Assembly: GCA_947452995.1 (NCBI GenBank)
Contig: CANGEV010000009.1
Coordinates: forward strand, 1 to 64,000
Reading direction: 5' to 3'
Length of the DNA stretch: 64,000 nt
Origin: Chitinophagales bacterium
GTDB lineage: Bacteria; Bacteroidota; Bacteroidia; Chitinophagales; CAIODY01
The notes beneath the pieces are model-generated. The model saw nothing but the letters and a program-made list of their open reading frames with translations, did not search any database and was not told the origin of the DNA. The position numbers and the translations under genes were made by a program. Numbering within the stretch: the stretch's first letter is position 1; every line of letters begins with the position of its first letter. This document shows, in pieces, positions 1 through 64,000 of the stretch.

Positions 1-162
1 GTTGGTGGAACGGCCATAAAAAATGTTCGAATCACAGAACGTGGGCAAGGACAAATGACTGTCTATGCTGAAAACCTAAGTGCAGGAATGTATACCTATT
101 CACTCATTGCTGATGGCAAAGTAGTGGCTACCAAGAAAATGATTTGCGAAAAAAATAATTAG
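1..162 (+). CDS. C-terminal end of a T9SS-secreted protein (5' end outside window)
   Basis: The frame is open from base 1 to a TAG at 160-162 and encodes the last 53 residues of a larger protein. The tail reads AENLSAGMYTYSLIADGKVV followed by a short basic stretch. This is the usual form of a type A T9SS sorting domain: a beta strand, the L-x-x-G-x-Y-x-Y core, then K-rich final residues. Such tails direct export across the outer membrane and are then removed. Nothing can be said about the functional part of the protein because it lies outside the window. The assignment rests on the tail motif only. Confidence 0.7.
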   Translation, partial: VGGTAIKNVRITERGQGQMTVYAENLSAGMYTYSLIADGKVVATKKMICEKNN

Positions 163-197
163 AGGGGAAAGAATAATTTTCAGATGCATACATACAC

Positions 198-231
198 ATA
201 TAAAATTTAATATAAAATTTAATATAAAATA
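198..231. repeat. 12-bp AT-rich tandem repeat, about 2.8 copies
   Basis: The unit ATATAAAATTTA occurs at 198-209 and 210-221, with a partial third copy ending at 231. It lies in non-coding sequence. Confidence 0.8.
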
Positions 232-233
232 TA

Positions 234-408
234 GATGGTGCTTCAATTGCTTTAGCACAAAACTTGGTGGAAGCAAAACCTGCTTTCAATCCTGACTCCA
301 AATTCCAAGCGACTAAAGCAATGGGCGCCATTAGCTACACTTGACCTTGCGCAGGCAAAAATTGAAATTCTAGCGCTTATCGAACTTTTCAACAAAACAA
401 TTTATTAA
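234..408 (+). pseudogene. Possible remnant of a coding sequence with a frameshift
   Basis: From 234 the plus strand reads DGASIALAQNLVEAKPAFNP and continues to a stop near 345. One base over, the reading continues as LDLAQAKIEILALIELFNKT up to a TAA at 406-408. Both halves look like natural protein (amphipathic, Ala/Leu/Lys/Glu rich), but they lie in different frames and no start codon is evident. It may be the eroded C-terminus of a lost gene. I do not recognise the family, and chance coding potential cannot be excluded. Confidence 0.3.
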
Positions 409-530
409 AAAAGCGCTCATGAAATATTGAAAAATAAAATCGTAATTTCAAATCAATAATCAATTAATTAAATAACCTCAAGTGTAGGCTTTACCCCTCG
501 TGAGGGTATTTAAAAGTTATTGAAAACTGT

Positions 531-538
531 TTTATTTG
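531..538 (+). promoter_or_regulatory. Candidate -7 box TTTATTTG
   Basis: The octamer differs by one base from the Bacteroidota -7 consensus TAnnTTTG and ends 12 nt before the ATG at 551. No -33 TTG lies at the usual distance, so this is tentative. Confidence 0.35.
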
Positions 539-550
539 TAAAAAAAAGTC

Positions 551-934
551 ATGGAAATTTCAATCAACCAAGCAAACGAATTACAAGACCAACTTAAAAA
601 TGCAGATCAATTCTATTTAGCAAAATCCTATCTCATCCCTTCAGATCTGCTTTCGCAAGCCCTCAATCTCTCACCCGAACAATTGAGCCAATTTGCAGGC
701 TTACGTATTTATTTAGGTGCAGAATATTCAGCACCCGTTGATCAGGCAGCAAACAATAAAGGAACCCTTACTGTGAGCCCAGTTATTGTGGCCGTTGATA
801 ATAATGGGAATGATATTATGATTCAAACACCAACCGAATCAAACAGCAAAATATTTACTTCATCATTTTTTTGCCCACCTACATGCCCAGCGAATAATAA
901 TTTAAGTGAAAATGCTATTATCAAGATATCTTAA
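551..934 (+). CDS. Hypothetical protein, first gene of the two-component operon
   Basis: This 127-residue protein has no signal peptide and no membrane segment. The N-terminal two thirds (about 1-95) look like a compact cytoplasmic domain with a helical start (ELQDQLKNADQFYLAKSYLI). The C-terminal part is Ser/Asn/Pro-rich and contains two nearby cysteines in a CPPTCP motif. I do not recognise the family. Its TAA overlaps the next ATG by one base (TAATG), so it is very probably co-translated with the membrane protein, kinase and regulator downstream. A role as a sensory or accessory partner of that system is inference from context only. Confidence 0.6.
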   Translation: MEISINQANELQDQLKNADQFYLAKSYLIPSDLLSQALNLSPEQLSQFAGLRIYLGAEYSAPVDQAANNKGTLTVSPVIVAVDNNGNDIMIQTPTESNSKIFTSSFFCPPTCPANNNLSENAIIKIS

Positions 935-1557
935 TGTATCTATTTAATTTTATAGCCACTTTCTCAGTTTTATTTCCATTTATTGCTGGAAATATGATTA
1001 AGAAAAGCTATAAAAATAATTCATTAAATTTTATTATAACCCAATTTGCTACTGTATATGTAGACGCCTATATTTGGGCTGAAATTTTTGCGTGGAAATT
1101 TCACAACAATATACCAATCTACACATTACTCAATCTTGTAGAGTTAGTATTATTTTCATTATTCGTTACAAAGCTTTTACAAAGCAAAAGAGCGCATTTT
1201 ATTATTTTTGTAACAATTACAATTCTATTTGGTGAATACATTTTCAGGAAAAATGTCTGGGAATTTTATTCTTTTTTCTTCAATGTAAAATGCCTAGCAA
1301 TTATTGGTACTTCTTTTTCTGTAATTTATTATTTAATAAAAAACCAATCCATTAATAAAAAAATACTTTTAACCCTCTTTTTCATCCTTAGCATATTGTT
1401 CTACAACCTTTGCACATTCTACATCTACTTATTTTTAGACCATTTACTCCTCAAACAAAATAAGAGTATAATAGAATTGCTCATTTCAATTACACTAACT
1501 GTTGAAATACTGCGGAATGCTAGTTGGTTACTCATATTAAAAAAGTATGGAAACTAA
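934..1557 (+). CDS. Polytopic membrane protein upstream of a histidine kinase
   Basis: The 207 residues form about six hydrophobic segments with short loops, beginning immediately at the N-terminus (YLFNFIATFSVLFPFIAG). There are no recognisable catalytic motifs. Aromatic residues and Ile/Leu are very common and charged residues sit in the loops. The gene starts inside the stop codon of the preceding gene, and its last 11 bases overlap the start of the histidine kinase gene. The kinase has only one membrane helix and no sensor domain. A reasonable inference is that this protein is the membrane sensor or signal-input subunit for it. I do not recognise the family. Confidence 0.65.
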   Translation: MYLFNFIATFSVLFPFIAGNMIKKSYKNNSLNFIITQFATVYVDAYIWAEIFAWKFHNNIPIYTLLNLVELVLFSLFVTKLLQSKRAHFIIFVTITILFGEYIFRKNVWEFYSFFFNVKCLAIIGTSFSVIYYLIKNQSINKKILLTLFFILSILFYNLCTFYIYLFLDHLLLKQNKSIIELLISITLTVEILRNASWLLILKKYGN

Positions 1558-2344
1558 ACTCCTTTACACTTCCCTAGTGTTTTTATCAATGTCAGTATTA
1601 ACATTGATAAGCATTGCCATTTTAATTAAAAGCAAGTTTAGTCATCAAAGAGAACAGAGAGAGGCGAAAATAAAAGCCGAACGTGAACTATTTCGCAAAA
1701 TTTTGACCGAAAAAGAAAAGCATTTATTACACGTTTCACAGGAATTGCATGATATAGTGGGTGTCAAGGTTTTTGGATTGGGGCTTTTACTACAAAGTGA
1801 TGAAACATTCCGTAAGCTGAAAGAGGAGGTCTATGCGCCACAATTTATCCAAGAAATTTTAGCAGAAACCAATGAGATTGCCCAATCCATTCGATCCCTC
1901 TCCCATGAATATCAACCAAGAATTGGTATGGGCGTAAGCTTACAAGGCGCCCTCAACAACTTTATTCAACGTATACTAGAAAGTAAAAAATATAAGTGCC
2001 AGATTCATTTTTCCATGAACGAAAGCGCTATTGAAATAGATGTAAATAGCGCCATTGAAATCTATCGCATACTCTGCGAATTAATCAAGAATATATTGCA
2101 GCACGCTGATGCTAGCAAAGCTGAGCTCTTACTATTTCCTGAAAAAGAATCTGTTTCAATATGGGTGAAAGATAATGGCATCGGTCTGGCAAACGACCCC
2201 AACAGCCTTCAAGGAATAGGTCTTCAGAATATTAAAACCAGATTAAGTCTTTACGGCGGTACCATGAAAATAGAACCTGCGGCGAGTGAACGTGGCACCT
2301 GTATTTTTATAGAAATCCCGTATCTAAGCACTAACGAGAATTAA
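1547..2344 (+). CDS. Sensor histidine kinase, HisKA_3/HATPase_c type (LytS/NarX-like)
   Basis: A 265-residue kinase with one N-terminal transmembrane helix (about 7-27), a charged coiled-coil linker (30-60) and a HisKA_3 dimerisation box with the phospho-acceptor His68 in ELHDIVG. The HATPase_c domain follows, with the N-box (CELIKNILQHA), the DNGIGL motif and the GIGLQNI/G-T-C G2 region near the end. There is no periplasmic sensor domain, so the signal must come from another protein, plausibly the 6-TM protein encoded by the overlapping upstream gene. It should autophosphorylate and pass phosphate to the response regulator encoded one base downstream. Confidence 0.93.
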   Translation: METKLLYTSLVFLSMSVLTLISIAILIKSKFSHQREQREAKIKAERELFRKILTEKEKHLLHVSQELHDIVGVKVFGLGLLLQSDETFRKLKEEVYAPQFIQEILAETNEIAQSIRSLSHEYQPRIGMGVSLQGALNNFIQRILESKKYKCQIHFSMNESAIEIDVNSAIEIYRILCELIKNILQHADASKAELLLFPEKESVSIWVKDNGIGLANDPNSLQGIGLQNIKTRLSLYGGTMKIEPAASERGTCIFIEIPYLSTNEN

Positions 2345-2345
2345 T

Positions 2346-2987
2346 ATGCAAGAAAAAGTTGTAAAAATCTATATTGCAGATGACCATTCCATTATAATTG
2401 ATGGACTGAAATCGATATTAAAGCATGTGCCCAATTTCGAGATTATTGGCAGTAGCACCGACCCCAAACAAGTCCTACAGGATATTATCAAGCTTGCACC
2501 GGACATTGTGGTTATCGACGAATACATGCAAAGTAAAAATGGAAGCGAAATTTTAAATGAATTGAATACTAGTCGGATGCATACGAAATTCGTTTTCCTC
2601 TCTAGTTCTCACGACCAAAATATCATGCTGCTCGTTAAGAAATTAGGGGCACATGCTTTCATCCATAAGAATGTGGGCGCTCAAAACATCATTGAAGTAT
2701 TGCAGGAAGTACATTTGGGCAAAGAACGCTTTGACGATCTCCACCCGGATTTTGATCCGGAGGCGAATACCATCCGAATGCAAAAAGTCCTTACCCCACG
2801 TGAGTTATTACTTCTCAACCTCATCCTTCTAGGACTTACCAATAAAGAAATTGCCGAACGCTTAGACCGTAGCAAACATACCATCGATACGCAACGGAAA
2901 TCACTTTACAAAAAAATCAAACACGAAGGATATACCAGCTTTTCACATATGCAAACAGAAATAGACTGGAGCAAGTTTGATCTATAA
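2346..2987 (+). CDS. Response regulator, NarL/LuxR family
   Basis: The 213-residue protein has an N-terminal receiver domain (about 6-125) with the acidic pocket D12-D13, phospho-acceptor Asp58 in VVIDEYM, and the conserved Lys in FIHKN. A LuxR-type helix-turn-helix follows (about 148-205: LTPRELLLLNLILLGLTNKE and the recognition helix around SKHTIDTQRK). It is the cognate partner of the kinase just upstream (one base between the genes). The last 86 bp of the gene (2902-2987) are part of a 142-bp sequence that recurs identically 8 kb downstream, where only the tail of the gene is present. The copy here is the intact one. Confidence 0.93.
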   Translation: MQEKVVKIYIADDHSIIIDGLKSILKHVPNFEIIGSSTDPKQVLQDIIKLAPDIVVIDEYMQSKNGSEILNELNTSRMHTKFVFLSSSHDQNIMLLVKKLGAHAFIHKNVGAQNIIEVLQEVHLGKERFDDLHPDFDPEANTIRMQKVLTPRELLLLNLILLGLTNKEIAERLDRSKHTIDTQRKSLYKKIKHEGYTSFSHMQTEIDWSKFDL

Positions 2988-3043
2988 TCTTAATTCACCT
3001 TATAAACACGAAAGGCCTTCGTGTCTAGGACTTCTTCAAAGCC
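2902..3043. repeat. 142-bp direct repeat, left copy
   Basis: Identical base for base to 10980-11121 (offset 8078). It spans the last 86 bp of the response regulator gene, a 2-bp spacer, and the last 54 bp of the glycosyltransferase coding sequence on the opposite strand. The two copies bracket the AT-rich T9SS segment. Confidence 0.97.
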
Positions 3044-3142
3044 TAATAGCCAAAGCTGTAAGCGACTAAAAAGTGCTACCCAAAAACTACTCCGTAACAA
3101 TAAAGGAGCTGCGATTAAAACGCTCAACAAATAGTGAATTCC
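2990..3142 (-). pseudogene. Truncated, internally deleted copy of the glycosyltransferase gene at 11068-12594
   Basis: Read on the minus strand, this segment encodes SVLIAAPLLLRSSFWVALFS, then a short Leu-rich stretch, then GFEEVLDTKAFRVYKVN. The intact gene downstream has IVLIAAPLLWQSSFQAAVFS about 100 codons before the same 17-residue C-terminus, so roughly 300 bp (equivalent to 11122-11424) are missing here. The last 54 bp are identical to the intact gene, while the part at 3050-3142 differs by very roughly 20%. No start codon or N-terminal two thirds exist. A 71-codon frame (2990-3205) persists but is unlikely to be functional. The rest of the gap up to 3291 is AT-rich and holds nothing recognisable. 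Confidence 0.85.
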
Positions 3143-3291
3143 CAAAAGTAGACTCACATTCCGCATAAAAGGTGCGCCTTTGCACCTCCGTTTTACACAT
3201 GGCAAGGGTATTGTGCTTACTCGTGAAACCTCCTTATTTTAATTTATAAAAACGTTTACGCACCTTTTAGTTAAATTATTTATATTCACAT

Positions 3292-4211
3292 ATGAAAAAT
3301 AAAGTCATTACAATCTTAATCATCCAACTTTACTTTTGCTTTACCTCTTCTTTTGCGCAAAGCAATATTTACCATATTCCTTGGGCAAAATTGGATGCCG
3401 CATATACTTTCCCTTTTTGGCTAGAAGACAATTTCGGTAATAAAGATACCCTTTATGTCTGTTTTGATCCGCTATGGAGTAATATTCCTGGTGATTCCTC
3501 GATGATAAAACTGGGACATATTAAACGCGCTTCCGCGCAAGGAATGTTCATCGCAAGTACCGAGTATCCCGATTCGTTGCTTGTCTACAAAACTAGTGGG
3601 GTAGATAAGTGGAGCAACTATGGTGCACATATATGGATAAAATTCAATAGTTCTTGTCAAATCAAATTATCATGGGACGTTCAATCACTAAGAAATTCAA
3701 TATTGCCATTTCAAAATACGCCTCTGCTACCAAAAGCAATGGGAGGATTATCGTTTTCGCAAACACCTAGCACAATTCCTGGTCCTTTTTATCAAAGTGA
3801 TGTCTATTTCTCAGACACTCTAAACCAATTGCAATATTTTAGTTACCACCAATCGACCACATTAATATAAATTGGCCATACAAATCAGATAGTATTTATG
3901 ATTTCAATTTTTGGTTGCGCCAATGGAATGATTTCACAAATGCAAACACAATTAAAAACGATGACAAATCAACTATTAAAATAACTCAAAGTGGCCCTAC
4001 CACTTTAATTGTCCAATACGATTATTCAACTACCCCTTTTGATTTTACTTTAAGAAACATCCTTGGTCAAGAACTACAAAAAAAAAGAATGTGTAGTAAC
4101 CACGAAATTATTGAAGTCGACAAGTTTCCTCCAGGTATTTATATTGCATGCATTCAAAACGACTTGGGAAAACCCATATGGAGACAAAAAATATCTATCA
4201 ATAATTTATAG
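3292..4211 (+). pseudogene. T9SS-secreted protein gene broken by one frameshift
   Basis: The first part (3292-3870, 192 codons) starts with a signal peptide (MKNKVITILIIQLYFCFTSS, then FAQ) and stops at a TAA. One frame over, the sequence is open from 3843 and continues without a break as PIDHININWPYKSDSIYDFN and on to a type A T9SS tail (core PGIYIACIQNDLG, end IWRQKISINNL) at 4211. The shift therefore lies within 3843-3870. Joined, the product would be about 306 residues. No slippery heptamer is visible, so a mutation or sequencing error is likelier than programmed frameshifting. The second part has only a TTG as nominal start and is not an independent gene. The C-terminus is closely related to that of the gene at 9855-10964. 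Confidence 0.8.
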
Positions 4212-4225
4212 TTAAGTGGCTTAAA
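4131..4225 (+). repeat. 95-bp near-identical repeat covering the T9SS tail, copy 1
   Basis: Matches 10884-10978 with 5 differences in 95 bp. It covers the final coding part of the sorting tail, the stop codon and about 14 bp beyond. Identity in the non-coding end indicates a DNA-level duplication or gene conversion, not only protein-level conservation. Confidence 0.9.
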
Positions 4226-4317
4226 TCGCTTTAAGTTATTTAACTAAAATAATTATTTATATTTTTTAATTTTAATAAAAATTCAATCAATTTTTCACTA
4301 ATAAAACAGAAAGACAA

Positions 4318-7300
4318 ATGAAAAATAAAATTCTATTTCTACTTATAATACAAGTATGTTTTATTAACTTAAATCAAAAGACAAATGCTCAAACGGATTC
4401 GTTACAATTTATAGCTAACCACATTGCATACACACATGAATTAGACTCACTAGTTGACAAAGAAGGCCATAGAGTTGCACTTGAAGATTTAGCTGTTGGA
4501 CATAAATTAGGTGATGAAAGTAAATACACTTCACAACTTTTATGTACTTCAGGCTACTTTAATTTATGGTTTGAACAAGGTTGTGGAATGGAAGGTAATT
4601 CAGCTATTGAGGTTGCAAGGAGGAATGTATTGTGTAGAGTATTTTACGATCTTTCGCAACTTATTAATTTACCACCTGGAACTACTGTAAGGGTGAATAT
4701 GTGGGTTAGAGACATTCACATGATTACATCTAACCCTTGTACAGCAGGAATACTTGGAGGTGCAACATCATTTTATCCGATTCCATTGGGTATAAACAGT
4801 AGTGGGATTGCTGACAATCTTATTTGGCAAACTATTAATTCTGGAACCGATGCCTATACAAACATCACAACTCCTTTAGCTTCACTTGGAGGAGGCGCTG
4901 GCGTTGGTTTTTACCATGGTTTGGTTGCATTTAATTTTGATAACTGTAATTCGTGGTTTCCTAATAATTCATGGACACCTCCATTAGGATTCCCAACAAG
5001 TTCTAATCAATACGACCTATACACTGTTTGTTTACATGAAGTTGTTCATGCATTAGGATTTGCGTCATTAATTGATGCAAACGGTTTTTCACGATTCGGT
5101 TCAAGTTTAAATTATTTCAGTCGCTATGATATGTTTCTAAAAACATCTGTTTCCAATGGGAATATCCCGCTAATTAATAATACTGGAAATTGTAGCTTGT
5201 ATAACTATACGTTTAACACAAGTATTCCAGGAGGAACATCGGTATTAAATCCAGGCTGTACGGTCGGATATCCATCTAACAGCTCCGTATGTTCAAATGC
5301 AATACGATACGTAAGTACATTAAACCCAAGTCAACCAATTTATACTCCAAATTGTTTTGAGCCTGGTAGCAGTTTAAGTCATTTTGAAGACATGTGTTCT
5401 AACCTACCTTCAACATACATACCTATAAACGATGGCTATTTCACTATGTCAAACGCAAATGGGGCAGGCACAATTAAGCGATATTTAAAAGAGGAAGAAA
5501 AAGATGTATTGTGTGATATTGGCTATGTTCTATCAAACACTTATGGAAATAATTTACAGGTAGCGAACTCGGCTGTAAACTATAATTCTAGTTGTTCAGG
5601 AAATAAAGTAGTAGGGATTAACGATGGAATCATTGGAGGAGCATATCAATTCATTGGCACTGCTGGGGGAGCAGCAGCATCCATTTCAGGCGCAACAATT
5701 CTATCTAATGATTATGATGGATATGCTTCCCCGCCTTTTAATCCAAGTAAATTTGAATGCTTACAAGATATAACAGACCCTTTTGCAGTAATCTCCAATT
5801 CATTTGGCACTAATACAAATACTGTTTCAGTAAATTCAACAATAGTTGGCCAACATTTATTACGCTATATTCCATTAGATTTAGCAACTGGAAGAAGAGG
5901 AAATATCACCTACATTCTAGTTTATTTCAAAAGTGGAAATTGTTTTGGTTCTCCTTGCGAAATTGTAACGAACGGAGGATTTGAAAACGTCAGAAATTTA
6001 GGAGGAACAGGTGTAGCTTGCTCTCCAATTTCAGCTACTATAATAAACAATGCTGATTGCTGGATAACTTTAAGTAACACTTATGATTGCTACAGCTCAG
6101 CAAGTCCTTGCCTTTATGCAGATAATGCATACCCTGCAATTTACTTTTCTCCAAATGCTAATTCAACAGCAGTTTATAACCCTGCACCTTTTCCAAACAC
6201 CACATTTATTGGACTCGGAGGTTGGTATTATAATAATAACGATCCTTCTACTTCAACCAACAATTACTATTTTGAAGCGATTCAAAATCAACTTAATACC
6301 CCATTGATTCCAGGCCAACAATATATTCTTAAAATGATGGTTAAGGCTGGTAATAAAAACAACCATTTTAGTAATCTCGTACTTAGAGTATTCGCTAGTC
6401 AATACGTATTATCGCAAGTAAGCAACCTCATTTCCACTTATTTTAACAACCCCTCAACTCCAGATATTGCACATACAATTTTGGTTCCTAGTACAACAGT
6501 TATAGGGGCGCCAACATATTGGACTTCTGTTAGTGTAACATTTACCTGTCCTAGTATTCCATCAGGTGGAAACCTCAATTATATAGCACTTGTAACCGAT
6601 TTTCAACAAACTGCAAATCTTGCTGGAAATACCCCATTTGGAACCAGCGCTTCTGCATATATATATATTGATGATGTTTCTATTGAACCTTTAAACTCAG
6701 CAATTACATTAAATTTACCTACAACAAGTAGCTGCTCTACAAATTTAATTCCAGACTTATCAATATATTTGAGCACTCCAATACCTGGTGGCGTGTTTTC
6801 AGGTGCAGGTGTTTCCTTTACTGGTGGAATTTATAGTTATAACCCTGCTATCGCAGGTCCGGGCATGCACATTATTTCATACTCTTATACTGATTTTAAT
6901 GGATGTCATCATACCTGTTCGGATAATATTATGGGTGGCCAAATAACACCATTTAATGTTTCATTTAGTAATATTCCAGGAGCTTATGAACCTTTACTGT
7001 GCACTGGAACAACTTCTTCACTCACTGCTACTGTTTCAGGAGGTAGTGGTAACTTTTCCTTCTTATGGTCAACTCCATGCGGTATTATAACAAATACAAC
7101 AAACACTCTTACCACATCTAGTATCTTGTATATAAACAACATGGTTCCTTGTGTATATACACTTAGTGTTACAGATAATATATCCGGGTGCATAATTTCT
7201 ACACCTTATACAATTACAAATTTAAGTACACTTGTGTTATCTACAGCAACTTCAACAAGCACCCTTCCTCAAACATTATCAGGTGCAACAATTCTAGTAT

Positions 7301-9855
7301 ATTCAAATACAACTTTAACTGTAAATAGTAATTTCACATTAAATAATTGCAATGTAATTTTAGGAGCAAATGCTACTATAAATGTTCAACCTGGTTTTAC
7401 GTTCGATATTGATAACACTTCACATCTCCATGCATGTTCAAGTATGTGGACAGGTATTAATGTTTATAATAATGCAACAGTTAAACTAAGGGGTTCAAGT
7501 ATATTAGAAGAGGCTCAAATAGGTATTAATTCAGTTAATGGCGGTGCTTATGTAATTGATAATGCAGCAATGTTTAATAACTATATGCATTTACAGGTAA
7601 GCAGCTATGCCAATACACACACAGGTACCATTAAACAATCTGTTTTAGATGGTCATCATAATATTACAAGGTTATTACAGCCATTTTCAACACTAACTCA
7701 GACCTTCAAATCCATATATATTCTTGATAATTTTAGTGTAACCATCGGAGTTCCAACATCTGGTTTGGGGAACACAATTACCAATTCAGATTATGGCATC
7801 TTTATAAATAATAATGTTGTAACTAACACCAATAAAACATTCATATATAATAACACAATTACCAATGCATCTAAAATAGGAATCTATGACAGCAGTGCAT
7901 CCACCAATCCAAACAATAAATTTTTAACAATTGGTCATACAACTCTTAAAGCACCATATTTGAATACGCTCAACAATTGTTTATTCGGCATCCGAAGTGT
8001 TAGAACAAATAATACCATCTGCAATAATGATATTACTGGGGGATTAAGAGCAATTACTTGTCGTTTCAACTATTTAAAACCACAACGAATTTGTAATAAT
8101 GATATTCACTATCCCCGTGAGGTTGGTATTAGTATGGAATATTCTTCACAAAACATTTCTGATGCAGCAGGAACACAACGTGTAGATTATAACAATATTT
8201 GGATGAGCTCAACTGGCACCCCCTGCAATATTTCAGTTATTACTTTGCCAAGTGGAGGCACATTACCTGCCAAACAATGCAACCTGCAAACAGCAATTAG
8301 ACATTTAGATATTGTGCCCAACTACAATGGGCGGTTTCAAATTAATTACAACAATGTCTATCAACCAGACAGGGGTATTTATATAAGTGGAGGCAACCAT
8401 GATTTAATAAGTAATAATACAATAAATTTACCAAGTCCTTATGCTATGGGTAGAGTAGAAGGAATCCTAACTTCTGTTTCTACTTATATTGCAACAGAAT
8501 ACAACACCGTCAATAAACCTTCTTGGGCGAATCCAGGTTGCATAAGTGGCTATAGCAATAATTGTATTAGCGTAGGACTTGCCTTCTTTAATTCAACCAA
8601 TTCACTAGCACAATGCAATACTACTAACTTCACTAGCAGAGGCTTCGAAAGTAATAATACAACCACAAATACATACTATAAAGGCAATATAATGAATACG
8701 AATGAAGTTGGATGGTGGCGAATGAATAACAGTTTTGTCGGCCACCAAGGTACAGCAACAAATTGTTGGGGTAATCAATGGACTGGTGGTTTATATTCTT
8801 CTACAAGACCTCAAACACTTACTTATAACACTCCTACTTGCCCTGGTTGTGGTGTTACAGGTACTATTAAAACTAATATCTATGTTCCCGCTGCTGCTCC
8901 ACCTGCCTTTCATCATAATCCGACAAATGAAAGGCATGACGTTCCAAGCAGTTTTACATATTTTAAAGAAGCATTGTCATCTAATATTATTTACTCGTGC
9001 GCAGGCGGTGGCACGGGTGGCGGTACTCCAACTACTCCTACATTTAACTATAATGATAACGGTTATATCAGTTATGCTGAATTAGTAGCTACTGATGCTT
9101 TGCAATACCCTGAATTTCCCGAAGAAGCAAGGTATTATGATGCGGAGCATTTGCTGGAAGCCATAAGAGAAGATGCAACCTTGCTACAAAATGATCTAAT
9201 TGACAGTTTCTATACACTTACCGAAGACGAAAGCATCAATCAGTTTTTGGACGTACAAGCTGCCATAGCCGCTGGCGAATTACAAGATGCAGGTCAAATA
9301 ATTGGAAATATTGTTCCCGATGGCATTATTGAAGAACACAGAAGACAAGTTTATGAAATCTATTTAAATACCATTGCTTTAGAAAACGATGAATTTACAG
9401 AAGATGAACGAAACATATTAATGCAAATAGCTTTTCAATGTCCTTATACAGGAGGGAAAGCAGTTATTGAAGCACGTAACATGTTAGCCCTTACTGATTC
9501 AACCAATTATGATGATAGTACATTATGTGGCGAAAATTTCGCTTACCGTCAAGGCAGTCATCAAAGTACATTTAAGCCAGTAAAACGTATTACTGAATCA
9601 GGTAATTTCTTTTCAGTTTATCCCAACCCAACTAATTCAATTGCTTTTATAAAGTGGAATTTGGCGACAGATTGTAGTAATTGTACTATTAAAATTGTGA
9701 ACGTTTTAGGTGAAGTAGTTAAAGAGCAAAATGGATTAACAGAAAAAGGGAAATTGGAAATTTCTACTTCCACACTACAACCGGGTATTTATCATTGCTT
9801 ATTGATTACTAATGGTGCAGTTACCCAAAGTAAAAAACTGATTATTGTTAGATAA
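4318..9855 (+). CDS. Very large secreted metalloprotease-like protein with jelly-roll, beta-helix and T9SS tail
   Basis: The 1845-residue protein starts with a signal peptide (1-24, ending in NAQ). Residues about 50-405 form a zinc metalloprotease-like domain: H240-E241-V-V-H244-A-L-G, a candidate third ligand His355 in SLSHFED, and a possible Met-turn Met377 (FTMSN). The spacing is more like leishmanolysin-type (M8) metzincins than HExxHxxGxxH enzymes. A carbohydrate-binding-like jelly roll follows (about 545-795, from NGGFEN to YIYIDDVSIEP), then a PKD-like region, then a long Asn/Thr-rich right-handed beta-helix (about 1000-1530) with many short N-N-T-I repeats. A Gly-rich linker (GGGTGGGTPTTP) precedes an acidic helical region (about 1580-1740). 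The last 80 residues are a type A T9SS tail (VYPNPTNS, LQPGIYHCLL). It is probably displayed or released at the cell surface. Protease activity and substrate are untested inference. It overlaps the next gene by one base (TAATG). Confidence 0.85.
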   Translation: MKNKILFLLIIQVCFINLNQKTNAQTDSLQFIANHIAYTHELDSLVDKEGHRVALEDLAVGHKLGDESKYTSQLLCTSGYFNLWFEQGCGMEGNSAIEVARRNVLCRVFYDLSQLINLPPGTTVRVNMWVRDIHMITSNPCTAGILGGATSFYPIPLGINSSGIADNLIWQTINSGTDAYTNITTPLASLGGGAGVGFYHGLVAFNFDNCNSWFPNNSWTPPLGFPTSSNQYDLYTVCLHEVVHALGFASLIDANGFSRFGSSLNYFSRYDMFLKTSVSNGNIPLINNTGNCSLYNYTFNTSIPGGTSVLNPGCTVGYPSNSSVCSNAIRYVSTLNPSQPIYTPNCFEPGSSLSHFEDMCSNLPSTYIPINDGYFTMSNANGAGTIKRYLKEEEKDVLCDIGYVLSNTYGNNLQVANSAVNYNSSCSGNKVVGINDGIIGGAYQFIGTAGGAAASISGATILSNDYDGYASPPFNPSKFECLQDITDPFAVISNSFGTNTNTVSVNSTIVGQHLLRYIPLDLATGRRGNITYILVYFKSGNCFGSPCEIVTNGGFENVRNLGGTGVACSPISATIINNADCWITLSNTYDCYSSASPCLYADNAYPAIYFSPNANSTAVYNPAPFPNTTFIGLGGWYYNNNDPSTSTNNYYFEAIQNQLNTPLIPGQQYILKMMVKAGNKNNHFSNLVLRVFASQYVLSQVSNLISTYFNNPSTPDIAHTILVPSTTVIGAPTYWTSVSVTFTCPSIPSGGNLNYIALVTDFQQTANLAGNTPFGTSASAYIYIDDVSIEPLNSAITLNLPTTSSCSTNLIPDLSIYLSTPIPGGVFSGAGVSFTGGIYSYNPAIAGPGMHIISYSYTDFNGCHHTCSDNIMGGQITPFNVSFSNIPGAYEPLLCTGTTSSLTATVSGGSGNFSFLWSTPCGIITNTTNTLTTSSILYINNMVPCVYTLSVTDNISGCIISTPYTITNLSTLVLSTATSTSTLPQTLSGATILVYSNTTLTVNSNFTLNNCNVILGANATINVQPGFTFDIDNTSHLHACSSMWTGINVYNNATVKLRGSSILEEAQIGINSVNGGAYVIDNAAMFNNYMHLQVSSYANTHTGTIKQSVLDGHHNITRLLQPFSTLTQTFKSIYILDNFSVTIGVPTSGLGNTITNSDYGIFINNNVVTNTNKTFIYNNTITNASKIGIYDSSASTNPNNKFLTIGHTTLKAPYLNTLNNCLFGIRSVRTNNTICNNDITGGLRAITCRFNYLKPQRICNNDIHYPREVGISMEYSSQNISDAAGTQRVDYNNIWMSSTGTPCNISVITLPSGGTLPAKQCNLQTAIRHLDIVPNYNGRFQINYNNVYQPDRGIYISGGNHDLISNNTINLPSPYAMGRVEGILTSVSTYIATEYNTVNKPSWANPGCISGYSNNCISVGLAFFNSTNSLAQCNTTNFTSRGFESNNTTTNTYYKGNIMNTNEVGWWRMNNSFVGHQGTATNCWGNQWTGGLYSSTRPQTLTYNTPTCPGCGVTGTIKTNIYVPAAAPPAFHHNPTNERHDVPSSFTYFKEALSSNIIYSCAGGGTGGGTPTTPTFNYNDNGYISYAELVATDALQYPEFPEEARYYDAEHLLEAIREDATLLQNDLIDSFYTLTEDESINQFLDVQAAIAAGELQDAGQIIGNIVPDGIIEEHRRQVYEIYLNTIALENDEFTEDERNILMQIAFQCPYTGGKAVIEARNMLALTDSTNYDDSTLCGENFAYRQGSHQSTFKPVKRITESGNFFSVYPNPTNSIAFIKWNLATDCSNCTIKIVNVLGEVVKEQNGLTEKGKLEISTSTLQPGIYHCLLITNGAVTQSKKLIIVR

Positions 9856-10964
9856 TGAAACTGAAGTTAAGACATATCATAGCTCAATTAGTTGTGCAAG
9901 GTGTTATAGCACTTTGCACAACTTTTTTGTGTTTTGGGCAAATTAAAATTCCAAATCCTTCTTTTGAAGATACAGTTTATTTTAATTTTAGTAGTATATC
10001 GTACTGTTTTGCAAAAGACTGGAAAATTTGTAGCTATACTCCTGATTTAATTTGGCAAATTCCGAATAATCATCCACCGTCTTCCAATGGTTCTTATTAT
10101 GTTAATTTGGCAAGTGAATTTGATTATCCAGTAAAAGAAGCCATGTCTGTAAAATTACCATGCGCTTTAAAAACAGGAGTTAAGTACAAGTTTAATGTTG
10201 ATTTAAGAATGTTTGAGATTAATAATAATCAAGAGTACTCAGGTACCCTCTACTTTTATGGAAGCTCACAATCTTGCAATCACGATTCATTATTATGGCA
10301 ATCTCCTGAATTGAAAGATACGACAAAGTGGGCAACCTATTGTATAAAGTTTACTGCTCATGAAGAAATAAGCTATTTGTATTTTACGAGTGGCTCTTTT
10401 CAAGACCACGGAGCTATGACAGGTGGGGCAGTTTTAATTGATAATCTATCGAACATCTCAATCGACAGTGGTTATACTGCTATCAAAATACAAACAACTG
10501 CTAATACAATTGTAAATGGCGAATGTGTCACCCTTAACAATAATTATCTAATAGGCAACCAAACAGAATATAAATTACAGTGGCTGCAAAACGGTATTGT
10601 AATTGACAATGGTTATTCGCTTAATGTTTGCCCAAATACAACCACAACCTATTATGTAAAAGCAATTGATAGCTGTGGGTATTATGGCTCAGATAGTATT
10701 ACCATAACTGTAACACCGAGTAACAAAGCATTCTACAATTCAACAACGGGTAAACTACAACTGCAATATTCATTAAGTGAAAATGCAACTTTTAAAATTT
10801 ATAATATGCTAGGGCAAATAGAAAACGAATTAACACTAAGTAAAAGCCGATATCAATCAGAAATTGATGTACGCGGATTAACACCAGGTATTTATATTGC
10901 TTGCATTCAAAACGACTTGGGAAAAATCATATGGAGACAAAAAATATTTATCAATAATTTATAG
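9855..10964 (+). CDS. T9SS-secreted protein with N-terminal jelly-roll domain and Ig/PKD-like domain
   Basis: A 369-residue protein with a signal peptide (about 1-29, FLCFGQ). The N-terminal domain (about 30-200) opens with IPNPSFED and closes with AVLIDNLS. This is the same frame as carbohydrate-binding-like jelly rolls and resembles the one in the large protein encoded just upstream. An Ig/PKD-like domain follows (about 210-290), with the typical LQWLQNGIVI and TTTYYVKAIDSCG elements. The type A sorting tail (about 295-369) has a C-terminus nearly identical to that of the broken gene at 3292-4211. Its ATG overlaps the upstream stop, so the two are translationally coupled. It may bind a surface polymer or act with the metalloprotease-like protein; that is inference. 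Confidence 0.8.
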   Translation: MKLKLRHIIAQLVVQGVIALCTTFLCFGQIKIPNPSFEDTVYFNFSSISYCFAKDWKICSYTPDLIWQIPNNHPPSSNGSYYVNLASEFDYPVKEAMSVKLPCALKTGVKYKFNVDLRMFEINNNQEYSGTLYFYGSSQSCNHDSLLWQSPELKDTTKWATYCIKFTAHEEISYLYFTSGSFQDHGAMTGGAVLIDNLSNISIDSGYTAIKIQTTANTIVNGECVTLNNNYLIGNQTEYKLQWLQNGIVIDNGYSLNVCPNTTTTYYVKAIDSCGYYGSDSITITVTPSNKAFYNSTTGKLQLQYSLSENATFKIYNMLGQIENELTLSKSRYQSEIDVRGLTPGIYIACIQNDLGKIIWRQKIFINNL

Positions 10965-10978
10965 TTAAGTGGCCTAAA
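10884..10978 (+). repeat. 95-bp near-identical repeat covering the T9SS tail, copy 2
   Basis: Partner of 4131-4225 (5 differences). Its right end is one base before the start of the right 142-bp repeat at 10980, so two independent repeats meet exactly at the island edge. Confidence 0.9.
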
Positions 10979-10979
10979 A

Positions 10980-11065
10980 CACTTTACAAAAAAATCAAAC
11001 ACGAAGGATATACCAGCTTTTCACATATGCAAACAGAAATAGACTGGAGCAAGTTTGATCTATAA
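10980..11065 (+). pseudogene. Orphan 3' tail of the response regulator gene
   Basis: These 86 bp are identical to the last 86 bp of the regulator gene at 2346-2987 (from the end of the HTH recognition helix through the TAA). They are not attached to any upstream regulator sequence: the base before belongs to the T9SS segment. It is a duplication footprint, not a gene. Confidence 0.9.
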
Positions 11066-11121
11066 TCTTAATTCACCTTATAAACACGAAAGGCCTTCGT
11101 GTCTAGGACTTCTTCAAAGCC
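10980..11121. repeat. 142-bp direct repeat, right copy
   Basis: Identical to 2902-3043. Its left 86 bp are a duplicate tail of the response regulator gene. Its right 54 bp are the genuine 3' end of the intact glycosyltransferase gene on the minus strand. Confidence 0.97.
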
Positions 11122-12594
11122 ACTCATATCAGGACTTAGCAGCTGCCAATGTGGAGCCTCTTTATATTCGATGAAATAGTCGATGTGATAACGCTTCAAC
11201 TCCGCCAAATAATCTTCAATCGATACGTCGAAGTTTTCTAAGGTATAATAATGAAAGTCCGTCAAATAAGCTAGCACCCAAGAAGGACCGGATTTATAGG
11301 CGTTTGACGTGATATTTCCATGTAAGTGCGCCTGCTTCAGGACTGCGGCTTGCGTAAACAACTCCTCATTTTTATGCCAGCGTGCTGCCGTATCTATCAC
11401 CGGGAACAGTAAGGTCGCTCCCATGAGCCAAGGATATAAGCGACTAAACACCGCTGCCTGAAAACTGCTCTGCCACAACAAAGGAGCTGCGATTAAAACG
11501 ATCAACAGATAACGCGTTTCGATGTGCACACTCACATACAAGCCTACTAATATCACCGCAAAAAACCAAGGATCGTCCTTCCAAAAACCCTTTTGCAAAA
11601 GACTTACCCGCTTCTTTTTCCAGACAAAAATCAACAGCAGTAACAAGAAAAACAGATTCAACTCCCAAATGCATTGCAGCGCTATCAATCCATTCAACAT
11701 TACCTTCGCCACATATTTCACAAAAAAGTAGCCACTGCTAAATGGCGTCGTAAAAGTGCCATGTAACAGCATCGGGTCATCCCACAAGGAGTGTGCCCCT
11801 TCATAGGCAGGAGGAATTAAAAAGGTAATGGGCGCCTTAAAGGCCTTATGTCCATTCACCATCCAACTTAAATTCAATTTACCAGAAAGACCGAATGGCG
11901 CATAGACACCATATTGCGCATGATAGGCCAGCGCCGCTGGTAGTAACATTAGCGCCATCACAACAAAGGAAAGCAACAGTCGTTGAATCGCGTCCTTTCT
12001 GCTAAGTCGTTTTTCCAAAAGCAACTTCCCCACAAATAGCGTGATAAAAACGAAGAAAAAAGGTCCATTAAACGACTTCGCATAAGTAGCCACGCCCATT
12101 AAAACAGCCAGCACAAGCCAGTTACGACTATTTTTCACAAAATCATCGCGCAATAATAGATGTAAGGCAGGTATAACAAAGAGCAGTTGTAATAGATCAC
12201 CGAAAGTCTGCAAAAAGACATAATACACCAAAACCGGCGCTATTACTAATAAGAAGCCTCCATGCTGTTGGATCGTTAGATTACGCTTGCGTAAGAAAAG
12301 ATGCGTTTCAACAAGTACCAGTCCTCCGAAAAACACGTTCAATACCTGTGCAGTATAGAAAGTCGTCCATCCCCAAGCACGCGTCCATTTCACCAAAGGG
12401 AATAATACCCATTGATTTAGCGGACTCCATAAGCCGTTGAAAGCCTTATCCCAATGCCCTTTCACGAGCTCGTCTGTCATTTGCAGGTAGGCGGTACAGT
12501 CGTCATCTAGCTGAAATCCGAGGGCAGGAAAAAGCGCGTACCATAAGACGGCAAACAAACCCAAGGCGAGGAAGAGAAAATGACCTTTTTTCAT
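11068..12594 (-). CDS. GT-C type membrane glycosyltransferase (ArnT/PMT-like, GT39-like)
   Basis: A 508-residue polytopic protein (about 11-12 hydrophobic segments) with the first periplasmic loop carrying an acidic LDDDCTAYLQM motif right after the first helix. This is the position of the catalytic acidic residue in GT-C enzymes that use polyprenyl-phosphate sugars. The C-terminal soluble tail (about 420-508) is short. The enzyme probably transfers a sugar from a lipid carrier to a lipid, glycan or protein on the outer face of the inner membrane; donor and acceptor cannot be read from sequence. It was the natural convergent neighbour of the response regulator before the island appeared, and an internally deleted copy of its 3' part lies at 2990-3142. 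Confidence 0.75.
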   Translation of the reverse strand: MKKGHFLFLALGLFAVLWYALFPALGFQLDDDCTAYLQMTDELVKGHWDKAFNGLWSPLNQWVLFPLVKWTRAWGWTTFYTAQVLNVFFGGLVLVETHLFLRKRNLTIQQHGGFLLVIAPVLVYYVFLQTFGDLLQLLFVIPALHLLLRDDFVKNSRNWLVLAVLMGVATYAKSFNGPFFFVFITLFVGKLLLEKRLSRKDAIQRLLLSFVVMALMLLPAALAYHAQYGVYAPFGLSGKLNLSWMVNGHKAFKAPITFLIPPAYEGAHSLWDDPMLLHGTFTTPFSSGYFFVKYVAKVMLNGLIALQCIWELNLFFLLLLLIFVWKKKRVSLLQKGFWKDDPWFFAVILVGLYVSVHIETRYLLIVLIAAPLLWQSSFQAAVFSRLYPWLMGATLLFPVIDTAARWHKNEELFTQAAVLKQAHLHGNITSNAYKSGPSWVLAYLTDFHYYTLENFDVSIEDYLAELKRYHIDYFIEYKEAPHWQLLSPDMSGFEEVLDTKAFRVYKVN

Positions 12595-12619
12595 AGTGGA
12601 AAGTTAACGAATAAAGTGG

Positions 12620-12650
12620 TTGTAGGATTGCATAAATAGCCGTTTATTTG
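12620..12650 (+). promoter_or_regulatory. Candidate promoter TTG-N20-TTTATTTG
   Basis: A -33 TTG at 12620-12622 and a -7-like TTTATTTG at 12643-12650 (one mismatch to TAnnTTTG) are separated by 20 bp, within the Bacteroidota range. Only 8 nt separate the box from the ATG at 12659, so the leader would be almost absent. Confidence 0.45.
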
Positions 12651-12658
12651 TAGGAACT

Positions 12659-14143
12659 ATGCGCACCTACTTCTTATACTCTATATTGGCTTTAGCCCTA
12701 TTTTTTACAGCATGTAAAGAGGGCATCTTAGGTAATTTATTGCCCAACAAAGCGCCTGATACTCATACGATCATCGAAGTGATCAACCGCAGTGGTGGTA
12801 GCCGTTTTCCATCCTCGGTAAAAATCCAATGGTGGGGCGATGATCCAGATGGTTATGTGCAGTCGTACCAATATACCTTCGACTATCCTGTTACTGCCAG
12901 CGCAAATTGGCACGCGATAACAGGTAATGATAGCCTTTTCTCTCTTACAACCCCTGCCGGCATTGATACCGCTGATTTTCATTTTAGCATCCGTGCAATC
13001 GATAACGAAGGACTAGCAGATCCTACTCCGGCAAGTGTAGCGTATCCGGTAAAGAACTCCAACCCTAGCGTGCAGTTTATTCCTGGTATCTATAACCCAA
13101 CCCGCACCTTTCCGGTAGTTCGTTTGTATTGGCAAGGCAGCGATCCCGACGGCTTTGATAATATTGCAGGCTACCAAATGGTTTGGAATGATACGGCACA
13201 AACAGCCTTAGAACTCGGTCCTAGCGTTAGTTCTATTATCCTGGAAGGACAAAACTGGACAGGAAGCACGACTACCTGTAATGTGTATACCAACAACAAT
13301 ACAAGCACACCTTCGAGCAAAACGCTTGGCGGCATGAAGTTGAACGCATCGAATATTTGCTATATCCGTATCAAAGATATCAGCGGAGCCTATAGTCATT
13401 GGGTAGCTTCTTATTCGATGTTTATCAAAAAGCCGAATAGCACGAAGCTTTTGGTAGATGCTTATACGAATACTTCGGCTACAGCCTTGAACTTCTATAG
13501 CAATAGAATGATCAATCAAAATTATACGGATTGCGATACCTTGAAATTGTTTGAAAAAGTGGGTGGCGTTTATTCGCAGTTGAGTGCCGATAATGCGACT
13601 CAAAGTAAGATTTTGAAATACTTCAAATTGATTGTTTGGTTTGGTGACAATACCGGCAATAGCTTATTCCTAGCGCAAAAGAGCTTGAATGATTTCTTCA
13701 CCGGTGGTGGTAAGTTATTCATAGGGATGCCGATGGATAAATTATTTTCCGGCAGTTCGCCTTCGCTAGCGTTTACGCCAGCAGCCTCTTTAACGGAGTA
13801 TAAAGATTCAACAATTATTTATAGCACCGACTCACTCAGCACTAGCAGTTTGAGTGGCTATCCTGTTTTGAAGAACAGCAACTATACGCAAAACATCAAG
13901 CCTTTCGTATTAGCACCAAATGCTTATGCGATTTATACCGCGAATTTGAATTACCAAAACGTGAGTTCGCCTATCTTCCCTATTCCAGCCTGGCATGGTC
14001 CTTCTTGTATCATGGCTGGTTTGAAAAATGCGGCTACGCTACAAACGATAATGGTATATTCACAGGTCGATCTTCAAACGCTCAACGCTTCTTCTAACAT
14101 TGATTTAGCTTGGGCTACTATCTTACAAACACTCGGCTACTAA
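12659..14143 (+). CDS. Lipoprotein with two FN3-like W-x-G-x-DPDG modules
   Basis: The 494-residue protein has a lipoprotein signal (LFFTAC, lipidation at Cys19). Two similar modules follow, marked by WWGDDPDGYVQSYQYTFD (about 60-77) and YWQGSDPDGFDNIAGYQMVW (about 155-175). They look like fibronectin-III-type beta sandwiches. The C-terminal half (about 255-494) is an alpha/beta region (KLLVDAYTN, FKLIVWFGDN, GGKLFIGMPMD) that may resemble a glutamine-amidotransferase-like or ThuA-like fold; this is a weak impression. Three bases separate it from the FtsX-type permease gene, so the two are likely co-transcribed. The function is unknown. Confidence 0.65.
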   Translation: MRTYFLYSILALALFFTACKEGILGNLLPNKAPDTHTIIEVINRSGGSRFPSSVKIQWWGDDPDGYVQSYQYTFDYPVTASANWHAITGNDSLFSLTTPAGIDTADFHFSIRAIDNEGLADPTPASVAYPVKNSNPSVQFIPGIYNPTRTFPVVRLYWQGSDPDGFDNIAGYQMVWNDTAQTALELGPSVSSIILEGQNWTGSTTTCNVYTNNNTSTPSSKTLGGMKLNASNICYIRIKDISGAYSHWVASYSMFIKKPNSTKLLVDAYTNTSATALNFYSNRMINQNYTDCDTLKLFEKVGGVYSQLSADNATQSKILKYFKLIVWFGDNTGNSLFLAQKSLNDFFTGGGKLFIGMPMDKLFSGSSPSLAFTPAASLTEYKDSTIIYSTDSLSTSSLSGYPVLKNSNYTQNIKPFVLAPNAYAIYTANLNYQNVSSPIFPIPAWHGPSCIMAGLKNAATLQTIMVYSQVDLQTLNASSNIDLAWATILQTLGY

Positions 14144-14146
14144 ACC

Positions 14147-15409
14147 ATGCGTCTATTTTTTGTCCTTTTTTGGGAAAGCATCCGCATCGCTTTAGCTGAA
14201 TTGCGACAAAACAAGCTACGCTCCTTCCTCTCCTTACTCGGTGTAACTATCGGTATCTTTTGTATTATTTCAGTATTAAGTGCCGTGAGTAGCATGAAGA
14301 TGCACCTCAATGACAGTCTAAGTAAACTCGGCAACGACTTCGTTATGGTAGAAAAATGGCCATGGGCTTTCGACGATCCCAACTATGCTTGGTGGAAATA
14401 TGTCAACCGCCCCGTTCCGGATAGAGAAGAGCTTTCACGCATACAAGCCGGAGTACCTGGCTGTGCGAATGCGAATCTAGAAATCAACGACAACAAAGAG
14501 ATTCATTTGAAATTTGGTAATAATCAAATTGACAATGCGCAGATCATGGCTGTAACAAAAGAATATGCTTTAATGAACGATTTAAAAATCGGGATTGGAC
14601 GTTTTCTTTCTGCCAACGAAATGGATAATGGCGCGCCTTTAATTGTCTTAGGTTATTCCATTGCTAAAGAACTAGGCAATGGTCAAGCTTCGATGGTACT
14701 TGGTCAATGGATCAGTATTTTGGGGCGTAAAATGCGTGTGGTAGGGGTTTTTGAAGAACAGGGAAATAGTATGTTTGCGACGGATTATAATAAAGTGAGT
14801 TTGATTTCCTACGACTACTATAAGACAGTCCGGGATATTCATGATAAAAACCTAGATGCAAAAATTAAGGTAGATGCGAAGTTGGGTGTAGGCGTTGAAA
14901 CTTTAAAAGCACAGGTGACAAGGGTTTTACGAGCGAAGCGTCAATTACGTCCGACGCAGGAAGATAATTTCGCATTGAACCAGATGAGCGTTTTAAAACA
15001 AGGTTTTGATGGCATCTTCGCGGCCTTAAACGTCGGCGGATTTTTAATTGGTTTTCTTTCTTTGTTGGTAGGAACGTTCGGTATTGCAAATATTTTATTC
15101 GTGAGTGTAAGAGAAAGAACCCCGCAAATCGGTATTAAGAAAGCGATTGGTGCACAGCCATTTTTTATCTTATTAGAATTTCTAACGGAGTCGGTAGTGC
15201 TTTGTTTGATGGGTGGCGCTATTGGAATTGGACTCGTCTATGGATTGATGAAGATTGCAGAAAGGGCCTTAGACATGACCTTATATCTCACCTTAGGGAA
15301 TATCGGGTTTGGGCTTGGGATATCCGTAATCATCGGACTTTTAGCAGGTATTATCCCTGCGTGGCGTGCTGCTAAAATGGATCCTGTAATGGCAATTCGT
15401 TTCCGTTAG
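14147..15409 (+). CDS. ABC transporter permease, MacB/FtsX type
   Basis: A 420-residue protein with the MacB layout: an N-terminal helix preceded by ALAELRQNKLRSFLSLLGVT, a periplasmic core domain (about 45-280), and three C-terminal helices (about 290-410) forming the FtsX domain, with the conserved VRERTPQIGIKKAIGA loop and AAKMDPVMAIRFR end. Such permeases use ATP hydrolysis to drive substrate extrusion or conformational change across the periplasm. No ATPase or membrane fusion partner lies in the window, so those must be encoded elsewhere. The lipoprotein gene immediately upstream may be a partner. The 3' end overlaps the convergent neighbour by 4 bp. Confidence 0.88.
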   Translation: MRLFFVLFWESIRIALAELRQNKLRSFLSLLGVTIGIFCIISVLSAVSSMKMHLNDSLSKLGNDFVMVEKWPWAFDDPNYAWWKYVNRPVPDREELSRIQAGVPGCANANLEINDNKEIHLKFGNNQIDNAQIMAVTKEYALMNDLKIGIGRFLSANEMDNGAPLIVLGYSIAKELGNGQASMVLGQWISILGRKMRVVGVFEEQGNSMFATDYNKVSLISYDYYKTVRDIHDKNLDAKIKVDAKLGVGVETLKAQVTRVLRAKRQLRPTQEDNFALNQMSVLKQGFDGIFAALNVGGFLIGFLSLLVGTFGIANILFVSVRERTPQIGIKKAIGAQPFFILLEFLTESVVLCLMGGAIGIGLVYGLMKIAERALDMTLYLTLGNIGFGLGISVIIGLLAGIIPAWRAAKMDPVMAIRFR

Positions 15410-17004
15410 TCGGCTATTTGCAGTTGCATTGGATAGACGCTCGCGTCTTTATTTTTCGACCAGTAGTTCCAGACAATTTTCTCAAAACGCAGCAGCACTT
15501 TATCATCTTGCGGGACAAAATGTACGTGTACCGGATTGGTAAAATCATTATTAAAATCACTGAACATACTGATAGCTCTATAATGCGGCGTACGCTTCAT
15601 AAACTCTTTCGGATTGTCTTCCCACTTCGTATAATGATCGAAGGCTAGAAAGCGCTCTTGTCCATTGCAAGCCTTTTTCAGCATATAATTGAACTCATAA
15701 TAAGTATAGTATTGGAACATTGGATTTTTGCCTTCCTCATTTACTACGAGATAATCGCTTGGGAAGCGACTAGTATTCTCTTTAAACAAGGCTGCTTGTT
15801 TTTGGAAACGGATATAATGTGCTTGCCAGAATAAATAATTCATCTGCGTTCCATAAGCAAATAAGATAAAAAGCAGTCCTAAAAAGCTATAACGTAATTT
15901 ATTATTCTTAACTGCAAATAGGATTACATACGTCAGTAGAAAAGCTATACCAAAGCCTACTAACAGGCCATTTCGGCAATTACGATTCAGAGCACCATAG
16001 TCCTTCCCCACCATATTATAAGGCAATAGCGCAGTTACTATTAATACTCCTGCAATCAGCGCAACTATCTTCCATGACCATGGACGTTCGGAGGGAGCAG
16101 TGTTCAACTTAGGAAATACGAGATAAAAACCAAAGCCGCTACTCGCTACAAAAAACAAGCTGCTAATTGGATTATACATCGCCATTTCCGTCAACATCTT
16201 CGGCAAGGCCACCCCCATTTTATAAAGACTAAATCCAAAATGATAGGCCAAGTCTTTAGGCGATAAACTAATTTGATTATAGCCATATTCCTTCACCATG
16301 CCGGTGATTGGAAACCAATGCTGCCATAAAACAAATGATACCACAGGAACGGCTATGATGGCCCAATGGCTCGTAACGAAGTTCCATACGTTATACCAAA
16401 AACCACCCACTTTGTTCCAATCTTTCAAGAACAATAAGAAGAGGAATGTATAGGCGAAAACGAAGAAAGATTGAATTTCAAAGCTCCAAAAGAATAAAAC
16501 AGCGATACCCATTAATTGCAGATAATAGGCGATGGAAGGCCCTTTACGGGATATATGAAAGTACCACAGACAAGCAGTGAAGAAGACCGCTTCACAAATG
16601 GTATAGCTGTACATGATAGGTTCGAACCATAAGACATAAAAAGGTGCGTTGACCATCAAGGTAGTCAGAAACAAAGCTTCGAGTGTAGAGATATTCGTCC
16701 ACAAATGACGAAGTAACAAATACACAACATAGCTTATATACCAAAGTAATAAGAAGCTTGTTATTTTAATAAAAAGAACCCAATGCGGTACTTGAAATAG
16801 AAAGAGCGCAATGAAGTATTCGGTGCGACGGCCTGTATTAAAAATACAATCACGTAAGGCAGTGGCGTCCTTGAATTCGAAGGCGTTTGTCAGTAGTAAA
16901 CTATCCCAAGAAGACGAATCGTTTAACAATAACAAAAAGTGAAATATAAAAGTCAGAAAGCCAAATTGCCAGAAGACTTTTTTAGAATAGAATTTGTCGC
17001 TCAT
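15406..17004 (-). CDS. Polytopic membrane protein, possibly a GT-C-like glycosyltransferase
   Basis: The 532-residue protein has about ten hydrophobic segments and a soluble C-terminal part (about 430-532) rich in aromatic and charged residues. After the first helix it has a short loop with SSWDSLLLTNAFEFKD, an acidic position reminiscent of GT-C enzymes, though no family motif is certain. It sits between the MacB-like permease and a GtrB-like GT2 gene that reads the other way, so a role in glycan transfer is plausible from context. I cannot assign it to a family with confidence. Confidence 0.55.
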   Translation of the reverse strand: MSDKFYSKKVFWQFGFLTFIFHFLLLLNDSSSWDSLLLTNAFEFKDATALRDCIFNTGRRTEYFIALFLFQVPHWVLFIKITSFLLLWYISYVVYLLLRHLWTNISTLEALFLTTLMVNAPFYVLWFEPIMYSYTICEAVFFTACLWYFHISRKGPSIAYYLQLMGIAVLFFWSFEIQSFFVFAYTFLFLLFLKDWNKVGGFWYNVWNFVTSHWAIIAVPVVSFVLWQHWFPITGMVKEYGYNQISLSPKDLAYHFGFSLYKMGVALPKMLTEMAMYNPISSLFFVASSGFGFYLVFPKLNTAPSERPWSWKIVALIAGVLIVTALLPYNMVGKDYGALNRNCRNGLLVGFGIAFLLTYVILFAVKNNKLRYSFLGLLFILFAYGTQMNYLFWQAHYIRFQKQAALFKENTSRFPSDYLVVNEEGKNPMFQYYTYYEFNYMLKKACNGQERFLAFDHYTKWEDNPKEFMKRTPHYRAISMFSDFNNDFTNPVHVHFVPQDDKVLLRFEKIVWNYWSKNKDASVYPMQLQIAD

Positions 17005-17051
17005 TTGTTCAAAATTATCAAAAAAATACGGAGTCTTAGGTAGAAAAAAAG

Positions 17052-17059
17052 TAAATTTG
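17052..17059 (+). promoter_or_regulatory. -7 box TAAATTTG
   Basis: A perfect TAnnTTTG match ends 13 nt before the ATG at 17073. It argues for the ATG over the TTG at 17067. No -33 TTG sits at the standard distance. Confidence 0.45.
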
Positions 17060-17072
17060 GAATCTATTGCCT

Positions 17073-17993
17073 ATGTTAATTTCAATCATAGTACCGGTTT
17101 ATCATTCTGCGAAATTTCTGCACAAGTTGGTCGAGGCCATCGAGGTAGAACGTTTAAAGCATTCTTGGAATCTAGAGCTTATTTTGATCGACGATGGAAG
17201 TAAGGACGAAAGCTTCGAAGTGATCAAAAACCTCGCAGCGAAATACCCTTATATCCGTGGTTTACAGCATGCTCGTAACTTCGGGCACCAAGCGACGGTA
17301 CGTCTTGGCTTGAGTGTTTGTAAAGGTGATTATATCGCTATTATCGACGATGATATGCAAGACCCACCAGAGTTATTGCCGAATTTCTTTAGTTATTTGG
17401 ATAATGGATACAGCGTGGCGTATGGTGTTCGCCGCAAGCGTAAAGAAAATTTCTTTAAGCGCACAGCCTATCACCTATTCTATCGCATCTTAAAAAAGAT
17501 GAGTGCGATAGAAATTCCATTAGATACCGGCGATTTCTGTGTGATGAAAAAAGAGGTCGCAGAAAATATGTTGAAGCTGCAAGAGCAAAATCCTTTCTTA
17601 CGTGGTATCCGTGCTTGGGTAGGCTTCAAACAAATCGGCGTAGAATACGATCGTCCTGGCAGAGTAGATGGACAATCGGGCTATACCTTCCGTAAGTTGA
17701 TGAAGATTTCCATCGACGCGATTTTCTCTTTCTCGATTTTACCGGTTCGTTTAATTTCATTACTCGGACTGATTGGATTGATAGGCTCTTTGGTATTTGT
17801 ACTGTTCATATTGCTTAATTGGGCGATGAATCGAATTCCAATACAAGGTTATACTTCTGAAATTATTTTGATATCCTTCTTCGGCTCCTTAACACTAATC
17901 TGCCTAGGGATTATCGGTGAATATGTCGTTCGCATTTACGATGAAGTGAAAAAGCGTCCACATTCGATTGTTTCACAAACCATCAATTTATAA
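17073..17993 (+). CDS. GtrB/ArnC/DPM-like family 2 glycosyltransferase
   Basis: The 306-residue protein has a cytoplasmic GT-A domain (about 1-220) with IIVPVYHS, LILIDDGS, the DDD metal site in AIIDDDMQDP, and the LDTGDF and RGIRAWVGF acceptor-side motifs. Two C-terminal membrane helices follow (about 226-290). This layout is that of enzymes that charge undecaprenyl phosphate with a sugar (GtrB, ArnC) or make dolichol-P-mannose. The ATG at 17073 is preferred to the TTG two codons earlier. Its stop overlaps the epimerase ATG (TAATG). With GT-C proteins nearby and a GtrA-like protein at 23930-24322 it could supply lipid-linked sugar for surface decoration. Confidence 0.9.
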   Translation: MLISIIVPVYHSAKFLHKLVEAIEVERLKHSWNLELILIDDGSKDESFEVIKNLAAKYPYIRGLQHARNFGHQATVRLGLSVCKGDYIAIIDDDMQDPPELLPNFFSYLDNGYSVAYGVRRKRKENFFKRTAYHLFYRILKKMSAIEIPLDTGDFCVMKKEVAENMLKLQEQNPFLRGIRAWVGFKQIGVEYDRPGRVDGQSGYTFRKLMKISIDAIFSFSILPVRLISLLGLIGLIGSLVFVLFILLNWAMNRIPIQGYTSEIILISFFGSLTLICLGIIGEYVVRIYDEVKKRPHSIVSQTINL

Positions 17994-18898
17994 TGCAGCA
18001 GGTTTTAGTACTTGGTGGAAACGGTTTCATCGGAAGGCATCTATTGGAGCGTCTTTCCAAGGAATCGAGCTATCAAGTAAAAGCCTTAGCACGTAGCGAA
18101 GCGCATCCGATTGTTGGTGTTGAATATATCTATGGCAACTTCGCTGATACTACTGTGTATGCCGATGCAGTCGCAAGCGCTGATATCATCTATCATCTCA
18201 TCTCGCAATCCTACCCTTTCACTACTTGGGAAAATCCGATTGCAGAAGTAGAACTGAATCTCTTACCTACTTTACGTATGTTCGAGTGTTTGAGTACAAC
18301 GAAAAAACAACGGATCATTTTCGTATCTAGCGGAGGGACAGTATATGGATCTTCTGCCAATAACAACGTTGCAGAAAGCATTCCAGCTCCTTATAATCCG
18401 CATGGTATCATCAAACTTTGTATAGAACATTTCCTCCGTTACCAACAACATCGTAAGCATTGCGATTATATCGTACACCGCATTTCGAACGTTTATGGTC
18501 CAGGACAAAATATTGCGAAAGGCTTAGGGTTCATCAATACGGTTATTGAAAAAGCATTGGCCGGCGAAGCAATCCCTGTCATGGGTGATGGCGAGCAAGC
18601 ACGCGACTTTATCTATATCGACGATGTCGCAGCGATTCTTCAGCAATCTGCTAGTCATAGCCTTGTCAATACAACCTATAACCTTTCAAGTGGGGAATGT
18701 CATAGTTTGAATCAGCTATTTAGGATTATTGAAACGCAATTGGGATATGCATTACAGCGAACACAATTAGCAGCAAGACCTTTTGACTTCCCGAAAATTG
18801 AAATCGACAATTCGTTATTGAAACGTGATTTCAGTGGTTTTACTTTCACTTCTATCGAAGACGGGATCCGTCAAACAATTGAAGCTTTAAAAGCTTAA
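17993..18898 (+). CDS. NAD-dependent epimerase/dehydratase (extended SDR) with His at the catalytic Tyr position
   Basis: A 301-residue extended SDR with the Rossmann motif GGNGFIG (8-14), the IFVSSGGTVYG strand, and late motifs GDGEQARDFIYIDDVA and YNLSSG typical of nucleotide-sugar epimerases. The YxxxK active-site motif reads NPHGIIKL, so the usual Tyr is His137, with Lys141 in place. The enzyme would normally epimerise or reduce an NDP-sugar; with His137 the activity may be altered. It is coupled to the GT2 gene (one-base overlap) and followed 4 nt later by a methyltransferase, so the three probably act on one glycan precursor. Confidence 0.85.
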   Translation: MQQVLVLGGNGFIGRHLLERLSKESSYQVKALARSEAHPIVGVEYIYGNFADTTVYADAVASADIIYHLISQSYPFTTWENPIAEVELNLLPTLRMFECLSTTKKQRIIFVSSGGTVYGSSANNNVAESIPAPYNPHGIIKLCIEHFLRYQQHRKHCDYIVHRISNVYGPGQNIAKGLGFINTVIEKALAGEAIPVMGDGEQARDFIYIDDVAAILQQSASHSLVNTTYNLSSGECHSLNQLFRIIETQLGYALQRTQLAARPFDFPKIEIDNSLLKRDFSGFTFTSIEDGIRQTIEALKA

Positions 18899-18902
18899 CA
18901 CT

Positions 18903-19670
18903 ATGGAATTAAATTATTATAAACAATACTATGAAATGGAGCGCCAACATTGGTGGTTCATCGCCCGTGAAAAAATTATTTGCGAGCACATAGCAAAGAT
19001 AAAACGTGAACAGTTGGCTGGGAAGGCACTTCGCATTCTTAACATCGGCTGTGGCACTGGGCGCAGTACAGAATATTTAATGCAATTCGGAGAGGTTACC
19101 TCTTTAGAATACGATCAATTCTGTTGTGAATATACGCGTGAGAGAACGGGCCTTGATATCATCAACGGCAGTATCACCGAACTTCCTTTCGCAGATAATA
19201 GTTATGATTTAGTAGTGGCCTATGATGTGATTGAACATGTGGAGGATGATAATTTGGCGATGCGTGAAATGAAACGTGTTTGTGTAGAGGGCGGCGTTGT
19301 GATGGTGACCGTACCGGCATTTATGTCGCTTTGGGGCCAACACGATGTGATTAATCATCACTACCGACGTTACCAAATCGGGCGCATCAACGAACTTTTT
19401 AACACGCAAGGTGCTACTGGAAAACTAGTTTTTAGCAGTTACTTCAATACCTATTTATTCCTACCAATTCTAGCTGTTCGTAAGCTCACTAACTTATTGC
19501 ATAAAATCAGTCCTCCGAAAGAAAAGAAGAGCGATTTCGACTCCGTACAGACGGGATTAGTAAACGGACTGTTAGAAAAGCTCATGCACAGCGAGAACAA
19601 ACGCATGTTGAGCGGGAAAGCCTGGCCTTTTGGTGTGTCTATCTTGGGCTATTGGCATAAAAAAGTATAA
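18903..19670 (+). CDS. SAM-dependent class I methyltransferase
   Basis: The 255-residue protein has motif I ILNIGCGTGRS (about 45-55), the acidic end of the next strand (TSLEYDQ), then GSITELPFADNSYDLVVAYD and VIEHVEDD, all classic Methyltransf_11 features. The C-terminal part (about 160-255) contains a hydrophobic patch (YFNTYLFLPILAV) found in methyltransferases that act on lipid-linked or membrane glycan substrates. It begins 4 nt after the epimerase stop, so it is likely part of the same glycan operon. Confidence 0.88.
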   Translation: MELNYYKQYYEMERQHWWFIAREKIICEHIAKIKREQLAGKALRILNIGCGTGRSTEYLMQFGEVTSLEYDQFCCEYTRERTGLDIINGSITELPFADNSYDLVVAYDVIEHVEDDNLAMREMKRVCVEGGVVMVTVPAFMSLWGQHDVINHHYRRYQIGRINELFNTQGATGKLVFSSYFNTYLFLPILAVRKLTNLLHKISPPKEKKSDFDSVQTGLVNGLLEKLMHSENKRMLSGKAWPFGVSILGYWHKKV

Positions 19671-19747
19671 CAAAGCCTTAATATTGATACAAATCATCCA
19701 TTTATAGCGCTTGATTTTGCAATTTTGCATTCCAAATTACAAGAAAC

Positions 19748-20869
19748 GTGTCATTAACGAATATTGCTACCCAAACGAAAGACGCTGGTCTGAAATCAAT
19801 TGCCGAGAAAGTTTATGCTGGAACGCGCATCACTGACGAAGACGCACTCTATTTATACGAACACGCTGGAGTTGCTTACCTAGGTGCTTTGGCCAATTTC
19901 ATCCGCGAAACAAAGCACGGTTTGAAAGTCTATTTCAACCGTAATTTCCATATCGAACCGACTAACCTGTGCGTGTTCCATTGTGAATTTTGTAGCTATA
20001 GTCGTACGCTTAAGGATACGGAAGAAGGCTGGTTTATGGGTCTGGATCAAATCATGCATATCATCGACAAATACGAAGGGCAGCCCGTTACGGAAGTGCA
20101 TATCGTAGGTGGCGTGCATCCAAAGTTGAACATGAACTCCGTTAGTGAAATGTTGCGTGCGATTAAACAACGTCGTCCGGATTTACATATCAAAGGATTT
20201 ACTGCAGTCGAGTTAGAATATATCTTTCGCAAGGCGAATTTAAGCATGGCAGAAGGGATGCGCTTGTTGAACGAAGCAGGCTTAGATAGCTTACCGGGTG
20301 GTGGTGCTGAGATTTTTGCGGAAGAGGTGCGTATGAAAATCTGTCCTGACAAAGCGAATGCAGAACAATGGTTAGCCATTCACGAAGCCGCGCATAATCA
20401 AGGCATGCATAGTAACGCCACGATGTTGTACGGTCATATCGAAAACTTTGCACAACGTGTCGACCATATGAGTCGCCTACGTGCATTGCAAGATCGTACG
20501 AAAGGCTTCAATACCTTCATCCCATTGAAGTTCCGTCACGAAGGGAACAATATGCAAAATTTACAAGAGGTATCTGTCGTAGAAGATTTGCGTAACTACG
20601 CAATCAGCAGAATCTACATGGATAATTTCCCTCACATAAAGGCTTACTGGCCGATGATTGGTCGTCAAACAGCTGCTTTGAGCTTGAGCTTTGGTGTGAA
20701 TGATTTAGATGGAACGATTGATGATTCTACTAAAATCTATTCAATGGCTGGTAGCGAAGAGCAACATCCATCCATGAGTACTGAAGAGTTGGTAAAATTG
20801 ATTAACCGCGCTGGCAAAGTCGCTATCGAACGTGATACTTTGTACAACGTCGTTAAGCAGTGGGGCTAA
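19748..20869 (+). CDS. mqnE: Aminofutalosine synthase MqnE
   Basis: The 373-residue radical SAM enzyme carries the cluster motif C75-V-F-H-C79-E-F-C82. Downstream it has EVHIVGGVHP, the GFTAVELEY segment, and LPGGGAEIFAEEVR, which distinguishes MqnE from the related dehypoxanthinyl-futalosine cyclase MqnC. It joins SAM-derived adenosyl radical to 3-[(1-carboxyvinyl)oxy]benzoate to give 6-amino-6-deoxyfutalosine in menaquinone synthesis. The start is GTG at 19748; no better ATG exists upstream. mqnD lies 3.5 kb away on the other strand; mqnA, mqnB and mqnC are not in the window. Confidence 0.92.
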   Translation: MSLTNIATQTKDAGLKSIAEKVYAGTRITDEDALYLYEHAGVAYLGALANFIRETKHGLKVYFNRNFHIEPTNLCVFHCEFCSYSRTLKDTEEGWFMGLDQIMHIIDKYEGQPVTEVHIVGGVHPKLNMNSVSEMLRAIKQRRPDLHIKGFTAVELEYIFRKANLSMAEGMRLLNEAGLDSLPGGGAEIFAEEVRMKICPDKANAEQWLAIHEAAHNQGMHSNATMLYGHIENFAQRVDHMSRLRALQDRTKGFNTFIPLKFRHEGNNMQNLQEVSVVEDLRNYAISRIYMDNFPHIKAYWPMIGRQTAALSLSFGVNDLDGTIDDSTKIYSMAGSEEQHPSMSTEELVKLINRAGKVAIERDTLYNVVKQWG

Positions 20870-20871
20870 TC

Positions 20872-21486
20872 CTACTTCACTTCGCAGCTAAGTACCAATT
20901 CCCCTTCTAAAAAGGCTTCTAATTGATCACCGATATTTATTTTTGAAACGCCAGCAGGGGTTCCTGTGAAAATAATATCCCCTTGTGATAAGGTGAAGAA
21001 TTGCGATACATAGACGATAATTTGTTCGAAGGTGAAAAGCAAATCAGCGGTGTGACCCGTTTGTACTTGCTCCTTGTTTTTCAGCAAATGAAAATGAATG
21101 TTTTTAAAATCCTGAAACTCTGAAACAGGCTTCCAAGTGCCGATTACAGCGCTATTATCAAAGGCTTTCGCAATTTCCCATGGCAACCCTTTTTCCTTTT
21201 GTTGCTGTTGTAAATCGCGAGCAGTGAAGTCTAAACCCACACTGATATCGCTGATATATTCTTTCGCAAATTTTTCTCCTACATACTTTCCATTTTTGCC
21301 AATGCGTAAAATGATCTCGGCTTCGTGATGAATATCCTTGCTAAAATCAGGATGATAAAACGGCTTATTATCTTTTAAAGCAGCCGTTGCGGGCTTCATG
21401 AAGATCACAGGCGCTTCTGTAGGCACTGCGTTATTCAATTCCTTGGCATGTGCTGCGTAATTCCGTCCGATACAAATGATTTTCAT
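20872..21486 (-). CDS. Fumarylacetoacetate hydrolase (FAH) family protein
   Basis: The 204-residue protein from the internal ATG (KIICIGRNYAAHAKEL) matches the normal FAH-superfamily start. The longer frame to 21549 would run through a candidate promoter. Metal-binding carboxylates are visible in HHEAEIILRIG and SVGLDFTARDLQ, followed by the KAFDNSAVIG and FTGTPAGV motifs. Family members hydrolyse or decarboxylate C-C bonds of oxo-acids (acylpyruvases, oxaloacetate decarboxylases, 2-oxo-hepta-dienoate enzymes). The exact substrate cannot be read from sequence. It ends 2 bp from the convergent mqnE stop. Confidence 0.88.
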   Translation of the reverse strand: MKIICIGRNYAAHAKELNNAVPTEAPVIFMKPATAALKDNKPFYHPDFSKDIHHEAEIILRIGKNGKYVGEKFAKEYISDISVGLDFTARDLQQQQKEKGLPWEIAKAFDNSAVIGTWKPVSEFQDFKNIHFHLLKNKEQVQTGHTADLLFTFEQIIVYVSQFFTLSQGDIIFTGTPAGVSKINIGDQLEAFLEGELVLSCEVK

Positions 21487-21512
21487 AAGCAATAAGGATA
21501 ATTCAATGGCTA

Positions 21513-21520
21513 CAAATATA
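21513..21520 (-). promoter_or_regulatory. -7 box TATATTTG (minus strand)
   Basis: A perfect TAnnTTTG match reads on the minus strand 26 nt upstream of the ATG at 21486. Transcription would begin around 21507, which excludes the longer in-frame start at 21549. Confidence 0.45.
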
Positions 21521-21564
21521 AACTTTAAGTCTTCATTAAAGAAAGGCAATTAAAATTCCCTTAG

Positions 21565-21572
21565 TATCTTTA
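21565..21572 (+). promoter_or_regulatory. Candidate -7 box TATCTTTA
   Basis: TAnnTTTR-like octamer 18 nt upstream of the bshC TTG start. The same octamer lies before the genes at 36525 and 41932. Confidence 0.35.
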
Positions 21573-21590
21573 TAGTATAATAGCGCCCTA

Positions 21591-23189
21591 TTGAAAACCT
21601 ATACCCTTCCATTAAGTGCAACGAAAAGTTTCAGTCAATTAGTCAACGACTATTTGACGAAGGATAGCTTTTTCGAAAATAGAGGTGGAAGTATTTGGAC
21701 TGAACAGCAATGGCAAGAAGCACTTGAAGCAAAAGGATCATTTTTTAAAACTGAAAAGCGTCTGCTGTTAATAGATGTAATTACTAAACAATACGAATCA
21801 TTAAATCTTAGATCGCCGCAGCGTCAAATCGACTTATTGAAAGAAGGCAATACCTTCACCGTATGTTGTGCGCATCAGCCGAATTTAATGGGTGGACCAA
21901 TGTACACGATTGTAAAAATCGCGGCAACAATAGCTCTAGCTAAAAAATTATCCACTCAATTTCCAAAATTCAACTTTGTTCCTGTATACTATATCGGCTC
22001 CGAAGATCACGACGTGCAAGAGCTTAATCATTTGTTTATTCAAAACGATAAGATTGAATGGAACGTAGATACTAAAGGGGCCTTCGGCTCATCACCCTGT
22101 GAAGGAAGCGCAGAAATTTTGCAACAGATACAAGACAAATTAGCACAGCATCCATTTACGCCAACACTTTATACAATCCTTTCCAACGCTTATGCTTCGA
22201 AAAACACAATGGCACAAGCCTCCTTTACTTTAATGCATGAACTATTCAAGGAACAAGGATTACTCTGCTTAGACGCTAATAATCATGCTTTGAAAGAAAG
22301 CTTCGTTCCTGTTATTCAAGAAGAACTATTTTGTGAAACTGCGCATAACACCTTAGAACAGGATCGTAAAAACTGGGAACTAAAATATCCGATAGCGGTA
22401 GAATTTAGGCCCATTAACCTATTCTATTTAGACGCAAACAAAAGAAGCAGAATCATACGAAATACCGATGCTAGCTTTACTACAGCAGATGGGAGTATGC
22501 ATTGGAGCGAAGAAGAATTACGAAACTTAACAAAGACAAAGCCGGAAGCTTTTAGTCCGAACGCAGTATTACGTCCTGTCTATCAAGAATGGATATTACC
22601 CAATATCGCATTTGTAGGAGGAGGAAGTGAAGTGGCTTATTGGAAACAAGTTTATCCTATTTTTGAAAAATATAAGACACCCTATCCCGCAGTGCAACTT
22701 AGGAACAGTATTAGTTTTATAGATACCAAATTTGAAAAACGAACAGCGCAATTAGCTTATACTTGGGAAAAATGGTTTTTGGAAGAAGAGCAGTTAATTC
22801 AAGAAATTATTGCGAAGAGTGGAATTGAGTGGTCGAAGGAATCTGCATTATTTCAAAGCTTGAGCAATGCTTTAGAAACAAAGAGCGCATCCATTGATAA
22901 AGGGCTGGAAACGGCTACCGGAGCGGCGATTGCGCAAATAAATAAAGCAATGGAAGGTCTAGAAAAGAAATGGACGCAAGCCATAAAACGAAAAGAAGAA
23001 GACCAAATCAATGCGATCAAAAAAGGCAAACAACACCTTCAACCAAATGGTATTTTACAAGAACGAAGAGAAAGCTTTTTACCTTTCATTGCTAAATACG
23101 GCTTCGATATTATACCCCAATTGATTACGGCATTTGAAAACTCCGATTCTTCAAAATTCTTATTAATCAATCCTGAAGCAGATGTCTAG
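21591..23189 (+). CDS. bshC: Bacillithiol biosynthesis cysteine-adding enzyme BshC
   Basis: The 532-residue protein has the family hallmarks: CCAHQPNLMGGPMYTIVK, then VPVYYIGSEDHDVQELNH with the acidic SEDHD motif. A Lys/Glu-rich coiled-coil segment near the C-terminus (about 430-500) is the BshC dimer stalk. BshC adds cysteine to glucosaminyl-malate in the last step of bacillithiol synthesis. The start is TTG at 21591; an in-frame TAG lies 18 bp upstream, so no other start is available. The last 8 bp overlap the acyltransferase gene. bshA and bshB are not in the window. Confidence 0.9.
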   Translation: MKTYTLPLSATKSFSQLVNDYLTKDSFFENRGGSIWTEQQWQEALEAKGSFFKTEKRLLLIDVITKQYESLNLRSPQRQIDLLKEGNTFTVCCAHQPNLMGGPMYTIVKIAATIALAKKLSTQFPKFNFVPVYYIGSEDHDVQELNHLFIQNDKIEWNVDTKGAFGSSPCEGSAEILQQIQDKLAQHPFTPTLYTILSNAYASKNTMAQASFTLMHELFKEQGLLCLDANNHALKESFVPVIQEELFCETAHNTLEQDRKNWELKYPIAVEFRPINLFYLDANKRSRIIRNTDASFTTADGSMHWSEEELRNLTKTKPEAFSPNAVLRPVYQEWILPNIAFVGGGSEVAYWKQVYPIFEKYKTPYPAVQLRNSISFIDTKFEKRTAQLAYTWEKWFLEEEQLIQEIIAKSGIEWSKESALFQSLSNALETKSASIDKGLETATGAAIAQINKAMEGLEKKWTQAIKRKEEDQINAIKKGKQHLQPNGILQERRESFLPFIAKYGFDIIPQLITAFENSDSSKFLLINPEADV

Positions 23190-23946
23190 AGACAATTTAC
23201 TAAAACCGTTTAGAATCCTTTACACTGTTTGGTGCATTGCACTATTCGCAGTCGTTATTCTTGGCTTTTTTCCACTCATTCTACTAATTAGTTTTTTACC
23301 GGAAGATAGCGCTAATCGTATCATCTATTATATTGTAAAGTATATTGGTAAACTCTGGTTTTTATGTTGTGGTATTTATTGGGTACGAAAAGGTGAAGAA
23401 CCCTCTAGCAAAGAATCTTATGTGTATGTAATCAATCACGGATCATATTTAGATGCCGCCATTTTATTTTTAGCCCTACATCATCCATTCAGAGCTTTAG
23501 CAAAATTTGAAATGGAAAAAATTCCGATTTTCGGAACGCTTTATAAAGTGATGACAATTGGCGTTGATCGCTCAAGCCCTGCAAGTCGTGCTGCAAGTGT
23601 TCAACGCATGCTCGACAAATTACGTAATGGCGTAGACATTGTTGTTTTTCCAGAGGGCACCTTTAAAAAGCATGATGATATTTTATTACCCTTTTTCAAT
23701 GGAGCCTTTCGCATTGCTATCGAAACGCAAACGCCGATTGTGCCGATATTAATTGAAGGAGTAGAAGACATCATGCCTTCAGACGCAACTAGTTTTTATC
23801 GACCAGGTAAGCTGACATTACATTACCTACCAGCAATTACGACGAAGGGAATGACTTTAGATGATACAGAGCTGTTAAAAGCTAAAGTTTATGCAGAAAT
23901 GAAAGCCTGTAAGGAGAAGTGGTGGCTTTCTACTTCGCAAAAGTAA
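23182..23946 (+). CDS. 1-acyl-sn-glycerol-3-phosphate acyltransferase (PlsC family)
   Basis: The 254-residue protein has an N-terminal membrane segment (about 14-40) and the PlsC motifs in order: NHGSYLD (HxxxxD, acyl transfer), the GVDR segment, FPEGTF (glycerol phosphate binding) and PIVPILIEGV. It most likely makes phosphatidic acid from lysophosphatidic acid at the inner membrane. Its start overlaps bshC by 8 bp, so it is co-transcribed with it. The 3' end overlaps the convergent gtrA-like gene by 17 bp. A second member of the family is encoded at 58158-58898. Confidence 0.88.
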   Translation: MSRDNLLKPFRILYTVWCIALFAVVILGFFPLILLISFLPEDSANRIIYYIVKYIGKLWFLCCGIYWVRKGEEPSSKESYVYVINHGSYLDAAILFLALHHPFRALAKFEMEKIPIFGTLYKVMTIGVDRSSPASRAASVQRMLDKLRNGVDIVVFPEGTFKKHDDILLPFFNGAFRIAIETQTPIVPILIEGVEDIMPSDATSFYRPGKLTLHYLPAITTKGMTLDDTELLKAKVYAEMKACKEKWWLSTSQK

Positions 23947-24322
23947 ACAGCATATTCATTAAAAAATTCCAAAATATAACTATTCCGGTCGCCAATGCCT
24001 TGGAAAAGTAAAAGTTGTATTTACGCTTTTCAGTAAAAAACCAGGTGACAGCGGTATTAATCCCCAAACCCATTGCAGCAACAATAGTGAAGCGTATTAA
24101 CTGCGCATATACATCTTCTGCGTTATTATGAAAGGTCCATACGCGATTCAAATAAAAACTCAAACTAACGGCTACTATAAAGCTTAATGCATTTGCGACG
24201 TATGGATTCAGCCGTAATTTTTCTTTATAGGTGAAGGTCATGCCGAAATCCAATCCAGTCACGAAAGTGCCTACAACACAGAATTTGATAAATTTTAGCA
24301 AGAATGGCATCCAATCACTCAT
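23930..24322 (-). CDS. GtrA-like membrane protein
   Basis: A 130-residue protein with four transmembrane helices in the GtrA fold: FIKFCVVGTFVTGLDFGMTF, LSFIVAVSLSFYLNRVWTF (the conserved S-x-x-L-N-R-x-W-T-F motif), then two more helices. GtrA-like proteins are proposed to flip undecaprenyl-phosphate sugars made by GtrB-type enzymes. A GtrB-like enzyme is encoded at 17073-17993, so the two may cooperate, though they are not adjacent. It overlaps the convergent acyltransferase gene by 17 bp. Confidence 0.85.
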   Translation of the reverse strand: MSDWMPFLLKFIKFCVVGTFVTGLDFGMTFTYKEKLRLNPYVANALSFIVAVSLSFYLNRVWTFHNNAEDVYAQLIRFTIVAAMGLGINTAVTWFFTEKRKYNFYFSKALATGIVIFWNFLMNMLFTFAK

Positions 24323-24355
24323 GGGGCAAAGGTAAAAATTAATTGAGCAATAAAA

Positions 24356-25159
24356 TTACTTTTTGACCTTCATCTTCTCCCAATAGCTTTGCAGCGCACC
24401 TATGGCTTTATGTCCGTCTGCTCCGAGTTCATAGGTAAAGCGATTCACATAAAGATCAATATGCTGACGCATAACGGTAGTATTCATTTCTTGCGCATGA
24501 CATTGTACATATTCACTCAAGTTTTCTCCTTGCGAATAGGAATAATCTAACGAAACACGAATACTTTGTTCGAGTAATTCCTTTAGATGATCCAAATCTT
24601 TACGCACTGCAATACAGCCTAATGGAATCGCGGCTCCGGTAGTTGTCTCCCACCAATCTCCTAAGTCGTTTATACAAACTAATCCTTTGTCTTGATACGT
24701 AAATCTGTTTTCATGGATTATCACCCCCGCATCGATTACATTATTTAATATTGCGTTCTCGATATCAGAAAATAACATCGGGATAGTATGCTCTTTCCAT
24801 TGCGGATAACATGCGCTAAACAGAAAATTAGCAGTGGTCATACGTCCTGGAATAGCTATTTTAAGGTCATTTCTAGAAAGATCTAAACCAGGCTTGGAGA
24901 TTAATAAGGGGCCACAGCCCATCCCCAGTGCAGAGCCTGCCTCTAGTAAGGTGTATTGATCTTGCAAATGGAGCCAAGCGTGATACGACAACTTCGTTAC
25001 AGCATACTCGCTTGCAAACGCTTTTTTGTTGAGCTCTTCGACATCATGCAAATGTGTTTCGAAGCGAAATGGCGTTTCAATTTTATCGTTCACCATGGCA
25101 TCAAAAATAAAGGTATCATTCGGGCAAGGCGAAAAGCCAATACTTAAGGTCGTTTTCAT
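24356..25159 (-). CDS. mqnD: 1,4-dihydroxy-6-naphthoate synthase MqnD
   Basis: The 267-residue protein opens with LSIGFSPCPNDTFIFDAMV, the MqnD hallmark. It continues with the periplasmic-binding-protein-like fold elements VTKLSYHAWLHL, the GCGPLLIS strand, and DAGVIIHENRFTY with the conserved His. It converts cyclic dehypoxanthinyl futalosine to 1,4-dihydroxy-6-naphthoate in the futalosine route. MqnA belongs to the same superfamily but has a different N-terminal signature. Together with mqnE it shows that menaquinone is made by the futalosine pathway. Confidence 0.92.
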   Translation of the reverse strand: MKTTLSIGFSPCPNDTFIFDAMVNDKIETPFRFETHLHDVEELNKKAFASEYAVTKLSYHAWLHLQDQYTLLEAGSALGMGCGPLLISKPGLDLSRNDLKIAIPGRMTTANFLFSACYPQWKEHTIPMLFSDIENAILNNVIDAGVIIHENRFTYQDKGLVCINDLGDWWETTTGAAIPLGCIAVRKDLDHLKELLEQSIRVSLDYSYSQGENLSEYVQCHAQEMNTTVMRQHIDLYVNRFTYELGADGHKAIGALQSYWEKMKVKK

Positions 25160-25217
25160 GCTAAAATTTGTTGCAAAAATGAGAATAATTTGAAACTATC
25201 CGGGGCATAATTCTATA

Positions 25218-25225
25218 TATATTTG
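25218..25225 (+). promoter_or_regulatory. -7 box TATATTTG overlapping a false GTG start
   Basis: Perfect TAnnTTTG octamer. Its last base is the G of the GTG at 25225, so that codon would lie upstream of the transcript start. This supports ATG 25240 as the marC start. A TTG at 25190-25192 is 25 bp upstream, slightly too far for a normal -33. Confidence 0.5.
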
Positions 25226-25239
25226 TGAAAAGAACTGAA

Positions 25240-25839
25240 ATGCCTCCAATAAGTGCTATACGCCTCAGTGATATACTAACCATCACATTCACACTCTTCG
25301 CGATAATTGATGTCGTGGGTAGTGTACCGGTAGTTATTTCGTTCAAACAAAACCAGCCTAAATTCAATCCATTAAGTACAACGGCCTTTGCAGGATTTTT
25401 AATGATCCTGTTCTTGTTTGTCGGAGAAACGATTTTAAATTTTATTGGCATAGACATTCACTCCTTCGCAATGGCCGGAGCATTAGTTGTTTTTCTTTTA
25501 GGATTAGAAATGATTAGTGGACATAATCTCTTCAAATCAGAAAATGAAATCGGAGCTGCCGGTAGCTTAGTGCCGCTAGGATTCCCAATTCTAGCTGGTT
25601 CTGGAACTCTCACTACCCTACTCTCATTAAAAGCAAGTTATAGCATCTATAATGTGCTAATCGCAGTGTTAATCAATTTGGTGGTTGTCTTTTTTGTGTT
25701 GCGTAGTGTTGATTGGATAGAAAAAAAACTAGGAAAGGCAGGTATTTTAGTAGTCAAAAAGTTCTTCGGCGTACTCATCATTGCGATGGCCATTAAAATC
25801 TTTAAAAGTAACTTTACAACTGACTTCTTCACGCGCTAA
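25240..25839 (+). CDS. MarC family (UPF0056) integral membrane protein
   Basis: The 199-residue protein has six hydrophobic segments and family motifs: FTLFAIIDVVGSVPVVISF near the N-terminus, a central FLLGLEMISG helix, and VPLGFPILAGSGTLTTLLSL. MarC proteins were once linked to antibiotic resistance but their function is not established. The ATG at 25240 is preferred to the in-frame GTG at 25225 because a -7 box covers that GTG. The stop overlaps the next ATG (TAATG). Confidence 0.88.
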   Translation: MPPISAIRLSDILTITFTLFAIIDVVGSVPVVISFKQNQPKFNPLSTTAFAGFLMILFLFVGETILNFIGIDIHSFAMAGALVVFLLGLEMISGHNLFKSENEIGAAGSLVPLGFPILAGSGTLTTLLSLKASYSIYNVLIAVLINLVVVFFVLRSVDWIEKKLGKAGILVVKKFFGVLIIAMAIKIFKSNFTTDFFTR

Positions 25840-26879
25840 TGAAAACAGGTTTCCTATTATTATCCTTACTTTTTGTTTGGCAGTTTACTGCACAAGCGAA
25901 GGATTATGATAGTACTTATATTGAAAGGATGCGCTATAGAAACAACTTCACCCTATCACAAGGTAGTGAAAGCAATAAGTTGGAGTTCCAATCTCTGGCG
26001 AGCAACGACGGGTTGAATCTTTCCAACAATAAATACGTCGTTTCAAATTCTAGCTCACAAGGTCTTAGCTTGAGTTATAAATGGATCAATGCGGATCTTA
26101 ATTTAACGAATGTACAGGCGAACGATCGATTAAAATATAACCTTAGCAAGATCAGTTGGCGAATTGGTGTCAGTCAGCGAGCTTGGGGCCTTAAAACCTA
26201 TTATGGCGACTATAAAGGGCTTATTCATTCAGATTCTATCAATGCCTATGCGATCCCTGACATCCGTTATAGGAGGGCTGGGGCTCGATTTTATTTTGTC
26301 AATAATTCTCGTCGCTATTCCCTAGGTGCTGCTCGTTTTCAGACTGAACAACAAAAACGAACTGCCGGCAGTTTAATACTATTTGTAGAACCTGGGTGGA
26401 CCCAATTAAGTTCGAAGCAATTGTTGATTAGTGACAGCATGAATCTTTTTCCATTTACACAAAACCAAAGTGGACTTCGAAAGGTAAGCAGCTATAAAAT
26501 CGACTGTATGCCCGGATACACCTTTACCATTTCACTCCTTGGCGGTCGAGTATTTTTTAGTCCGCTCTACGCATTTGGTGCGGGGGTTAACTATAACCAT
26601 TATTATGCGAAAGGAGGGATTTTCAATACGTTAAAATACACCTTAAACAGCTATACAGATATCAATTTGGGATATAATGGCAAGCGTTTTTTCGCCTGTT
26701 TGAATGTGTTTAATATGAGTTATATCAATGTACTTTATCCTGTCTATTTCCAACATAATTCGAGTGGATTTTCAGTAACATTAGGTTATCGTTTTGGGGA
26801 CTTGGAAGATAAATTGGCGAACGATCCAGTGGTGATTTGGAAAAATTTGCAGCAAAAATTTTATCCCGAAGATGAATAG
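25839..26879 (+). CDS. Outer-membrane DUF4421-like protein
   Basis: The 346-residue protein has a signal peptide (about 1-20, QFTAQA) and then a run of alternating aromatic/polar beta strands (for example GLKTYYGDYKGLI and KRFFACLNVFNMSYINV) as in outer-membrane beta barrels. It resembles Bacteroidota DUF4421 proteins, whose role is unknown. It is coupled by one-base overlap to marC upstream, and overlaps the aminotransferase gene by 8 bp downstream, so the four genes 25240-28085 form one tight operon. Confidence 0.7.
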   Translation: MKTGFLLLSLLFVWQFTAQAKDYDSTYIERMRYRNNFTLSQGSESNKLEFQSLASNDGLNLSNNKYVVSNSSSQGLSLSYKWINADLNLTNVQANDRLKYNLSKISWRIGVSQRAWGLKTYYGDYKGLIHSDSINAYAIPDIRYRRAGARFYFVNNSRRYSLGAARFQTEQQKRTAGSLILFVEPGWTQLSSKQLLISDSMNLFPFTQNQSGLRKVSSYKIDCMPGYTFTISLLGGRVFFSPLYAFGAGVNYNHYYAKGGIFNTLKYTLNSYTDINLGYNGKRFFACLNVFNMSYINVLYPVYFQHNSSGFSVTLGYRFGDLEDKLANDPVVIWKNLQQKFYPEDE

Positions 26880-27675
26880 GATTTTGACGTATTGGCTCAA
26901 CGATGAATGGGTGGGCTTAGAGTCGCTTCCGAAGCCGGATTTATATACAGCTGGCGGCTTTGAGTCGATTTTATATACGTCGGAAGGCATGCCCTTATTT
27001 ACTTCACATTATCAGCGTTTGCATAATGGCTTATTACAAGATTTTGGCTTAGAGCTTTTGCCACCACCCAGCTATTTACAGGAAATCATCCATGCTTTAG
27101 TTCAAAAAAACAAAATCCAGCAGTCTGCCAAAATTCGTGTTCGTGTGTTCAAATACGGGATGGAAGAAGCATGGAATTTATTAATCGAGAGTATTCCCTT
27201 GCTTGAGGACGCCTATACTTGGAATGAGGAAGGCTGGAAAGTTTCACTTTTTGAGATTGATCATAGCCAACTTCATACAAGCTATAAGCAGGTGGATAGA
27301 AGCGTTTATCTTGCCGCAAGCACGAAGGCCAAAAGCCTACAACTTAACGATGTTCTTTTAAAAGATCAAAATGATTTGATTATTGAAACAAGCATTGGAA
27401 ATATTTTCTTTCTAAAAGACGGAACTTGGCATACCCCACCACTTAATCAGGGAGGGATTTCTGGCGTGATGCGTATGCTTTTAATCGAATTATTAAAAGC
27501 TTCTGAAAACACCTTGCACCTTCGTGATCTAGGAACAATCAATGCACTTTTTATATGTAATGCAGTACGTGGCATCCGATGGATAAAAGCATGTGAGTCG
27601 CTCCAATGGGATGGTAAGCAGAGTAAACAAGCCTTCGAACAACTTAAAGCATGGCAACAGAAAAATTCAAAATAA
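26872..27675 (+). CDS. Class IV aminotransferase-fold PLP enzyme (PabC/aminodeoxychorismate lyase-like)
   Basis: A 267-residue fold-type IV PLP enzyme. The PLP-lysine lies in HTSYKQVDRSVYLAA, matching the K-x-x-x-R-x-x-Y pattern. The cofactor phosphate region is NDLIIETSIGNIFFLKDG, and QGGISGVMRMLLIE forms the later conserved segment. Members include aminodeoxychorismate lyase (4-aminobenzoate for folate), branched-chain aminotransferase and D-amino acid transferase. Length and the short N-terminal FESILYTSEG segment favour the PabC type, but no pabA or pabB is near. It overlaps the DUF4421 gene by 8 bp and the HsdR-N-like gene by 25 bp. Confidence 0.75.
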   Translation: MNRILTYWLNDEWVGLESLPKPDLYTAGGFESILYTSEGMPLFTSHYQRLHNGLLQDFGLELLPPPSYLQEIIHALVQKNKIQQSAKIRVRVFKYGMEEAWNLLIESIPLLEDAYTWNEEGWKVSLFEIDHSQLHTSYKQVDRSVYLAASTKAKSLQLNDVLLKDQNDLIIETSIGNIFFLKDGTWHTPPLNQGGISGVMRMLLIELLKASENTLHLRDLGTINALFICNAVRGIRWIKACESLQWDGKQSKQAFEQLKAWQQKNSK

Positions 27676-28085
27676 GAAAAGAGGGGGACGGCTACCAAAT
27701 TTGGGATCCAGTGCGAAAGAAATGGGTGGCCTTAACACCTGAAGAAAAAGTACGTCAGTGGCTAATAGTCATTTTAAACGAAGCATGCCAAGTTCCGCTT
27801 AGTTTGATGGCTGTTGAAAAAGGCTTAGTGGTGAATGATTTGCAAAAGCGCTTCGACCTAATGCTCTACAATCGGGATGGGAACCCCGTTTTGATTGCGG
27901 AGTGTAAAGCGCCAGAGGTAGCCCTAACGGAGGCGGTATGTCAGCAAATTGCTGTTTATAATATTCAATTCAAAACACGCTATTTGTTAATCACAAACGG
28001 AGAAAAGCTGACCTTATTTGAATGGGAGTCGTCTTCTGAAAAATATGTCCCAATCCCCTTTACAGGGCAAAATCTGATGGATTAG
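27651..28085 (+). CDS. Stand-alone HsdR N-terminal (PD-(D/E)xK) domain protein
   Basis: The 144-residue protein corresponds to the nuclease domain of type I restriction HsdR subunits (HSDR_N type), with Asp69 in RFDLMLY and Glu84-x-Lys86 in LIAECKAP forming the PD-(D/E)xK core, and QIAVYNIQF and RYLLITNGEKLTLFEW behind it. There is no helicase part, and no hsdM or hsdS gene is in the window. Its first 25 bp overlap the PabC-like gene in another frame, so expression is tied to a metabolic operon. Small proteins of this kind are common in Bacteroidota; their function is not known to me. A DNA repair or nuclease role is inference. Confidence 0.78.
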   Translation: MATEKFKIRKEGDGYQIWDPVRKKWVALTPEEKVRQWLIVILNEACQVPLSLMAVEKGLVVNDLQKRFDLMLYNRDGNPVLIAECKAPEVALTEAVCQQIAVYNIQFKTRYLLITNGEKLTLFEWESSSEKYVPIPFTGQNLMD

Positions 28086-28123
28086 CAGTGCTTTTTAAGG
28101 CTTTCGCCGATTTGATGTTTTTT

Positions 28124-28155
28124 TTGAAAAATAATCAATGATTTCCTTATTTTTA
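28124..28155 (+). promoter_or_regulatory. Candidate promoter TTG-N21-TATTTTTA
   Basis: A -33 TTG (28124-28126) and a -7-like TATTTTTA (28148-28155) precede the T9SS gene at 28198 by about 40 nt, giving one of the longer leaders in the window. The final A differs from the consensus G. Confidence 0.4.
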
Positions 28156-28197
28156 CGAGAGTAGAATTAACCTAAATTTATAATAAACAAACCTACA

Positions 28198-29607
28198 ATG
28201 AAAAAAGTAAAAGCTACCCTTCTTTTGTTGTTAGCAGTGTTTTCACTTGCTAACGCACAGAATGCTAACTTGGTTCGTCCAGCTGCAAAATTATCTGCAA
28301 ACGAAATCAAAGCATTCAAACAAGCTCGTTTCCAAAAAATCAACAACGCTAAACAAGGTACTAAGTCGACTCCAACTTCAACTTACTACATTGACTATTC
28401 TTCTTTAGCAGACAACTTCACTTCAAATACAGGAAGTTATGTTTGGGAATTCAAATCAAACCCAGCAGCCAATGATACTATGATGACTAAAATCGGTATG
28501 TCTTTGTACTATTCTAGTCCTGCTTCAGGAACTCCAGACAGTATCATCGTTTTCGATGATTTCAATGATGTTCCAGGATCTACAAAGTATTTCCCTTATC
28601 CTTCTTCAATCACTATCGATTCATTGTTTTTCTTCAACACGCATGTTAACAATAGCGGTTTGAAAGATTCAATCGAATGGGATATCGTTGGTTTGAGCGG
28701 AACAGGTGTACCTCAATTGAACACAGTTAAAGCACGTGGTGGTATTTCTACTACAACAACTTTATCTCCTGGTGGTCACTGGTTAGGTACTGGCGCAACA
28801 GCATCTTTATCTTTCGGTCCTAACTATACATCAACCGTTCCAGTTGGTGTAACTGAATTATACTTCGCAGGTGCATCTACAGATACATTTTCTAACTTAA
28901 TTGCTTATGTAGATGACGGTTCTGGTGGAGCTGCGCAATATTCTTCATTGCCTTTCTCTTTCTATAACCTTTCTCCATTCATCAACAACTTGACTCGTAA
29001 TACTGGTATCCAATATTCTGGTGGAACTCCAACTGAATTGGAAGACTGGGTAACTGTTGTCCAAGTAACTTTCACTGAGCCTTTAACAGCTAGCTTCACT
29101 TATTCTCCTGCTTCTCCAAAAGCTAAATCAGCTGTAACATTCACAGCTACATCTAACGATCCTACTGCTACTTACTCATGGGATTTCGGTGATGGTTCTG
29201 CTTTAGGTGCTGGTGCTAATCCTGCGCATACTTACCAAGCTGCTGGTTCTTATACAGTAACAATGACTGCAACTTCTGCAGCAGGAACTGTAAACGCTTC
29301 TAAAGTAGTTAACGTTGGTAACGCAACTGGTATCAATGGTATCAGCGGTCAATTCGCTACTGGTGCAATCTACCCTAACCCGGCTAAAGCTGGTCAAGAA
29401 TTAGTATTGCCAATCGAATTATCTAACGTAAACAACGTTGCTACAATCAACGTGACTAACGCTTTAGGTCAAGTAGTTGCTGCTTACACTCAAACTGTAA
29501 ACAACAAAGTAACTTTCTCTACTGCTAATTTGAACGAAGGTATCTACTTCTACTCTGTAATGATCGGAGGTCAAGAAGTTAAAGGTAAATTCAATATCAC
29601 TAAGTAA
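28198..29607 (+). CDS. T9SS-secreted PKD-domain protein, probably highly expressed
   Basis: The 469-residue protein has a signal peptide (about 1-20, LANAQ), a Ser/Thr/Asn-rich N-terminal domain (about 50-300), a PKD domain (about 300-375, with YSWDFGDGSALGAG and HTYQAAGSYTVTMTA) and a type A sorting tail (IYPNPAKAGQ, LGQVVAAYTQ, LNEGIYFYSVM). Codon choice is unusually uniform, favouring a few codons (GGT, GCT, AAC, TTC, CGT), which suggests high expression. It stands alone between a candidate promoter and a strong terminator. It may be a major surface or secreted protein; the ligand is unknown. Confidence 0.85.
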   Translation: MKKVKATLLLLLAVFSLANAQNANLVRPAAKLSANEIKAFKQARFQKINNAKQGTKSTPTSTYYIDYSSLADNFTSNTGSYVWEFKSNPAANDTMMTKIGMSLYYSSPASGTPDSIIVFDDFNDVPGSTKYFPYPSSITIDSLFFFNTHVNNSGLKDSIEWDIVGLSGTGVPQLNTVKARGGISTTTTLSPGGHWLGTGATASLSFGPNYTSTVPVGVTELYFAGASTDTFSNLIAYVDDGSGGAAQYSSLPFSFYNLSPFINNLTRNTGIQYSGGTPTELEDWVTVVQVTFTEPLTASFTYSPASPKAKSAVTFTATSNDPTATYSWDFGDGSALGAGANPAHTYQAAGSYTVTMTATSAAGTVNASKVVNVGNATGINGISGQFATGAIYPNPAKAGQELVLPIELSNVNNVATINVTNALGQVVAAYTQTVNNKVTFSTANLNEGIYFYSVMIGGQEVKGKFNITK

Positions 29608-29625
29608 TTAGCGATATTTACCAAT

Positions 29626-29657
29626 AAAAAAGCTCCTTCATTTGAAGGAGCTTTTTT
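29626..29657. terminator. Bidirectional intrinsic terminator
   Basis: GCTCCTT and AAGGAGC form a 7-bp stem (up to 9 bp by pairing CA with TG) with a small loop, flanked by A6 on the left and T6 on the right. It follows the T9SS gene at 28198-29607 on the plus strand. On the minus strand the A6 reads as U6 after the hairpin, so it also serves the genes ending at 29671. Confidence 0.92.
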
Positions 29658-29670
29658 ATTTTAAGGAAGA

Positions 29671-30147
29671 TTATAAAATATACTGGTTGGCCATAAGATA
29701 TTGGTTCGTTAATACTGCCTCTTCGCTGAAGCTTCGCGACTTGAGAACATCAAATACACATAGAACATGGTCGCCAACGTCGTTTGAATGAATTAACTTC
29801 AGCTGTATAAAAGCATTAATTGATCCTAACAATTCAACATCATCATAACGTTGCAACATACTTTTCTTTCGCAAGCGTTCGTACTTATTAACCTTCATTC
29901 CCGACTGTTTACCTAATAATTTAACGAGTGGCGCATGCACTTCATTCAATACTTGTAAGTAAGCCAAATCGTTTCCCCGCAAATTTTCGAGCGTCTTTGT
30001 GTTCTTATACACCGCTATTGCAAAACGTTTTGGTTGCATACTAACACCTGTCACATAGGTACAGATATTCATATTGACTATGGCCTCACTATTGAAGGTA
30101 GCCAGACTGAAAACAGTTTGCACGGGGATATTCCAAGCTTTGCGCAT
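29671..30147 (-). CDS. Flavin reductase-like (FMN-binding split barrel) protein
   Basis: The product is 158 residues from ATG 30147 (RKAWNIPVQTVFSLAT), preferred to an ATG five codons earlier because related proteins start at this position. The core reads NICTYVTGVSMQPKRFAIAV followed by YKNTKTLENL, equivalent to the flavin-binding T-S-V-S ... P-P-x-x-A-V-S ... K-x-T-x-x-N of flavin reductases. The C-terminal half is less conserved. It probably binds FMN and may be an NAD(P)H:flavin oxidoreductase. It lies 52 bp downstream of the DUF4249 gene in the same direction. Confidence 0.7.
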   Translation of the reverse strand: MRKAWNIPVQTVFSLATFNSEAIVNMNICTYVTGVSMQPKRFAIAVYKNTKTLENLRGNDLAYLQVLNEVHAPLVKLLGKQSGMKVNKYERLRKKSMLQRYDDVELLGSINAFIQLKLIHSNDVGDHVLCVFDVLKSRSFSEEAVLTNQYLMANQYIL

Positions 30148-30199
30148 GACAACTAAACACATGCCAAGGACAAAATGTTCAGCAAATGGATAGCTTAAA

Positions 30200-31141
30200 T
30201 TACTTCTTTTGAATATAAAAACGTTGCGGATTCATGGCTCCAAGAACACCTAAACCGCCTTGCACATTGCTATAAATTTGTGTTGGTTCGGCAGAAAAAG
30301 GATTTGGATTAGAAGCGCCATCTATGCTTTTAACATATTTGTATAAGGGGGCTGACACTGAATAAACGGTTAAGATATAGGTGCCGTTCGGTAAGCCTGC
30401 ACTACCGCCATTTGGAGGAGGTGGAGGTCCACCATGTCCACCACCATTACCCTTTTCCGTATTGAATGACAGCACGTATTGCCCAGAGGTTCCATTAAAC
30501 AAATTATCACTGATATACGTTGGAAGGCTATGAAGCTTACGATTATTATGACGACTGAAGGAGAAGATTGGGCTCTTTGCATTATCCAATAACTCAGCAT
30601 TATCCGTATATAAGGTTAAGGAGGATGAATAACCAAATGAATCGATGGCTAATAAATCAAACGCATAATAGTTGGATGTATCCGGATCATTAATCTGAAT
30701 TGTAATCTCTTCGGCCAAGGTATCGACGCTAATCATTTGAACAGGAACCGTTGAAGGCAGTCCTGCATTTACCTTCACGCTAGTTGCAATGGAGCTTTCA
30801 CTCACAAGAAATTCATATAAATGTCCAAACGCGGGCTTTTCATTCACAGAATAATATCCAGCACCGTCATTCGTACAATTTGCATAAAAAGCGCCATCTT
30901 TCCAAAGTTCAACTGATGCATTGTTCAATACAGAAGGTGTCGCAGTATAATCAAAAGCGGATACACTTTTACTGACATTTATTTTAATGATAGAATCAGG
31001 CTGAAGTGCTCCATTTACCACTAACATAGGCTGCGTGTATTTATCATCAACCTTTAAGGAAACATCCTTCGTACAGGCGACTAAAGCAGATATGCAAAAT
31101 CCTACCATTACAAGACGATTAAAAAAAGTATTGCGAAGCAT
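30200..31141 (-). CDS. DUF4249 outer-membrane lipoprotein, partner of the TonB receptor
   Basis: A 313-residue lipoprotein (SALVAC, lipidation at Cys23) with the DUF4249 layout: a beta-rich domain starting MLVVNGALQPDSIIKINVSK, with a NASVELWKDG strand pair. A Gly/Pro-rich loop with five consecutive prolines occurs around 240-250. DUF4249 genes regularly follow TonB-dependent receptor genes in Bacteroidota, and here only 5 bp separate the two. It presumably helps capture the ligand at the cell surface, in the manner of SusD-type partners; the ligand is unknown. Confidence 0.85.
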   Translation of the reverse strand: MLRNTFFNRLVMVGFCISALVACTKDVSLKVDDKYTQPMLVVNGALQPDSIIKINVSKSVSAFDYTATPSVLNNASVELWKDGAFYANCTNDGAGYYSVNEKPAFGHLYEFLVSESSIATSVKVNAGLPSTVPVQMISVDTLAEEITIQINDPDTSNYYAFDLLAIDSFGYSSSLTLYTDNAELLDNAKSPIFSFSRHNNRKLHSLPTYISDNLFNGTSGQYVLSFNTEKGNGGGHGGPPPPPNGGSAGLPNGTYILTVYSVSAPLYKYVKSIDGASNPNPFSAEPTQIYSNVQGGLGVLGAMNPQRFYIQKK

Positions 31142-31146
31142 AATTA

Positions 31147-33528
31147 TTAAAATTTAAAGTTGACACCAAATGCTGGAATAATGGGAAATAGAACTACCTT
31201 TTTTAATTGATTCGCACCAGTGGTCGTATTCTGGCCCATATAAATAAAGAAAGCATTCAAGCGATTGTACGCGTTGTAAACAGACACATTATAAACCAAT
31301 TCTCCCCAGCGTTTTGTTTTGTGATAATTCATGCCGACATCTAATCGATGATAGGCTGGCATACGAAAATTATTTACTTGTTGAAATGATTCAATTGTGG
31401 TCAAACCGCTTGTTTGACGACTATAGGCTGGCATATTCGGAAAACCACTTTGAAGTGTTAAATAATTCTCTGTGGGTAATGAAAGCGCTGTTCCTGAAGA
31501 GAAAACCCATGTGGCACTACAGTCGAGATTCTTCTTAATCGAATAGCTCGCGACCACCGCTATATTATGACGTTGATCGTATTTATAGGGATATTGAACC
31601 CCATTATTTTTTTCTGCGAATTGACGAAAGCTCCAGCTAAGCGTGTATCCTACCCACCCAGTAAGCTTTCCATATTTCTTTTGAACCAATAACTCTGTTC
31701 CATAACTATGTCCTTTACCTGCAGTCACTAAACTTTGCCAATCGGCGCTTGTGGCAAAAAAGCTTGCTCCATTTTGATATTCAACCACATTAAACATTTG
31801 CTTATAATAGGCTTCCACGGAACATTCATATTGCGCATTTGGAGAATAAAAATATCCGGCTGCATATTGCGTACTTTGCTGTGGCTTCACCAATGCCGTA
31901 GCCGGTACCCAAAGATCTGTTGGCAGTCCAATTCCGTTGTTCGAAAGCAAATGCATATACTGTGTCATTTGCGAATAAGAGGCTTTAATACTCGACTTAT
32001 CATTCAAAAGATAACGAACAGAAATACGAGGCTGTAAGCTTTTATAGAAAGTATTTTTAACATCAAAACCAGAAGCATGTGCTCCGATATTGGCACGCAA
32101 TCGAGCTCCGATTTCCCAATCATCCTCTGCATACACATATCCCTCATGCGCGTAAATACTCGAACTACCGAAAGAAGTATCCGCTACAACAGATCCATTC
32201 GTACTATTTTGCATCGCATTGGTTCCTGGTGTATACGTGTGATAAACATAATTGGCTCCCCACTTTATGTGATGATTTGCATTCGGAGAATAATCAAAAT
32301 CGGTTTTCAATCCATTATCCTTGATACCGGATGAATAATCAAAACTAAAAACATTTGTATTAGAACTCGTCGTATTCGTATTTGTAGCTCCGACAGAAAA
32401 CTTATATTGACTAAATGTAGCAGTAGTATTTACGAACATTTTAGCACCTAAGACATGATTCCAACGTAATGCTGTAGTGATATTACCCCAATGCAAATAC
32501 GCAGATGTAGTACTAGAATTAGTGTTGAACGCATCATTCGTACTTAAACCAAATTTATCCTTTCCCATATAAGCACTCACATACAAACGATCCTTCTTAC
32601 TGAACGTATGATTAACCTTTGCATTTAAATCGTAAAAATAATAGCCTAAGGAAGATTGACCACTGGTCATCAAATAACTAATCGGACGCATAAACAGATC
32701 AAAGTAGGTACGACGTGCAGAAATTAAGAAGCTAGTCTTTTCGTTGATAATTGGTCCTTCAATTGTGGCATGAGAAGAGATTAAGCCAATTCCAGCATCT
32801 ACATGCAATTTCTTCTTATTTCCCTCCTTCATTTGAATATCAATTACAGAGGATAATCGCCCACCATAACGCGCAGGAAAGCCTCCTTTAATCAATTGCA
32901 CGTTATTAATAGCGTCTCCGTTAAAAACACTAAAAAAACCAAACAGGTGATTTACGTTATATACAGGTACACCATCCAACAAAACCAAGTTTTGATCCGG
33001 ACTCCCACCACGTACATAAATACCGCTATTGCCTTCTGAGCCGCGACTAACACCTGGTAATAATTGAAGCACCTTTAGCACGTCCGTTTCACCGAGCAGC
33101 GCAGGAACCTTTTTTATAAGTTCCATCGGAACAGTTATAGCACTCATTTGCGACTGCATATGTGCCGAAGCCTTGTTAGCGTTTATTTGCAATTCTGAGA
33201 GCTGCAGGGAATGAGATAAATTTATCTCTTCGGTATGGGCCCCAGCCCCTTCGATTACCTTATAAATCGGACGATAGCCAACATAGGAAACCATTACACT
33301 CATCTTATCCCCTTTCACAGTCAAGGAGAAATAGCCATAGTTATTAGTTGTAGTTCCTTCCTTTGAAATATTGTCATATACAACCACTCCAATCAAGCGC
33401 TCGCCAGAAGCACTATCACTCACAAATCCATTAAAAGTTATAGTATTAGAGAGCGTTTGCGCAGGTAAGAGCCTTGCACCCAAAATAATAAGGAGAAAAA
33501 TCGAGAGAAACTTTAAAAAACGATGCAT
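31147..33528 (-). CDS. TonB-dependent receptor with carboxypeptidase-regulatory-like domain
   Basis: The 793-residue protein has a signal peptide (about 1-23, LLPAQ), then a CarboxypepD_reg-like domain (about 30-115, GERLIGVVVYDN ... VSYVGYRPIYK), then a plug domain (about 125-240) with LKVLQLLPGVSRGSEG, IYVRGGSPDQNLVLLDGVPV and the GGFPARYGGRLSS motif. The rest is a 22-strand-type outer-membrane barrel ending in an aromatic FGVNFKF. It imports an unknown substrate across the outer membrane using TonB energy. It is the first gene of a minus-strand operon with the DUF4249 lipoprotein. Confidence 0.93.
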   Translation of the reverse strand: MHRFLKFLSIFLLIILGARLLPAQTLSNTITFNGFVSDSASGERLIGVVVYDNISKEGTTTNNYGYFSLTVKGDKMSVMVSYVGYRPIYKVIEGAGAHTEEINLSHSLQLSELQINANKASAHMQSQMSAITVPMELIKKVPALLGETDVLKVLQLLPGVSRGSEGNSGIYVRGGSPDQNLVLLDGVPVYNVNHLFGFFSVFNGDAINNVQLIKGGFPARYGGRLSSVIDIQMKEGNKKKLHVDAGIGLISSHATIEGPIINEKTSFLISARRTYFDLFMRPISYLMTSGQSSLGYYFYDLNAKVNHTFSKKDRLYVSAYMGKDKFGLSTNDAFNTNSSTTSAYLHWGNITTALRWNHVLGAKMFVNTTATFSQYKFSVGATNTNTTSSNTNVFSFDYSSGIKDNGLKTDFDYSPNANHHIKWGANYVYHTYTPGTNAMQNSTNGSVVADTSFGSSSIYAHEGYVYAEDDWEIGARLRANIGAHASGFDVKNTFYKSLQPRISVRYLLNDKSSIKASYSQMTQYMHLLSNNGIGLPTDLWVPATALVKPQQSTQYAAGYFYSPNAQYECSVEAYYKQMFNVVEYQNGASFFATSADWQSLVTAGKGHSYGTELLVQKKYGKLTGWVGYTLSWSFRQFAEKNNGVQYPYKYDQRHNIAVVASYSIKKNLDCSATWVFSSGTALSLPTENYLTLQSGFPNMPAYSRQTSGLTTIESFQQVNNFRMPAYHRLDVGMNYHKTKRWGELVYNVSVYNAYNRLNAFFIYMGQNTTTGANQLKKVVLFPIIPAFGVNFKF

Positions 33529-33694
33529 AAGCTTGTATAATTCCTATTGCTATTAGACGCTAGCAATGAATAACTCCTTCGCAATTCTAATTTTTAAAAT
33601 CTTTAATAATGAAAAATTAGACTATTGAAATTGATAATAATTAAATTGATAATGCACAAACACGGCAAATCAAGTAATAATACCGCTAAACTCT

Positions 33695-34375
33695 TTATAA
33701 GATATGCTTTAAGGCCTCACGCTTCGCTAAATTACTCATACTAGTATGGGTCCGTACAAAAGCGTGTACATAATCCGGATCTGTCTTTGCATGTTGTCTA
33801 AGTGACCATCCAATCGCCTTTTGCAAGAAGAATTCTTTTTGATGAATGATATTTAAAATAGAAGCTTCCAAAATTTCGAGTTTAATATCGCTCCGATAAG
33901 TAAGCTGGTGTATTATCGCAGTTCTATTCAACCACATATCTTTGGAACGCATATATCCATTTACGCGTGCACGATAATTTTTATAATCTTTCTTGATATA
34001 AGCACCTAACATTTTAGAGGCTAGTAAATCCACTGTATCCCACCAAGATTTGGTGGTTATCAGTTCTTCAAACAGGTCGAGTGTATCATCATTCCACTTC
34101 CGTTTATTTGCGTAAAGCATATCCATGGCAAGATATTGCATCTCACGCTCCGGAAGAGCCCAAAGCTGACGGGTAATACTATGCACTTCTTCGATTGTAA
34201 AACCCTTTGTTTCTACAATAAAAGATTTCTGCAACTCAGCTCTCACAGGCTTTTGCAAGCCATAATACGGAAAAAGATTTTTCATATATGCAGCCATTCG
34301 TGCTGCTTGATAGTCGTTACGATTACTATCAAACAAGGACTGGATTTGTATTACAGCTGCGTGATTTTTTTTCAT
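33695..34375 (-). CDS. AlkD-like DNA alkylation repair protein (HEAT repeats)
   Basis: A 226-residue all-helical protein with the AlkD pattern: AAYMKNLFPYYGLQKPVRAEL near the N-terminus, KSWWDTVDLLASKMLG (the Trp/Asp lesion-binding segment) in the middle, MWLNRTAIIHQLTY, and IGWSLRQHAKTDPDYVHAFV near the end. AlkD removes 3- and 7-alkylated purines without flipping the base. The gene stands alone with its own upstream spacer. Confidence 0.88.
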   Translation of the reverse strand: MKKNHAAVIQIQSLFDSNRNDYQAARMAAYMKNLFPYYGLQKPVRAELQKSFIVETKGFTIEEVHSITRQLWALPEREMQYLAMDMLYANKRKWNDDTLDLFEELITTKSWWDTVDLLASKMLGAYIKKDYKNYRARVNGYMRSKDMWLNRTAIIHQLTYRSDIKLEILEASILNIIHQKEFFLQKAIGWSLRQHAKTDPDYVHAFVRTHTSMSNLAKREALKHIL

Positions 34376-34446
34376 GTATGAAAAGCTTTAGATACTAAAG
34401 TACGAAAGTGAAGCGTTATATCATTTTGAAATTTGCTTTGCAAACT

Positions 34447-34474
34447 AAAATGCAGGAATTAATTCCTGCATTTT
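34447..34474 (-). terminator. Perfect 28-bp palindrome, probable terminator of the esterase gene
   Basis: AAAATGCAGGAATT is followed directly by its reverse complement. It lies 44 bp past the stop of the minus-strand gene at 34518-35936 and ends in a short T run in that direction. It may also act in the other direction, but the T run is short. Confidence 0.65.
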
Positions 34475-34517
34475 AAGTAGCCACAGACAATAATTTTGAT
34501 TATTCATGCGCCAAAAT

Positions 34518-35936
34518 CTATCTTGTACAAATCATCGTCATCCAATTCAATATTTCAGTGATTGCGCCAACATTCATCGTTTCCTCAATCTTCGCATATT
34601 CTTTCGGAGCACCGGTTTTGCATTCTTGAAAAAGATGATTTAAACCTTCCAATTCCATTACGGCATTTCTTGCATCGCCATTCTTTAAAATCTTTTGCAT
34701 AATCGCCAAATTCTCGGCACTCGGTACTTGCTGATCCAAACTGCCGTTAAGCGCTAGCACAGGCACTTTAACGCGCTGTAAATAATCAGCAGGATTGATT
34801 TTTAGAAAAGTCGACATCCACGGTTCTGTCCATAGACGCATTTCTAAATAAGCCCATAACACTCTATTTCCAGGACCATTTTTCGCAGAAGAGATTTCTG
34901 CATAATGAAGATAGAAATAATGAAACAGCTGACGACGTAATTTCAGTTTGGAACGAGTGTGCGCGATTAGTTGAAATGCATCCGCATAGATTTTTGTATC
35001 CTTCGCTAGCGTATCATTCCACTCCCCTGAGGCTCTTGCCACGCGCTCCATTTGCAAAGGCAATAATTCTGCGCCGGGCATGGCAGGACCAGCCATCAAA
35101 ATACAGAAGGCAATTCGCGGATCTTCTACGGCCACCATTGGGGCAATTAGTCCGCCTTCACTATGACCAATTAAACCAATACGATTTGTATCAATGCCAG
35201 GAGTACTGCGTAAAAATTGTACTGCACTGCGCACGTCCTTTACGAAGTCGTAGGTGGTGGCGCCATTAAAGTTACCTGTCGAAGCGGCGGTACCGCGATC
35301 ATCATAACGTAATGCCGCGATGCCAAAGCGCGTGAGATAATCGGCTAGCACGGCAAAAGGTTGATGTCCTAACAGGCTTTCATTACGATCTTGCGGACCG
35401 CTACCGCTAATGAGTACGACCGCAGGCACAGGATAAGTGCTCGTATTGGACGGCATGGTAAGCGTTCCTGCTAAGGTAACGGAAGGCTCCATGCTTTTGA
35501 AATGCACTTCTTGCGTTGGATAGTCGAATGGCGGTTTTGGTGTCTGCAGATGCAATAGGGGCGCAACAGAAGATTCAGTTCCTGCGCGGTGTAAAACCAA
35601 CGCTTTTTTGAGGATGGATTGTTTGAAGGTACCGACAATACTGTCACTTTTTAAGGTGCCTTTATAGGAGATTTTCGCCTTTAGAATTTGAACTTTTAGC
35701 GTATTCTGTTCAAAGCTTACCTTGTCGACAGGTATACCGAAAGCCTCTTGTTCAGGGCTATCCATGGTAGCACGTAATTGCGAGGCGCTGTCTTTGATAT
35801 GAAATACTAAAGGCAAATTGATATTGCCAATTTGCAGCTGTCCTTTCCATTTGCCGGCGATCGACTGGGCAAAGAGAGGTGCATTTCTTTGAAATAAGGT
35901 GATTAGAATAAGTACGATTAAATATTTGCTCCGCAT
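34518..35936 (-). CDS. Secreted alpha/beta hydrolase (esterase) with N-terminal lipocalin-like domain
   Basis: The 472-residue protein from ATG 35936 gives a clean signal peptide (RSKYLIVLILITLFQRN ... FAQ); the nine-codon upstream extension is not needed. Residues about 25-125 are a beta-rich domain starting IAGKWKGQLQIG. The alpha/beta hydrolase domain (about 150-470) has the oxyanion segment ISGSGPQDRNE, RYDDRGTAAS, the nucleophile elbow GHSEGG, the acid in LNGSLDQQVP and the His in GLNHLFQ. It is probably periplasmic. The substrate is unknown. Confidence 0.87.
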   Translation of the reverse strand: MRSKYLIVLILITLFQRNAPLFAQSIAGKWKGQLQIGNINLPLVFHIKDSASQLRATMDSPEQEAFGIPVDKVSFEQNTLKVQILKAKISYKGTLKSDSIVGTFKQSILKKALVLHRAGTESSVAPLLHLQTPKPPFDYPTQEVHFKSMEPSVTLAGTLTMPSNTSTYPVPAVVLISGSGPQDRNESLLGHQPFAVLADYLTRFGIAALRYDDRGTAASTGNFNGATTYDFVKDVRSAVQFLRSTPGIDTNRIGLIGHSEGGLIAPMVAVEDPRIAFCILMAGPAMPGAELLPLQMERVARASGEWNDTLAKDTKIYADAFQLIAHTRSKLKLRRQLFHYFYLHYAEISSAKNGPGNRVLWAYLEMRLWTEPWMSTFLKINPADYLQRVKVPVLALNGSLDQQVPSAENLAIMQKILKNGDARNAVMELEGLNHLFQECKTGAPKEYAKIEETMNVGAITEILNWMTMICTR

Positions 35937-35978
35937 AGTAATTAGATAAGTGTCTAAATACAAAATTAATAAAATTGT

Positions 35979-35986
35979 TAACTTTG
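35979..35986 (+). promoter_or_regulatory. -7 box TAACTTTG
   Basis: Perfect TAnnTTTG match ending 21 nt before the ATG at 36008. It lies downstream of the in-frame TTG at 35975, which argues against that upstream start. Confidence 0.45.
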
Positions 35987-36007
35987 GAAAATACTAAAAC
36001 TCAAAAA

Positions 36008-36433
36008 ATGGCTTACCCTTGTATTTGGTTAGAATCAGGCGCTAAAGAAGCTGCCGACTATTACATATCGATTTTCCCAAACAGCAAAATACTTTCTACA
36101 AACCCGATGGCGACTGTATTTGAGCTAAATGGACAACGCTATATGACTTTGAACGGGGCTACTGAAAATGCATTTAACGATTCTGTCTCTTTTGTTATTA
36201 CTTGCGAAACACAAGAAGAAATCGATCATTATTGGAATGCCTTCACCAAAGAAGGAAAGGAAAGCAAATGTGGTTGGTGTCGTGATAAACATGGCGTAGC
36301 ATGGCAAGTACTTCCTGCACAACTAGGTAAATGGATGAGCAACCCAGAAACAGCTCCGAAAGCTATGTACGCCTTCATGCAAATGAAAAAATTTGATATC
36401 GCAGCAATGGAAAAAGCGGTGAATGGCGCTTAA
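36008..36433 (+). CDS. VOC-family protein, PhnB/3-dmu-9-3-mt type
   Basis: A 141-residue protein from ATG 36008 (AYPCIWLESGAKEAADYYIS). The later motifs are LNGQRYMTLNG, VSFVITCETQEEIDHYWNAF, CGWCRDKHGVAWQVLP and a MQMKKFDIAAMEKA end, which together define the PhnB-like VOC subgroup. Members have a glyoxalase-fold and mostly unknown substrates. The frame extends upstream to a TTG at 35975, but a -7 box sits between the two. Confidence 0.85.
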   Translation: MAYPCIWLESGAKEAADYYISIFPNSKILSTNPMATVFELNGQRYMTLNGATENAFNDSVSFVITCETQEEIDHYWNAFTKEGKESKCGWCRDKHGVAWQVLPAQLGKWMSNPETAPKAMYAFMQMKKFDIAAMEKAVNGA

Positions 36434-36498
36434 TTCAAAGCTTTATTCATTTTAAGCATCATTCATTTATAAGACTGTTTTCTCAATCGCATTTTCCT

Positions 36499-36506
36499 TA
36501 TCTTTA
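36499..36506 (+). promoter_or_regulatory. Candidate -7 box TATCTTTA
   Basis: One mismatch to TAnnTTTG, 18 nt before the ATG at 36525. The same octamer occurs before bshC and the gene at 41932. Confidence 0.35.
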
Positions 36507-36524
36507 AAGCAAGAATACAGCAAA

Positions 36525-37805
36525 ATGACGATAGATAGAATTAAAGGTCCGGCCATCCATGCCATTGGAGAAAATCTACATTTTCCAAGCTACCAAATAA
36601 CGCAACTGAGTAATGCATTACCACTTGCTTACCACACGGTGAATAATTCAACTATTATTCAATTGACCTTCACCTTTCAGGCAGGTTTATGGAATCATCC
36701 TAAAAAATTAGTCAGCTCTTTATGTAATCGACTTTTACGTGAAGGTACCCAACATCATAGTGCTGCCGAAGTGGCTGAATGGTTTGAATATCATGGCGCT
36801 TCCTTAAGCACTTCACATGATAGCGACTTCGCGAGTGTAAGTCTTTATTGCCTTCGCAAACATCTCAATGCTTTACTACCTTGGTTGGCGGAAGTGATCC
36901 AACAACCTGCATTTAGCGAAAGCGAACTTGCGTTACAAGTAAAGCTTGGCAAAGAAGCCTTAAAGCAAGAAGCGGAAAAAACAGAGTTTATCGCCGGAGA
37001 AGAATTTGGAAAAAGTTTGTTTGGTGCAGCACATCCTTATGGTCGTAGTAATAAACTAGAAGATTATGATGCCGTAACCTGCGAAGATCTTGGTAATTAT
37101 CATGCGTCACATTATCATGCCGGAAACGCTAAGCTTTTCGCCTATGGTGCTGTAGATGCCGAAATACTAGCCGCTTTAGAACAATACTTCGGTCAAGGAA
37201 AATGGCCAGCCAAATCAAAGCCTGTAATCCCTAGCTATACCAGCACTCCGAACAAAACCCTTTGTCAATATATCGAGAAAGAAAAGGCGGTTCAAACTTC
37301 TATCCGAATTGGCAACGAATGTATAGCTCCAGAGCATCCCGACTATCAAGCCTTCAAAATAACGTGTATCGTTCTCGGAGGATATTTCGGTTCCCGATTA
37401 ATGAGTAGCGTGCGTGAAGAAAAAGGCTATACCTATGGAATACATGCAGGTATTGTCAATCGACTCTTTGGCAATTATTTTAGAATTAGTACGGAAGTAG
37501 GTAAACAAGTACGCGAAGATGCTGTTGCAACGATATTGGAAGAAATACGCATACTCCAAAATGAAGTGATGGAGCAAGACGAATTAGATGGAGTACGCAA
37601 TTATTTGTTAGGAAACTATGTTGATCAGCAAAGTAATTTCTTTCAAACATCATCCTTGATCAATCATTATTTCATTTATAACAAAACAGAGAAAGACTAT
37701 AATCATGCATTGGAGGTGTTACGAACCATCACACCTAAAGACATTCAATTGATGGCACAGAAGCACTTTTCAATAGAACAATTACACCAAGTTTTAGCAG
37801 GTTAA
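36525..37805 (+). CDS. M16 peptidase homologue lacking the zinc-binding motif
   Basis: The 426-residue protein has two M16 domains. The N-terminal zinc site HxxEH aligns with S65-L-C-N68-R69 (anchored by the following G74-T75 of the F-x-G-T motif), so both His and the Glu are missing. The C-terminal domain keeps the Arg/Tyr pair in SVREEKGYTYGIHAG. This combination is that of the non-catalytic subunit of heterodimeric M16B proteases (like the alpha subunit of mitochondrial processing peptidase or bacterial Sph-type pairs). No catalytic partner is encoded in the window. It may therefore pair with a distant subunit or have another role. There is no signal peptide. Confidence 0.85.
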   Translation: MTIDRIKGPAIHAIGENLHFPSYQITQLSNALPLAYHTVNNSTIIQLTFTFQAGLWNHPKKLVSSLCNRLLREGTQHHSAAEVAEWFEYHGASLSTSHDSDFASVSLYCLRKHLNALLPWLAEVIQQPAFSESELALQVKLGKEALKQEAEKTEFIAGEEFGKSLFGAAHPYGRSNKLEDYDAVTCEDLGNYHASHYHAGNAKLFAYGAVDAEILAALEQYFGQGKWPAKSKPVIPSYTSTPNKTLCQYIEKEKAVQTSIRIGNECIAPEHPDYQAFKITCIVLGGYFGSRLMSSVREEKGYTYGIHAGIVNRLFGNYFRISTEVGKQVREDAVATILEEIRILQNEVMEQDELDGVRNYLLGNYVDQQSNFFQTSSLINHYFIYNKTEKDYNHALEVLRTITPKDIQLMAQKHFSIEQLHQVLAG

Positions 37806-37815
37806 ACTTTTCAAA

Positions 37816-39603
37816 ATGAAACTGCGTGGATTACTTTTAGTATTAGTTCTTAGTTTGATTAGTCGAATCGGCTTTTCGCAAGCGCAGTCTGACACTTTAC
37901 TTTGCGTCAACAATCAATTGAATGGAGACGTATTATTAACCTTAAACCCTACTGCAACACCTTGCGCTGGCTGTACGTTTATAGGTTATAATATTTATTA
38001 TTCGTCAGCCAAAACTGGACCTTATACTTTATTCGGACCAGCACCTACCTTAAGTTCGGCAAATGCAAATTCATTTACGCATGTAAATGCAAATGGAAAT
38101 TCCAATACGTATTATTATTATGTCGAAACGGTTTGCGATTGCGGAGGTGTCTTTAACTATGCCTATAGTGATACCTTGGATAACCGAGATCCAGTTGCAC
38201 CAATTATTAACCACGTAACGGTTAGCGGGAATACAACCACTATTTATTGGGCCCCTTCTACTTCTCCAGAAACATATGCCTATGTTTTATATTATGTTGA
38301 TATAAGCGGCAATCATATTATCGATACGATTTATGGCCATAACAACACAAGTTTTATAGATAACAGTCCTGGCAGAAACCCGACACAAAGTTCTTTTGCT
38401 TATACGATTGCTGCAATGGATCATTGTAATACGCTTGGTGTCTTCAATCTTTTCCCACAAAACACCATACATCTAAACGGCATCCAAGATCGTTGTGCGC
38501 AGACGGTAACCTTAACATGGAATGCCTATAAGAATTGGCCGGCGGGAGTCGCTAAATATCGTGTCTGGGGGAGCTTGAATGCCGGGCCGCCACAACACTT
38601 AGGTACCTTAAATGCAGGAGCTACGAGCTTCACACAGCATGTGAATGACGGAGAACAATGGTGCTTTGAAATCCATGCCATAGAAACAGGTGCAATCGAC
38701 TCCTCCATGTCAAACCGCATTTGCCAATCCATTAGCAATGTGCAAGCGCCTATCTATAATCAGGCAGTATCTTGTTCGGTGAACAACAACCAAGCTTCGA
38801 TACTAATTTCCTGGAAAGCCGATCCTGCAGCTGATTTATCCCACTTCCTTGTAAAACACAAAACGAAACAAAGCACTACGTATAATACAGTTGCTACGGT
38901 TAATGCGATTCCTGGTACCACAAATTCATACACCTACACACACAGTGGCATAAATGTGAAGGAAGAAAACGATTATCTCATCATCGCCTATGACAGCTGT
39001 GGACAACCATTTTATGGCACGCATTGCTTGAATGGAATTTTAGAAGGTTATACCACTTCCGATAATATCAATCACCTCTCGTGGACTAAAATTGCATTAG
39101 ATTCAATGATCTTAGATTCTATTCATGTGCTTCGCAAAGTAGGTGGTGCTACGGCAACGAATATACATAGCGGACTAGCGACAGAACTAACTTATGCAGA
39201 CGATATCAGTAGCTTCGCTGGAAGTGAGGACGAACTTTGTTATACCATTCAGTACTTTTATCACAGTCCGCAAACCCCTTTCAATAGTGCCTTTCACTCC
39301 ATTTCGAATGAATGGTGCGGCAGTCCAATCACAGAAGTATTTTTCCCGAATTCCATTTTCCCGAAAGGTAATAGCACTGCCTTCCGCCCTGTACTTACCT
39401 TTCCTGATTTTAGCGCGTATGAATTTTCAATCTATAATCGCTATGGGCAAGTAATTTTTAAAACAAATACGTATAGTGAAAGCTGGGATGGCAAAATGAA
39501 TGGCGAATTTGTACCGGCAGGCGATTATACCTATATCCTAAGTTACACAAAGCCTAACGGACGTAACTACCATCAACAAGGGAATGTGGTGGTGATCTAT
39601 TGA
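37816..39603 (+). CDS. Secreted FN3-repeat protein with T9SS type B (gliding-motility-associated) tail
   Basis: The 595-residue protein starts with a signal peptide (about 1-22, RIGFSQ). It then has several FN3-like beta-sandwich modules (about 25-115, 120-215, 220-310, 320-410, 415-500), with repeated sugar-poor, Thr/Ser/Asn-rich strands. The type B C-terminal domain (about 510-595) shows FFPNSIFP, YEFSIYNRYGQVIF, ESWDGKMNGEFVPAGDYTYIL and a VVVIY end. It follows the M16 homologue by 10 bp. It is probably attached to or released at the cell surface; binding partner unknown. Confidence 0.87.
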   Translation: MKLRGLLLVLVLSLISRIGFSQAQSDTLLCVNNQLNGDVLLTLNPTATPCAGCTFIGYNIYYSSAKTGPYTLFGPAPTLSSANANSFTHVNANGNSNTYYYYVETVCDCGGVFNYAYSDTLDNRDPVAPIINHVTVSGNTTTIYWAPSTSPETYAYVLYYVDISGNHIIDTIYGHNNTSFIDNSPGRNPTQSSFAYTIAAMDHCNTLGVFNLFPQNTIHLNGIQDRCAQTVTLTWNAYKNWPAGVAKYRVWGSLNAGPPQHLGTLNAGATSFTQHVNDGEQWCFEIHAIETGAIDSSMSNRICQSISNVQAPIYNQAVSCSVNNNQASILISWKADPAADLSHFLVKHKTKQSTTYNTVATVNAIPGTTNSYTYTHSGINVKEENDYLIIAYDSCGQPFYGTHCLNGILEGYTTSDNINHLSWTKIALDSMILDSIHVLRKVGGATATNIHSGLATELTYADDISSFAGSEDELCYTIQYFYHSPQTPFNSAFHSISNEWCGSPITEVFFPNSIFPKGNSTAFRPVLTFPDFSAYEFSIYNRYGQVIFKTNTYSESWDGKMNGEFVPAGDYTYILSYTKPNGRNYHQQGNVVVIY

Positions 39604-39604
39604 A

Positions 39605-39688
39605 GGTGAATAGTGATCCCGATGCAATCGGGAGTGAATGGTGAATAGTGATTCCCTTTTAACTTTTAACTTTTCCCTTTTAACTTTT
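39605..39688. repeat. Intergenic repeat cluster: short direct repeats, hairpin and 7-bp tandem array
   Basis: Three elements follow each other. A 15-bp near-repeat GGTGAATAGTGAT(T)CCC occurs at 39605-39620 and 39640-39656. Between the copies is a hairpin CCCGAT-GCA-ATCGGG (39618-39632). From 39654 to 39688 a 7-bp array alternates CCCTTTT and AACTTTT (five units). It separates two convergent genes and looks like a repetitive intergenic element, not coding sequence. Confidence 0.75.
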
Positions 39689-39696
39689 CCCTCCAG

Positions 39697-40677
39697 CTAT
39701 TGCTGATCAATCAATTTTTGAATTTCATCCAAATTAGGCGTAAGGATAATTTCAGTACGACGATTTTTTGCACGACCGTCTTTTGTCTTATTATCTGCAA
39801 TTGGGAAATATTCACCACGACCAGATGCCGTGATACGAGCTGGATCAATCTTACCTTCCGTAAGTACGCGAATAATGGTTGTAGAGCGCAATACACTCAA
39901 ATCCCAATTGCTACGTGGGTAACTAGGACTACGCAATTCTGCATTGTCGGTATGTCCTTCCACCGTAATTTGGATATCTGGATTTTTGGCAAGCACATCC
40001 GCTAGCTTACGCAAAGCTTCCTTTCCTTTTATATCAATCTCAGCAGAGCCAGAGGCAAACAATAATTTTTCTGACATACTCACATACACCTTACCATTGC
40101 GGCGTTCGATGGTCAACTCCGAATTATCAAAACCTTGTAGAGCCAATTCGATTTTACGACGCAACGCATTCATAATAGAATCTTTCGCATTAATCTGCGA
40201 TTGTAGCTCACGAAGTCGTTGTGAACGCATTTTCACATCGTTGGTCAATGCATTTATACTAAGCTCCTTATTCTCCAACTCAGATTGCTTCTTGTCTAAC
40301 TCAATTTGCTTTTTTTGCAACTCATCATTCCACTGCTTTAATTTTTCACCCGCAGATGCTAACCAATCATTTTTCTCTTTCAACAAACGCTCATTATCTG
40401 CTTCTAATGCTGTGAACTCGGCAGAAACTTTATCATAGGCTGCATGTGTTTTAGAAGAATCTTCGAGCAAAGTCTCTAAGTGTTGTTGCAACACATCCAT
40501 GCGCGCAATCGTTCGTTTCTTTTCTTCCTCGCAATTCAAAGAACCAGCATTCAAGCCAGCCACTTGCTCTTTTATTTGCTTTAACTCATTAGCAGTTGCA
40601 TTGAATTTCTTTTGAGAGACACATGCACTCAAAAGTAAAATAACACTTGCAGAAAGGAGGAGGGATACGCGTTTCAT
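39697..40677 (-). CDS. OmpA-family peptidoglycan-binding lipoprotein with coiled coil
   Basis: The 326-residue protein has a lipoprotein signal (LLLSAC, Cys19), a long coiled coil (about 25-180, highly charged with Glu/Lys/Leu heptads) and a C-terminal OmpA domain (about 205-315) with LFASGSAEIDIKG, QITVEGHTDNAEL, NWDLSVLRSTTIIRVL and the KNRRTEIILTP end. The Asp and Arg that bind the diaminopimelate of peptidoglycan are present. It likely anchors the outer membrane to the cell wall. Confidence 0.9.
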   Translation of the reverse strand: MKRVSLLLSASVILLLSACVSQKKFNATANELKQIKEQVAGLNAGSLNCEEEKKRTIARMDVLQQHLETLLEDSSKTHAAYDKVSAEFTALEADNERLLKEKNDWLASAGEKLKQWNDELQKKQIELDKKQSELENKELSINALTNDVKMRSQRLRELQSQINAKDSIMNALRRKIELALQGFDNSELTIERRNGKVYVSMSEKLLFASGSAEIDIKGKEALRKLADVLAKNPDIQITVEGHTDNAELRSPSYPRSNWDLSVLRSTTIIRVLTEGKIDPARITASGRGEYFPIADNKTKDGRAKNRRTEIILTPNLDEIQKLIDQQ

Positions 40678-40757
40678 AAACAGTATTTTGCTAATTAAAA
40701 ATACTTCGGGACATTGACAGAAAAAAATCTACTTCTGCACCTAAGTTCTAGAAGTGT

Positions 40758-41846
40758 TTAATGAAGTAGGCGAATAATCTCTTTAGCTGTAGTAGTTGCA
40801 GCCCCACCCACACCTAACAAGCTTCTTAATTCAGCATAACCTTCCAGAATTGCAGTACGCGCTGCACCTTCCATACATATCGTACTAAAGGCTTCTGCAA
40901 GTTGTTTGGGGTTCAAATCGTCTTGTATCAACTCCGTCACCAAAGCTCTGTTGAGGATTAAATTCACCAAAGAAATAAACTTAATTTTAACAACGCGCTT
41001 TCCAATGGCATAACTTATCGGATTACCCTTGTAACACACCACCTGCGGTACGCCAAATAAAGCAGTTTCTAAGGTAGCCGTACCAGATGTAACCACGGCA
41101 GCATGAGACTTCGCAAGCAATGCATAGGTTGAATCATCCACTACTTCGACGTTTGAAGCATCCTGTACTTCTCGTAAAGCAGCATACCATTCAGCCTTTG
41201 CTCCAGGTGCTTTCGCCACACAAAACGTATATTGAGGAAAGGCCTTAGCCAGACTTAACATAACCGGGAGTTTTACCTTAATCTCCTGTTCGCGACTACC
41301 CGGCAAAACGGCTATAATACGGCTATTAAGCGGGGCAGTATGTGGAGGAATTAAATCAATCAGCGGATGTCCGACATAACTTACCTCGTAGTTACGCGCT
41401 GCAAAGAACGCCTTTTCGAAAGGCAGAATGGTAAAGAGTCTATCTACCGAAGTTCGGATTTTCTCAACCCGCCCACTCTTCCAAGCCCACACTTGCGGAG
41501 AAATATAATAGAATACCTTAAAACCCTGCTGCTTTGCAAATTCCGCAATCCGCAAATTAAATCCAGGATAATCAATTAAAATGACTGCATCAGGCTTATA
41601 CTTCAGGATATCTTTCTTGCAAAATCGCATCTTTTGGGTGATGTAACGTAAATTCTTAAACACCTCCCAAAAGCCCATAAAAGCCATGTCTTGATAATGT
41701 GTAACCAGCTCACCTCCCACTGCTTGCATCTTCTCGCCACCCCAAAAACGAAAGCTTGCTGAAGGATCTTCCTCCAACAGCGCACGCATAAGATTGCTCC
41801 CATGCAAATCGCCACTCGCTTCACCACTGATTATGTAATATTTCAC
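40758..41846 (-). CDS. lpxB: Lipid-A-disaccharide synthase LpxB
   Basis: The 362-residue GT19 enzyme starts at GTG 41846 (KYYIISGEASGDLHGSNLMR), the standard LpxB beginning. The longer frame to 42014 would run into the neighbouring divergent gene and has no family homology. Later motifs are VILIDYPGFNLRIAEFAK, YYISPQVWAWK, AVLPGSREQEIK and TSGTATLETALFGVPQVVCY. It joins UDP-2,3-diacylglucosamine to lipid X to form the lipid A disaccharide. No other lpx gene is nearby. Confidence 0.93.
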   Translation of the reverse strand: MKYYIISGEASGDLHGSNLMRALLEEDPSASFRFWGGEKMQAVGGELVTHYQDMAFMGFWEVFKNLRYITQKMRFCKKDILKYKPDAVILIDYPGFNLRIAEFAKQQGFKVFYYISPQVWAWKSGRVEKIRTSVDRLFTILPFEKAFFAARNYEVSYVGHPLIDLIPPHTAPLNSRIIAVLPGSREQEIKVKLPVMLSLAKAFPQYTFCVAKAPGAKAEWYAALREVQDASNVEVVDDSTYALLAKSHAAVVTSGTATLETALFGVPQVVCYKGNPISYAIGKRVVKIKFISLVNLILNRALVTELIQDDLNPKQLAEAFSTICMEGAARTAILEGYAELRSLLGVGGAATTTAKEIIRLLH

Positions 41847-41905
41847 CCTACAAAACAAAGAATAATTTTTGGGTAGAATGCATTTTTCAAAGATGATTTT
41901 TGAAT

Positions 41906-41913
41906 TATCTTTA
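41906..41913 (+). promoter_or_regulatory. Candidate -7 box TATCTTTA
   Basis: 18 nt before the ATG at 41932. It lies inside the longer in-frame extension (from 41869), which argues for the internal ATG. Confidence 0.35.
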
Positions 41914-41931
41914 CCAAATACTAAAAACACT

Positions 41932-42594
41932 ATGTCACTTTTTAAATTTCGCGTTTGGATGGAAGACGATGATACTGTCTTCAGAGATATTGAAGTATTA
42001 CCTTCTAATACCATGCTTGAATTTCACAAGGCAATTCTTACTGCCTTTGGATTCGACCATAAACACGAAGCCTCCTTTTTCAAAAGCAACGATAATTGGC
42101 AAAAGGGTAAAGAGATTTCTTTAAGCAAAAAAGATGGCGCATTATTATTGGATAAAGTGGCTTTAGTACAATTGATTGACGACCCACATCAAAAATTTCT
42201 ATACCTCTACGACTACCAAAAAGAATGGAACTTTTGCTGCGAAATTTTAAGCATCGGAAGTGAAAAAGAAGACGCAAGTTATCCTCGTCTAGCACGTAAA
42301 GAAGGCGAAGCACCTAAGCAATACGGAGAAAGCATTATCGCTAGTAAAGGCGATTTAGGCTTCGAAGAATCCTTGCAGTTTGATGGAATGGCCACTGGCG
42401 GCTTCGAAAGAGCTGATGACGATGAAGACGCACATAAAGGAAAAAGCATTAACGTCGCTAGCGATGAGGACGGCTTAAGTGATAATGGTCATGCTTCAGG
42501 AGACAATGATGAAAATGATGAAGACGGTGGCGATGAATATGGCAATGACGATGAAAGCTACGGCTACGATAATGACAACTATAACGATTACTAA
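41932..42594 (+). CDS. Plasmid pRiA4b ORF-3-like protein with acidic C-terminal tail
   Basis: The 220-residue protein from ATG 41932 starts with the ORF-3 fold (SLFKFRVWMEDDDTVFRDIE, TMLEFHKAILTAFGFDHKHE, YLYDYQKEWNFCCEIL), the same domain as the IS1096 passenger protein. Residues about 160-220 are very acidic and Asp/Glu/Asn/Gly/Tyr-rich. The tail may be disordered. The longer frame from 41869 is disfavoured because a -7 box lies inside it. It ends 5 bp before miaA, so it may be co-transcribed with miaA and the S4 gene. Function is unknown. Confidence 0.75.
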   Translation: MSLFKFRVWMEDDDTVFRDIEVLPSNTMLEFHKAILTAFGFDHKHEASFFKSNDNWQKGKEISLSKKDGALLLDKVALVQLIDDPHQKFLYLYDYQKEWNFCCEILSIGSEKEDASYPRLARKEGEAPKQYGESIIASKGDLGFEESLQFDGMATGGFERADDDEDAHKGKSINVASDEDGLSDNGHASGDNDENDEDGGDEYGNDDESYGYDNDNYNDY

Positions 42595-42599
42595 AGATC

Positions 42600-43520
42600 G
42601 TGTCGGATAAATTACCTTTTTTAATTGTAGTAACTGGTCCGACGGCCTCTGGTAAAACAGGGCTTGCTATAGCGCTTGCCAAACACTTTAACACAGTTGT
42701 TTTATCTGCTGATTCTCGTCAATTTTATCAAGGAATGGCGATAGGCACTGCACAGCCAACAGCAGAAGAATTAGCGAGTGTCAAACATTATTTCATCAAC
42801 GACAGAAGCGTTGAAGCGCCCTTGAATGCAGGATCTTACGCGGATGAAGCACTTGCTTTATTAGAAAAACTTTTTTTAGAACATCGCGTAGTTATTGTCT
42901 GCGGTGGAACAGGATTATATATCCGCGCTTTAATAGATGGATTAGACGCTTTCCCTACAATCCCTGCCCACTTTCGAGAGGAGCTCATGAAAGAGCTGGC
43001 AGCGAATGGAATAGAGGCTTTAGTCGACGAATTACATGGCAAAGACCCAAGCTATGCGAGTCAAGTCGACCTTAACAACCCGCACCGTATGGTACGTGCT
43101 TTAGAAGTGATTCGTGCCACAGGCAAGCCTTACAGTTCTTATTTGAAAAACGATAAATCAAAACGAAATTTTACAGCAATACAAGTAGCCATCGACTTAG
43201 ATCGCAGTGAACTCTATGATAAAATCAACCGCCGTGTAGATGTGATGCTGGAGATGGGATTAGAGGAAGAAGTAGGCTTACTAAAAAATCATTTCCATCT
43301 AAATGCCTTGCAAACAGTTGGCTACAAAGAGTGGCCCGCCTATTTCGCAGGGACGATAGATCTTAATCAATTGGTAGAAGAGATCAAACAACACAGTCGC
43401 AATTATGCGAAGCGACAGATTACCTGGTTTAAACGAGATGAACGTGTACATTGGACAAAAGGTGCAGACGTAAATCAAGCGCTCCTTTTATGCACTGAAA
43501 TAATGAAAGGAAATGAGTAA
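42600..43520 (+). CDS. miaA: tRNA dimethylallyltransferase MiaA
   Basis: The 306-residue protein has the P-loop GPTASGKT (about 12-19), SADSRQFYQGMAIGTAQPT, the GGTGLYIRALIDGL segment and, in the C-terminal part, RHxR-like KQHSRNYAKRQITWFKR. MiaA adds a dimethylallyl group to A37 of tRNAs reading UNN codons. The start is GTG at 42600. The stop overlaps the S4 protein gene by 8 bp, so both are co-expressed. Confidence 0.93.
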   Translation: MSDKLPFLIVVTGPTASGKTGLAIALAKHFNTVVLSADSRQFYQGMAIGTAQPTAEELASVKHYFINDRSVEAPLNAGSYADEALALLEKLFLEHRVVIVCGGTGLYIRALIDGLDAFPTIPAHFREELMKELAANGIEALVDELHGKDPSYASQVDLNNPHRMVRALEVIRATGKPYSSYLKNDKSKRNFTAIQVAIDLDRSELYDKINRRVDVMLEMGLEEEVGLLKNHFHLNALQTVGYKEWPAYFAGTIDLNQLVEEIKQHSRNYAKRQITWFKRDERVHWTKGADVNQALLLCTEIMKGNE

Positions 43521-43905
43521 TAACGCGAAAGTCAGAATAGATAAGTATTTGTGGGCGATTCGTATTTTCAAAACACGGACCTTGGCCGCCACAGCCTGTG
43601 AGCAAGGGAAAGTTCGTTATCAGGATCAGTCGGTGAAGCCTGCTAAAAATGTGCAAGTAGGTGATCGATTTTATATTAAAACAGAAGCACGCGACTGGGA
43701 CATTGAGGTAACAGCATTACTAGAAAAACGCGTGGCATATCCGGAAGCGATCAAACATTATTTGGATCATACGCCAGAAGAGGCGAGAAAGCCTGAAAAA
43801 CCGCTAGATTCGGCATTTGCGTTCTTCACAGGGAAACGACAAAGCAAGCAAGGCCGACCTACCAAGCGTGAACGTAGGCGTTTGGATGATTATACAACAG
43901 ATTAA
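43513..43905 (+). CDS. S4-domain RNA-binding protein (Hsp15/HslR-like)
   Basis: The 130-residue protein has an S4 domain at the N-terminus (about 6-65: VRIDKYLWAIRIFKTRTLAA, ACEQGKVRYQDQ, VKPAKNVQVGDRF) and a basic C-terminal tail (KRQSKQGRPTKRERRRL). Hsp15-type proteins bind stalled 50S subunits with attached nascent chains. It starts inside miaA, 8 bp before its end. The 3' end overlaps convergent ftsW by 4 bp. Confidence 0.88.
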   Translation: MSNNAKVRIDKYLWAIRIFKTRTLAATACEQGKVRYQDQSVKPAKNVQVGDRFYIKTEARDWDIEVTALLEKRVAYPEAIKHYLDHTPEEARKPEKPLDSAFAFFTGKRQSKQGRPTKRERRRLDDYTTD

Positions 43906-45185
43906 AACGGATCCCCCTTTTTAGATGGAGCGTCAGCTATTGGCGTCGGAGGGAGATTTTCTAGCGAAGCATTATTTGTCGCAGTATTATTTTCCGAAGC
44001 TGCTGCTGCAGTATCCGGATTCAAATCTTCTGGATTTTCTATATAACGACTTACGCTTAAAATAATTCCAGCTGCGATACAAGTCATCAAAAAGGAAGTA
44101 CCTCCCTTACTAATAAAAGGCAAGGTAATGCCCGTAACAGGGAATAAATGGACATTTACAGCCATGTGCATAATGGCTTGAATGGTTAAAGAAAAGCCCA
44201 AGCCCAATACTAAAAAGCCACCAAAAGCACCATTACATTTTCTAAAAATCTTAATGCATCGAAACAGGAAGATCAGATACAACAAGATTACAATGCCAGC
44301 TCCGAGCATACCATATTCTTCCACAATCGTAGCAAAAATAAAATCGCTATAGGCATGCGGCAGATAATTACACTGCTTACTATTGCCGGGTCCTAAGCCT
44401 GTCCATGACCCATTTGCAATCGCAATGTTTGCTTGTTGCGTTTGAAAGGAAACCTCTTTTTTCTCTGCAGAACCGAAATTACTTAAGCGGCTTGTCCAGG
44501 TGCTAATACGTCCATCATATCCAACTAATTTAGCAATCCCAATCAAGAGTATGACAGCCATAATCATTACGCCAATTAGTCCGGCAATATGCTTCAGCGA
44601 GGCTCTTCCGAAGAAGACAACAATCATACTAGTAGCTAACAAGATAGCTGCAGTAGAGAAGTTAGCGGGAAGTATTAAAAAGAATGTAATAAGAATAGGC
44701 GCAATTACAGGCAGAAAACCTTTACGTAAATCTGTAATCACATCCTGTCGTTTGGCGAGTAGTCGTGCCAAATAAAGCAGTAGAGCGAATTTGGCGATAT
44801 CGGAAGGTTGAAAACTAAGCGGAGTATAGGGTATTTTAATCCATCGACTTGCATCATTTACATGAGAACCAAAAACCAATGTGTAAAAGAGCAATGGAAT
44901 CGCGATGAAGAAAACAAGCTGCGAAACACGTGAATAAAATTTATAATTCATAGAATGCGCAGCCCACATAAAAAACAAACCAGCGGCTCCGAACATAATT
45001 TGACCAAGCAGAAACGACTCAGTCGTAGCATGTTTTCTTACCGCAAGCGCTGAAGTGGAACTATATACCGCTAAGACAGAAATCATATACAAAAAGATCA
45101 CAATAAGCCACAATGAGCGATCCCCTTTAGTCTTGCGGACTAAAGTACGTGGGTCGACAGTCTTCATTGGATCTTGTACGTTCAT
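43902..45185 (-). CDS. ftsW: Peptidoglycan glycosyltransferase FtsW (SEDS family)
   Basis: The 427-residue polytopic protein (about ten helices) has the SEDS motifs RWIKIPYTPLSFQPSDIAKF, the long extracellular loop with LGPGNSKQCNYLPHAYSDFI, FATIVEEYG and GKGGTSFLMT near the end. The Ala/Asn/Pro-rich cytoplasmic tail (about 385-427) is not conserved. It polymerises lipid II at the division site with the transpeptidase FtsI encoded upstream. It is the last gene of the cluster here; murG, murC, ftsQ, ftsA and ftsZ do not follow. Confidence 0.93.
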   Translation of the reverse strand: MNVQDPMKTVDPRTLVRKTKGDRSLWLIVIFLYMISVLAVYSSTSALAVRKHATTESFLLGQIMFGAAGLFFMWAAHSMNYKFYSRVSQLVFFIAIPLLFYTLVFGSHVNDASRWIKIPYTPLSFQPSDIAKFALLLYLARLLAKRQDVITDLRKGFLPVIAPILITFFLILPANFSTAAILLATSMIVVFFGRASLKHIAGLIGVMIMAVILLIGIAKLVGYDGRISTWTSRLSNFGSAEKKEVSFQTQQANIAIANGSWTGLGPGNSKQCNYLPHAYSDFIFATIVEEYGMLGAGIVILLYLIFLFRCIKIFRKCNGAFGGFLVLGLGFSLTIQAIMHMAVNVHLFPVTGITLPFISKGGTSFLMTCIAAGIILSVSRYIENPEDLNPDTAAAASENNTATNNASLENLPPTPIADAPSKKGDPF

Positions 45186-45207
45186 TTCAATCTATATTTA
45201 GCTATAA

Positions 45208-46548
45208 TTATAAAGAACGAACGGCAGCCTTAAATTGGCGACCACGATCTTCGTAGTTTTCAAACAAATCGAAGCTAGCGCATGCAGGAGACATCAATAC
45301 TGCGTCGCCACTTTGACCTAAATGATAAGCCATCATAACAGCTTCGTGTGCACTTTGTGTATTACCGATCATATCTACATAACGCGCAAATGCTTCATGT
45401 ATTTTACGATTGTCTTTCCCTAAGCAGATAATAGCTTTTACTTTTTCTTTTACCAAAGATTGAAGAACGGTATAGTCGTTTCCTTTATCTAAACCACCTG
45501 CAATCCAAATAACAGGTTTGTTGATACTTTCAAGTGCATACCACGTTGAGTTAACGTTCGTCGCTTTAGAATCGTTGATGAAGTCGATACCTTTGATTGT
45601 TAAAACAGGCTCCATCCGGTGCTCTAAATTTTCGAAATCACGCATCGACTCGCGAATAATTTCATTACGCACATTCACGATATTAGCAGCGATTCCGGCA
45701 GCCAATGAATTGTGCTGATTGTGTTTTCCTTGCAAGGATAATTCGTAGATTGACATGGTAAAATTTGGTTTTTGGTTTATGTTAAAGGTTAAAGTTTCGT
45801 TTTGTAAATAAGCGCCATTGCTTATTGCATGTTCGATAGAGAATGGCAGCATTTGCGCTTTGGTACTTCTCTTCGGCATTTCTTCTTTCAGTACTGGATC
45901 ATCAGCGCAGTAGATAAAATAATCTTCCGAAGTTTGATTCTCTGTGATACGGAATTTGGAATTTATATAGCCTGCCATTTGGTAGTTATAACGATCCAAG
46001 TGATCCGGCGTGATATTCAAAAGAATGGCGATGTTTGGTCGGAATGTATGAATATCGTCTAATTGAAAATTGCTTACTTCAATCACGTAATAATCATATC
46101 CTCCTTGTGCTACTGCTAATGCGAAGCTCTTGCCGATATTGCCTACTAAAGCTGCTTTCAGACCGCCTTTTACCAACAAATGATGAATGAGTGTGGTAGT
46201 AGTCGACTTTCCGTTGCTGCCTGTAATACCAATTAAAAAAGCATCTGTATAACGCGCCGCAAAATCGATTTCAGAACATATTTGAATTCCTTTAGCGCGA
46301 ATCTTTTTAACGATTTCCACTTTTTCAGGAATACCAGGGCTCTTCATTACTTCATCCGCATTCAGAATTAATTCTTCTGTATGTTTTGCTTCTTCGAAAG
46401 CAATTCCGTTCGCAATTAACTGTTCGAGATAGTGCGGTACAATTGCTTTGCTATCACTCACAAAAACGTCGAAACCCTTTTGCTGTGCTAGAATCGCGGT
46501 TCCTATACCGCTTTCTCCTGCTCCTAATATGACAAATCGTTTAGCCAC
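45208..46548 (-). CDS. murD: UDP-N-acetylmuramoylalanine--D-glutamate ligase MurD
   Basis: The 446-residue Mur ligase has a Rossmann-like N-terminal domain (FVILGAGESGIGTAILAQ), the ATP loop GITGSNGKSTTTTLI (about 108-122), the central NITPDHLDRYNYQM motif and the C-terminal FINDSKATNVNSTWYALE segment with the Lys/Asp typical of MurD. It adds D-Glu to UDP-MurNAc-L-Ala. It is separated by 5 bp from mraY and 22 bp from ftsW. Confidence 0.94.
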   Translation of the reverse strand: MAKRFVILGAGESGIGTAILAQQKGFDVFVSDSKAIVPHYLEQLIANGIAFEEAKHTEELILNADEVMKSPGIPEKVEIVKKIRAKGIQICSEIDFAARYTDAFLIGITGSNGKSTTTTLIHHLLVKGGLKAALVGNIGKSFALAVAQGGYDYYVIEVSNFQLDDIHTFRPNIAILLNITPDHLDRYNYQMAGYINSKFRITENQTSEDYFIYCADDPVLKEEMPKRSTKAQMLPFSIEHAISNGAYLQNETLTFNINQKPNFTMSIYELSLQGKHNQHNSLAAGIAANIVNVRNEIIRESMRDFENLEHRMEPVLTIKGIDFINDSKATNVNSTWYALESINKPVIWIAGGLDKGNDYTVLQSLVKEKVKAIICLGKDNRKIHEAFARYVDMIGNTQSAHEAVMMAYHLGQSGDAVLMSPACASFDLFENYEDRGRQFKAAVRSL

Positions 46549-46553
46549 TATTA

Positions 46554-47825
46554 TTAACGGATTTTTAAAGTTGCAATAGTTAACAAGGCCAACAATACAC
46601 CAATGATGATGAAGCGCATGACAATTTTCGATTCATGCATTCCTTTCTTTTGATAATGATGATGTAATGGAGACATTAAGAATAATCTATTTTGTTGAGC
46701 ATACTCTAAGCCATGCTTACGTTTGCGGTATTTGAAAACAGCTACTTGCAACATCACCGATACATTTTCAATTAAGAAGATTCCACAGAAAATCGGTATC
46801 AACAATTCTTTACGCACGCAAAGCGCCATTGCACCGATGATTCCACCCAATGCTAAACTTCCCGTATCGCCCATAAATACTTGTGCAGGGAAAGTATTAT
46901 ACCATAAGAATCCGATACAAGCGCCGACGAAGGCAGCTCCGAAAACTACTAACTCTCCACAATTCGGGATATACATGATATTTAAGTAACGAGCAAAATT
47001 TACATTACCAGATACATAGGCGAAGATGATGAGCACCACACCGATTATTGCAGAAGTGCCGGTAGCTAAGCCATCGATACCGTCTGTAATATTCGCTCCG
47101 TTACTTACTGCAGTTATGATAAAAATTACAATCGGAATAAAAATAACCCACGCATATTTCTCATATCCATCCCCTACCCACGCCATCAATTTCGCATAAT
47201 TGAATTGATGCTCCTTCACAAAAGGGATAGTAGTAACCGGAACGCGAACGCTATCCATAGTACGTTCTACTTCCTTATTGAATGCTTGTAACGGAGACGC
47301 GTCATTCGGCATCACTGTCATATATTTCCCTTCTTTCATCACCTCCTTCTTAATCATCACGTGTTTGTTGGTATACAAAACAATCCCTACAAATAATCCC
47401 AATCCAACTTGGCCCATTACCTTAAACTTCCCTGCTAAACCACGTTTATCTTTTTTAAATACTTTGATATAATCATCAATAAAGCCGATAGCCCCCATCC
47501 AAATAGTCGTAGCTATCAACAATAAAATATACACGTTCATAACGCGAGCGAAAAGTAAAGTTGGAATCAAAATCGCTGCAAGGATGATTAATCCGCCCAT
47601 CGTAGGTGTTCCTTTCTTTTGCTGTTCACCAACCAAACCAAGATCACGAATGGTTTCGCCAATTTGCTTTTTCTGCAAGAATTTTACAATGCGCTTTCCG
47701 AGCAATAAAGAAATCACCAATGATAAAATAGCCGCCATTGCAGCGCGGAAGGAAATGAAACGGAACAAACCTGCGCCGTACACATCATAATATTTATGCA
47801 AATAATTGAATAGATAATAAAACAC
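46554..47825 (-). CDS. mraY: Phospho-N-acetylmuramoyl-pentapeptide transferase MraY
   Basis: A 423-residue membrane protein, longer than the usual 320-360 residues because of an extended insertion around 160-235 (rich in Lys and Val, with [13 protein letters not shown]) that is typical of Bacteroidota MraY. Conserved elements are [42 protein letters not shown] and [19 protein letters not shown]. It makes lipid I from UDP-MurNAc-pentapeptide and undecaprenyl phosphate. Three bases separate it from murE; murF, usually between them in other phyla, is absent. Confidence 0.94.
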
Positions 47826-47828
47826 GGC

Positions 47829-49298
47829 TTAATTATTTGAATTTGGATTTAAAAAATAAGTTAATATGGCGCGATCATCAAAATCATGTTTCACCCCTTT
47901 GATTTCTTGGTATGTTTCATGCCCTTTTCCTGCAACCAAAATGATGTCAGAACCTTGCGCCATTCTACAGGCCGTTTGAATGGCACTTTTTCTATCCGCA
48001 ATAATCAATACATCGCGACGTTTAGATGGAGGGACACCTGCATTCATTTCTTCTAAAATTGCTTCAGGATCTTCACTACGCGGATTATCACTTGTCAAAA
48101 TAACGAGGTTACTTCCTTTACATGCTGCTGCAGCCATCAACGGACGCTTTGCACGATCACGATCACCGCCACAGCCAACCACCGTGATTAATTTCTCATT
48201 CCCGTCACGTACGACTGCTATCGTAGACAATACATTTTCCAATGCGTCTGGCGTATGCGCATAATCAACAATCCCTACAATTTTATCTATGCTGCTACGA
48301 ATTACTTCAAATCGTCCTGCTGCGCCTCGTAAGTCGCTCAATGCTTGTAAAACACGCTCTTTCGACTCTCCTGTTAAAACAGCAGCCGCATAGACAGCTA
48401 ATAAATTATACGCATTAAATTGACCAATCATTCTAAAATGAACATCCACCTCATCAATATTCATCATCAATCCTTCAAAGCTATTTTCCAAAATTTTAGC
48501 CTTAAAGTCAGCAACCGTCCATAGACTATAGGTTTTGGCAGAGGCCTTTGTATTTTGCAACATCACTCTTCCACGCTTATCATCGATATTACTCAAGGCG
48601 AATGCTGTAGTAGGTAAATGATCAAAGAAAGATTTTTTTACACGTAAATATTCTTCAAACGTTCCATGATAATCTAAGTGATCATGGGTGATATTCGAAA
48701 AGATTCCGCCTGTAAAATGTAAGCCATCAATACGATGCTGATGAATCGCATGGGATGAAACCTCCATTGCGACATGCGTACAGCCTGCATCTACCATTTT
48801 ACGCAATAAAGATTGTAAGCTTACAGGGTCTGGAGTTGTATGTGTACTTGGAATAATATCGTCTCCGATCTGATTCTGAACAGTCGATAATAATCCGCAT
48901 TTATAGCCCAGACGACTAAACAATTGAAATAATAATGTAGCAGTTGTCGTCTTTCCGTTCGTGCCCGTAATACCGATCAACTTGAGCTCTTGGGATGGAT
49001 TATCAAAGAAATTTGCAGCAACTAAGGCTAAAGCAGCTTGTGCATTTTTAACCTGAATATAGCATACGCCTTCTTTTAAATCAGCTGGAGCGTTTTCTAA
49101 AACAACCATACGAACACCCTTCTCAATTACTTGATTAATATATTGATGTCCGTCCGTTTGCGTTCCTTTAATAGCGAAGAATACCGCATCACCTTTTACC
49201 TTACGCGAGTCGAATTCCAAAGCCCCTACTTCCAAACTTGTAGTTCCTTGCAATACCTGCATTGGCACGCCTTCGAATATTTGTGCTAAGGTTTTCAT
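47829..49298 (-). CDS. murE: UDP-MurNAc-tripeptide ligase MurE (meso-diaminopimelate type)
   Basis: The 489-residue Mur ligase has GITGTNGKTTTATLLFQLF (ATP loop), ISNI-like THDHLDYHG, DYAHTPDALENVL, and the DNPR motif (Asp404, in TSDNPRSEDP) that marks meso-diaminopimelate as the amino acid added. This predicts a Gram-negative type A1gamma peptidoglycan. Its start overlaps the ftsI stop by 4 bp, so the two are translationally coupled. Confidence 0.94.
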   Translation of the reverse strand: MKTLAQIFEGVPMQVLQGTTSLEVGALEFDSRKVKGDAVFFAIKGTQTDGHQYINQVIEKGVRMVVLENAPADLKEGVCYIQVKNAQAALALVAANFFDNPSQELKLIGITGTNGKTTTATLLFQLFSRLGYKCGLLSTVQNQIGDDIIPSTHTTPDPVSLQSLLRKMVDAGCTHVAMEVSSHAIHQHRIDGLHFTGGIFSNITHDHLDYHGTFEEYLRVKKSFFDHLPTTAFALSNIDDKRGRVMLQNTKASAKTYSLWTVADFKAKILENSFEGLMMNIDEVDVHFRMIGQFNAYNLLAVYAAAVLTGESKERVLQALSDLRGAAGRFEVIRSSIDKIVGIVDYAHTPDALENVLSTIAVVRDGNEKLITVVGCGGDRDRAKRPLMAAAACKGSNLVILTSDNPRSEDPEAILEEMNAGVPPSKRRDVLIIADRKSAIQTACRMAQGSDIILVAGKGHETYQEIKGVKHDFDDRAILTYFLNPNSNN

Positions 49299-51484
49299 TT
49301 GCGTTTGGTAGAATCTTTTTTAGGACGATCAGTAATAGTAATTGAAGCGTTAGGCATTCCCAAAATGAAGTGAACAATTTCTCCTTTTGGTAATGGAGTA
49401 CCAGGATTCGGACTTTGGCGAATCACTTTACCAGCCCCTTCTACGCGTGCTTGATAGCCTAAACGTTCAACGATATAAATAGCATCTTTAGCGCTGAAGC
49501 CTGTCAAATCAGGCACTACACGTGCTGCCCCAAAATTAGTTTTTGCTTTCATGGAAGCGCCGCTGTTAACCGCTGTTCCAACATACCACATATCCGCTTC
49601 GATATTCATTTGCGGAATTTGTAACATCGCATTCACATTCATCAAATCTGCTCCAGCACCCGTTGCTATTGAAGGATATTTCGTGGTGCGACGTGATGAG
49701 TCGCGTAAGTTGGGTTGTAAGGTATGTAAGTTGGTACTGCTTGCATAGATCACATCAGCTAGCTCACGGAAGACCGGGCAAGCGATTTGTGATCCATAAT
49801 ATTTACCTTCCTCTGCCTTAGGATCGAACACCACGATAATACAGCTATACACAGGATTGTCTGCTGGGAAGTATCCGCAGAATGAAGCCAAGTGACGTAG
49901 GCTACCACCTTCGGAGAATCCTTTCTTCGCATCAGGAATTTGCGCTGTTCCTGTTTTTCCTCCACTTCTATAGTTAATATTTTTAATTTCTCCTTTTGCT
50001 GTACCACGCGTTACAACCCCTTCCATCATCGCATGTAGTTTCGAAGCGGTACTTGCACTTACTATTGGCTTATCTACTGGTGTTGGTTCGAAGCGCTTTA
50101 CTAACTTACCAAAAGAACGAATTTCCTCCACTAAATAAGGCTTCATGCGTTGGCCATTATTGATGATAGCGTTGTAGAAACACAAGGTTTCTAAAGGAGT
50201 CAACTGACTTTCATAACCAACACTAGTGGCAGGCAATGTAGAATTACGATTATAGAGCTTGTGATGCGTATCGTGCAGTACAGGGCGGGCCTCGCTTGTT
50301 AAATCGATATTCGTTTTGTTGAAAAGGCCAAAATGCTTTAAATAGTCAAAATAGCGTTGTGGATTATTACCAAATGCATTTACGGCAGCTTTAGAAAGAC
50401 CCACATTAGAAGAAATTTCAAAGGCACGTTTCAAGGTAACCACTTTCTCCTTCAATTCATGATCACGTGCTTTAAAACCTTTGCCATACACTTTCAATCC
50501 ACCTTCTAAGTCGATCATAGTATTTGTATCAGCTAATCCCGACTCCAATACTGCGGCAGCTGTCGCTAGCTTAAAGGTCGATCCTGGGGCCATCGCCTCC
50601 GTTACAGCATAGTTTTGAATTTCGTCGTAGGTTCCATTTTCTGTTACCCCCAAGTTTGCCAAGGCTTTTATTTTCCCTGTCTTCACTTCCATCAAAATCG
50701 CACATCCATGATCAGCTTTGTTCTTCTCTAATACATTCATCAAAGCAGTTTCTGCCACATCTTGCAAGCTAATATCGATCGTGGTGAAAATATCTTTACC
50801 ATTAATAGGCTCTTGTGCATATTCATCCGTTACCGGGATCCAAGCACCTGGAATACGTTGCATCAATTGCAAGCCTGTTTGTCCGGTAAGGAAGCTATCA
50901 TACGCAGCTTCTAAGCCAACTTGATTATTATCGCGAGCCAAGCCAATCGTACGACGTGCTAATAATTTAAATGGATTTACACGCTTCCCTTTTTCTTCAA
51001 CCGTAATACAAACGCGATAATGTTTCATATCAATCATCGGGAAACGGTAGATTGATTTCAATTGCGTGAAATTAACAGGCTTTCTGGTGAGCTTCAAATA
51101 ACGATTATGTTTCGCACGTGCAGCTATAATCAGATTACGATAATAACGTGCGGTGGTATCTTTTACCAAGGCTGCCAATGAATCCGCCAACGGTCCGATA
51201 TGGCGATTAAACGTTGAATCCACTAACCATTCCGCACATGGGTTCATACGAACTTCGAAAAAAGGAAGCGAAGTAGCCAACAAACGACCATCCGCGCTAT
51301 AGATATTTCCTCTGCCGGCTTCAATCGTACGGTAGCTAGTAGAAGTACTATCAGAAACAGCCTTCCAATATTTTCCTTCCACTTGTTGCGTACGGAAGAT
51401 CATACCCAAAATAGCAATGCCTGCCAAAACAAGCATGACATACATAAAGTATACACGGGCCGATATTTCAGACTTGATACTCAT
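49295..51484 (-). CDS. ftsI: Division-specific transpeptidase FtsI (PBP3) with C-terminal PASTA domain
   Basis: The 729-residue class B penicillin-binding protein has one N-terminal helix (about 10-30), a PBP dimer domain (about 50-240) and the transpeptidase domain with S302-T-F-K305, S358-S-N360 and K510-T-G. A PASTA domain follows near the C-terminus (about 640-710: VPDLTGFSAKDAIYIVERLG and IRQSPNPGTPLPKG). It cross-links septal peptidoglycan together with FtsW. It overlaps the ftsL stop by 4 bp. Confidence 0.94.
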   Translation of the reverse strand: MSIKSEISARVYFMYVMLVLAGIAILGMIFRTQQVEGKYWKAVSDSTSTSYRTIEAGRGNIYSADGRLLATSLPFFEVRMNPCAEWLVDSTFNRHIGPLADSLAALVKDTTARYYRNLIIAARAKHNRYLKLTRKPVNFTQLKSIYRFPMIDMKHYRVCITVEEKGKRVNPFKLLARRTIGLARDNNQVGLEAAYDSFLTGQTGLQLMQRIPGAWIPVTDEYAQEPINGKDIFTTIDISLQDVAETALMNVLEKNKADHGCAILMEVKTGKIKALANLGVTENGTYDEIQNYAVTEAMAPGSTFKLATAAAVLESGLADTNTMIDLEGGLKVYGKGFKARDHELKEKVVTLKRAFEISSNVGLSKAAVNAFGNNPQRYFDYLKHFGLFNKTNIDLTSEARPVLHDTHHKLYNRNSTLPATSVGYESQLTPLETLCFYNAIINNGQRMKPYLVEEIRSFGKLVKRFEPTPVDKPIVSASTASKLHAMMEGVVTRGTAKGEIKNINYRSGGKTGTAQIPDAKKGFSEGGSLRHLASFCGYFPADNPVYSCIIVVFDPKAEEGKYYGSQIACPVFRELADVIYASSTNLHTLQPNLRDSSRRTTKYPSIATGAGADLMNVNAMLQIPQMNIEADMWYVGTAVNSGASMKAKTNFGAARVVPDLTGFSAKDAIYIVERLGYQARVEGAGKVIRQSPNPGTPLPKGEIVHFILGMPNASITITDRPKKDSTKRK

Positions 51485-51804
51485 TCCGGGTTTATAGTAC
51501 GTTTAACTTTACGCGTCAATTTCTGCGGAGGTGATGTTAAAGGCTTCAACTCCATGCGCGCCACAGCGACGGCTAATTTAGATTGAACACTACGTTGCTC
51601 TAAATCGTTCTTCGCTTCTAGAAATTGCCATTTCAACTCTTTCATTTCGCTCTTCGTCTTAGCGATTTCGCGAAGTTGATTTTCGGCTTTGTGTGTATTA
51701 TAGATATTAAACAATCCTATCCCCATCAATAGAAGGAGATACGGCAACTGGTCGATTACCGACTCAGCTTTAAACCAGTCTTTTAGCGCATTTTTTAAAC
51801 TCAC
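51481..51804 (-). CDS. ftsL: FtsL-like cell division protein
   Basis: A 107-residue bitopic protein: a cytoplasmic start, one hydrophobic segment (about 18-36, LPYLLLLMGIGLFNIYNTH), then a periplasmic coiled coil rich in Lys/Glu (about 40-85) and a basic tail. Size, topology and position between rsmH and ftsI fit FtsL, which links FtsQB-type partners to FtsWI. Sequence conservation of FtsL is low, so the name rests largely on context. Confidence 0.8.
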   Translation of the reverse strand: MSLKNALKDWFKAESVIDQLPYLLLLMGIGLFNIYNTHKAENQLREIAKTKSEMKELKWQFLEAKNDLEQRSVQSKLAVAVARMELKPLTSPPQKLTRKVKRTINPE

Positions 51805-51850
51805 GCTGATAAGGATTGTCTGAAGGTTATGTTTACTAAGGCGGTGAACC

Positions 51851-52744
51851 TTAGATTTTTTCTGCTATTCGCATTTTAGCGCTCCGCGCTCTCGAATTCT
51901 GCTTTATTTCTTCTGCACTTGCTTCAAGTGGCTTCTTAGTGATGAGGTTGAAAGGACGATAGATATTGCCAAAATCATCCTTTTGATGCTCTCCACTAAA
52001 ATTGCCATAACGGGTATAATCTTTCACTAATCGATCTTCGAGAGAATGATAACTCAAGGTCACCAATCTACCGCCTTCTACTAACGACTCTTTGGCTTGT
52101 TCCAAAAACTCTTTGATCCCATTGATCTCGTCATTTGTTTCAATACGAATCGCTTGAAAAACTTGTGCAAGATAGCTCATCTCATTGCCTTTAGCCACAC
52201 GCATTGCGATATCGCGTAACTCGAAAGTGGTTTCAATGGCTTTCAGCTTACGTGCCTCCACAATGGTTTGAGCCAAAGTTTTTGAGTTCGTTATTTCCCC
52301 GTAACGCGAGAAGATCGTTTGCAAATCCTCTGCGCTGTAGGTATTAACGACTGTCTTTGCAGAAACCGCTTGCGATTGATCCATACGCATGTCTAAGGGA
52401 GCATCGTAACGAATTGCGAAACCTCGTTCTGCAGCATCGATTTGATGTGAAGAAATACCAAAATCGGCCAAGATACCATCTACAGGCAACGCATCATGTA
52501 AACGCAAAAAGCGAAATAAATGACGATAGTTTGCTGCCACGAAAATGATGCGATCATCTGCAGGAACATTTTTCGCTGCATCTGCATCTTGGTCGAACGC
52601 TATCAAAGAACCATTTGGACCTAGTTTTTCAAGTATCAAGCGACTGTGTCCGCCTCCGCCAAATGTCACATCTACATACACACCATCGGGCTTGATTTGA
52701 AGCGCTTCGATACATTCAGAGAGCAAAACAGGTACGTGATACAT
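51851..52744 (-). CDS. rsmH: 16S rRNA (cytosine-1402 N4) methyltransferase RsmH
   Basis: The 297-residue protein shows HVPVLLSECIEAL, the SAM loop DVTFGGGGHSRLIL, IAFDQDADA, the DFGISSHQIDAAERGFA segment and SYHSLEDRLVKDY near the C-terminus. It methylates N4 of C1402 in 16S rRNA at the ribosomal P site. It follows mraZ by 9 bp, as in most bacteria. Confidence 0.95.
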   Translation of the reverse strand: MYHVPVLLSECIEALQIKPDGVYVDVTFGGGGHSRLILEKLGPNGSLIAFDQDADAAKNVPADDRIIFVAANYRHLFRFLRLHDALPVDGILADFGISSHQIDAAERGFAIRYDAPLDMRMDQSQAVSAKTVVNTYSAEDLQTIFSRYGEITNSKTLAQTIVEARKLKAIETTFELRDIAMRVAKGNEMSYLAQVFQAIRIETNDEINGIKEFLEQAKESLVEGGRLVTLSYHSLEDRLVKDYTRYGNFSGEHQKDDFGNIYRPFNLITKKPLEASAEEIKQNSRARSAKMRIAEKI

Positions 52745-52753
52745 CTTGATACT

Positions 52754-53254
52754 TTAGAATTGGAAATCCGAAAGATCAATACCTGCACCCACTGTTTGAG
52801 AAAGCTCCGCAAATGAATCGTTCTTCTTGCCATAAAGCTTGTCATGAATTTCTTTAGACCAAACTTCAATCATATAAGCAGAACCTTTCAACACGATATC
52901 CTTCTTGATTTTCGCTTCTGCAATCAATGATTTAGGCAATAACAAACGACCACTATTATCAATATGCACTTCCATAGAATGGGTCGTTGCCATACGCACA
53001 TACTCACGCACTTCGCGTTGTGTATGATTCAGGCGACCCAATTTCTGTAAGAACTGCATCCAAACATTATAAGGGTAGATAGCCGCATGTTCATCCGTAC
53101 CACGAGCAATGACAAAATGACCTTGCGCGTGTTCTGGAAGCTGCTTCTTCAATGCCAATGGCAAGAGGATACGCCCTTTATCATCGAGCGTGCACTCAAA
53201 ATCACCATACAAAATGGAGACTGCTTTGTTGCTATTTTTTCCCTTTTTTTCCAT
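52754..53254 (-). CDS. mraZ: Transcriptional regulator MraZ
   Basis: The 166-residue protein from ATG 53254 (EKKGKNSNKAVSILYGDFEC) has two MraZ/SpoVT-AbrB-like repeats, each with the D-x-x-x-R motif: LDDKGRILLP and IDNSGRLLLP. The in-frame upstream start at 53320 (GTG) would cover candidate operator sequence and is rejected. MraZ binds short direct repeats upstream of its own gene and controls the whole cluster. The N-terminus has a Lys/Asn-rich extension of about 12 residues. Confidence 0.93.
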   Translation of the reverse strand: MEKKGKNSNKAVSILYGDFECTLDDKGRILLPLALKKQLPEHAQGHFVIARGTDEHAAIYPYNVWMQFLQKLGRLNHTQREVREYVRMATTHSMEVHIDNSGRLLLPKSLIAEAKIKKDIVLKGSAYMIEVWSKEIHDKLYGKKNDSFAELSQTVGAGIDLSDFQF

Positions 53255-53427
53255 TGACTCCCACAAATTTGCACATACCCCCACCAAAATGCAAGTCTTT
53301 TTGTGAAAAAAGTTATCCACAAAAACCCCAAATCGCCCTCAAACGCCGATAAACACGACTGTTCACAAAAGTGGAGGGCAGTGTGGGAAAATGTGGGAAT
53401 CCGGTGGAGACGGCTTATTTTTGTGGC
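53255..53427. promoter_or_regulatory. Divergent mraZ / GT2 promoter region with MraZ-box-like repeats
   Basis: The 173-bp gap carries TGGGA boxes at 53384-53388 and 53394-53398, with weaker boxes at 53374 and 53404, all spaced exactly 10 bp, matching the TGGGN-N5-TGGGN layout described for MraZ in E. coli. On the minus strand TGGGG (53330-53326) and GTGGA (53320-53316) have the same spacing. A TATTTTTG -7 box at 53416-53423 precedes the GT2 start by 4 nt, and CAAATTTG at 53264-53271 lies 9 nt before the mraZ ATG. Which set is the true operator is not decided. Confidence 0.55.
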
Positions 53428-54456
53428 ATGACAGAATCGGCTCCTTTAGTGGCAGTGGTACTCCTTAATTGGAATGGTCAACATTGGCTAGAACGCTTTC
53501 TAGAAGGCGTTTTAAAGACTGAATACCCTAACTTAAAAGTGGTACTTGGAGATAATGCATCTAGCGACCAGTCTGTTGACTGGACACGTACGCATTTTCC
53601 GCAAGTTGAAGTCATTCAAAACGATAAAAACTACGGATTTGCCGGAGGATACAATCGTATTTTGGAGCATGTAAAGGCCGACTATTATGTATTGCTCAAT
53701 ACGGATGTAGAACTACCGCAGAATTGGTTGATGCCGATGGTCGAACTCGCGGAAAATAACCCGCGAATTGCAGCTGTTCAACCGCGTTTTGTGTTACAAA
53801 CGGATCGTCAATATTTAGAATATTCTGGCGCCGCTGGAGGCTTCATGGATTCAATGGGCTATATGTTTTGCCAAGGTCGTGTTTTCGATAGCATCGAGAA
53901 AAATGAAGGACAATACAACACGTCAAAGCCGATTTTTTGGGCTTGCGGTGCTTGTTTGCTAGTCCGTACCAATGCCTTCTGGCAAGTACATGGCTTTGAC
54001 GACGACTTCTTTGCACATCAAGAAGAGATCGACCTTTGCTGGCGATTACAAAACTCCGGCTACGAAATTTATTATTGTGCTGAAGCAGAAGTATTTCATG
54101 TCGGTGGTGGTATGTTGCCACCTAGTAGTCCGTTTAAAACCTATCTCAATTTCCGCAACTCACTGTACCTTCTGTTTAAAAACTGGCCATTAAAGACGCT
54201 TTTAAGTCGTTTATTGCCTCGATTACTCCTTGACGGTGTAGCAGGGTTAAAATTCTTAAAAGACGGCAAATACAAGGAAATATGGGCTATCGTAAAAGCG
54301 CATTGGCACTTCTTCGCTAAAATTCCGCAGCTATTACGCAAACGACGCTATATCCATCATGTCGAAGACATGCAAAAATTGCAGGGATATTATCCTAAAA
54401 GTATTCTCTGGCAATATTTTGTTCGAGGTAAAAAGCGCTTTACAGACTTAAACTAA
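53428..54456 (+). CDS. Family 2 glycosyltransferase (rhamnosyltransferase-like)
   Basis: The 342-residue protein from ATG 53428 (TESAPLVAVVLLNWNGQHWL) has GT-A motifs VVLGDNASSDQSVDW, NYGFAGGYN, the D-x-D equivalent LLNTDVELP, and a C-terminal acceptor segment with FAHQEEIDLCWRL and FHVGGGMLPPSS. This pattern is common in rhamnosyl- and other sugar transferases that build cell-surface polysaccharide. The 19-codon upstream extension is disfavoured because it covers the MraZ-like boxes. The 3' end overlaps convergent aroQ by 9 bp. Confidence 0.88.
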   Translation: MTESAPLVAVVLLNWNGQHWLERFLEGVLKTEYPNLKVVLGDNASSDQSVDWTRTHFPQVEVIQNDKNYGFAGGYNRILEHVKADYYVLLNTDVELPQNWLMPMVELAENNPRIAAVQPRFVLQTDRQYLEYSGAAGGFMDSMGYMFCQGRVFDSIEKNEGQYNTSKPIFWACGACLLVRTNAFWQVHGFDDDFFAHQEEIDLCWRLQNSGYEIYYCAEAEVFHVGGGMLPPSSPFKTYLNFRNSLYLLFKNWPLKTLLSRLLPRLLLDGVAGLKFLKDGKYKEIWAIVKAHWHFFAKIPQLLRKRRYIHHVEDMQKLQGYYPKSILWQYFVRGKKRFTDLN

Positions 54457-54876
54457 GTCGAGTAAATAACGAAGGGCCATGCGATAGGAATGCATCCCGA
54501 AGCCTCCGATATACCCCTTTGCTTTTCCTGCTAATAAATCAGTATGACGAAAGGCTTCTCTTGCCAAGGTATTCGACAAGTGAACCGCTACTACCGGTAC
54601 TTTACTCGCAGCGATCGCATCGGCAAGTGCGACACTCGTATGCGAATACCCGCCTCCGTTAATAATAACACCCAAGGCATCGGCACCAACACCTTGCAAA
54701 TAATTAATCAGCTCGCCCTCTACATTACTTTGAAAATATTCAATAAGTACGTCGGGGAACTCTTTTTTAAGACGTTCGATTAAATCAGGAAAAGTTTCAT
54801 GGCCATAGATACTCGGCTCGCGTTGTCCTACCAGATTAAGATTAGGGCCATTGACGATATGCACAACTTGCTGCAT
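54448..54876 (-). CDS. aroQ: Type II 3-dehydroquinate dehydratase AroQ
   Basis: The 142-residue protein has HIVNGPNLNLVGQREPSIYG (with the catalytic Tyr and Arg), YFQSNVEGELINYLQ, VIINGGGYSHTSVALADAI, VHLSN and KGYIGGFGMHSYRMALRYL, all conserved in type II enzymes. It dehydrates 3-dehydroquinate in the shikimate pathway. The ATG at 54876 overlaps the tatC stop by one base, so it is translationally coupled to tatC. Confidence 0.94.
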   Translation of the reverse strand: MQQVVHIVNGPNLNLVGQREPSIYGHETFPDLIERLKKEFPDVLIEYFQSNVEGELINYLQGVGADALGVIINGGGYSHTSVALADAIAASKVPVVAVHLSNTLAREAFRHTDLLAGKAKGYIGGFGMHSYRMALRYLLDLV

Positions 54877-55718
54877 TACCAATCTTCATTTACTTCTTTT
54901 GTGGCTTCCGTTTTCTCATTACGGAGCACAACAAAAATACTAAGCTCGTAGAGTGCATATAGCGGAACAGCTACTAAGAATTGGGTGAACATATCTACCG
55001 AAGGAGTAATAACGGCGGAGAGTATTAGTACAATTACTGTCGCGAAACGGCGATACTGCTTTAAAAACGCGCCGCTAATCAGGCCAATCTTACCTAGGAA
55101 ATACATCACGATGGGTAATTCGAACGCCAGTCCTGTTACTAAAACCATGCTCGTCACGAAGTCGATATACTCATCCAATGTTGGCATAACAATCACATCA
55201 TCGCTCACATGATAATCTGCCAAAAAGGCGATGGAGAAAGGAGTTAAAAGATAATAACCGAAAGCAGCCCCAATTAAAAATAAGGAGGTAGCATAAAACA
55301 CAATCCCTTTAGCAGCCTTGCGTTCATTAACATATAAACCAGGTGTCAAAAAACGCCAAAACTCCCAAAAAACATACGGTATAGCTAAGACTAAACCCAA
55401 TGTCAAGGAGATTTGAATATGCGCCATAAACTGCCCTGCTAGTGTTTGGCTCATCACCTTAAAATTAGGTGGCACTATTTTCAGAGATGGCATATTAAGC
55501 TTATCTGCCAATTGATTCATCCATCGATACGTAATGAAACCAGGCTTCTTAGGCCCAAACAATACAGAATCGAAAATAAAGGTCTTATTAATAAAGACAA
55601 GAACACTGATAGAAAAAACAGCAATTGCACTCCGGAACAAATGTCCGCGTAAAGCATCAATATGCTCGAAGAAGGTCATTTCTCCCCCATTCCCATTCTT
55701 ATTTCTAAATAAAGACAT
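54876..55718 (-). CDS. tatC: Sec-independent protein translocase TatC
   Basis: A 280-residue protein with six transmembrane helices, preceded by TFFEHIDALRGHLFRS and with WEFWRFLTPGLYVNERKAAK and LPIVMYFLGKIGLIS in the conserved places. TatC is the signal-sequence receptor of the twin-arginine system. The first periplasmic loop has an insertion (about 50-85, KKPGFITYRWMNQLADKLN) common in Bacteroidota. No tatA or tatB is in the window. It is coupled to aroQ downstream. Confidence 0.93.
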   Translation of the reverse strand: MSLFRNKNGNGGEMTFFEHIDALRGHLFRSAIAVFSISVLVFINKTFIFDSVLFGPKKPGFITYRWMNQLADKLNMPSLKIVPPNFKVMSQTLAGQFMAHIQISLTLGLVLAIPYVFWEFWRFLTPGLYVNERKAAKGIVFYATSLFLIGAAFGYYLLTPFSIAFLADYHVSDDVIVMPTLDEYIDFVTSMVLVTGLAFELPIVMYFLGKIGLISGAFLKQYRRFATVIVLILSAVITPSVDMFTQFLVAVPLYALYELSIFVVLRNEKTEATKEVNEDW

Positions 55719-55772
55719 ATTCTAACTGCAAATTTCTCATAAGTTGGCGAATAACGAAAGCTTCCGGCGGAA

Positions 55773-56237
55773 TTATTTCTTAACAGATAGCTCTTTTTCG
55801 AGCATGACATAATGAGATTCTACAAACCCATTTTTGATATACGCCTTGCTTGCTCTATCATTGTTATGTTCCATATACAAGCTTAAAGATGGGACTCCTT
55901 CCTGACGGGCCTCCTCCTCGACAAACTTACACATGGATTCAAAAACGCCTTGTCCGCGAAAAGCAGGAACTACGTAAACACTTTGCAACCACCATTTCCA
56001 ACAGGCGCGCCAATCACTCCATTCGCGTGTAATCATCAAACTTCCAAGCATTTCATCACCATTGTATGCAACAATATAAACACCTTTGCCAGCATCCTCC
56101 AATACCGCAAGCACGCCTTCCTGAGCTAATTTCGCATCTAAAACCAACCCCTCCGACTCTAATGCATTGGCAGAGTTAAAATGCGCAAGCATATTGAGAT
56201 CTTGCAATTGCCCTTTTCTGATTTGAATAGATTCCAT
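55773..56237 (-). CDS. GNAT family N-acetyltransferase
   Basis: The 154-residue protein has the GNAT fold: strand KGVYIVAYNGDEMLGSLMI, the acetyl-CoA binding QSVYVVPAFRGQGVFESM, then YMEHNNDRASKAYIKNGF. A Trp-rich segment (REWSDWRACWKWWLQ) precedes the CoA loop. It acetylates an unknown amine substrate. It stands alone between tatC and the TPR gene. Confidence 0.87.
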   Translation of the reverse strand: MESIQIRKGQLQDLNMLAHFNSANALESEGLVLDAKLAQEGVLAVLEDAGKGVYIVAYNGDEMLGSLMITREWSDWRACWKWWLQSVYVVPAFRGQGVFESMCKFVEEEARQEGVPSLSLYMEHNNDRASKAYIKNGFVESHYVMLEKELSVKK

Positions 56238-56297
56238 GACTTAAAAATACGAATAAAATATGCCGCTATTAAACATACATTCTTGCAGATTAAATTT

Positions 56298-56305
56298 TAT
56301 ATTTG
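56298..56305 (+). promoter_or_regulatory. -7 box TATATTTG
   Basis: Perfect TAnnTTTG match ending 16 nt before the ATG at 56322. A TTG at 56283-56285 is too close to be a -33. Confidence 0.45.
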
Positions 56306-56321
56306 AATCAAAGCGATCGCT

Positions 56322-57074
56322 ATGAAAAAACTTATTCTTCCATTTTTAGCACTTTCTTTATGTTGCTTGAGCTTTTTGCAGGCACCTACTGGCGTTTACA
56401 AACAAGCACTAGATTTAATTGCACAAATGAAAGAAACGCAAGCCTATCCTCTTTTGTTAGATGCTGCCGCTAAAGAACCGAAAAATGTAGATGTGCTATG
56501 CGACCTTGCCTATTATGCAGCGCGCGAAGGCAATCGCCAAAAAGATACCAAAGCGCGCGATAAAAAATTCATCACCTCAAAATACTATGCAGAGCAAGCA
56601 ATTAAGTTAGCTCCTAATAGTGCAGAAGCACAATATGTTTATTCTGTTGCTCTAGGTAGAATGGCGTTGGTAGCTTCTTCCAGCGAAAAGGTTAAGATGA
56701 GCCGTCAAATTTATGATGTCATTCAAAAGGCATTAAAGCTCAACCCCAACCATGCAGGTGCCTGGCACGCTTTAGGTAAGTGGAACTATGAAGTATGTGA
56801 ATTGAGCTTCGTTGAAAAAGCAGCAGTAGACTACCTTTTTGGAGGATTGCCTACGGGCGATATGAAGACAAGTTTGAATGCCTTTAAAAAGAGCATTGCC
56901 TTGAACCCAAACATGATGATCTATCGTTACGACTACGCAATAGCATTAGAGGCTAACGATCAAGAGAAAGAAGCTATTGCAGTAATGAAACAGATTTTAA
57001 GCATGAAGCAAGTAACGCAAGATGACGCAGGCATACAAGCGGATGCCAAGCGTATGATTGCGAAGTGGTCGTAA
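56322..57074 (+). CDS. Secreted TPR-repeat protein
   Basis: The 250-residue protein has a signal peptide (about 1-20) followed by helical TPR-like repeats: AKEPKNVDVLCDLAYYAARE, AEQAIKLAPNSAEAQYVYSV, QKALKLNPNHAGAWHALGKW, FKKSIALNPNMMIYRYDYAI and EAIAVMKQIL. The N/A/L/P pattern repeats every 34 residues or so. It probably sits in the periplasm and mediates protein contacts. Partner unknown. Confidence 0.82.
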   Translation: MKKLILPFLALSLCCLSFLQAPTGVYKQALDLIAQMKETQAYPLLLDAAAKEPKNVDVLCDLAYYAAREGNRQKDTKARDKKFITSKYYAEQAIKLAPNSAEAQYVYSVALGRMALVASSSEKVKMSRQIYDVIQKALKLNPNHAGAWHALGKWNYEVCELSFVEKAAVDYLFGGLPTGDMKTSLNAFKKSIALNPNMMIYRYDYAIALEANDQEKEAIAVMKQILSMKQVTQDDAGIQADAKRMIAKWS

Positions 57075-57087
57075 TTAAAGCCGATTT

Positions 57088-58044
57088 TTAAACGGTAGCT
57101 GGAACAGGTATATTTAGTAACATATCTTTTACCATTCCTTGCAAGTCATATTGTGGCACCCATCCCCAGTCTTTTTTCGCCCACGAGCCATCGATACTAC
57201 CTGGCCATGAGTCGGCGATAGCTTGACGGAAGTCGGGATTATAATCAATTTTAAAATCGGGGATTTCTTGTTGAATAGCGGTCGCCAATTCAGCAGGTGT
57301 AAAGTCTATTCCTGTGATATTATACGAATGACGAATACTCAACTTATCTGCCGGAGCATCCATTAGTTGTAAAGTTGCACGAATTGCGTCGGGCATATAC
57401 ATCATCGGTAGGCGCGATTCAGCGTTCAAGAAACATGTATATTGTTTTGACTGCTTAGCTGCATAGAAAATTTCCACTGCATAATCCGTTGTTCCACCTC
57501 CCGGAGCTGATTTATAACCTATCAAACCTGGATAACGGATACTGCGCACATCTAATCCTTTTTTCTTAAAGTAATAGTCGCACCATAATTCACCAGCATA
57601 CTTGCTCATTCCATAAATCGTGGTTGGCTCAATCACTGTTTGTTGCGGCACATTAGCCTTTGGCGTCGTCGGACCGAAAACGGCGATACTACTTGGCCAA
57701 AACATTTTTTTGATACCACGACTCACACACAATTCCATCACTTCAAAAAGTGAATTCATATTTAAGTGCCACGCAGGAATGCCGATTCTTTCTGAAGTTG
57801 CTGAAAGCAAGGCCACGAGATGATATACCTGCGTTACTTTATATTGATCGATTACTTCAGCGATACGCTTAGGGTCACTCGCATCCACTGTTTCAAAAGG
57901 ACCAGATTCCATTACTATTGGTGCTGCTGCGCGGATATCAGAGGCTACCACATTGGCTCCACCATGAACTTTACGCAATTCCATCGTCAATTCTGTTCCA
58001 ATCTGCCCGCCGGCACCTAGTATTAAAATCGTCTCGCTTTGCAT
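57088..58044 (-). CDS. SDR-type L-threonine 3-dehydrogenase (NAD-dependent epimerase fold)
   Basis: The 318-residue extended SDR has GAGGQIGTELT (NAD), the WPSSIAVFGP strand, TTIYGMSKYAGELWCDYYF (intact YxxxK) and the RYPGLIGYKSAPGGGTTDYA segment characteristic of SDR-type threonine dehydrogenase, followed by FLNAESRLPMMYMPDAI. It oxidises L-threonine to 2-amino-3-oxobutyrate. A UDP-sugar epimerase is a less likely alternative. No kbl gene lies beside it. Confidence 0.85.
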   Translation of the reverse strand: MQSETILILGAGGQIGTELTMELRKVHGGANVVASDIRAAAPIVMESGPFETVDASDPKRIAEVIDQYKVTQVYHLVALLSATSERIGIPAWHLNMNSLFEVMELCVSRGIKKMFWPSSIAVFGPTTPKANVPQQTVIEPTTIYGMSKYAGELWCDYYFKKKGLDVRSIRYPGLIGYKSAPGGGTTDYAVEIFYAAKQSKQYTCFLNAESRLPMMYMPDAIRATLQLMDAPADKLSIRHSYNITGIDFTPAELATAIQQEIPDFKIDYNPDFRQAIADSWPGSIDGSWAKKDWGWVPQYDLQGMVKDMLLNIPVPATV

Positions 58045-58157
58045 AAGTGGTAATTATTTTATAAAACGAAGATACAGCAATTTGCCTTTTCTTTTCTTTT
58101 CTGAATTGTGAACTGATACTAAAGTTCGGTGGATTGTTTAATTTCGTGGGCAATTAC

Positions 58158-58898
58158 ATGAAACTTCTCGCTCGACTTTATATTTACTATTTCTACACAA
58201 TAATGGCCTTGCTGTTTTTTGTGTTTATGCCTCCCATTTACATTTTTTGCACCTGGGAAAAGACCTATCCTATCGTACAGTTTTTGCGTGTTTGGTGGGG
58301 GCGGATTTCGATGATATTGGCTGCTTATTTTGTCAAGGTCGAATGGCCCGAAAACCTTGATAAAAAAAGAAATTATGTGGTTGTGTTTAATCATACCTCA
58401 CATCTTGATATCGTATTATCTTTTGCTGTATTATACCCTATTTCACTACGTTTTATCGGTAAAGCAGAGCTTTCAAAGATTCCTCTTTTTGGTAAATTTT
58501 TTAGAACCATCGATATTTCTGTACAACGTGACGACCCTAACGACGCTAGGAAAGCATTCGGCCGTGCAGATGAGGCCTTAGACAAGGGCTATTCCGTAGC
58601 AATGGCTCCGGAAGGAGGAACAAGTAAAAATCCACCAAAACTCCGTGAATTTAAGTCGGGCGCCTTTCGTCTCGCGATACAACATCAAGTTCCTATCCTA
58701 GCACTTACCATTTACGATAACTGGCTAATTATGCCGAGCAATGGCATTCCACGCGGTCCACGTATCAGCCGCATAAAAGTACATGCTCCAATTGAAACGA
58801 AAGATATGCAGCTGAACGACTATAAAGCGCTTTCTGACAAAGTATTCCAAACCTTAGCATCCGACTTGCAAAAAGCATTTCCAAAAGAAATGCATTAA
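58158..58898 (+). CDS. Lysophospholipid (1-acylglycerol-3-phosphate) acyltransferase
   Basis: The 246-residue protein from ATG 58158 (KLLARLYIYYFYTIMALLFF) has two N-terminal membrane segments and PlsC motifs NHTSHLDIVL, the ISVQRDD segment, APEGGTS and PILALTIYDNWLI. The frame starts at a TTG eight codons earlier, but a -7-like TAATTTCG (58139-58146) lies between. It is a second PlsC-type enzyme besides the one at 23182. Eleven bases separate it from the DUF1569 gene. Confidence 0.87.
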   Translation: MKLLARLYIYYFYTIMALLFFVFMPPIYIFCTWEKTYPIVQFLRVWWGRISMILAAYFVKVEWPENLDKKRNYVVVFNHTSHLDIVLSFAVLYPISLRFIGKAELSKIPLFGKFFRTIDISVQRDDPNDARKAFGRADEALDKGYSVAMAPEGGTSKNPPKLREFKSGAFRLAIQHQVPILALTIYDNWLIMPSNGIPRGPRISRIKVHAPIETKDMQLNDYKALSDKVFQTLASDLQKAFPKEMH

Positions 58899-58908
58899 TC
58901 TAAAACAT

Positions 58909-59358
58909 ATGAAAAACTTATTTGACGCAGCTGCTTACGAAGAAATCGTTATGCGCCTTGACCAATTGAACGTGAATACTCAACGCGTATGGGGCAAAAT
59001 GGACATCGCCCAAATGTTGGCGCATTGTGCAGTAGGATTAGATTTCCCAACAAGTGGCAGAAAAGAAAAACGAAAGTTTATGTCGTATATCCTTGGGCCT
59101 TTATTTATAAAATCGCTCACTTCCGACACGCCCTATAAACAAGGATTACCTACAGGTCCTCATTTTCTAATAACAGATGCTCGGCAGTTTGAGGAAGAGA
59201 TGCGTAAACTAAAAATAGCCTTAACACATTTTCACCAGTTAGGACGTAGCGGAATCAATCCTAATCCACATCCTTTATTTGGACATCTTACACCAGATGA
59301 ATGGGGCATTTCACAATACAAACACCTCGATCATCATCTGAAGCAATTTGCTTGCTAA
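58909..59358 (+). CDS. DUF1569 (DinB-like) protein
   Basis: A 149-residue protein with a DinB/YfiT-like helical bundle: TQRVWGKMDIAQMLAHCAVG at the N-terminus (with a putative metal His), FGHLTPDEWGISQYKHLDHHLKQF at the C-terminus with more His residues. DUF1569 members are small, probably metal-binding proteins of unknown activity. The stop abuts the convergent gene at 59359. Confidence 0.82.
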   Translation: MKNLFDAAAYEEIVMRLDQLNVNTQRVWGKMDIAQMLAHCAVGLDFPTSGRKEKRKFMSYILGPLFIKSLTSDTPYKQGLPTGPHFLITDARQFEEEMRKLKIALTHFHQLGRSGINPNPHPLFGHLTPDEWGISQYKHLDHHLKQFAC

Positions 59359-59760
59359 TTAATTGGCAATAACACCTGGTAAATTCACGAGCGGAACATT
59401 CACGCAGTTCTTCTCGTGAATGCTATCTGGAGGGAAAATAAATTGTTTATCGTAGACTTGCTCTCCTTCGTAAAAGCTTACCCAATAGGTATTTTCCAAG
59501 AAGAAAACTTCTTCAATGAGCAGTTCGATGCGCTTGAAAGAACGTGCCTCTAAACGATCCATACGATGACGGAGCGTAGAGGTTTTAACCGGCCACGCAT
59601 CTAGTTCACCTTTGCCATAGGATTGTATAAGTACTTCTGTAATGGGTACCTCCTTTTCATTAATTATGTACATAAACCATCCTGGCACCTCTTCATACAC
59701 TTCGTGAACAATCGCTACCTTCACGCCTTCCATCGGCTTTATTAAATCTGCTAAACGCAT
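59359..59760 (-). CDS. Hypothetical protein downstream of the ACMSD-like gene
   Basis: The 133-residue acidic protein has a beta-rich centre (VKVAIVHEVYEEVPGWFMYI, LENTYWVSFYEGEQVYDKQF) and a charged helical region (TLRHRMDRLEARSFKRIELL). There is no signal peptide or membrane segment. The ATG lies 4 bp after the ACMSD-like stop, so both are co-transcribed. I do not recognise the family. Confidence 0.6.
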   Translation of the reverse strand: MRLADLIKPMEGVKVAIVHEVYEEVPGWFMYIINEKEVPITEVLIQSYGKGELDAWPVKTSTLRHRMDRLEARSFKRIELLIEEVFFLENTYWVSFYEGEQVYDKQFIFPPDSIHEKNCVNVPLVNLPGVIAN

Positions 59761-59764
59761 ATAT

Positions 59765-60769
59765 TTAGTTGTTTTCTACACCCAACCAACGGAGTGCATT
59801 TTTATATAACAATTTATCTTTAACTGATTTTTCGTACGCACGACTTTCAATCAAAGCGCCAGGAACATCCTCACCTAATGGAAAAGGATAATCCGTTCCC
59901 ATACAAATATTATTTTCACCAAATAGATTCACAATAAAATCCAAGGTTGGACCATCGTGGGTAAGGGCATCTACATAGATTCGATTTAAGTAGTTGCGTG
60001 GAGAAATTGGATTATCTACCGCCACTAAATCGGGACGACAATCAAAGCCATGCTCGATACGACCCAAGGTAAAAGGGAAAGAGCCTCCTCCATGCGCAAA
60101 GGCAATTCGAAGATTTGGTAATTTTTCTAAGGTGCCACTAAAAATCAAACTACAAATTGCGCGCGAACTTTCGGCAGGCATTCCTACTAACCAAGGCAAC
60201 CAATATTTCTTATACTTATCCTCTCCCATCATTTCCCATGGATGCACGAAAATTGCGGCACCAAGGGCTTCTGCAGCCTTAAAGAATTCAAAATATTTCG
60301 GATCTCCTAAGTTTTCTTGATTAACATTCGTTCCTATCTCAATTCCGTTTAATCCTAAAACCTTGATACAACGTTCCATTTCCTGAATAGCCATTTGAGG
60401 GTCTTGTAAAGGAACTGTTCCTAGTCCGAAAAATTTATCTGAATGCCGACTACAAACTTCGGCAATATGATCATTGTAAAAACGCGAAGTATCATACGCA
60501 TGTTCGGTCTTTGCCCAATAATTAAACAAGACGGGAATCGTACTCAATACTTGTTGTGTAACACCATGCGTAGCACAATCGTTCATCCGTACCTCTGCAT
60601 CCCAACAATTAGATTCAATTTCTCGAAAGAACTGATCACCCTTCATCATACGCGCGCAATTGCAATTAGCGGGATGATCCGCGAGATGAATGAAATCGCC
60701 GTAACCAAACTTTTGCGTCCAGTTAGGTAAGTGGCGTGGCATTATGTGTGTATGAATATCAATTTTCAT
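59765..60769 (-). CDS. Amidohydrolase-family decarboxylase, ACMSD-like
   Basis: A 334-residue protein with a metal site at the N-terminus (HTHIMP, His6 and His8), FVHPWEMMGEDKYKKYW (third His), FAHGGGSFPFTLGRI, and the Asp in GTDYPFPLGE. These are signatures of 2-amino-3-carboxymuconate-6-semialdehyde decarboxylase, an enzyme of tryptophan/kynurenine breakdown. Other enzymes of that pathway are not in the window; the FAH-family protein at 20872 is too far to claim a link. Related 6-methylsalicylate or gamma-resorcylate decarboxylases are possible alternatives. Confidence 0.88.
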   Translation of the reverse strand: MKIDIHTHIMPRHLPNWTQKFGYGDFIHLADHPANCNCARMMKGDQFFREIESNCWDAEVRMNDCATHGVTQQVLSTIPVLFNYWAKTEHAYDTSRFYNDHIAEVCSRHSDKFFGLGTVPLQDPQMAIQEMERCIKVLGLNGIEIGTNVNQENLGDPKYFEFFKAAEALGAAIFVHPWEMMGEDKYKKYWLPWLVGMPAESSRAICSLIFSGTLEKLPNLRIAFAHGGGSFPFTLGRIEHGFDCRPDLVAVDNPISPRNYLNRIYVDALTHDGPTLDFIVNLFGENNICMGTDYPFPLGEDVPGALIESRAYEKSVKDKLLYKNALRWLGVENN

Positions 60770-60796
60770 GCGGCAAAAGTAGTAATAATTAAGGTG

Positions 60797-63700
60797 CTAT
60801 AACAACTCTTCTATTTCAGGATAAGCCCATGAACGAACAATATGTTTGCCAGCTACATAGGTTTCCAATACGATAGATCTTGTTCCGGCAGGGCATTTCA
60901 GCTTCGTCCATTTAGCAGAAGATTTTATAGTAGCATGTTTCAACATTCCTTTTTCACCATAATAATACACTTGTATCGACTTGCCCTTCTCCGCACAGCT
61001 CACATAAGGGGCACTGTAATGGTACGTAATACTAAGCCATTCCGGAGACGGATTTTTGGAATCTGCTGCATTGATATACGAAAAGCGATTGCGGTTGATA
61101 GTTGTTTTCAGACGAGGGTCGCTTGATTCAAGCTCTAGCATATAAGCTCCATTATCCAACTTTGGAAACAAGGTATTAGATAAAGCATTCGTATTGATAG
61201 CCTCCACCTTGAGCACGGTATCTCTTGTGGTAAAATTATTGATATCTGTTTCTCCTGCATAAGTAAAATGCGGGAATTTATTTCGGAAGCTATCTACAGG
61301 CATCGTGAAATAATCTGGGGTAAAATTACTTACGACAGGAGTGGTTAAAGTCTGACGCAGTCGTATTAATCGAGCTTTGCAAGGATACTTATCAGCTAAA
61401 GCACCATCCGCTTCTATTGCTTTTAAAATAGGCATACTTTCTAACAATCCGTTGTATTCAATAGTGCTAGGCACTTCGGAAACAAGCGTTAAGTCGGGGT
61501 ACGAAATATAATATCGATTGTATTGTACCTGCGCTTGTCCACTTGAATCGAGGAAGGTCCAAGTAAATGTATAACGTGCTAGGTAATGCATATTATTGTT
61601 ATCATCTGCTGAAGCTTGCGAAACAGGCACATAGTCGAATACAAAATTTCCATGTGCGTCGAGCTTCAAGGATTGATTGCTAACGTGTCGGCTAAGACCT
61701 ACCTTTCCAAAATCATATTCCAGTAAAGCAACAGAAACATCTGCATGACTTGGGGAATATTTTTGTCCATTCCCAGGAATCCATTTTGCCGCAAAGTGCA
61801 TACGTTCGCCGAAGTTCGCTTTTAGTGGTCCTTTAATACTAAAAGTGCCTTGATCAAAGTTGTTACGAACAGGTATTTGTACAGAAGCATCACCTACTTG
61901 CAAGAGATAGTCGCCATCCCGGAGTACTGAATCAAGATGAAAACGTATGACGAACTGGTGATCTTCATTGAACCAATACAGTTTACGTACTAATTCGTTA
62001 TCTGCGACTTTAAAATCAGGTACATTGATTTCCTGACCAGCATTCAGTAATTGCGGATAATACCCACCTAGATGTAAATATTGCGCATACTCCTTCGCAC
62101 TAATTTTTGCAACACATTCGACCATATCGCCAGGCTGATAGGCTCCTTTATTCAAGGTGAGCACAGGAGCAGGTAATTGATGTTTCACGCTCTTCAACTC
62201 CGACTCATTTGGTCTAGTAATTTCTGTTGTTGCACCAACTAGTTTTCCATCGGTTGAACTAGCTAGTTGTACTGGAAAATGCTTATATGAATCCAAGTTA
62301 AAATTCTTGCATTTTTCTTTTTCACCCGTTTTTATATCAATTGCAAGCGCTTCTTGTTTGCCTTTATCGTTGGTGAAATAAGTTATACGTAAAGGAGCTA
62401 CCACAATGTAGGCAGCTAGGCGAGCTGCGTCGTCATAAGTTAGCACAGTATCTGATAATTCGAGATAATATTTACCTGCATTAAGACCTTCAATTGCAAT
62501 CTGTGTGCGATGTTCATAGAAATCGCCAAAATCCTTTAAGGACACCTTTTGTAATTTCAACAAAGTGCCGGGTTCTGGACTTGCAGCCGTATCGTTTGGA
62601 TTTTTTAAATCAAAAATATACACATACAGCTGACGCATATTTTTGTACTTCAACTTCAATAGCGTTGGCATGTTGGGATACCACTGCTGATCCAACTCCG
62701 CACTAAAATTACTCTGTGAAATTTCGCGCATCAGCATTCGACAAGCCTTGGTTCCTAATCCATCCGGGAAACGCGTTGAGTATTGCTTCGCGGTATGATA
62801 CGCTTGAAAACGATACCAGCTTGCAGCAGAGCCTTGTTCCGGACTTTCATTTTCTTTAGACATTTTATAAAGATAGCTTGCTAATTGTGCGGCCACTAAA
62901 GTAGAAGATGGATTATTGCCGTTATGCACCAAAAGACGTTGTACAGCCTCTCGCCAAGCTGTTTTAGCACTGGGTCCGCTAAAGCATGTATTCACAAATT
63001 GAAGTCGCATGAGATCCGCTAGAATCAATCGATCGCGTAACAATGTATCTGAAGAATAATAATTAAGCACCAATTGATAAATATTCAATGCAGCACCTAA
63101 AGGCTGTGGTGATAAGGCAGGTGTATAGAGATATTTATCGCCAAGGGAATTGTTCTTTTTCGCCGTTAATTCAGGATTTAAATCATAGGTATAGGGGATA
63201 TTGAACTGCCGAAAGCTATCACATTCAGCCATCAAATCCTTCCCGAAAGAAAAATTGCCAACGTGCGTAAAAAGCCATCCTGTATTCCGTTCCATCAATT
63301 TTACCACAGCCCATAATTGCATACTGCGCGCAGAATCTATTCGTGCGTCGCGATTCGCACTTGATGTAAACCATCCTTTTGCTCCATCGACTAGATAGGG
63401 AAGAAAATAACTGCACGAATCAAATTCAATTTCACGGGAATGCTCATTAAAATTCTTACCCGTTTCTTTAATGATCATAGCCGCTAATTCAGCTTGTGCA
63501 CTTTTGCTTATGTCGGTATGAAAGAAGGTCCAGAAATGATAAAAATGATGAAAGGCGCCGCCGCGTAAGCCACTCAGATATTTAGTATACAATACCATTT
63601 TATCCGCCTCACTGAATTTAGTATTTTCTGCACGAATGGTACTGACCGTTTCGAGATCCATTTTCTCTGGATGATCCTTGAGGTAAGTCATTAGGTCGTC

Positions 63701-63823
63701 ATGCGACCAGGCCTCTTTAACAGGCGCTTTCGTCTTCGTTACTTTATTTTTTTGCGCGGCCATACTTGTTAAGGGCAAGAGGCTGCAAAGGCAAATCAAG
63801 AATTGCGAAAAAACAGTTTTCAT
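60797..63823 (-). CDS. Large secreted protein of unknown role, weakly MG2/A2M-like
   Basis: The product is 1008 residues from ATG 63823, which gives a signal peptide (KTVFSQFLICLCSLLPLTSMAAQ). The longest frame starts at 63907 but would overlap the aspartate kinase start. About 25-360 is helical and repeat-like. The rest is beta-rich, with KLKYKNMRQLYVYIFDL and YKHFPVQLASSTDG and KGAYQPGDMVECVAKIS segments reminiscent of macroglobulin MG domains. It lacks a thioester motif or a complete A2M core, so the relation is a weak impression. It ends in a charged PEIEELL. It is probably periplasmic or outer-membrane associated. Confidence 0.6.
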   Translation of the reverse strand: MKTVFSQFLICLCSLLPLTSMAAQKNKVTKTKAPVKEAWSHDDLMTYLKDHPEKMDLETVSTIRAENTKFSEADKMVLYTKYLSGLRGGAFHHFYHFWTFFHTDISKSAQAELAAMIIKETGKNFNEHSREIEFDSCSYFLPYLVDGAKGWFTSSANRDARIDSARSMQLWAVVKLMERNTGWLFTHVGNFSFGKDLMAECDSFRQFNIPYTYDLNPELTAKKNNSLGDKYLYTPALSPQPLGAALNIYQLVLNYYSSDTLLRDRLILADLMRLQFVNTCFSGPSAKTAWREAVQRLLVHNGNNPSSTLVAAQLASYLYKMSKENESPEQGSAASWYRFQAYHTAKQYSTRFPDGLGTKACRMLMREISQSNFSAELDQQWYPNMPTLLKLKYKNMRQLYVYIFDLKNPNDTAASPEPGTLLKLQKVSLKDFGDFYEHRTQIAIEGLNAGKYYLELSDTVLTYDDAARLAAYIVVAPLRITYFTNDKGKQEALAIDIKTGEKEKCKNFNLDSYKHFPVQLASSTDGKLVGATTEITRPNESELKSVKHQLPAPVLTLNKGAYQPGDMVECVAKISAKEYAQYLHLGGYYPQLLNAGQEINVPDFKVADNELVRKLYWFNEDHQFVIRFHLDSVLRDGDYLLQVGDASVQIPVRNNFDQGTFSIKGPLKANFGERMHFAAKWIPGNGQKYSPSHADVSVALLEYDFGKVGLSRHVSNQSLKLDAHGNFVFDYVPVSQASADDNNNMHYLARYTFTWTFLDSSGQAQVQYNRYYISYPDLTLVSEVPSTIEYNGLLESMPILKAIEADGALADKYPCKARLIRLRQTLTTPVVSNFTPDYFTMPVDSFRNKFPHFTYAGETDINNFTTRDTVLKVEAINTNALSNTLFPKLDNGAYMLELESSDPRLKTTINRNRFSYINAADSKNPSPEWLSITYHYSAPYVSCAEKGKSIQVYYYGEKGMLKHATIKSSAKWTKLKCPAGTRSIVLETYVAGKHIVRSWAYPEIEELL

Positions 63824-63881
63824 AGATCCTAAAGATACTGCATTCACATAGGAATTACACATTAGATTAGAGAATTTGCGA

Positions 63882-63889
63882 TACCTTTG
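63882..63889 (+). promoter_or_regulatory. -7 box TACCTTTG
   Basis: Perfect TAnnTTTG match ending 8 nt before the aspartate kinase ATG, so the transcript would start within a few bases of the start codon. Confidence 0.5.
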
Positions 63890-63897
63890 CAAATAAG

Positions 63898-64000
63898 ATG
63901 AAAACAATCTTAAAATTTGGCGGAGCCTCCATTCAAGATGCTGATCGAATGCGTAATGTTTTGAATATTATCAAGCAGTACGCCGACAAGAAACCTATTG
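63898..64000 (+). CDS. Aspartate kinase, N-terminal fragment (runs off the window)
   Basis: The ATG at 63898 starts a frame that stays open to the end of the window (34 codons). It reads KTILKFGGASIQDADRMRNV, matching the K-F-G-G-[TA]-S nucleotide-binding start of aspartate kinases (the KFGG motif, then a helix after the loop). The next residues are NIIKQYADKKPI. Whether it is a stand-alone LysC-type enzyme or the N-terminus of a fused kinase/homoserine dehydrogenase cannot be seen. It is divergent from the large secreted protein. Confidence 0.88.
   Translation, partial: MKTILKFGGASIQDADRMRNVLNIIKQYADKKPI

Follow-up and report, generated by a model that had tools for sequence, protein, structure and literature searches.

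Homology-facilitated illegitimate recombination, described in Acinetobacter and Streptococcus pneumoniae, combines one homologous side with one join at a short match. Chromosomal recombination hotspots hold variable content between fixed anchors, with a low-GC insert, divergence that rises inward and a relative in which the site is empty, and integrative elements at gene 3′ ends are flanked by copies of a gene's 3′ end while the target gene stays intact. In S. pneumoniae, transformation drives tandem duplication (merodiploidy) that is made by recombination (PMC3784515).

Here we analyse a T9SS cargo cluster enclosed by perfect direct repeats in a window of 64,000 nt that starts contig C9 of a Chitinophagales bacterium draft genome (G000; 2.54 Mb, 36 contigs), and compare it with two congeners, G001 and the sister species G002 (MAG22, Chitinophagales), with one genome per species. 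On balance, we favour reading the cluster as the right-hand part of a recombining variable T9SS cargo locus, anchored by a GT4-type glycosyltransferase gene (GT4, contig C22) and by a 494-aa gene (starting at 12659) and shaped by exchange and illegitimate joins.

The direct repeat and the genes around it

The features of the locus are, in window coordinates:

1–162, plus strand: 3′ end of a CTD-bearing gene; its first 149 bp equal the end of contig C28
551–2344, plus strand: 127-aa ORF, 207-aa ORF and histidine kinase (1547–2344), with a paralogous module on contig C35
2346–2987, plus strand: intact LuxR-type response regulator (RR)
2902–3043: left repeat copy, comprising RR codons ~185–213, intergenic DNA and the last 54 bp of the convergent gene
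3041–3159, minus strand: degraded remnant of the convergent 508-aa gene, codons ~354–392 joined in frame to the last 17 codons
3193–3240, plus strand: stretch 81% identical to the DNA that separates GT4 from its downstream cargo gene on C22 (L074:1412–1459), probably a cargo promoter region
3292–4211, plus strand: cargo 1, a T9SS CTD gene with its frame interrupted near 3870
4209–4246, plus strand: intact terminator-like hairpin after cargo 1, 17 pairs and a 4-nt loop
4318–9855, plus strand: 1845-aa T9SS cargo, metalloprotease-like (weak NF038122 match); G002 ortholog 83% identical (aa)
9855–10964, plus strand: cargo 3, a T9SS CTD protein; G002 ortholog 56% identical (aa)
10962–10986, plus strand: cargo terminator hairpin of which just the left arm and loop are present, joined at the apex to the RR 3′ end
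10980–11121: right repeat copy, from codon ~185 of RR (a truncated second tail) into the intact convergent gene
11068–12594, minus strand: intact 508-aa convergent gene; aa identity to G002 falls from 97% at the N terminus to about 63–74% towards the cluster
12659–14143, plus strand: 494-aa gene, the right anchor, which adjoins GT4 in G001

The preliminary description had proposed an 8-kb cargo island bracketed by perfect 142-bp repeats. The repeats are real: the two copies agree at 142/142 bases, with 0 bp of further identity on either side (146 bp, 2898–3043 and 10976–11121, if one mismatch is allowed), and the whole genome holds only these two. The left copy is the end of the intact RR and the right copy leads into the intact convergent gene, both as previously placed. 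The convergent gene had been called a glycosyltransferase; it is intact, but the name is unproven, as the 508-aa protein has no Pfam match at E 0.01, and it contains many hydrophobic stretches. Ending the left copy at 3043 had also overlooked the convergent-gene remnant that continues past this position. Its stretch 3048–3133 is 81% identical to 11426–11511, the remnant matches the intact gene at 69/86 bases, and a deletion of ~300 bp that keeps the frame open separates the remnant codons from the last 17 codons of the gene.

Because the remnant next door has diverged from the intact gene (17 of 86 aligned bases differ), 142 identical bases imply that copying or conversion took place recently; at the remnant's divergence, the chance of 142 unchanged bases is 3 × 10^−15 (computed with 18/86). 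Judged by these base differences, the repeat is of much later origin than the degraded gene piece adjoining its left copy, and it arose within a variable locus that already existed. The copies could recombine and possibly delete 8,078 bp or excise a circle, as the geometry of any direct repeat allows. That the arrangement arose during assembly is very improbable: the genome is a draft and the contig begins 2.9 kb left of the repeat, within a repeat, but C9 contains no N, both junctions are unique sequences rather than what an assembler would invent, and the sister assembly independently puts the cluster beside the same gene.

The identification of the enclosed genes as T9SS cargo holds. All three carry the C-terminal sorting domain of type A cargo, with TIGR04183 above cut-off in each and PF18962 in two, cargo 1 falling below. 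The frame break of cargo 1 (3860–3915) reflects either a pseudogene or a sequencing error. ORFs of at least 80 aa in 2987–11068 are T9SS cargo genes or unassigned or overlapping frames, with no integrase or recombinase of a 3′-end integrative element among them; likewise, no transposase or integrase was seen between the repeats, in agreement with the earlier reading. Neither the repeat nor the cluster had a match in plasmids, phage protein families or viral contigs, a tRNA search of the window found none and an Rfam search of 1–13000 found no family.

On the left side, no ortholog of RR was found in G001 or G002, the best matches being about 30–33%. The paralogous module on C35 (L086) of the source genome runs from a small ORF through a membrane ORF, a histidine kinase and a response regulator to a secreted cargo-like gene. 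CTD-bearing gene 3′ ends occur twice per genome (window 1–162 and the end of C28 in G000; C158 and C6 in G002) and are alike at 99% within G000, 98.6% within G002 and about 81% between species. These pairs may reflect concerted evolution or repeated duplication, and assembly may contribute, as contigs end there. On C22, a 23-bp sequence just past the GT4 stop (L074:1–23) recurs at the very end of the contig (1459–1481), inside a fibre-like gene, so the next segment may be repeated too.

The cluster in a sister species and an empty locus in a congener

A scan of the genomes' contigs for the cluster gave the G002 locus as the sole match. There, contig C11 carries a cargo gene, the protease (83% aa), cargo 3 and the convergent gene (77% aa) in that order, and gene order is common to C11 and the window for some 10 kb beyond the convergent gene. 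Compared in this way, the locus does not hold up as a self-contained 8-kb island, as the protease and third cargo stand in the same order in G002. The presence of the cluster beside the same gene in a sister species argues for a hotspot rather than a new mobile element, and the cluster looks like a reshuffled recombining hotspot.

In G001 (L077), just 97 bp separate GT4 from the 494-aa gene that follows it, and this interval holds no cargo, regulator or convergent gene. Since the anchors are adjacent in G001, the variable locus is the stretch between GT4 and the 494-aa gene. An empty site in a relative, of the kind that the preliminary description had proposed to look for, thus exists, but it lies between these two anchors. 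Upstream of GT4, C22 of G000 and C14 of G002 keep the same gene order for about 10 kb; the joins C22–C9 and C14–C11 span contig gaps and are inferred from the gene order of G001. In the other genus of the family, the left neighbours of the 494-aa gene differ, so its adjacency to GT4 characterises the genus to which G000, G001 and G002 belong.

Between cargo 3 and the convergent gene, G002 carries the last ~240 bp of GT4 instead of the regulator. This fragment is 95% identical to GT4 of G002 itself and 86% to that of G000; being closer to its own GT4, it must stem from a duplication that postdates the separation of the species. The comparison indicates that, in two species and in separate events, copied 3′ ends of another gene of the locus came to lie at the same cluster border. 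In G000 the right border falls 12–22 bp past the cargo stop, in G002 it lies about 39 bp past the stop, and the joined sequence differs. Judged at this right border, as the G002 assembly does not reach the left end, the two clusters do not share the same element ends. An RR-like tail at the G002 cargo border, KLKQEGY, was not convincing (370 of 20,000 shuffles were as good).

These borders bear on two further explanations. A Campbell-type integration, the view of the preliminary description, in which a circle carrying the cluster and a segment of RR 3′ end, intergenic DNA and convergent-gene 3′ end entered the RR/convergent-gene junction, to be restored by excision, would fit the geometry exactly and would include the diverged remnant as part of the circle; the G002 cluster may likewise have copies of its left neighbour's 3′ end on its flanks. 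We nevertheless consider it unlikely, as neither an integrase nor a replicon or circle is in evidence, the cluster is absent from the plasmids and viral contigs searched and the borders in G000 and G002 differ at the base level. It is more doubtful still that the cluster is a unit that keeps moving without a recombinase and gains, at its right border, the 3′ end of the gene to its left; the 3′ ends of RR and the convergent gene would have been acquired here and that of GT4 independently in G002, with breaks at cargo terminator hairpins.

Flank divergence and a proposed recombination mechanism

The DNA between the repeats is AT-rich, as had been stated (GC 0.347 in 3044–10979), but 163–2897 has an equal GC of 0.347, and the repeats are no boundary; GC is 0.327 after GT4 on C22 and 0.40–0.44 to the right of and outside the locus, values that fit the wider locus. 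With the AT-rich tract extending left of the repeat as far as the contig start and the G002 cluster lying beside the same convergent gene, the repeats do not stand as island ends.

The locus has the features of a chromosomal exchange hotspot: the anchors are conserved, G001 is an empty relative, and divergence rises towards the locus, clearly on the right flank and slightly on the left. Identity between G000 and G002 along the right flank, in 300-bp steps outward, is 69.7, 63.9, 66.7, 84.7, 93.7, 83.7, 84.7 and 85.0%, and further out 91–98%, mostly 95–98%; on the left flank it is 89% compared with about 91–96%. In dS, the protease reaches 0.59 and cargo 3 reaches 0.99, and the near half of the convergent gene is at saturation, whereas most flanking genes have 0.17–0.36 and the 494-aa gene has 0.45. 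Exchange of allelic versions by way of homologous flanks would produce such a rise towards the cluster, and we read the gradient as a footprint of homologous exchange. Faster cargo evolution, under relaxed or positive selection, could add to the divergence.

If the RR/convergent-gene junction had simply been duplicated in tandem around the cluster, with redundant parts then lost and the repeat kept uniform by gene conversion, this would explain why one copy adjoins the intact RR and the other the intact convergent gene, and why the junctions lie at short matches; other gene 3′ ends are also nearly identical within each genome and 81% identical between species. Such a history would need several separate deletions, however. 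Further, the remnant matches the convergent gene of G002 at 45/86 bases, and the three-way comparison gives 6 changes unique to the remnant, 7 to the intact gene and 30 to G002; the similar counts of 6 and 7, though small numbers, are easier to reconcile with two alleles than with one copy in decay. We regard this duplication as quite unlikely.

In the favoured reading of a recombining variable locus, whole allelic versions would replace one another through homologous recombination in the flanks, with natural transformation as one plausible route. G000 encodes a ComEC-family protein; ComEC is widespread and its presence is no proof of competence. Illegitimate joins at short matches, near the cargo terminator hairpins, would leave 3′ ends of neighbour genes at the cluster border, and the 142-bp copy would have arisen, or been homogenised, recently through such an event. 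Cargo 1 and cargo 3 share 93% identity in their tails, over 103 bp that reach the right junction, where the arm and loop of the cargo 3 hairpin switch to the RR tail at an AAxCxCTTTA-like short match. We reasonably infer that hairpin-provoked breakage or template switching could have acted at this one clear junction at a hairpin apex; the G002 border also lacks a full hairpin, with a different exact break.

Relation to described systems

The locus suggests that perfect direct repeats flanking a gene cluster need not signal a mobile element, and that recombination by itself may exchange and rearrange the surface and secreted proteins of a Bacteroidota lineage; two species each hold independently copied neighbour gene ends at the same cluster border.

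As in merodiploidy of S. pneumoniae, direct repeats surround a duplicated or added segment, and recombination alone, with no transposase, would have produced them; there, by contrast, a pre-existing repeat (IS861 remnants) directs the event and whole genes are duplicated (PMC3784515). The proposed mechanism would share with homology-facilitated illegitimate recombination a homologous side and a short-match join. Flanking copies of gene 3′ ends and an intact target gene recall integrative elements at gene 3′ ends, from which the cluster differs in having no integrase seen and no conserved element ends. With chromosomal recombination hotspots the locus has in common variable content between fixed anchors, a low-GC insert, divergence rising inward and an empty relative; it differs from them in its content, T9SS cargo with a two-component module, and in the extra copies of neighbour 3′ ends at the cluster border.
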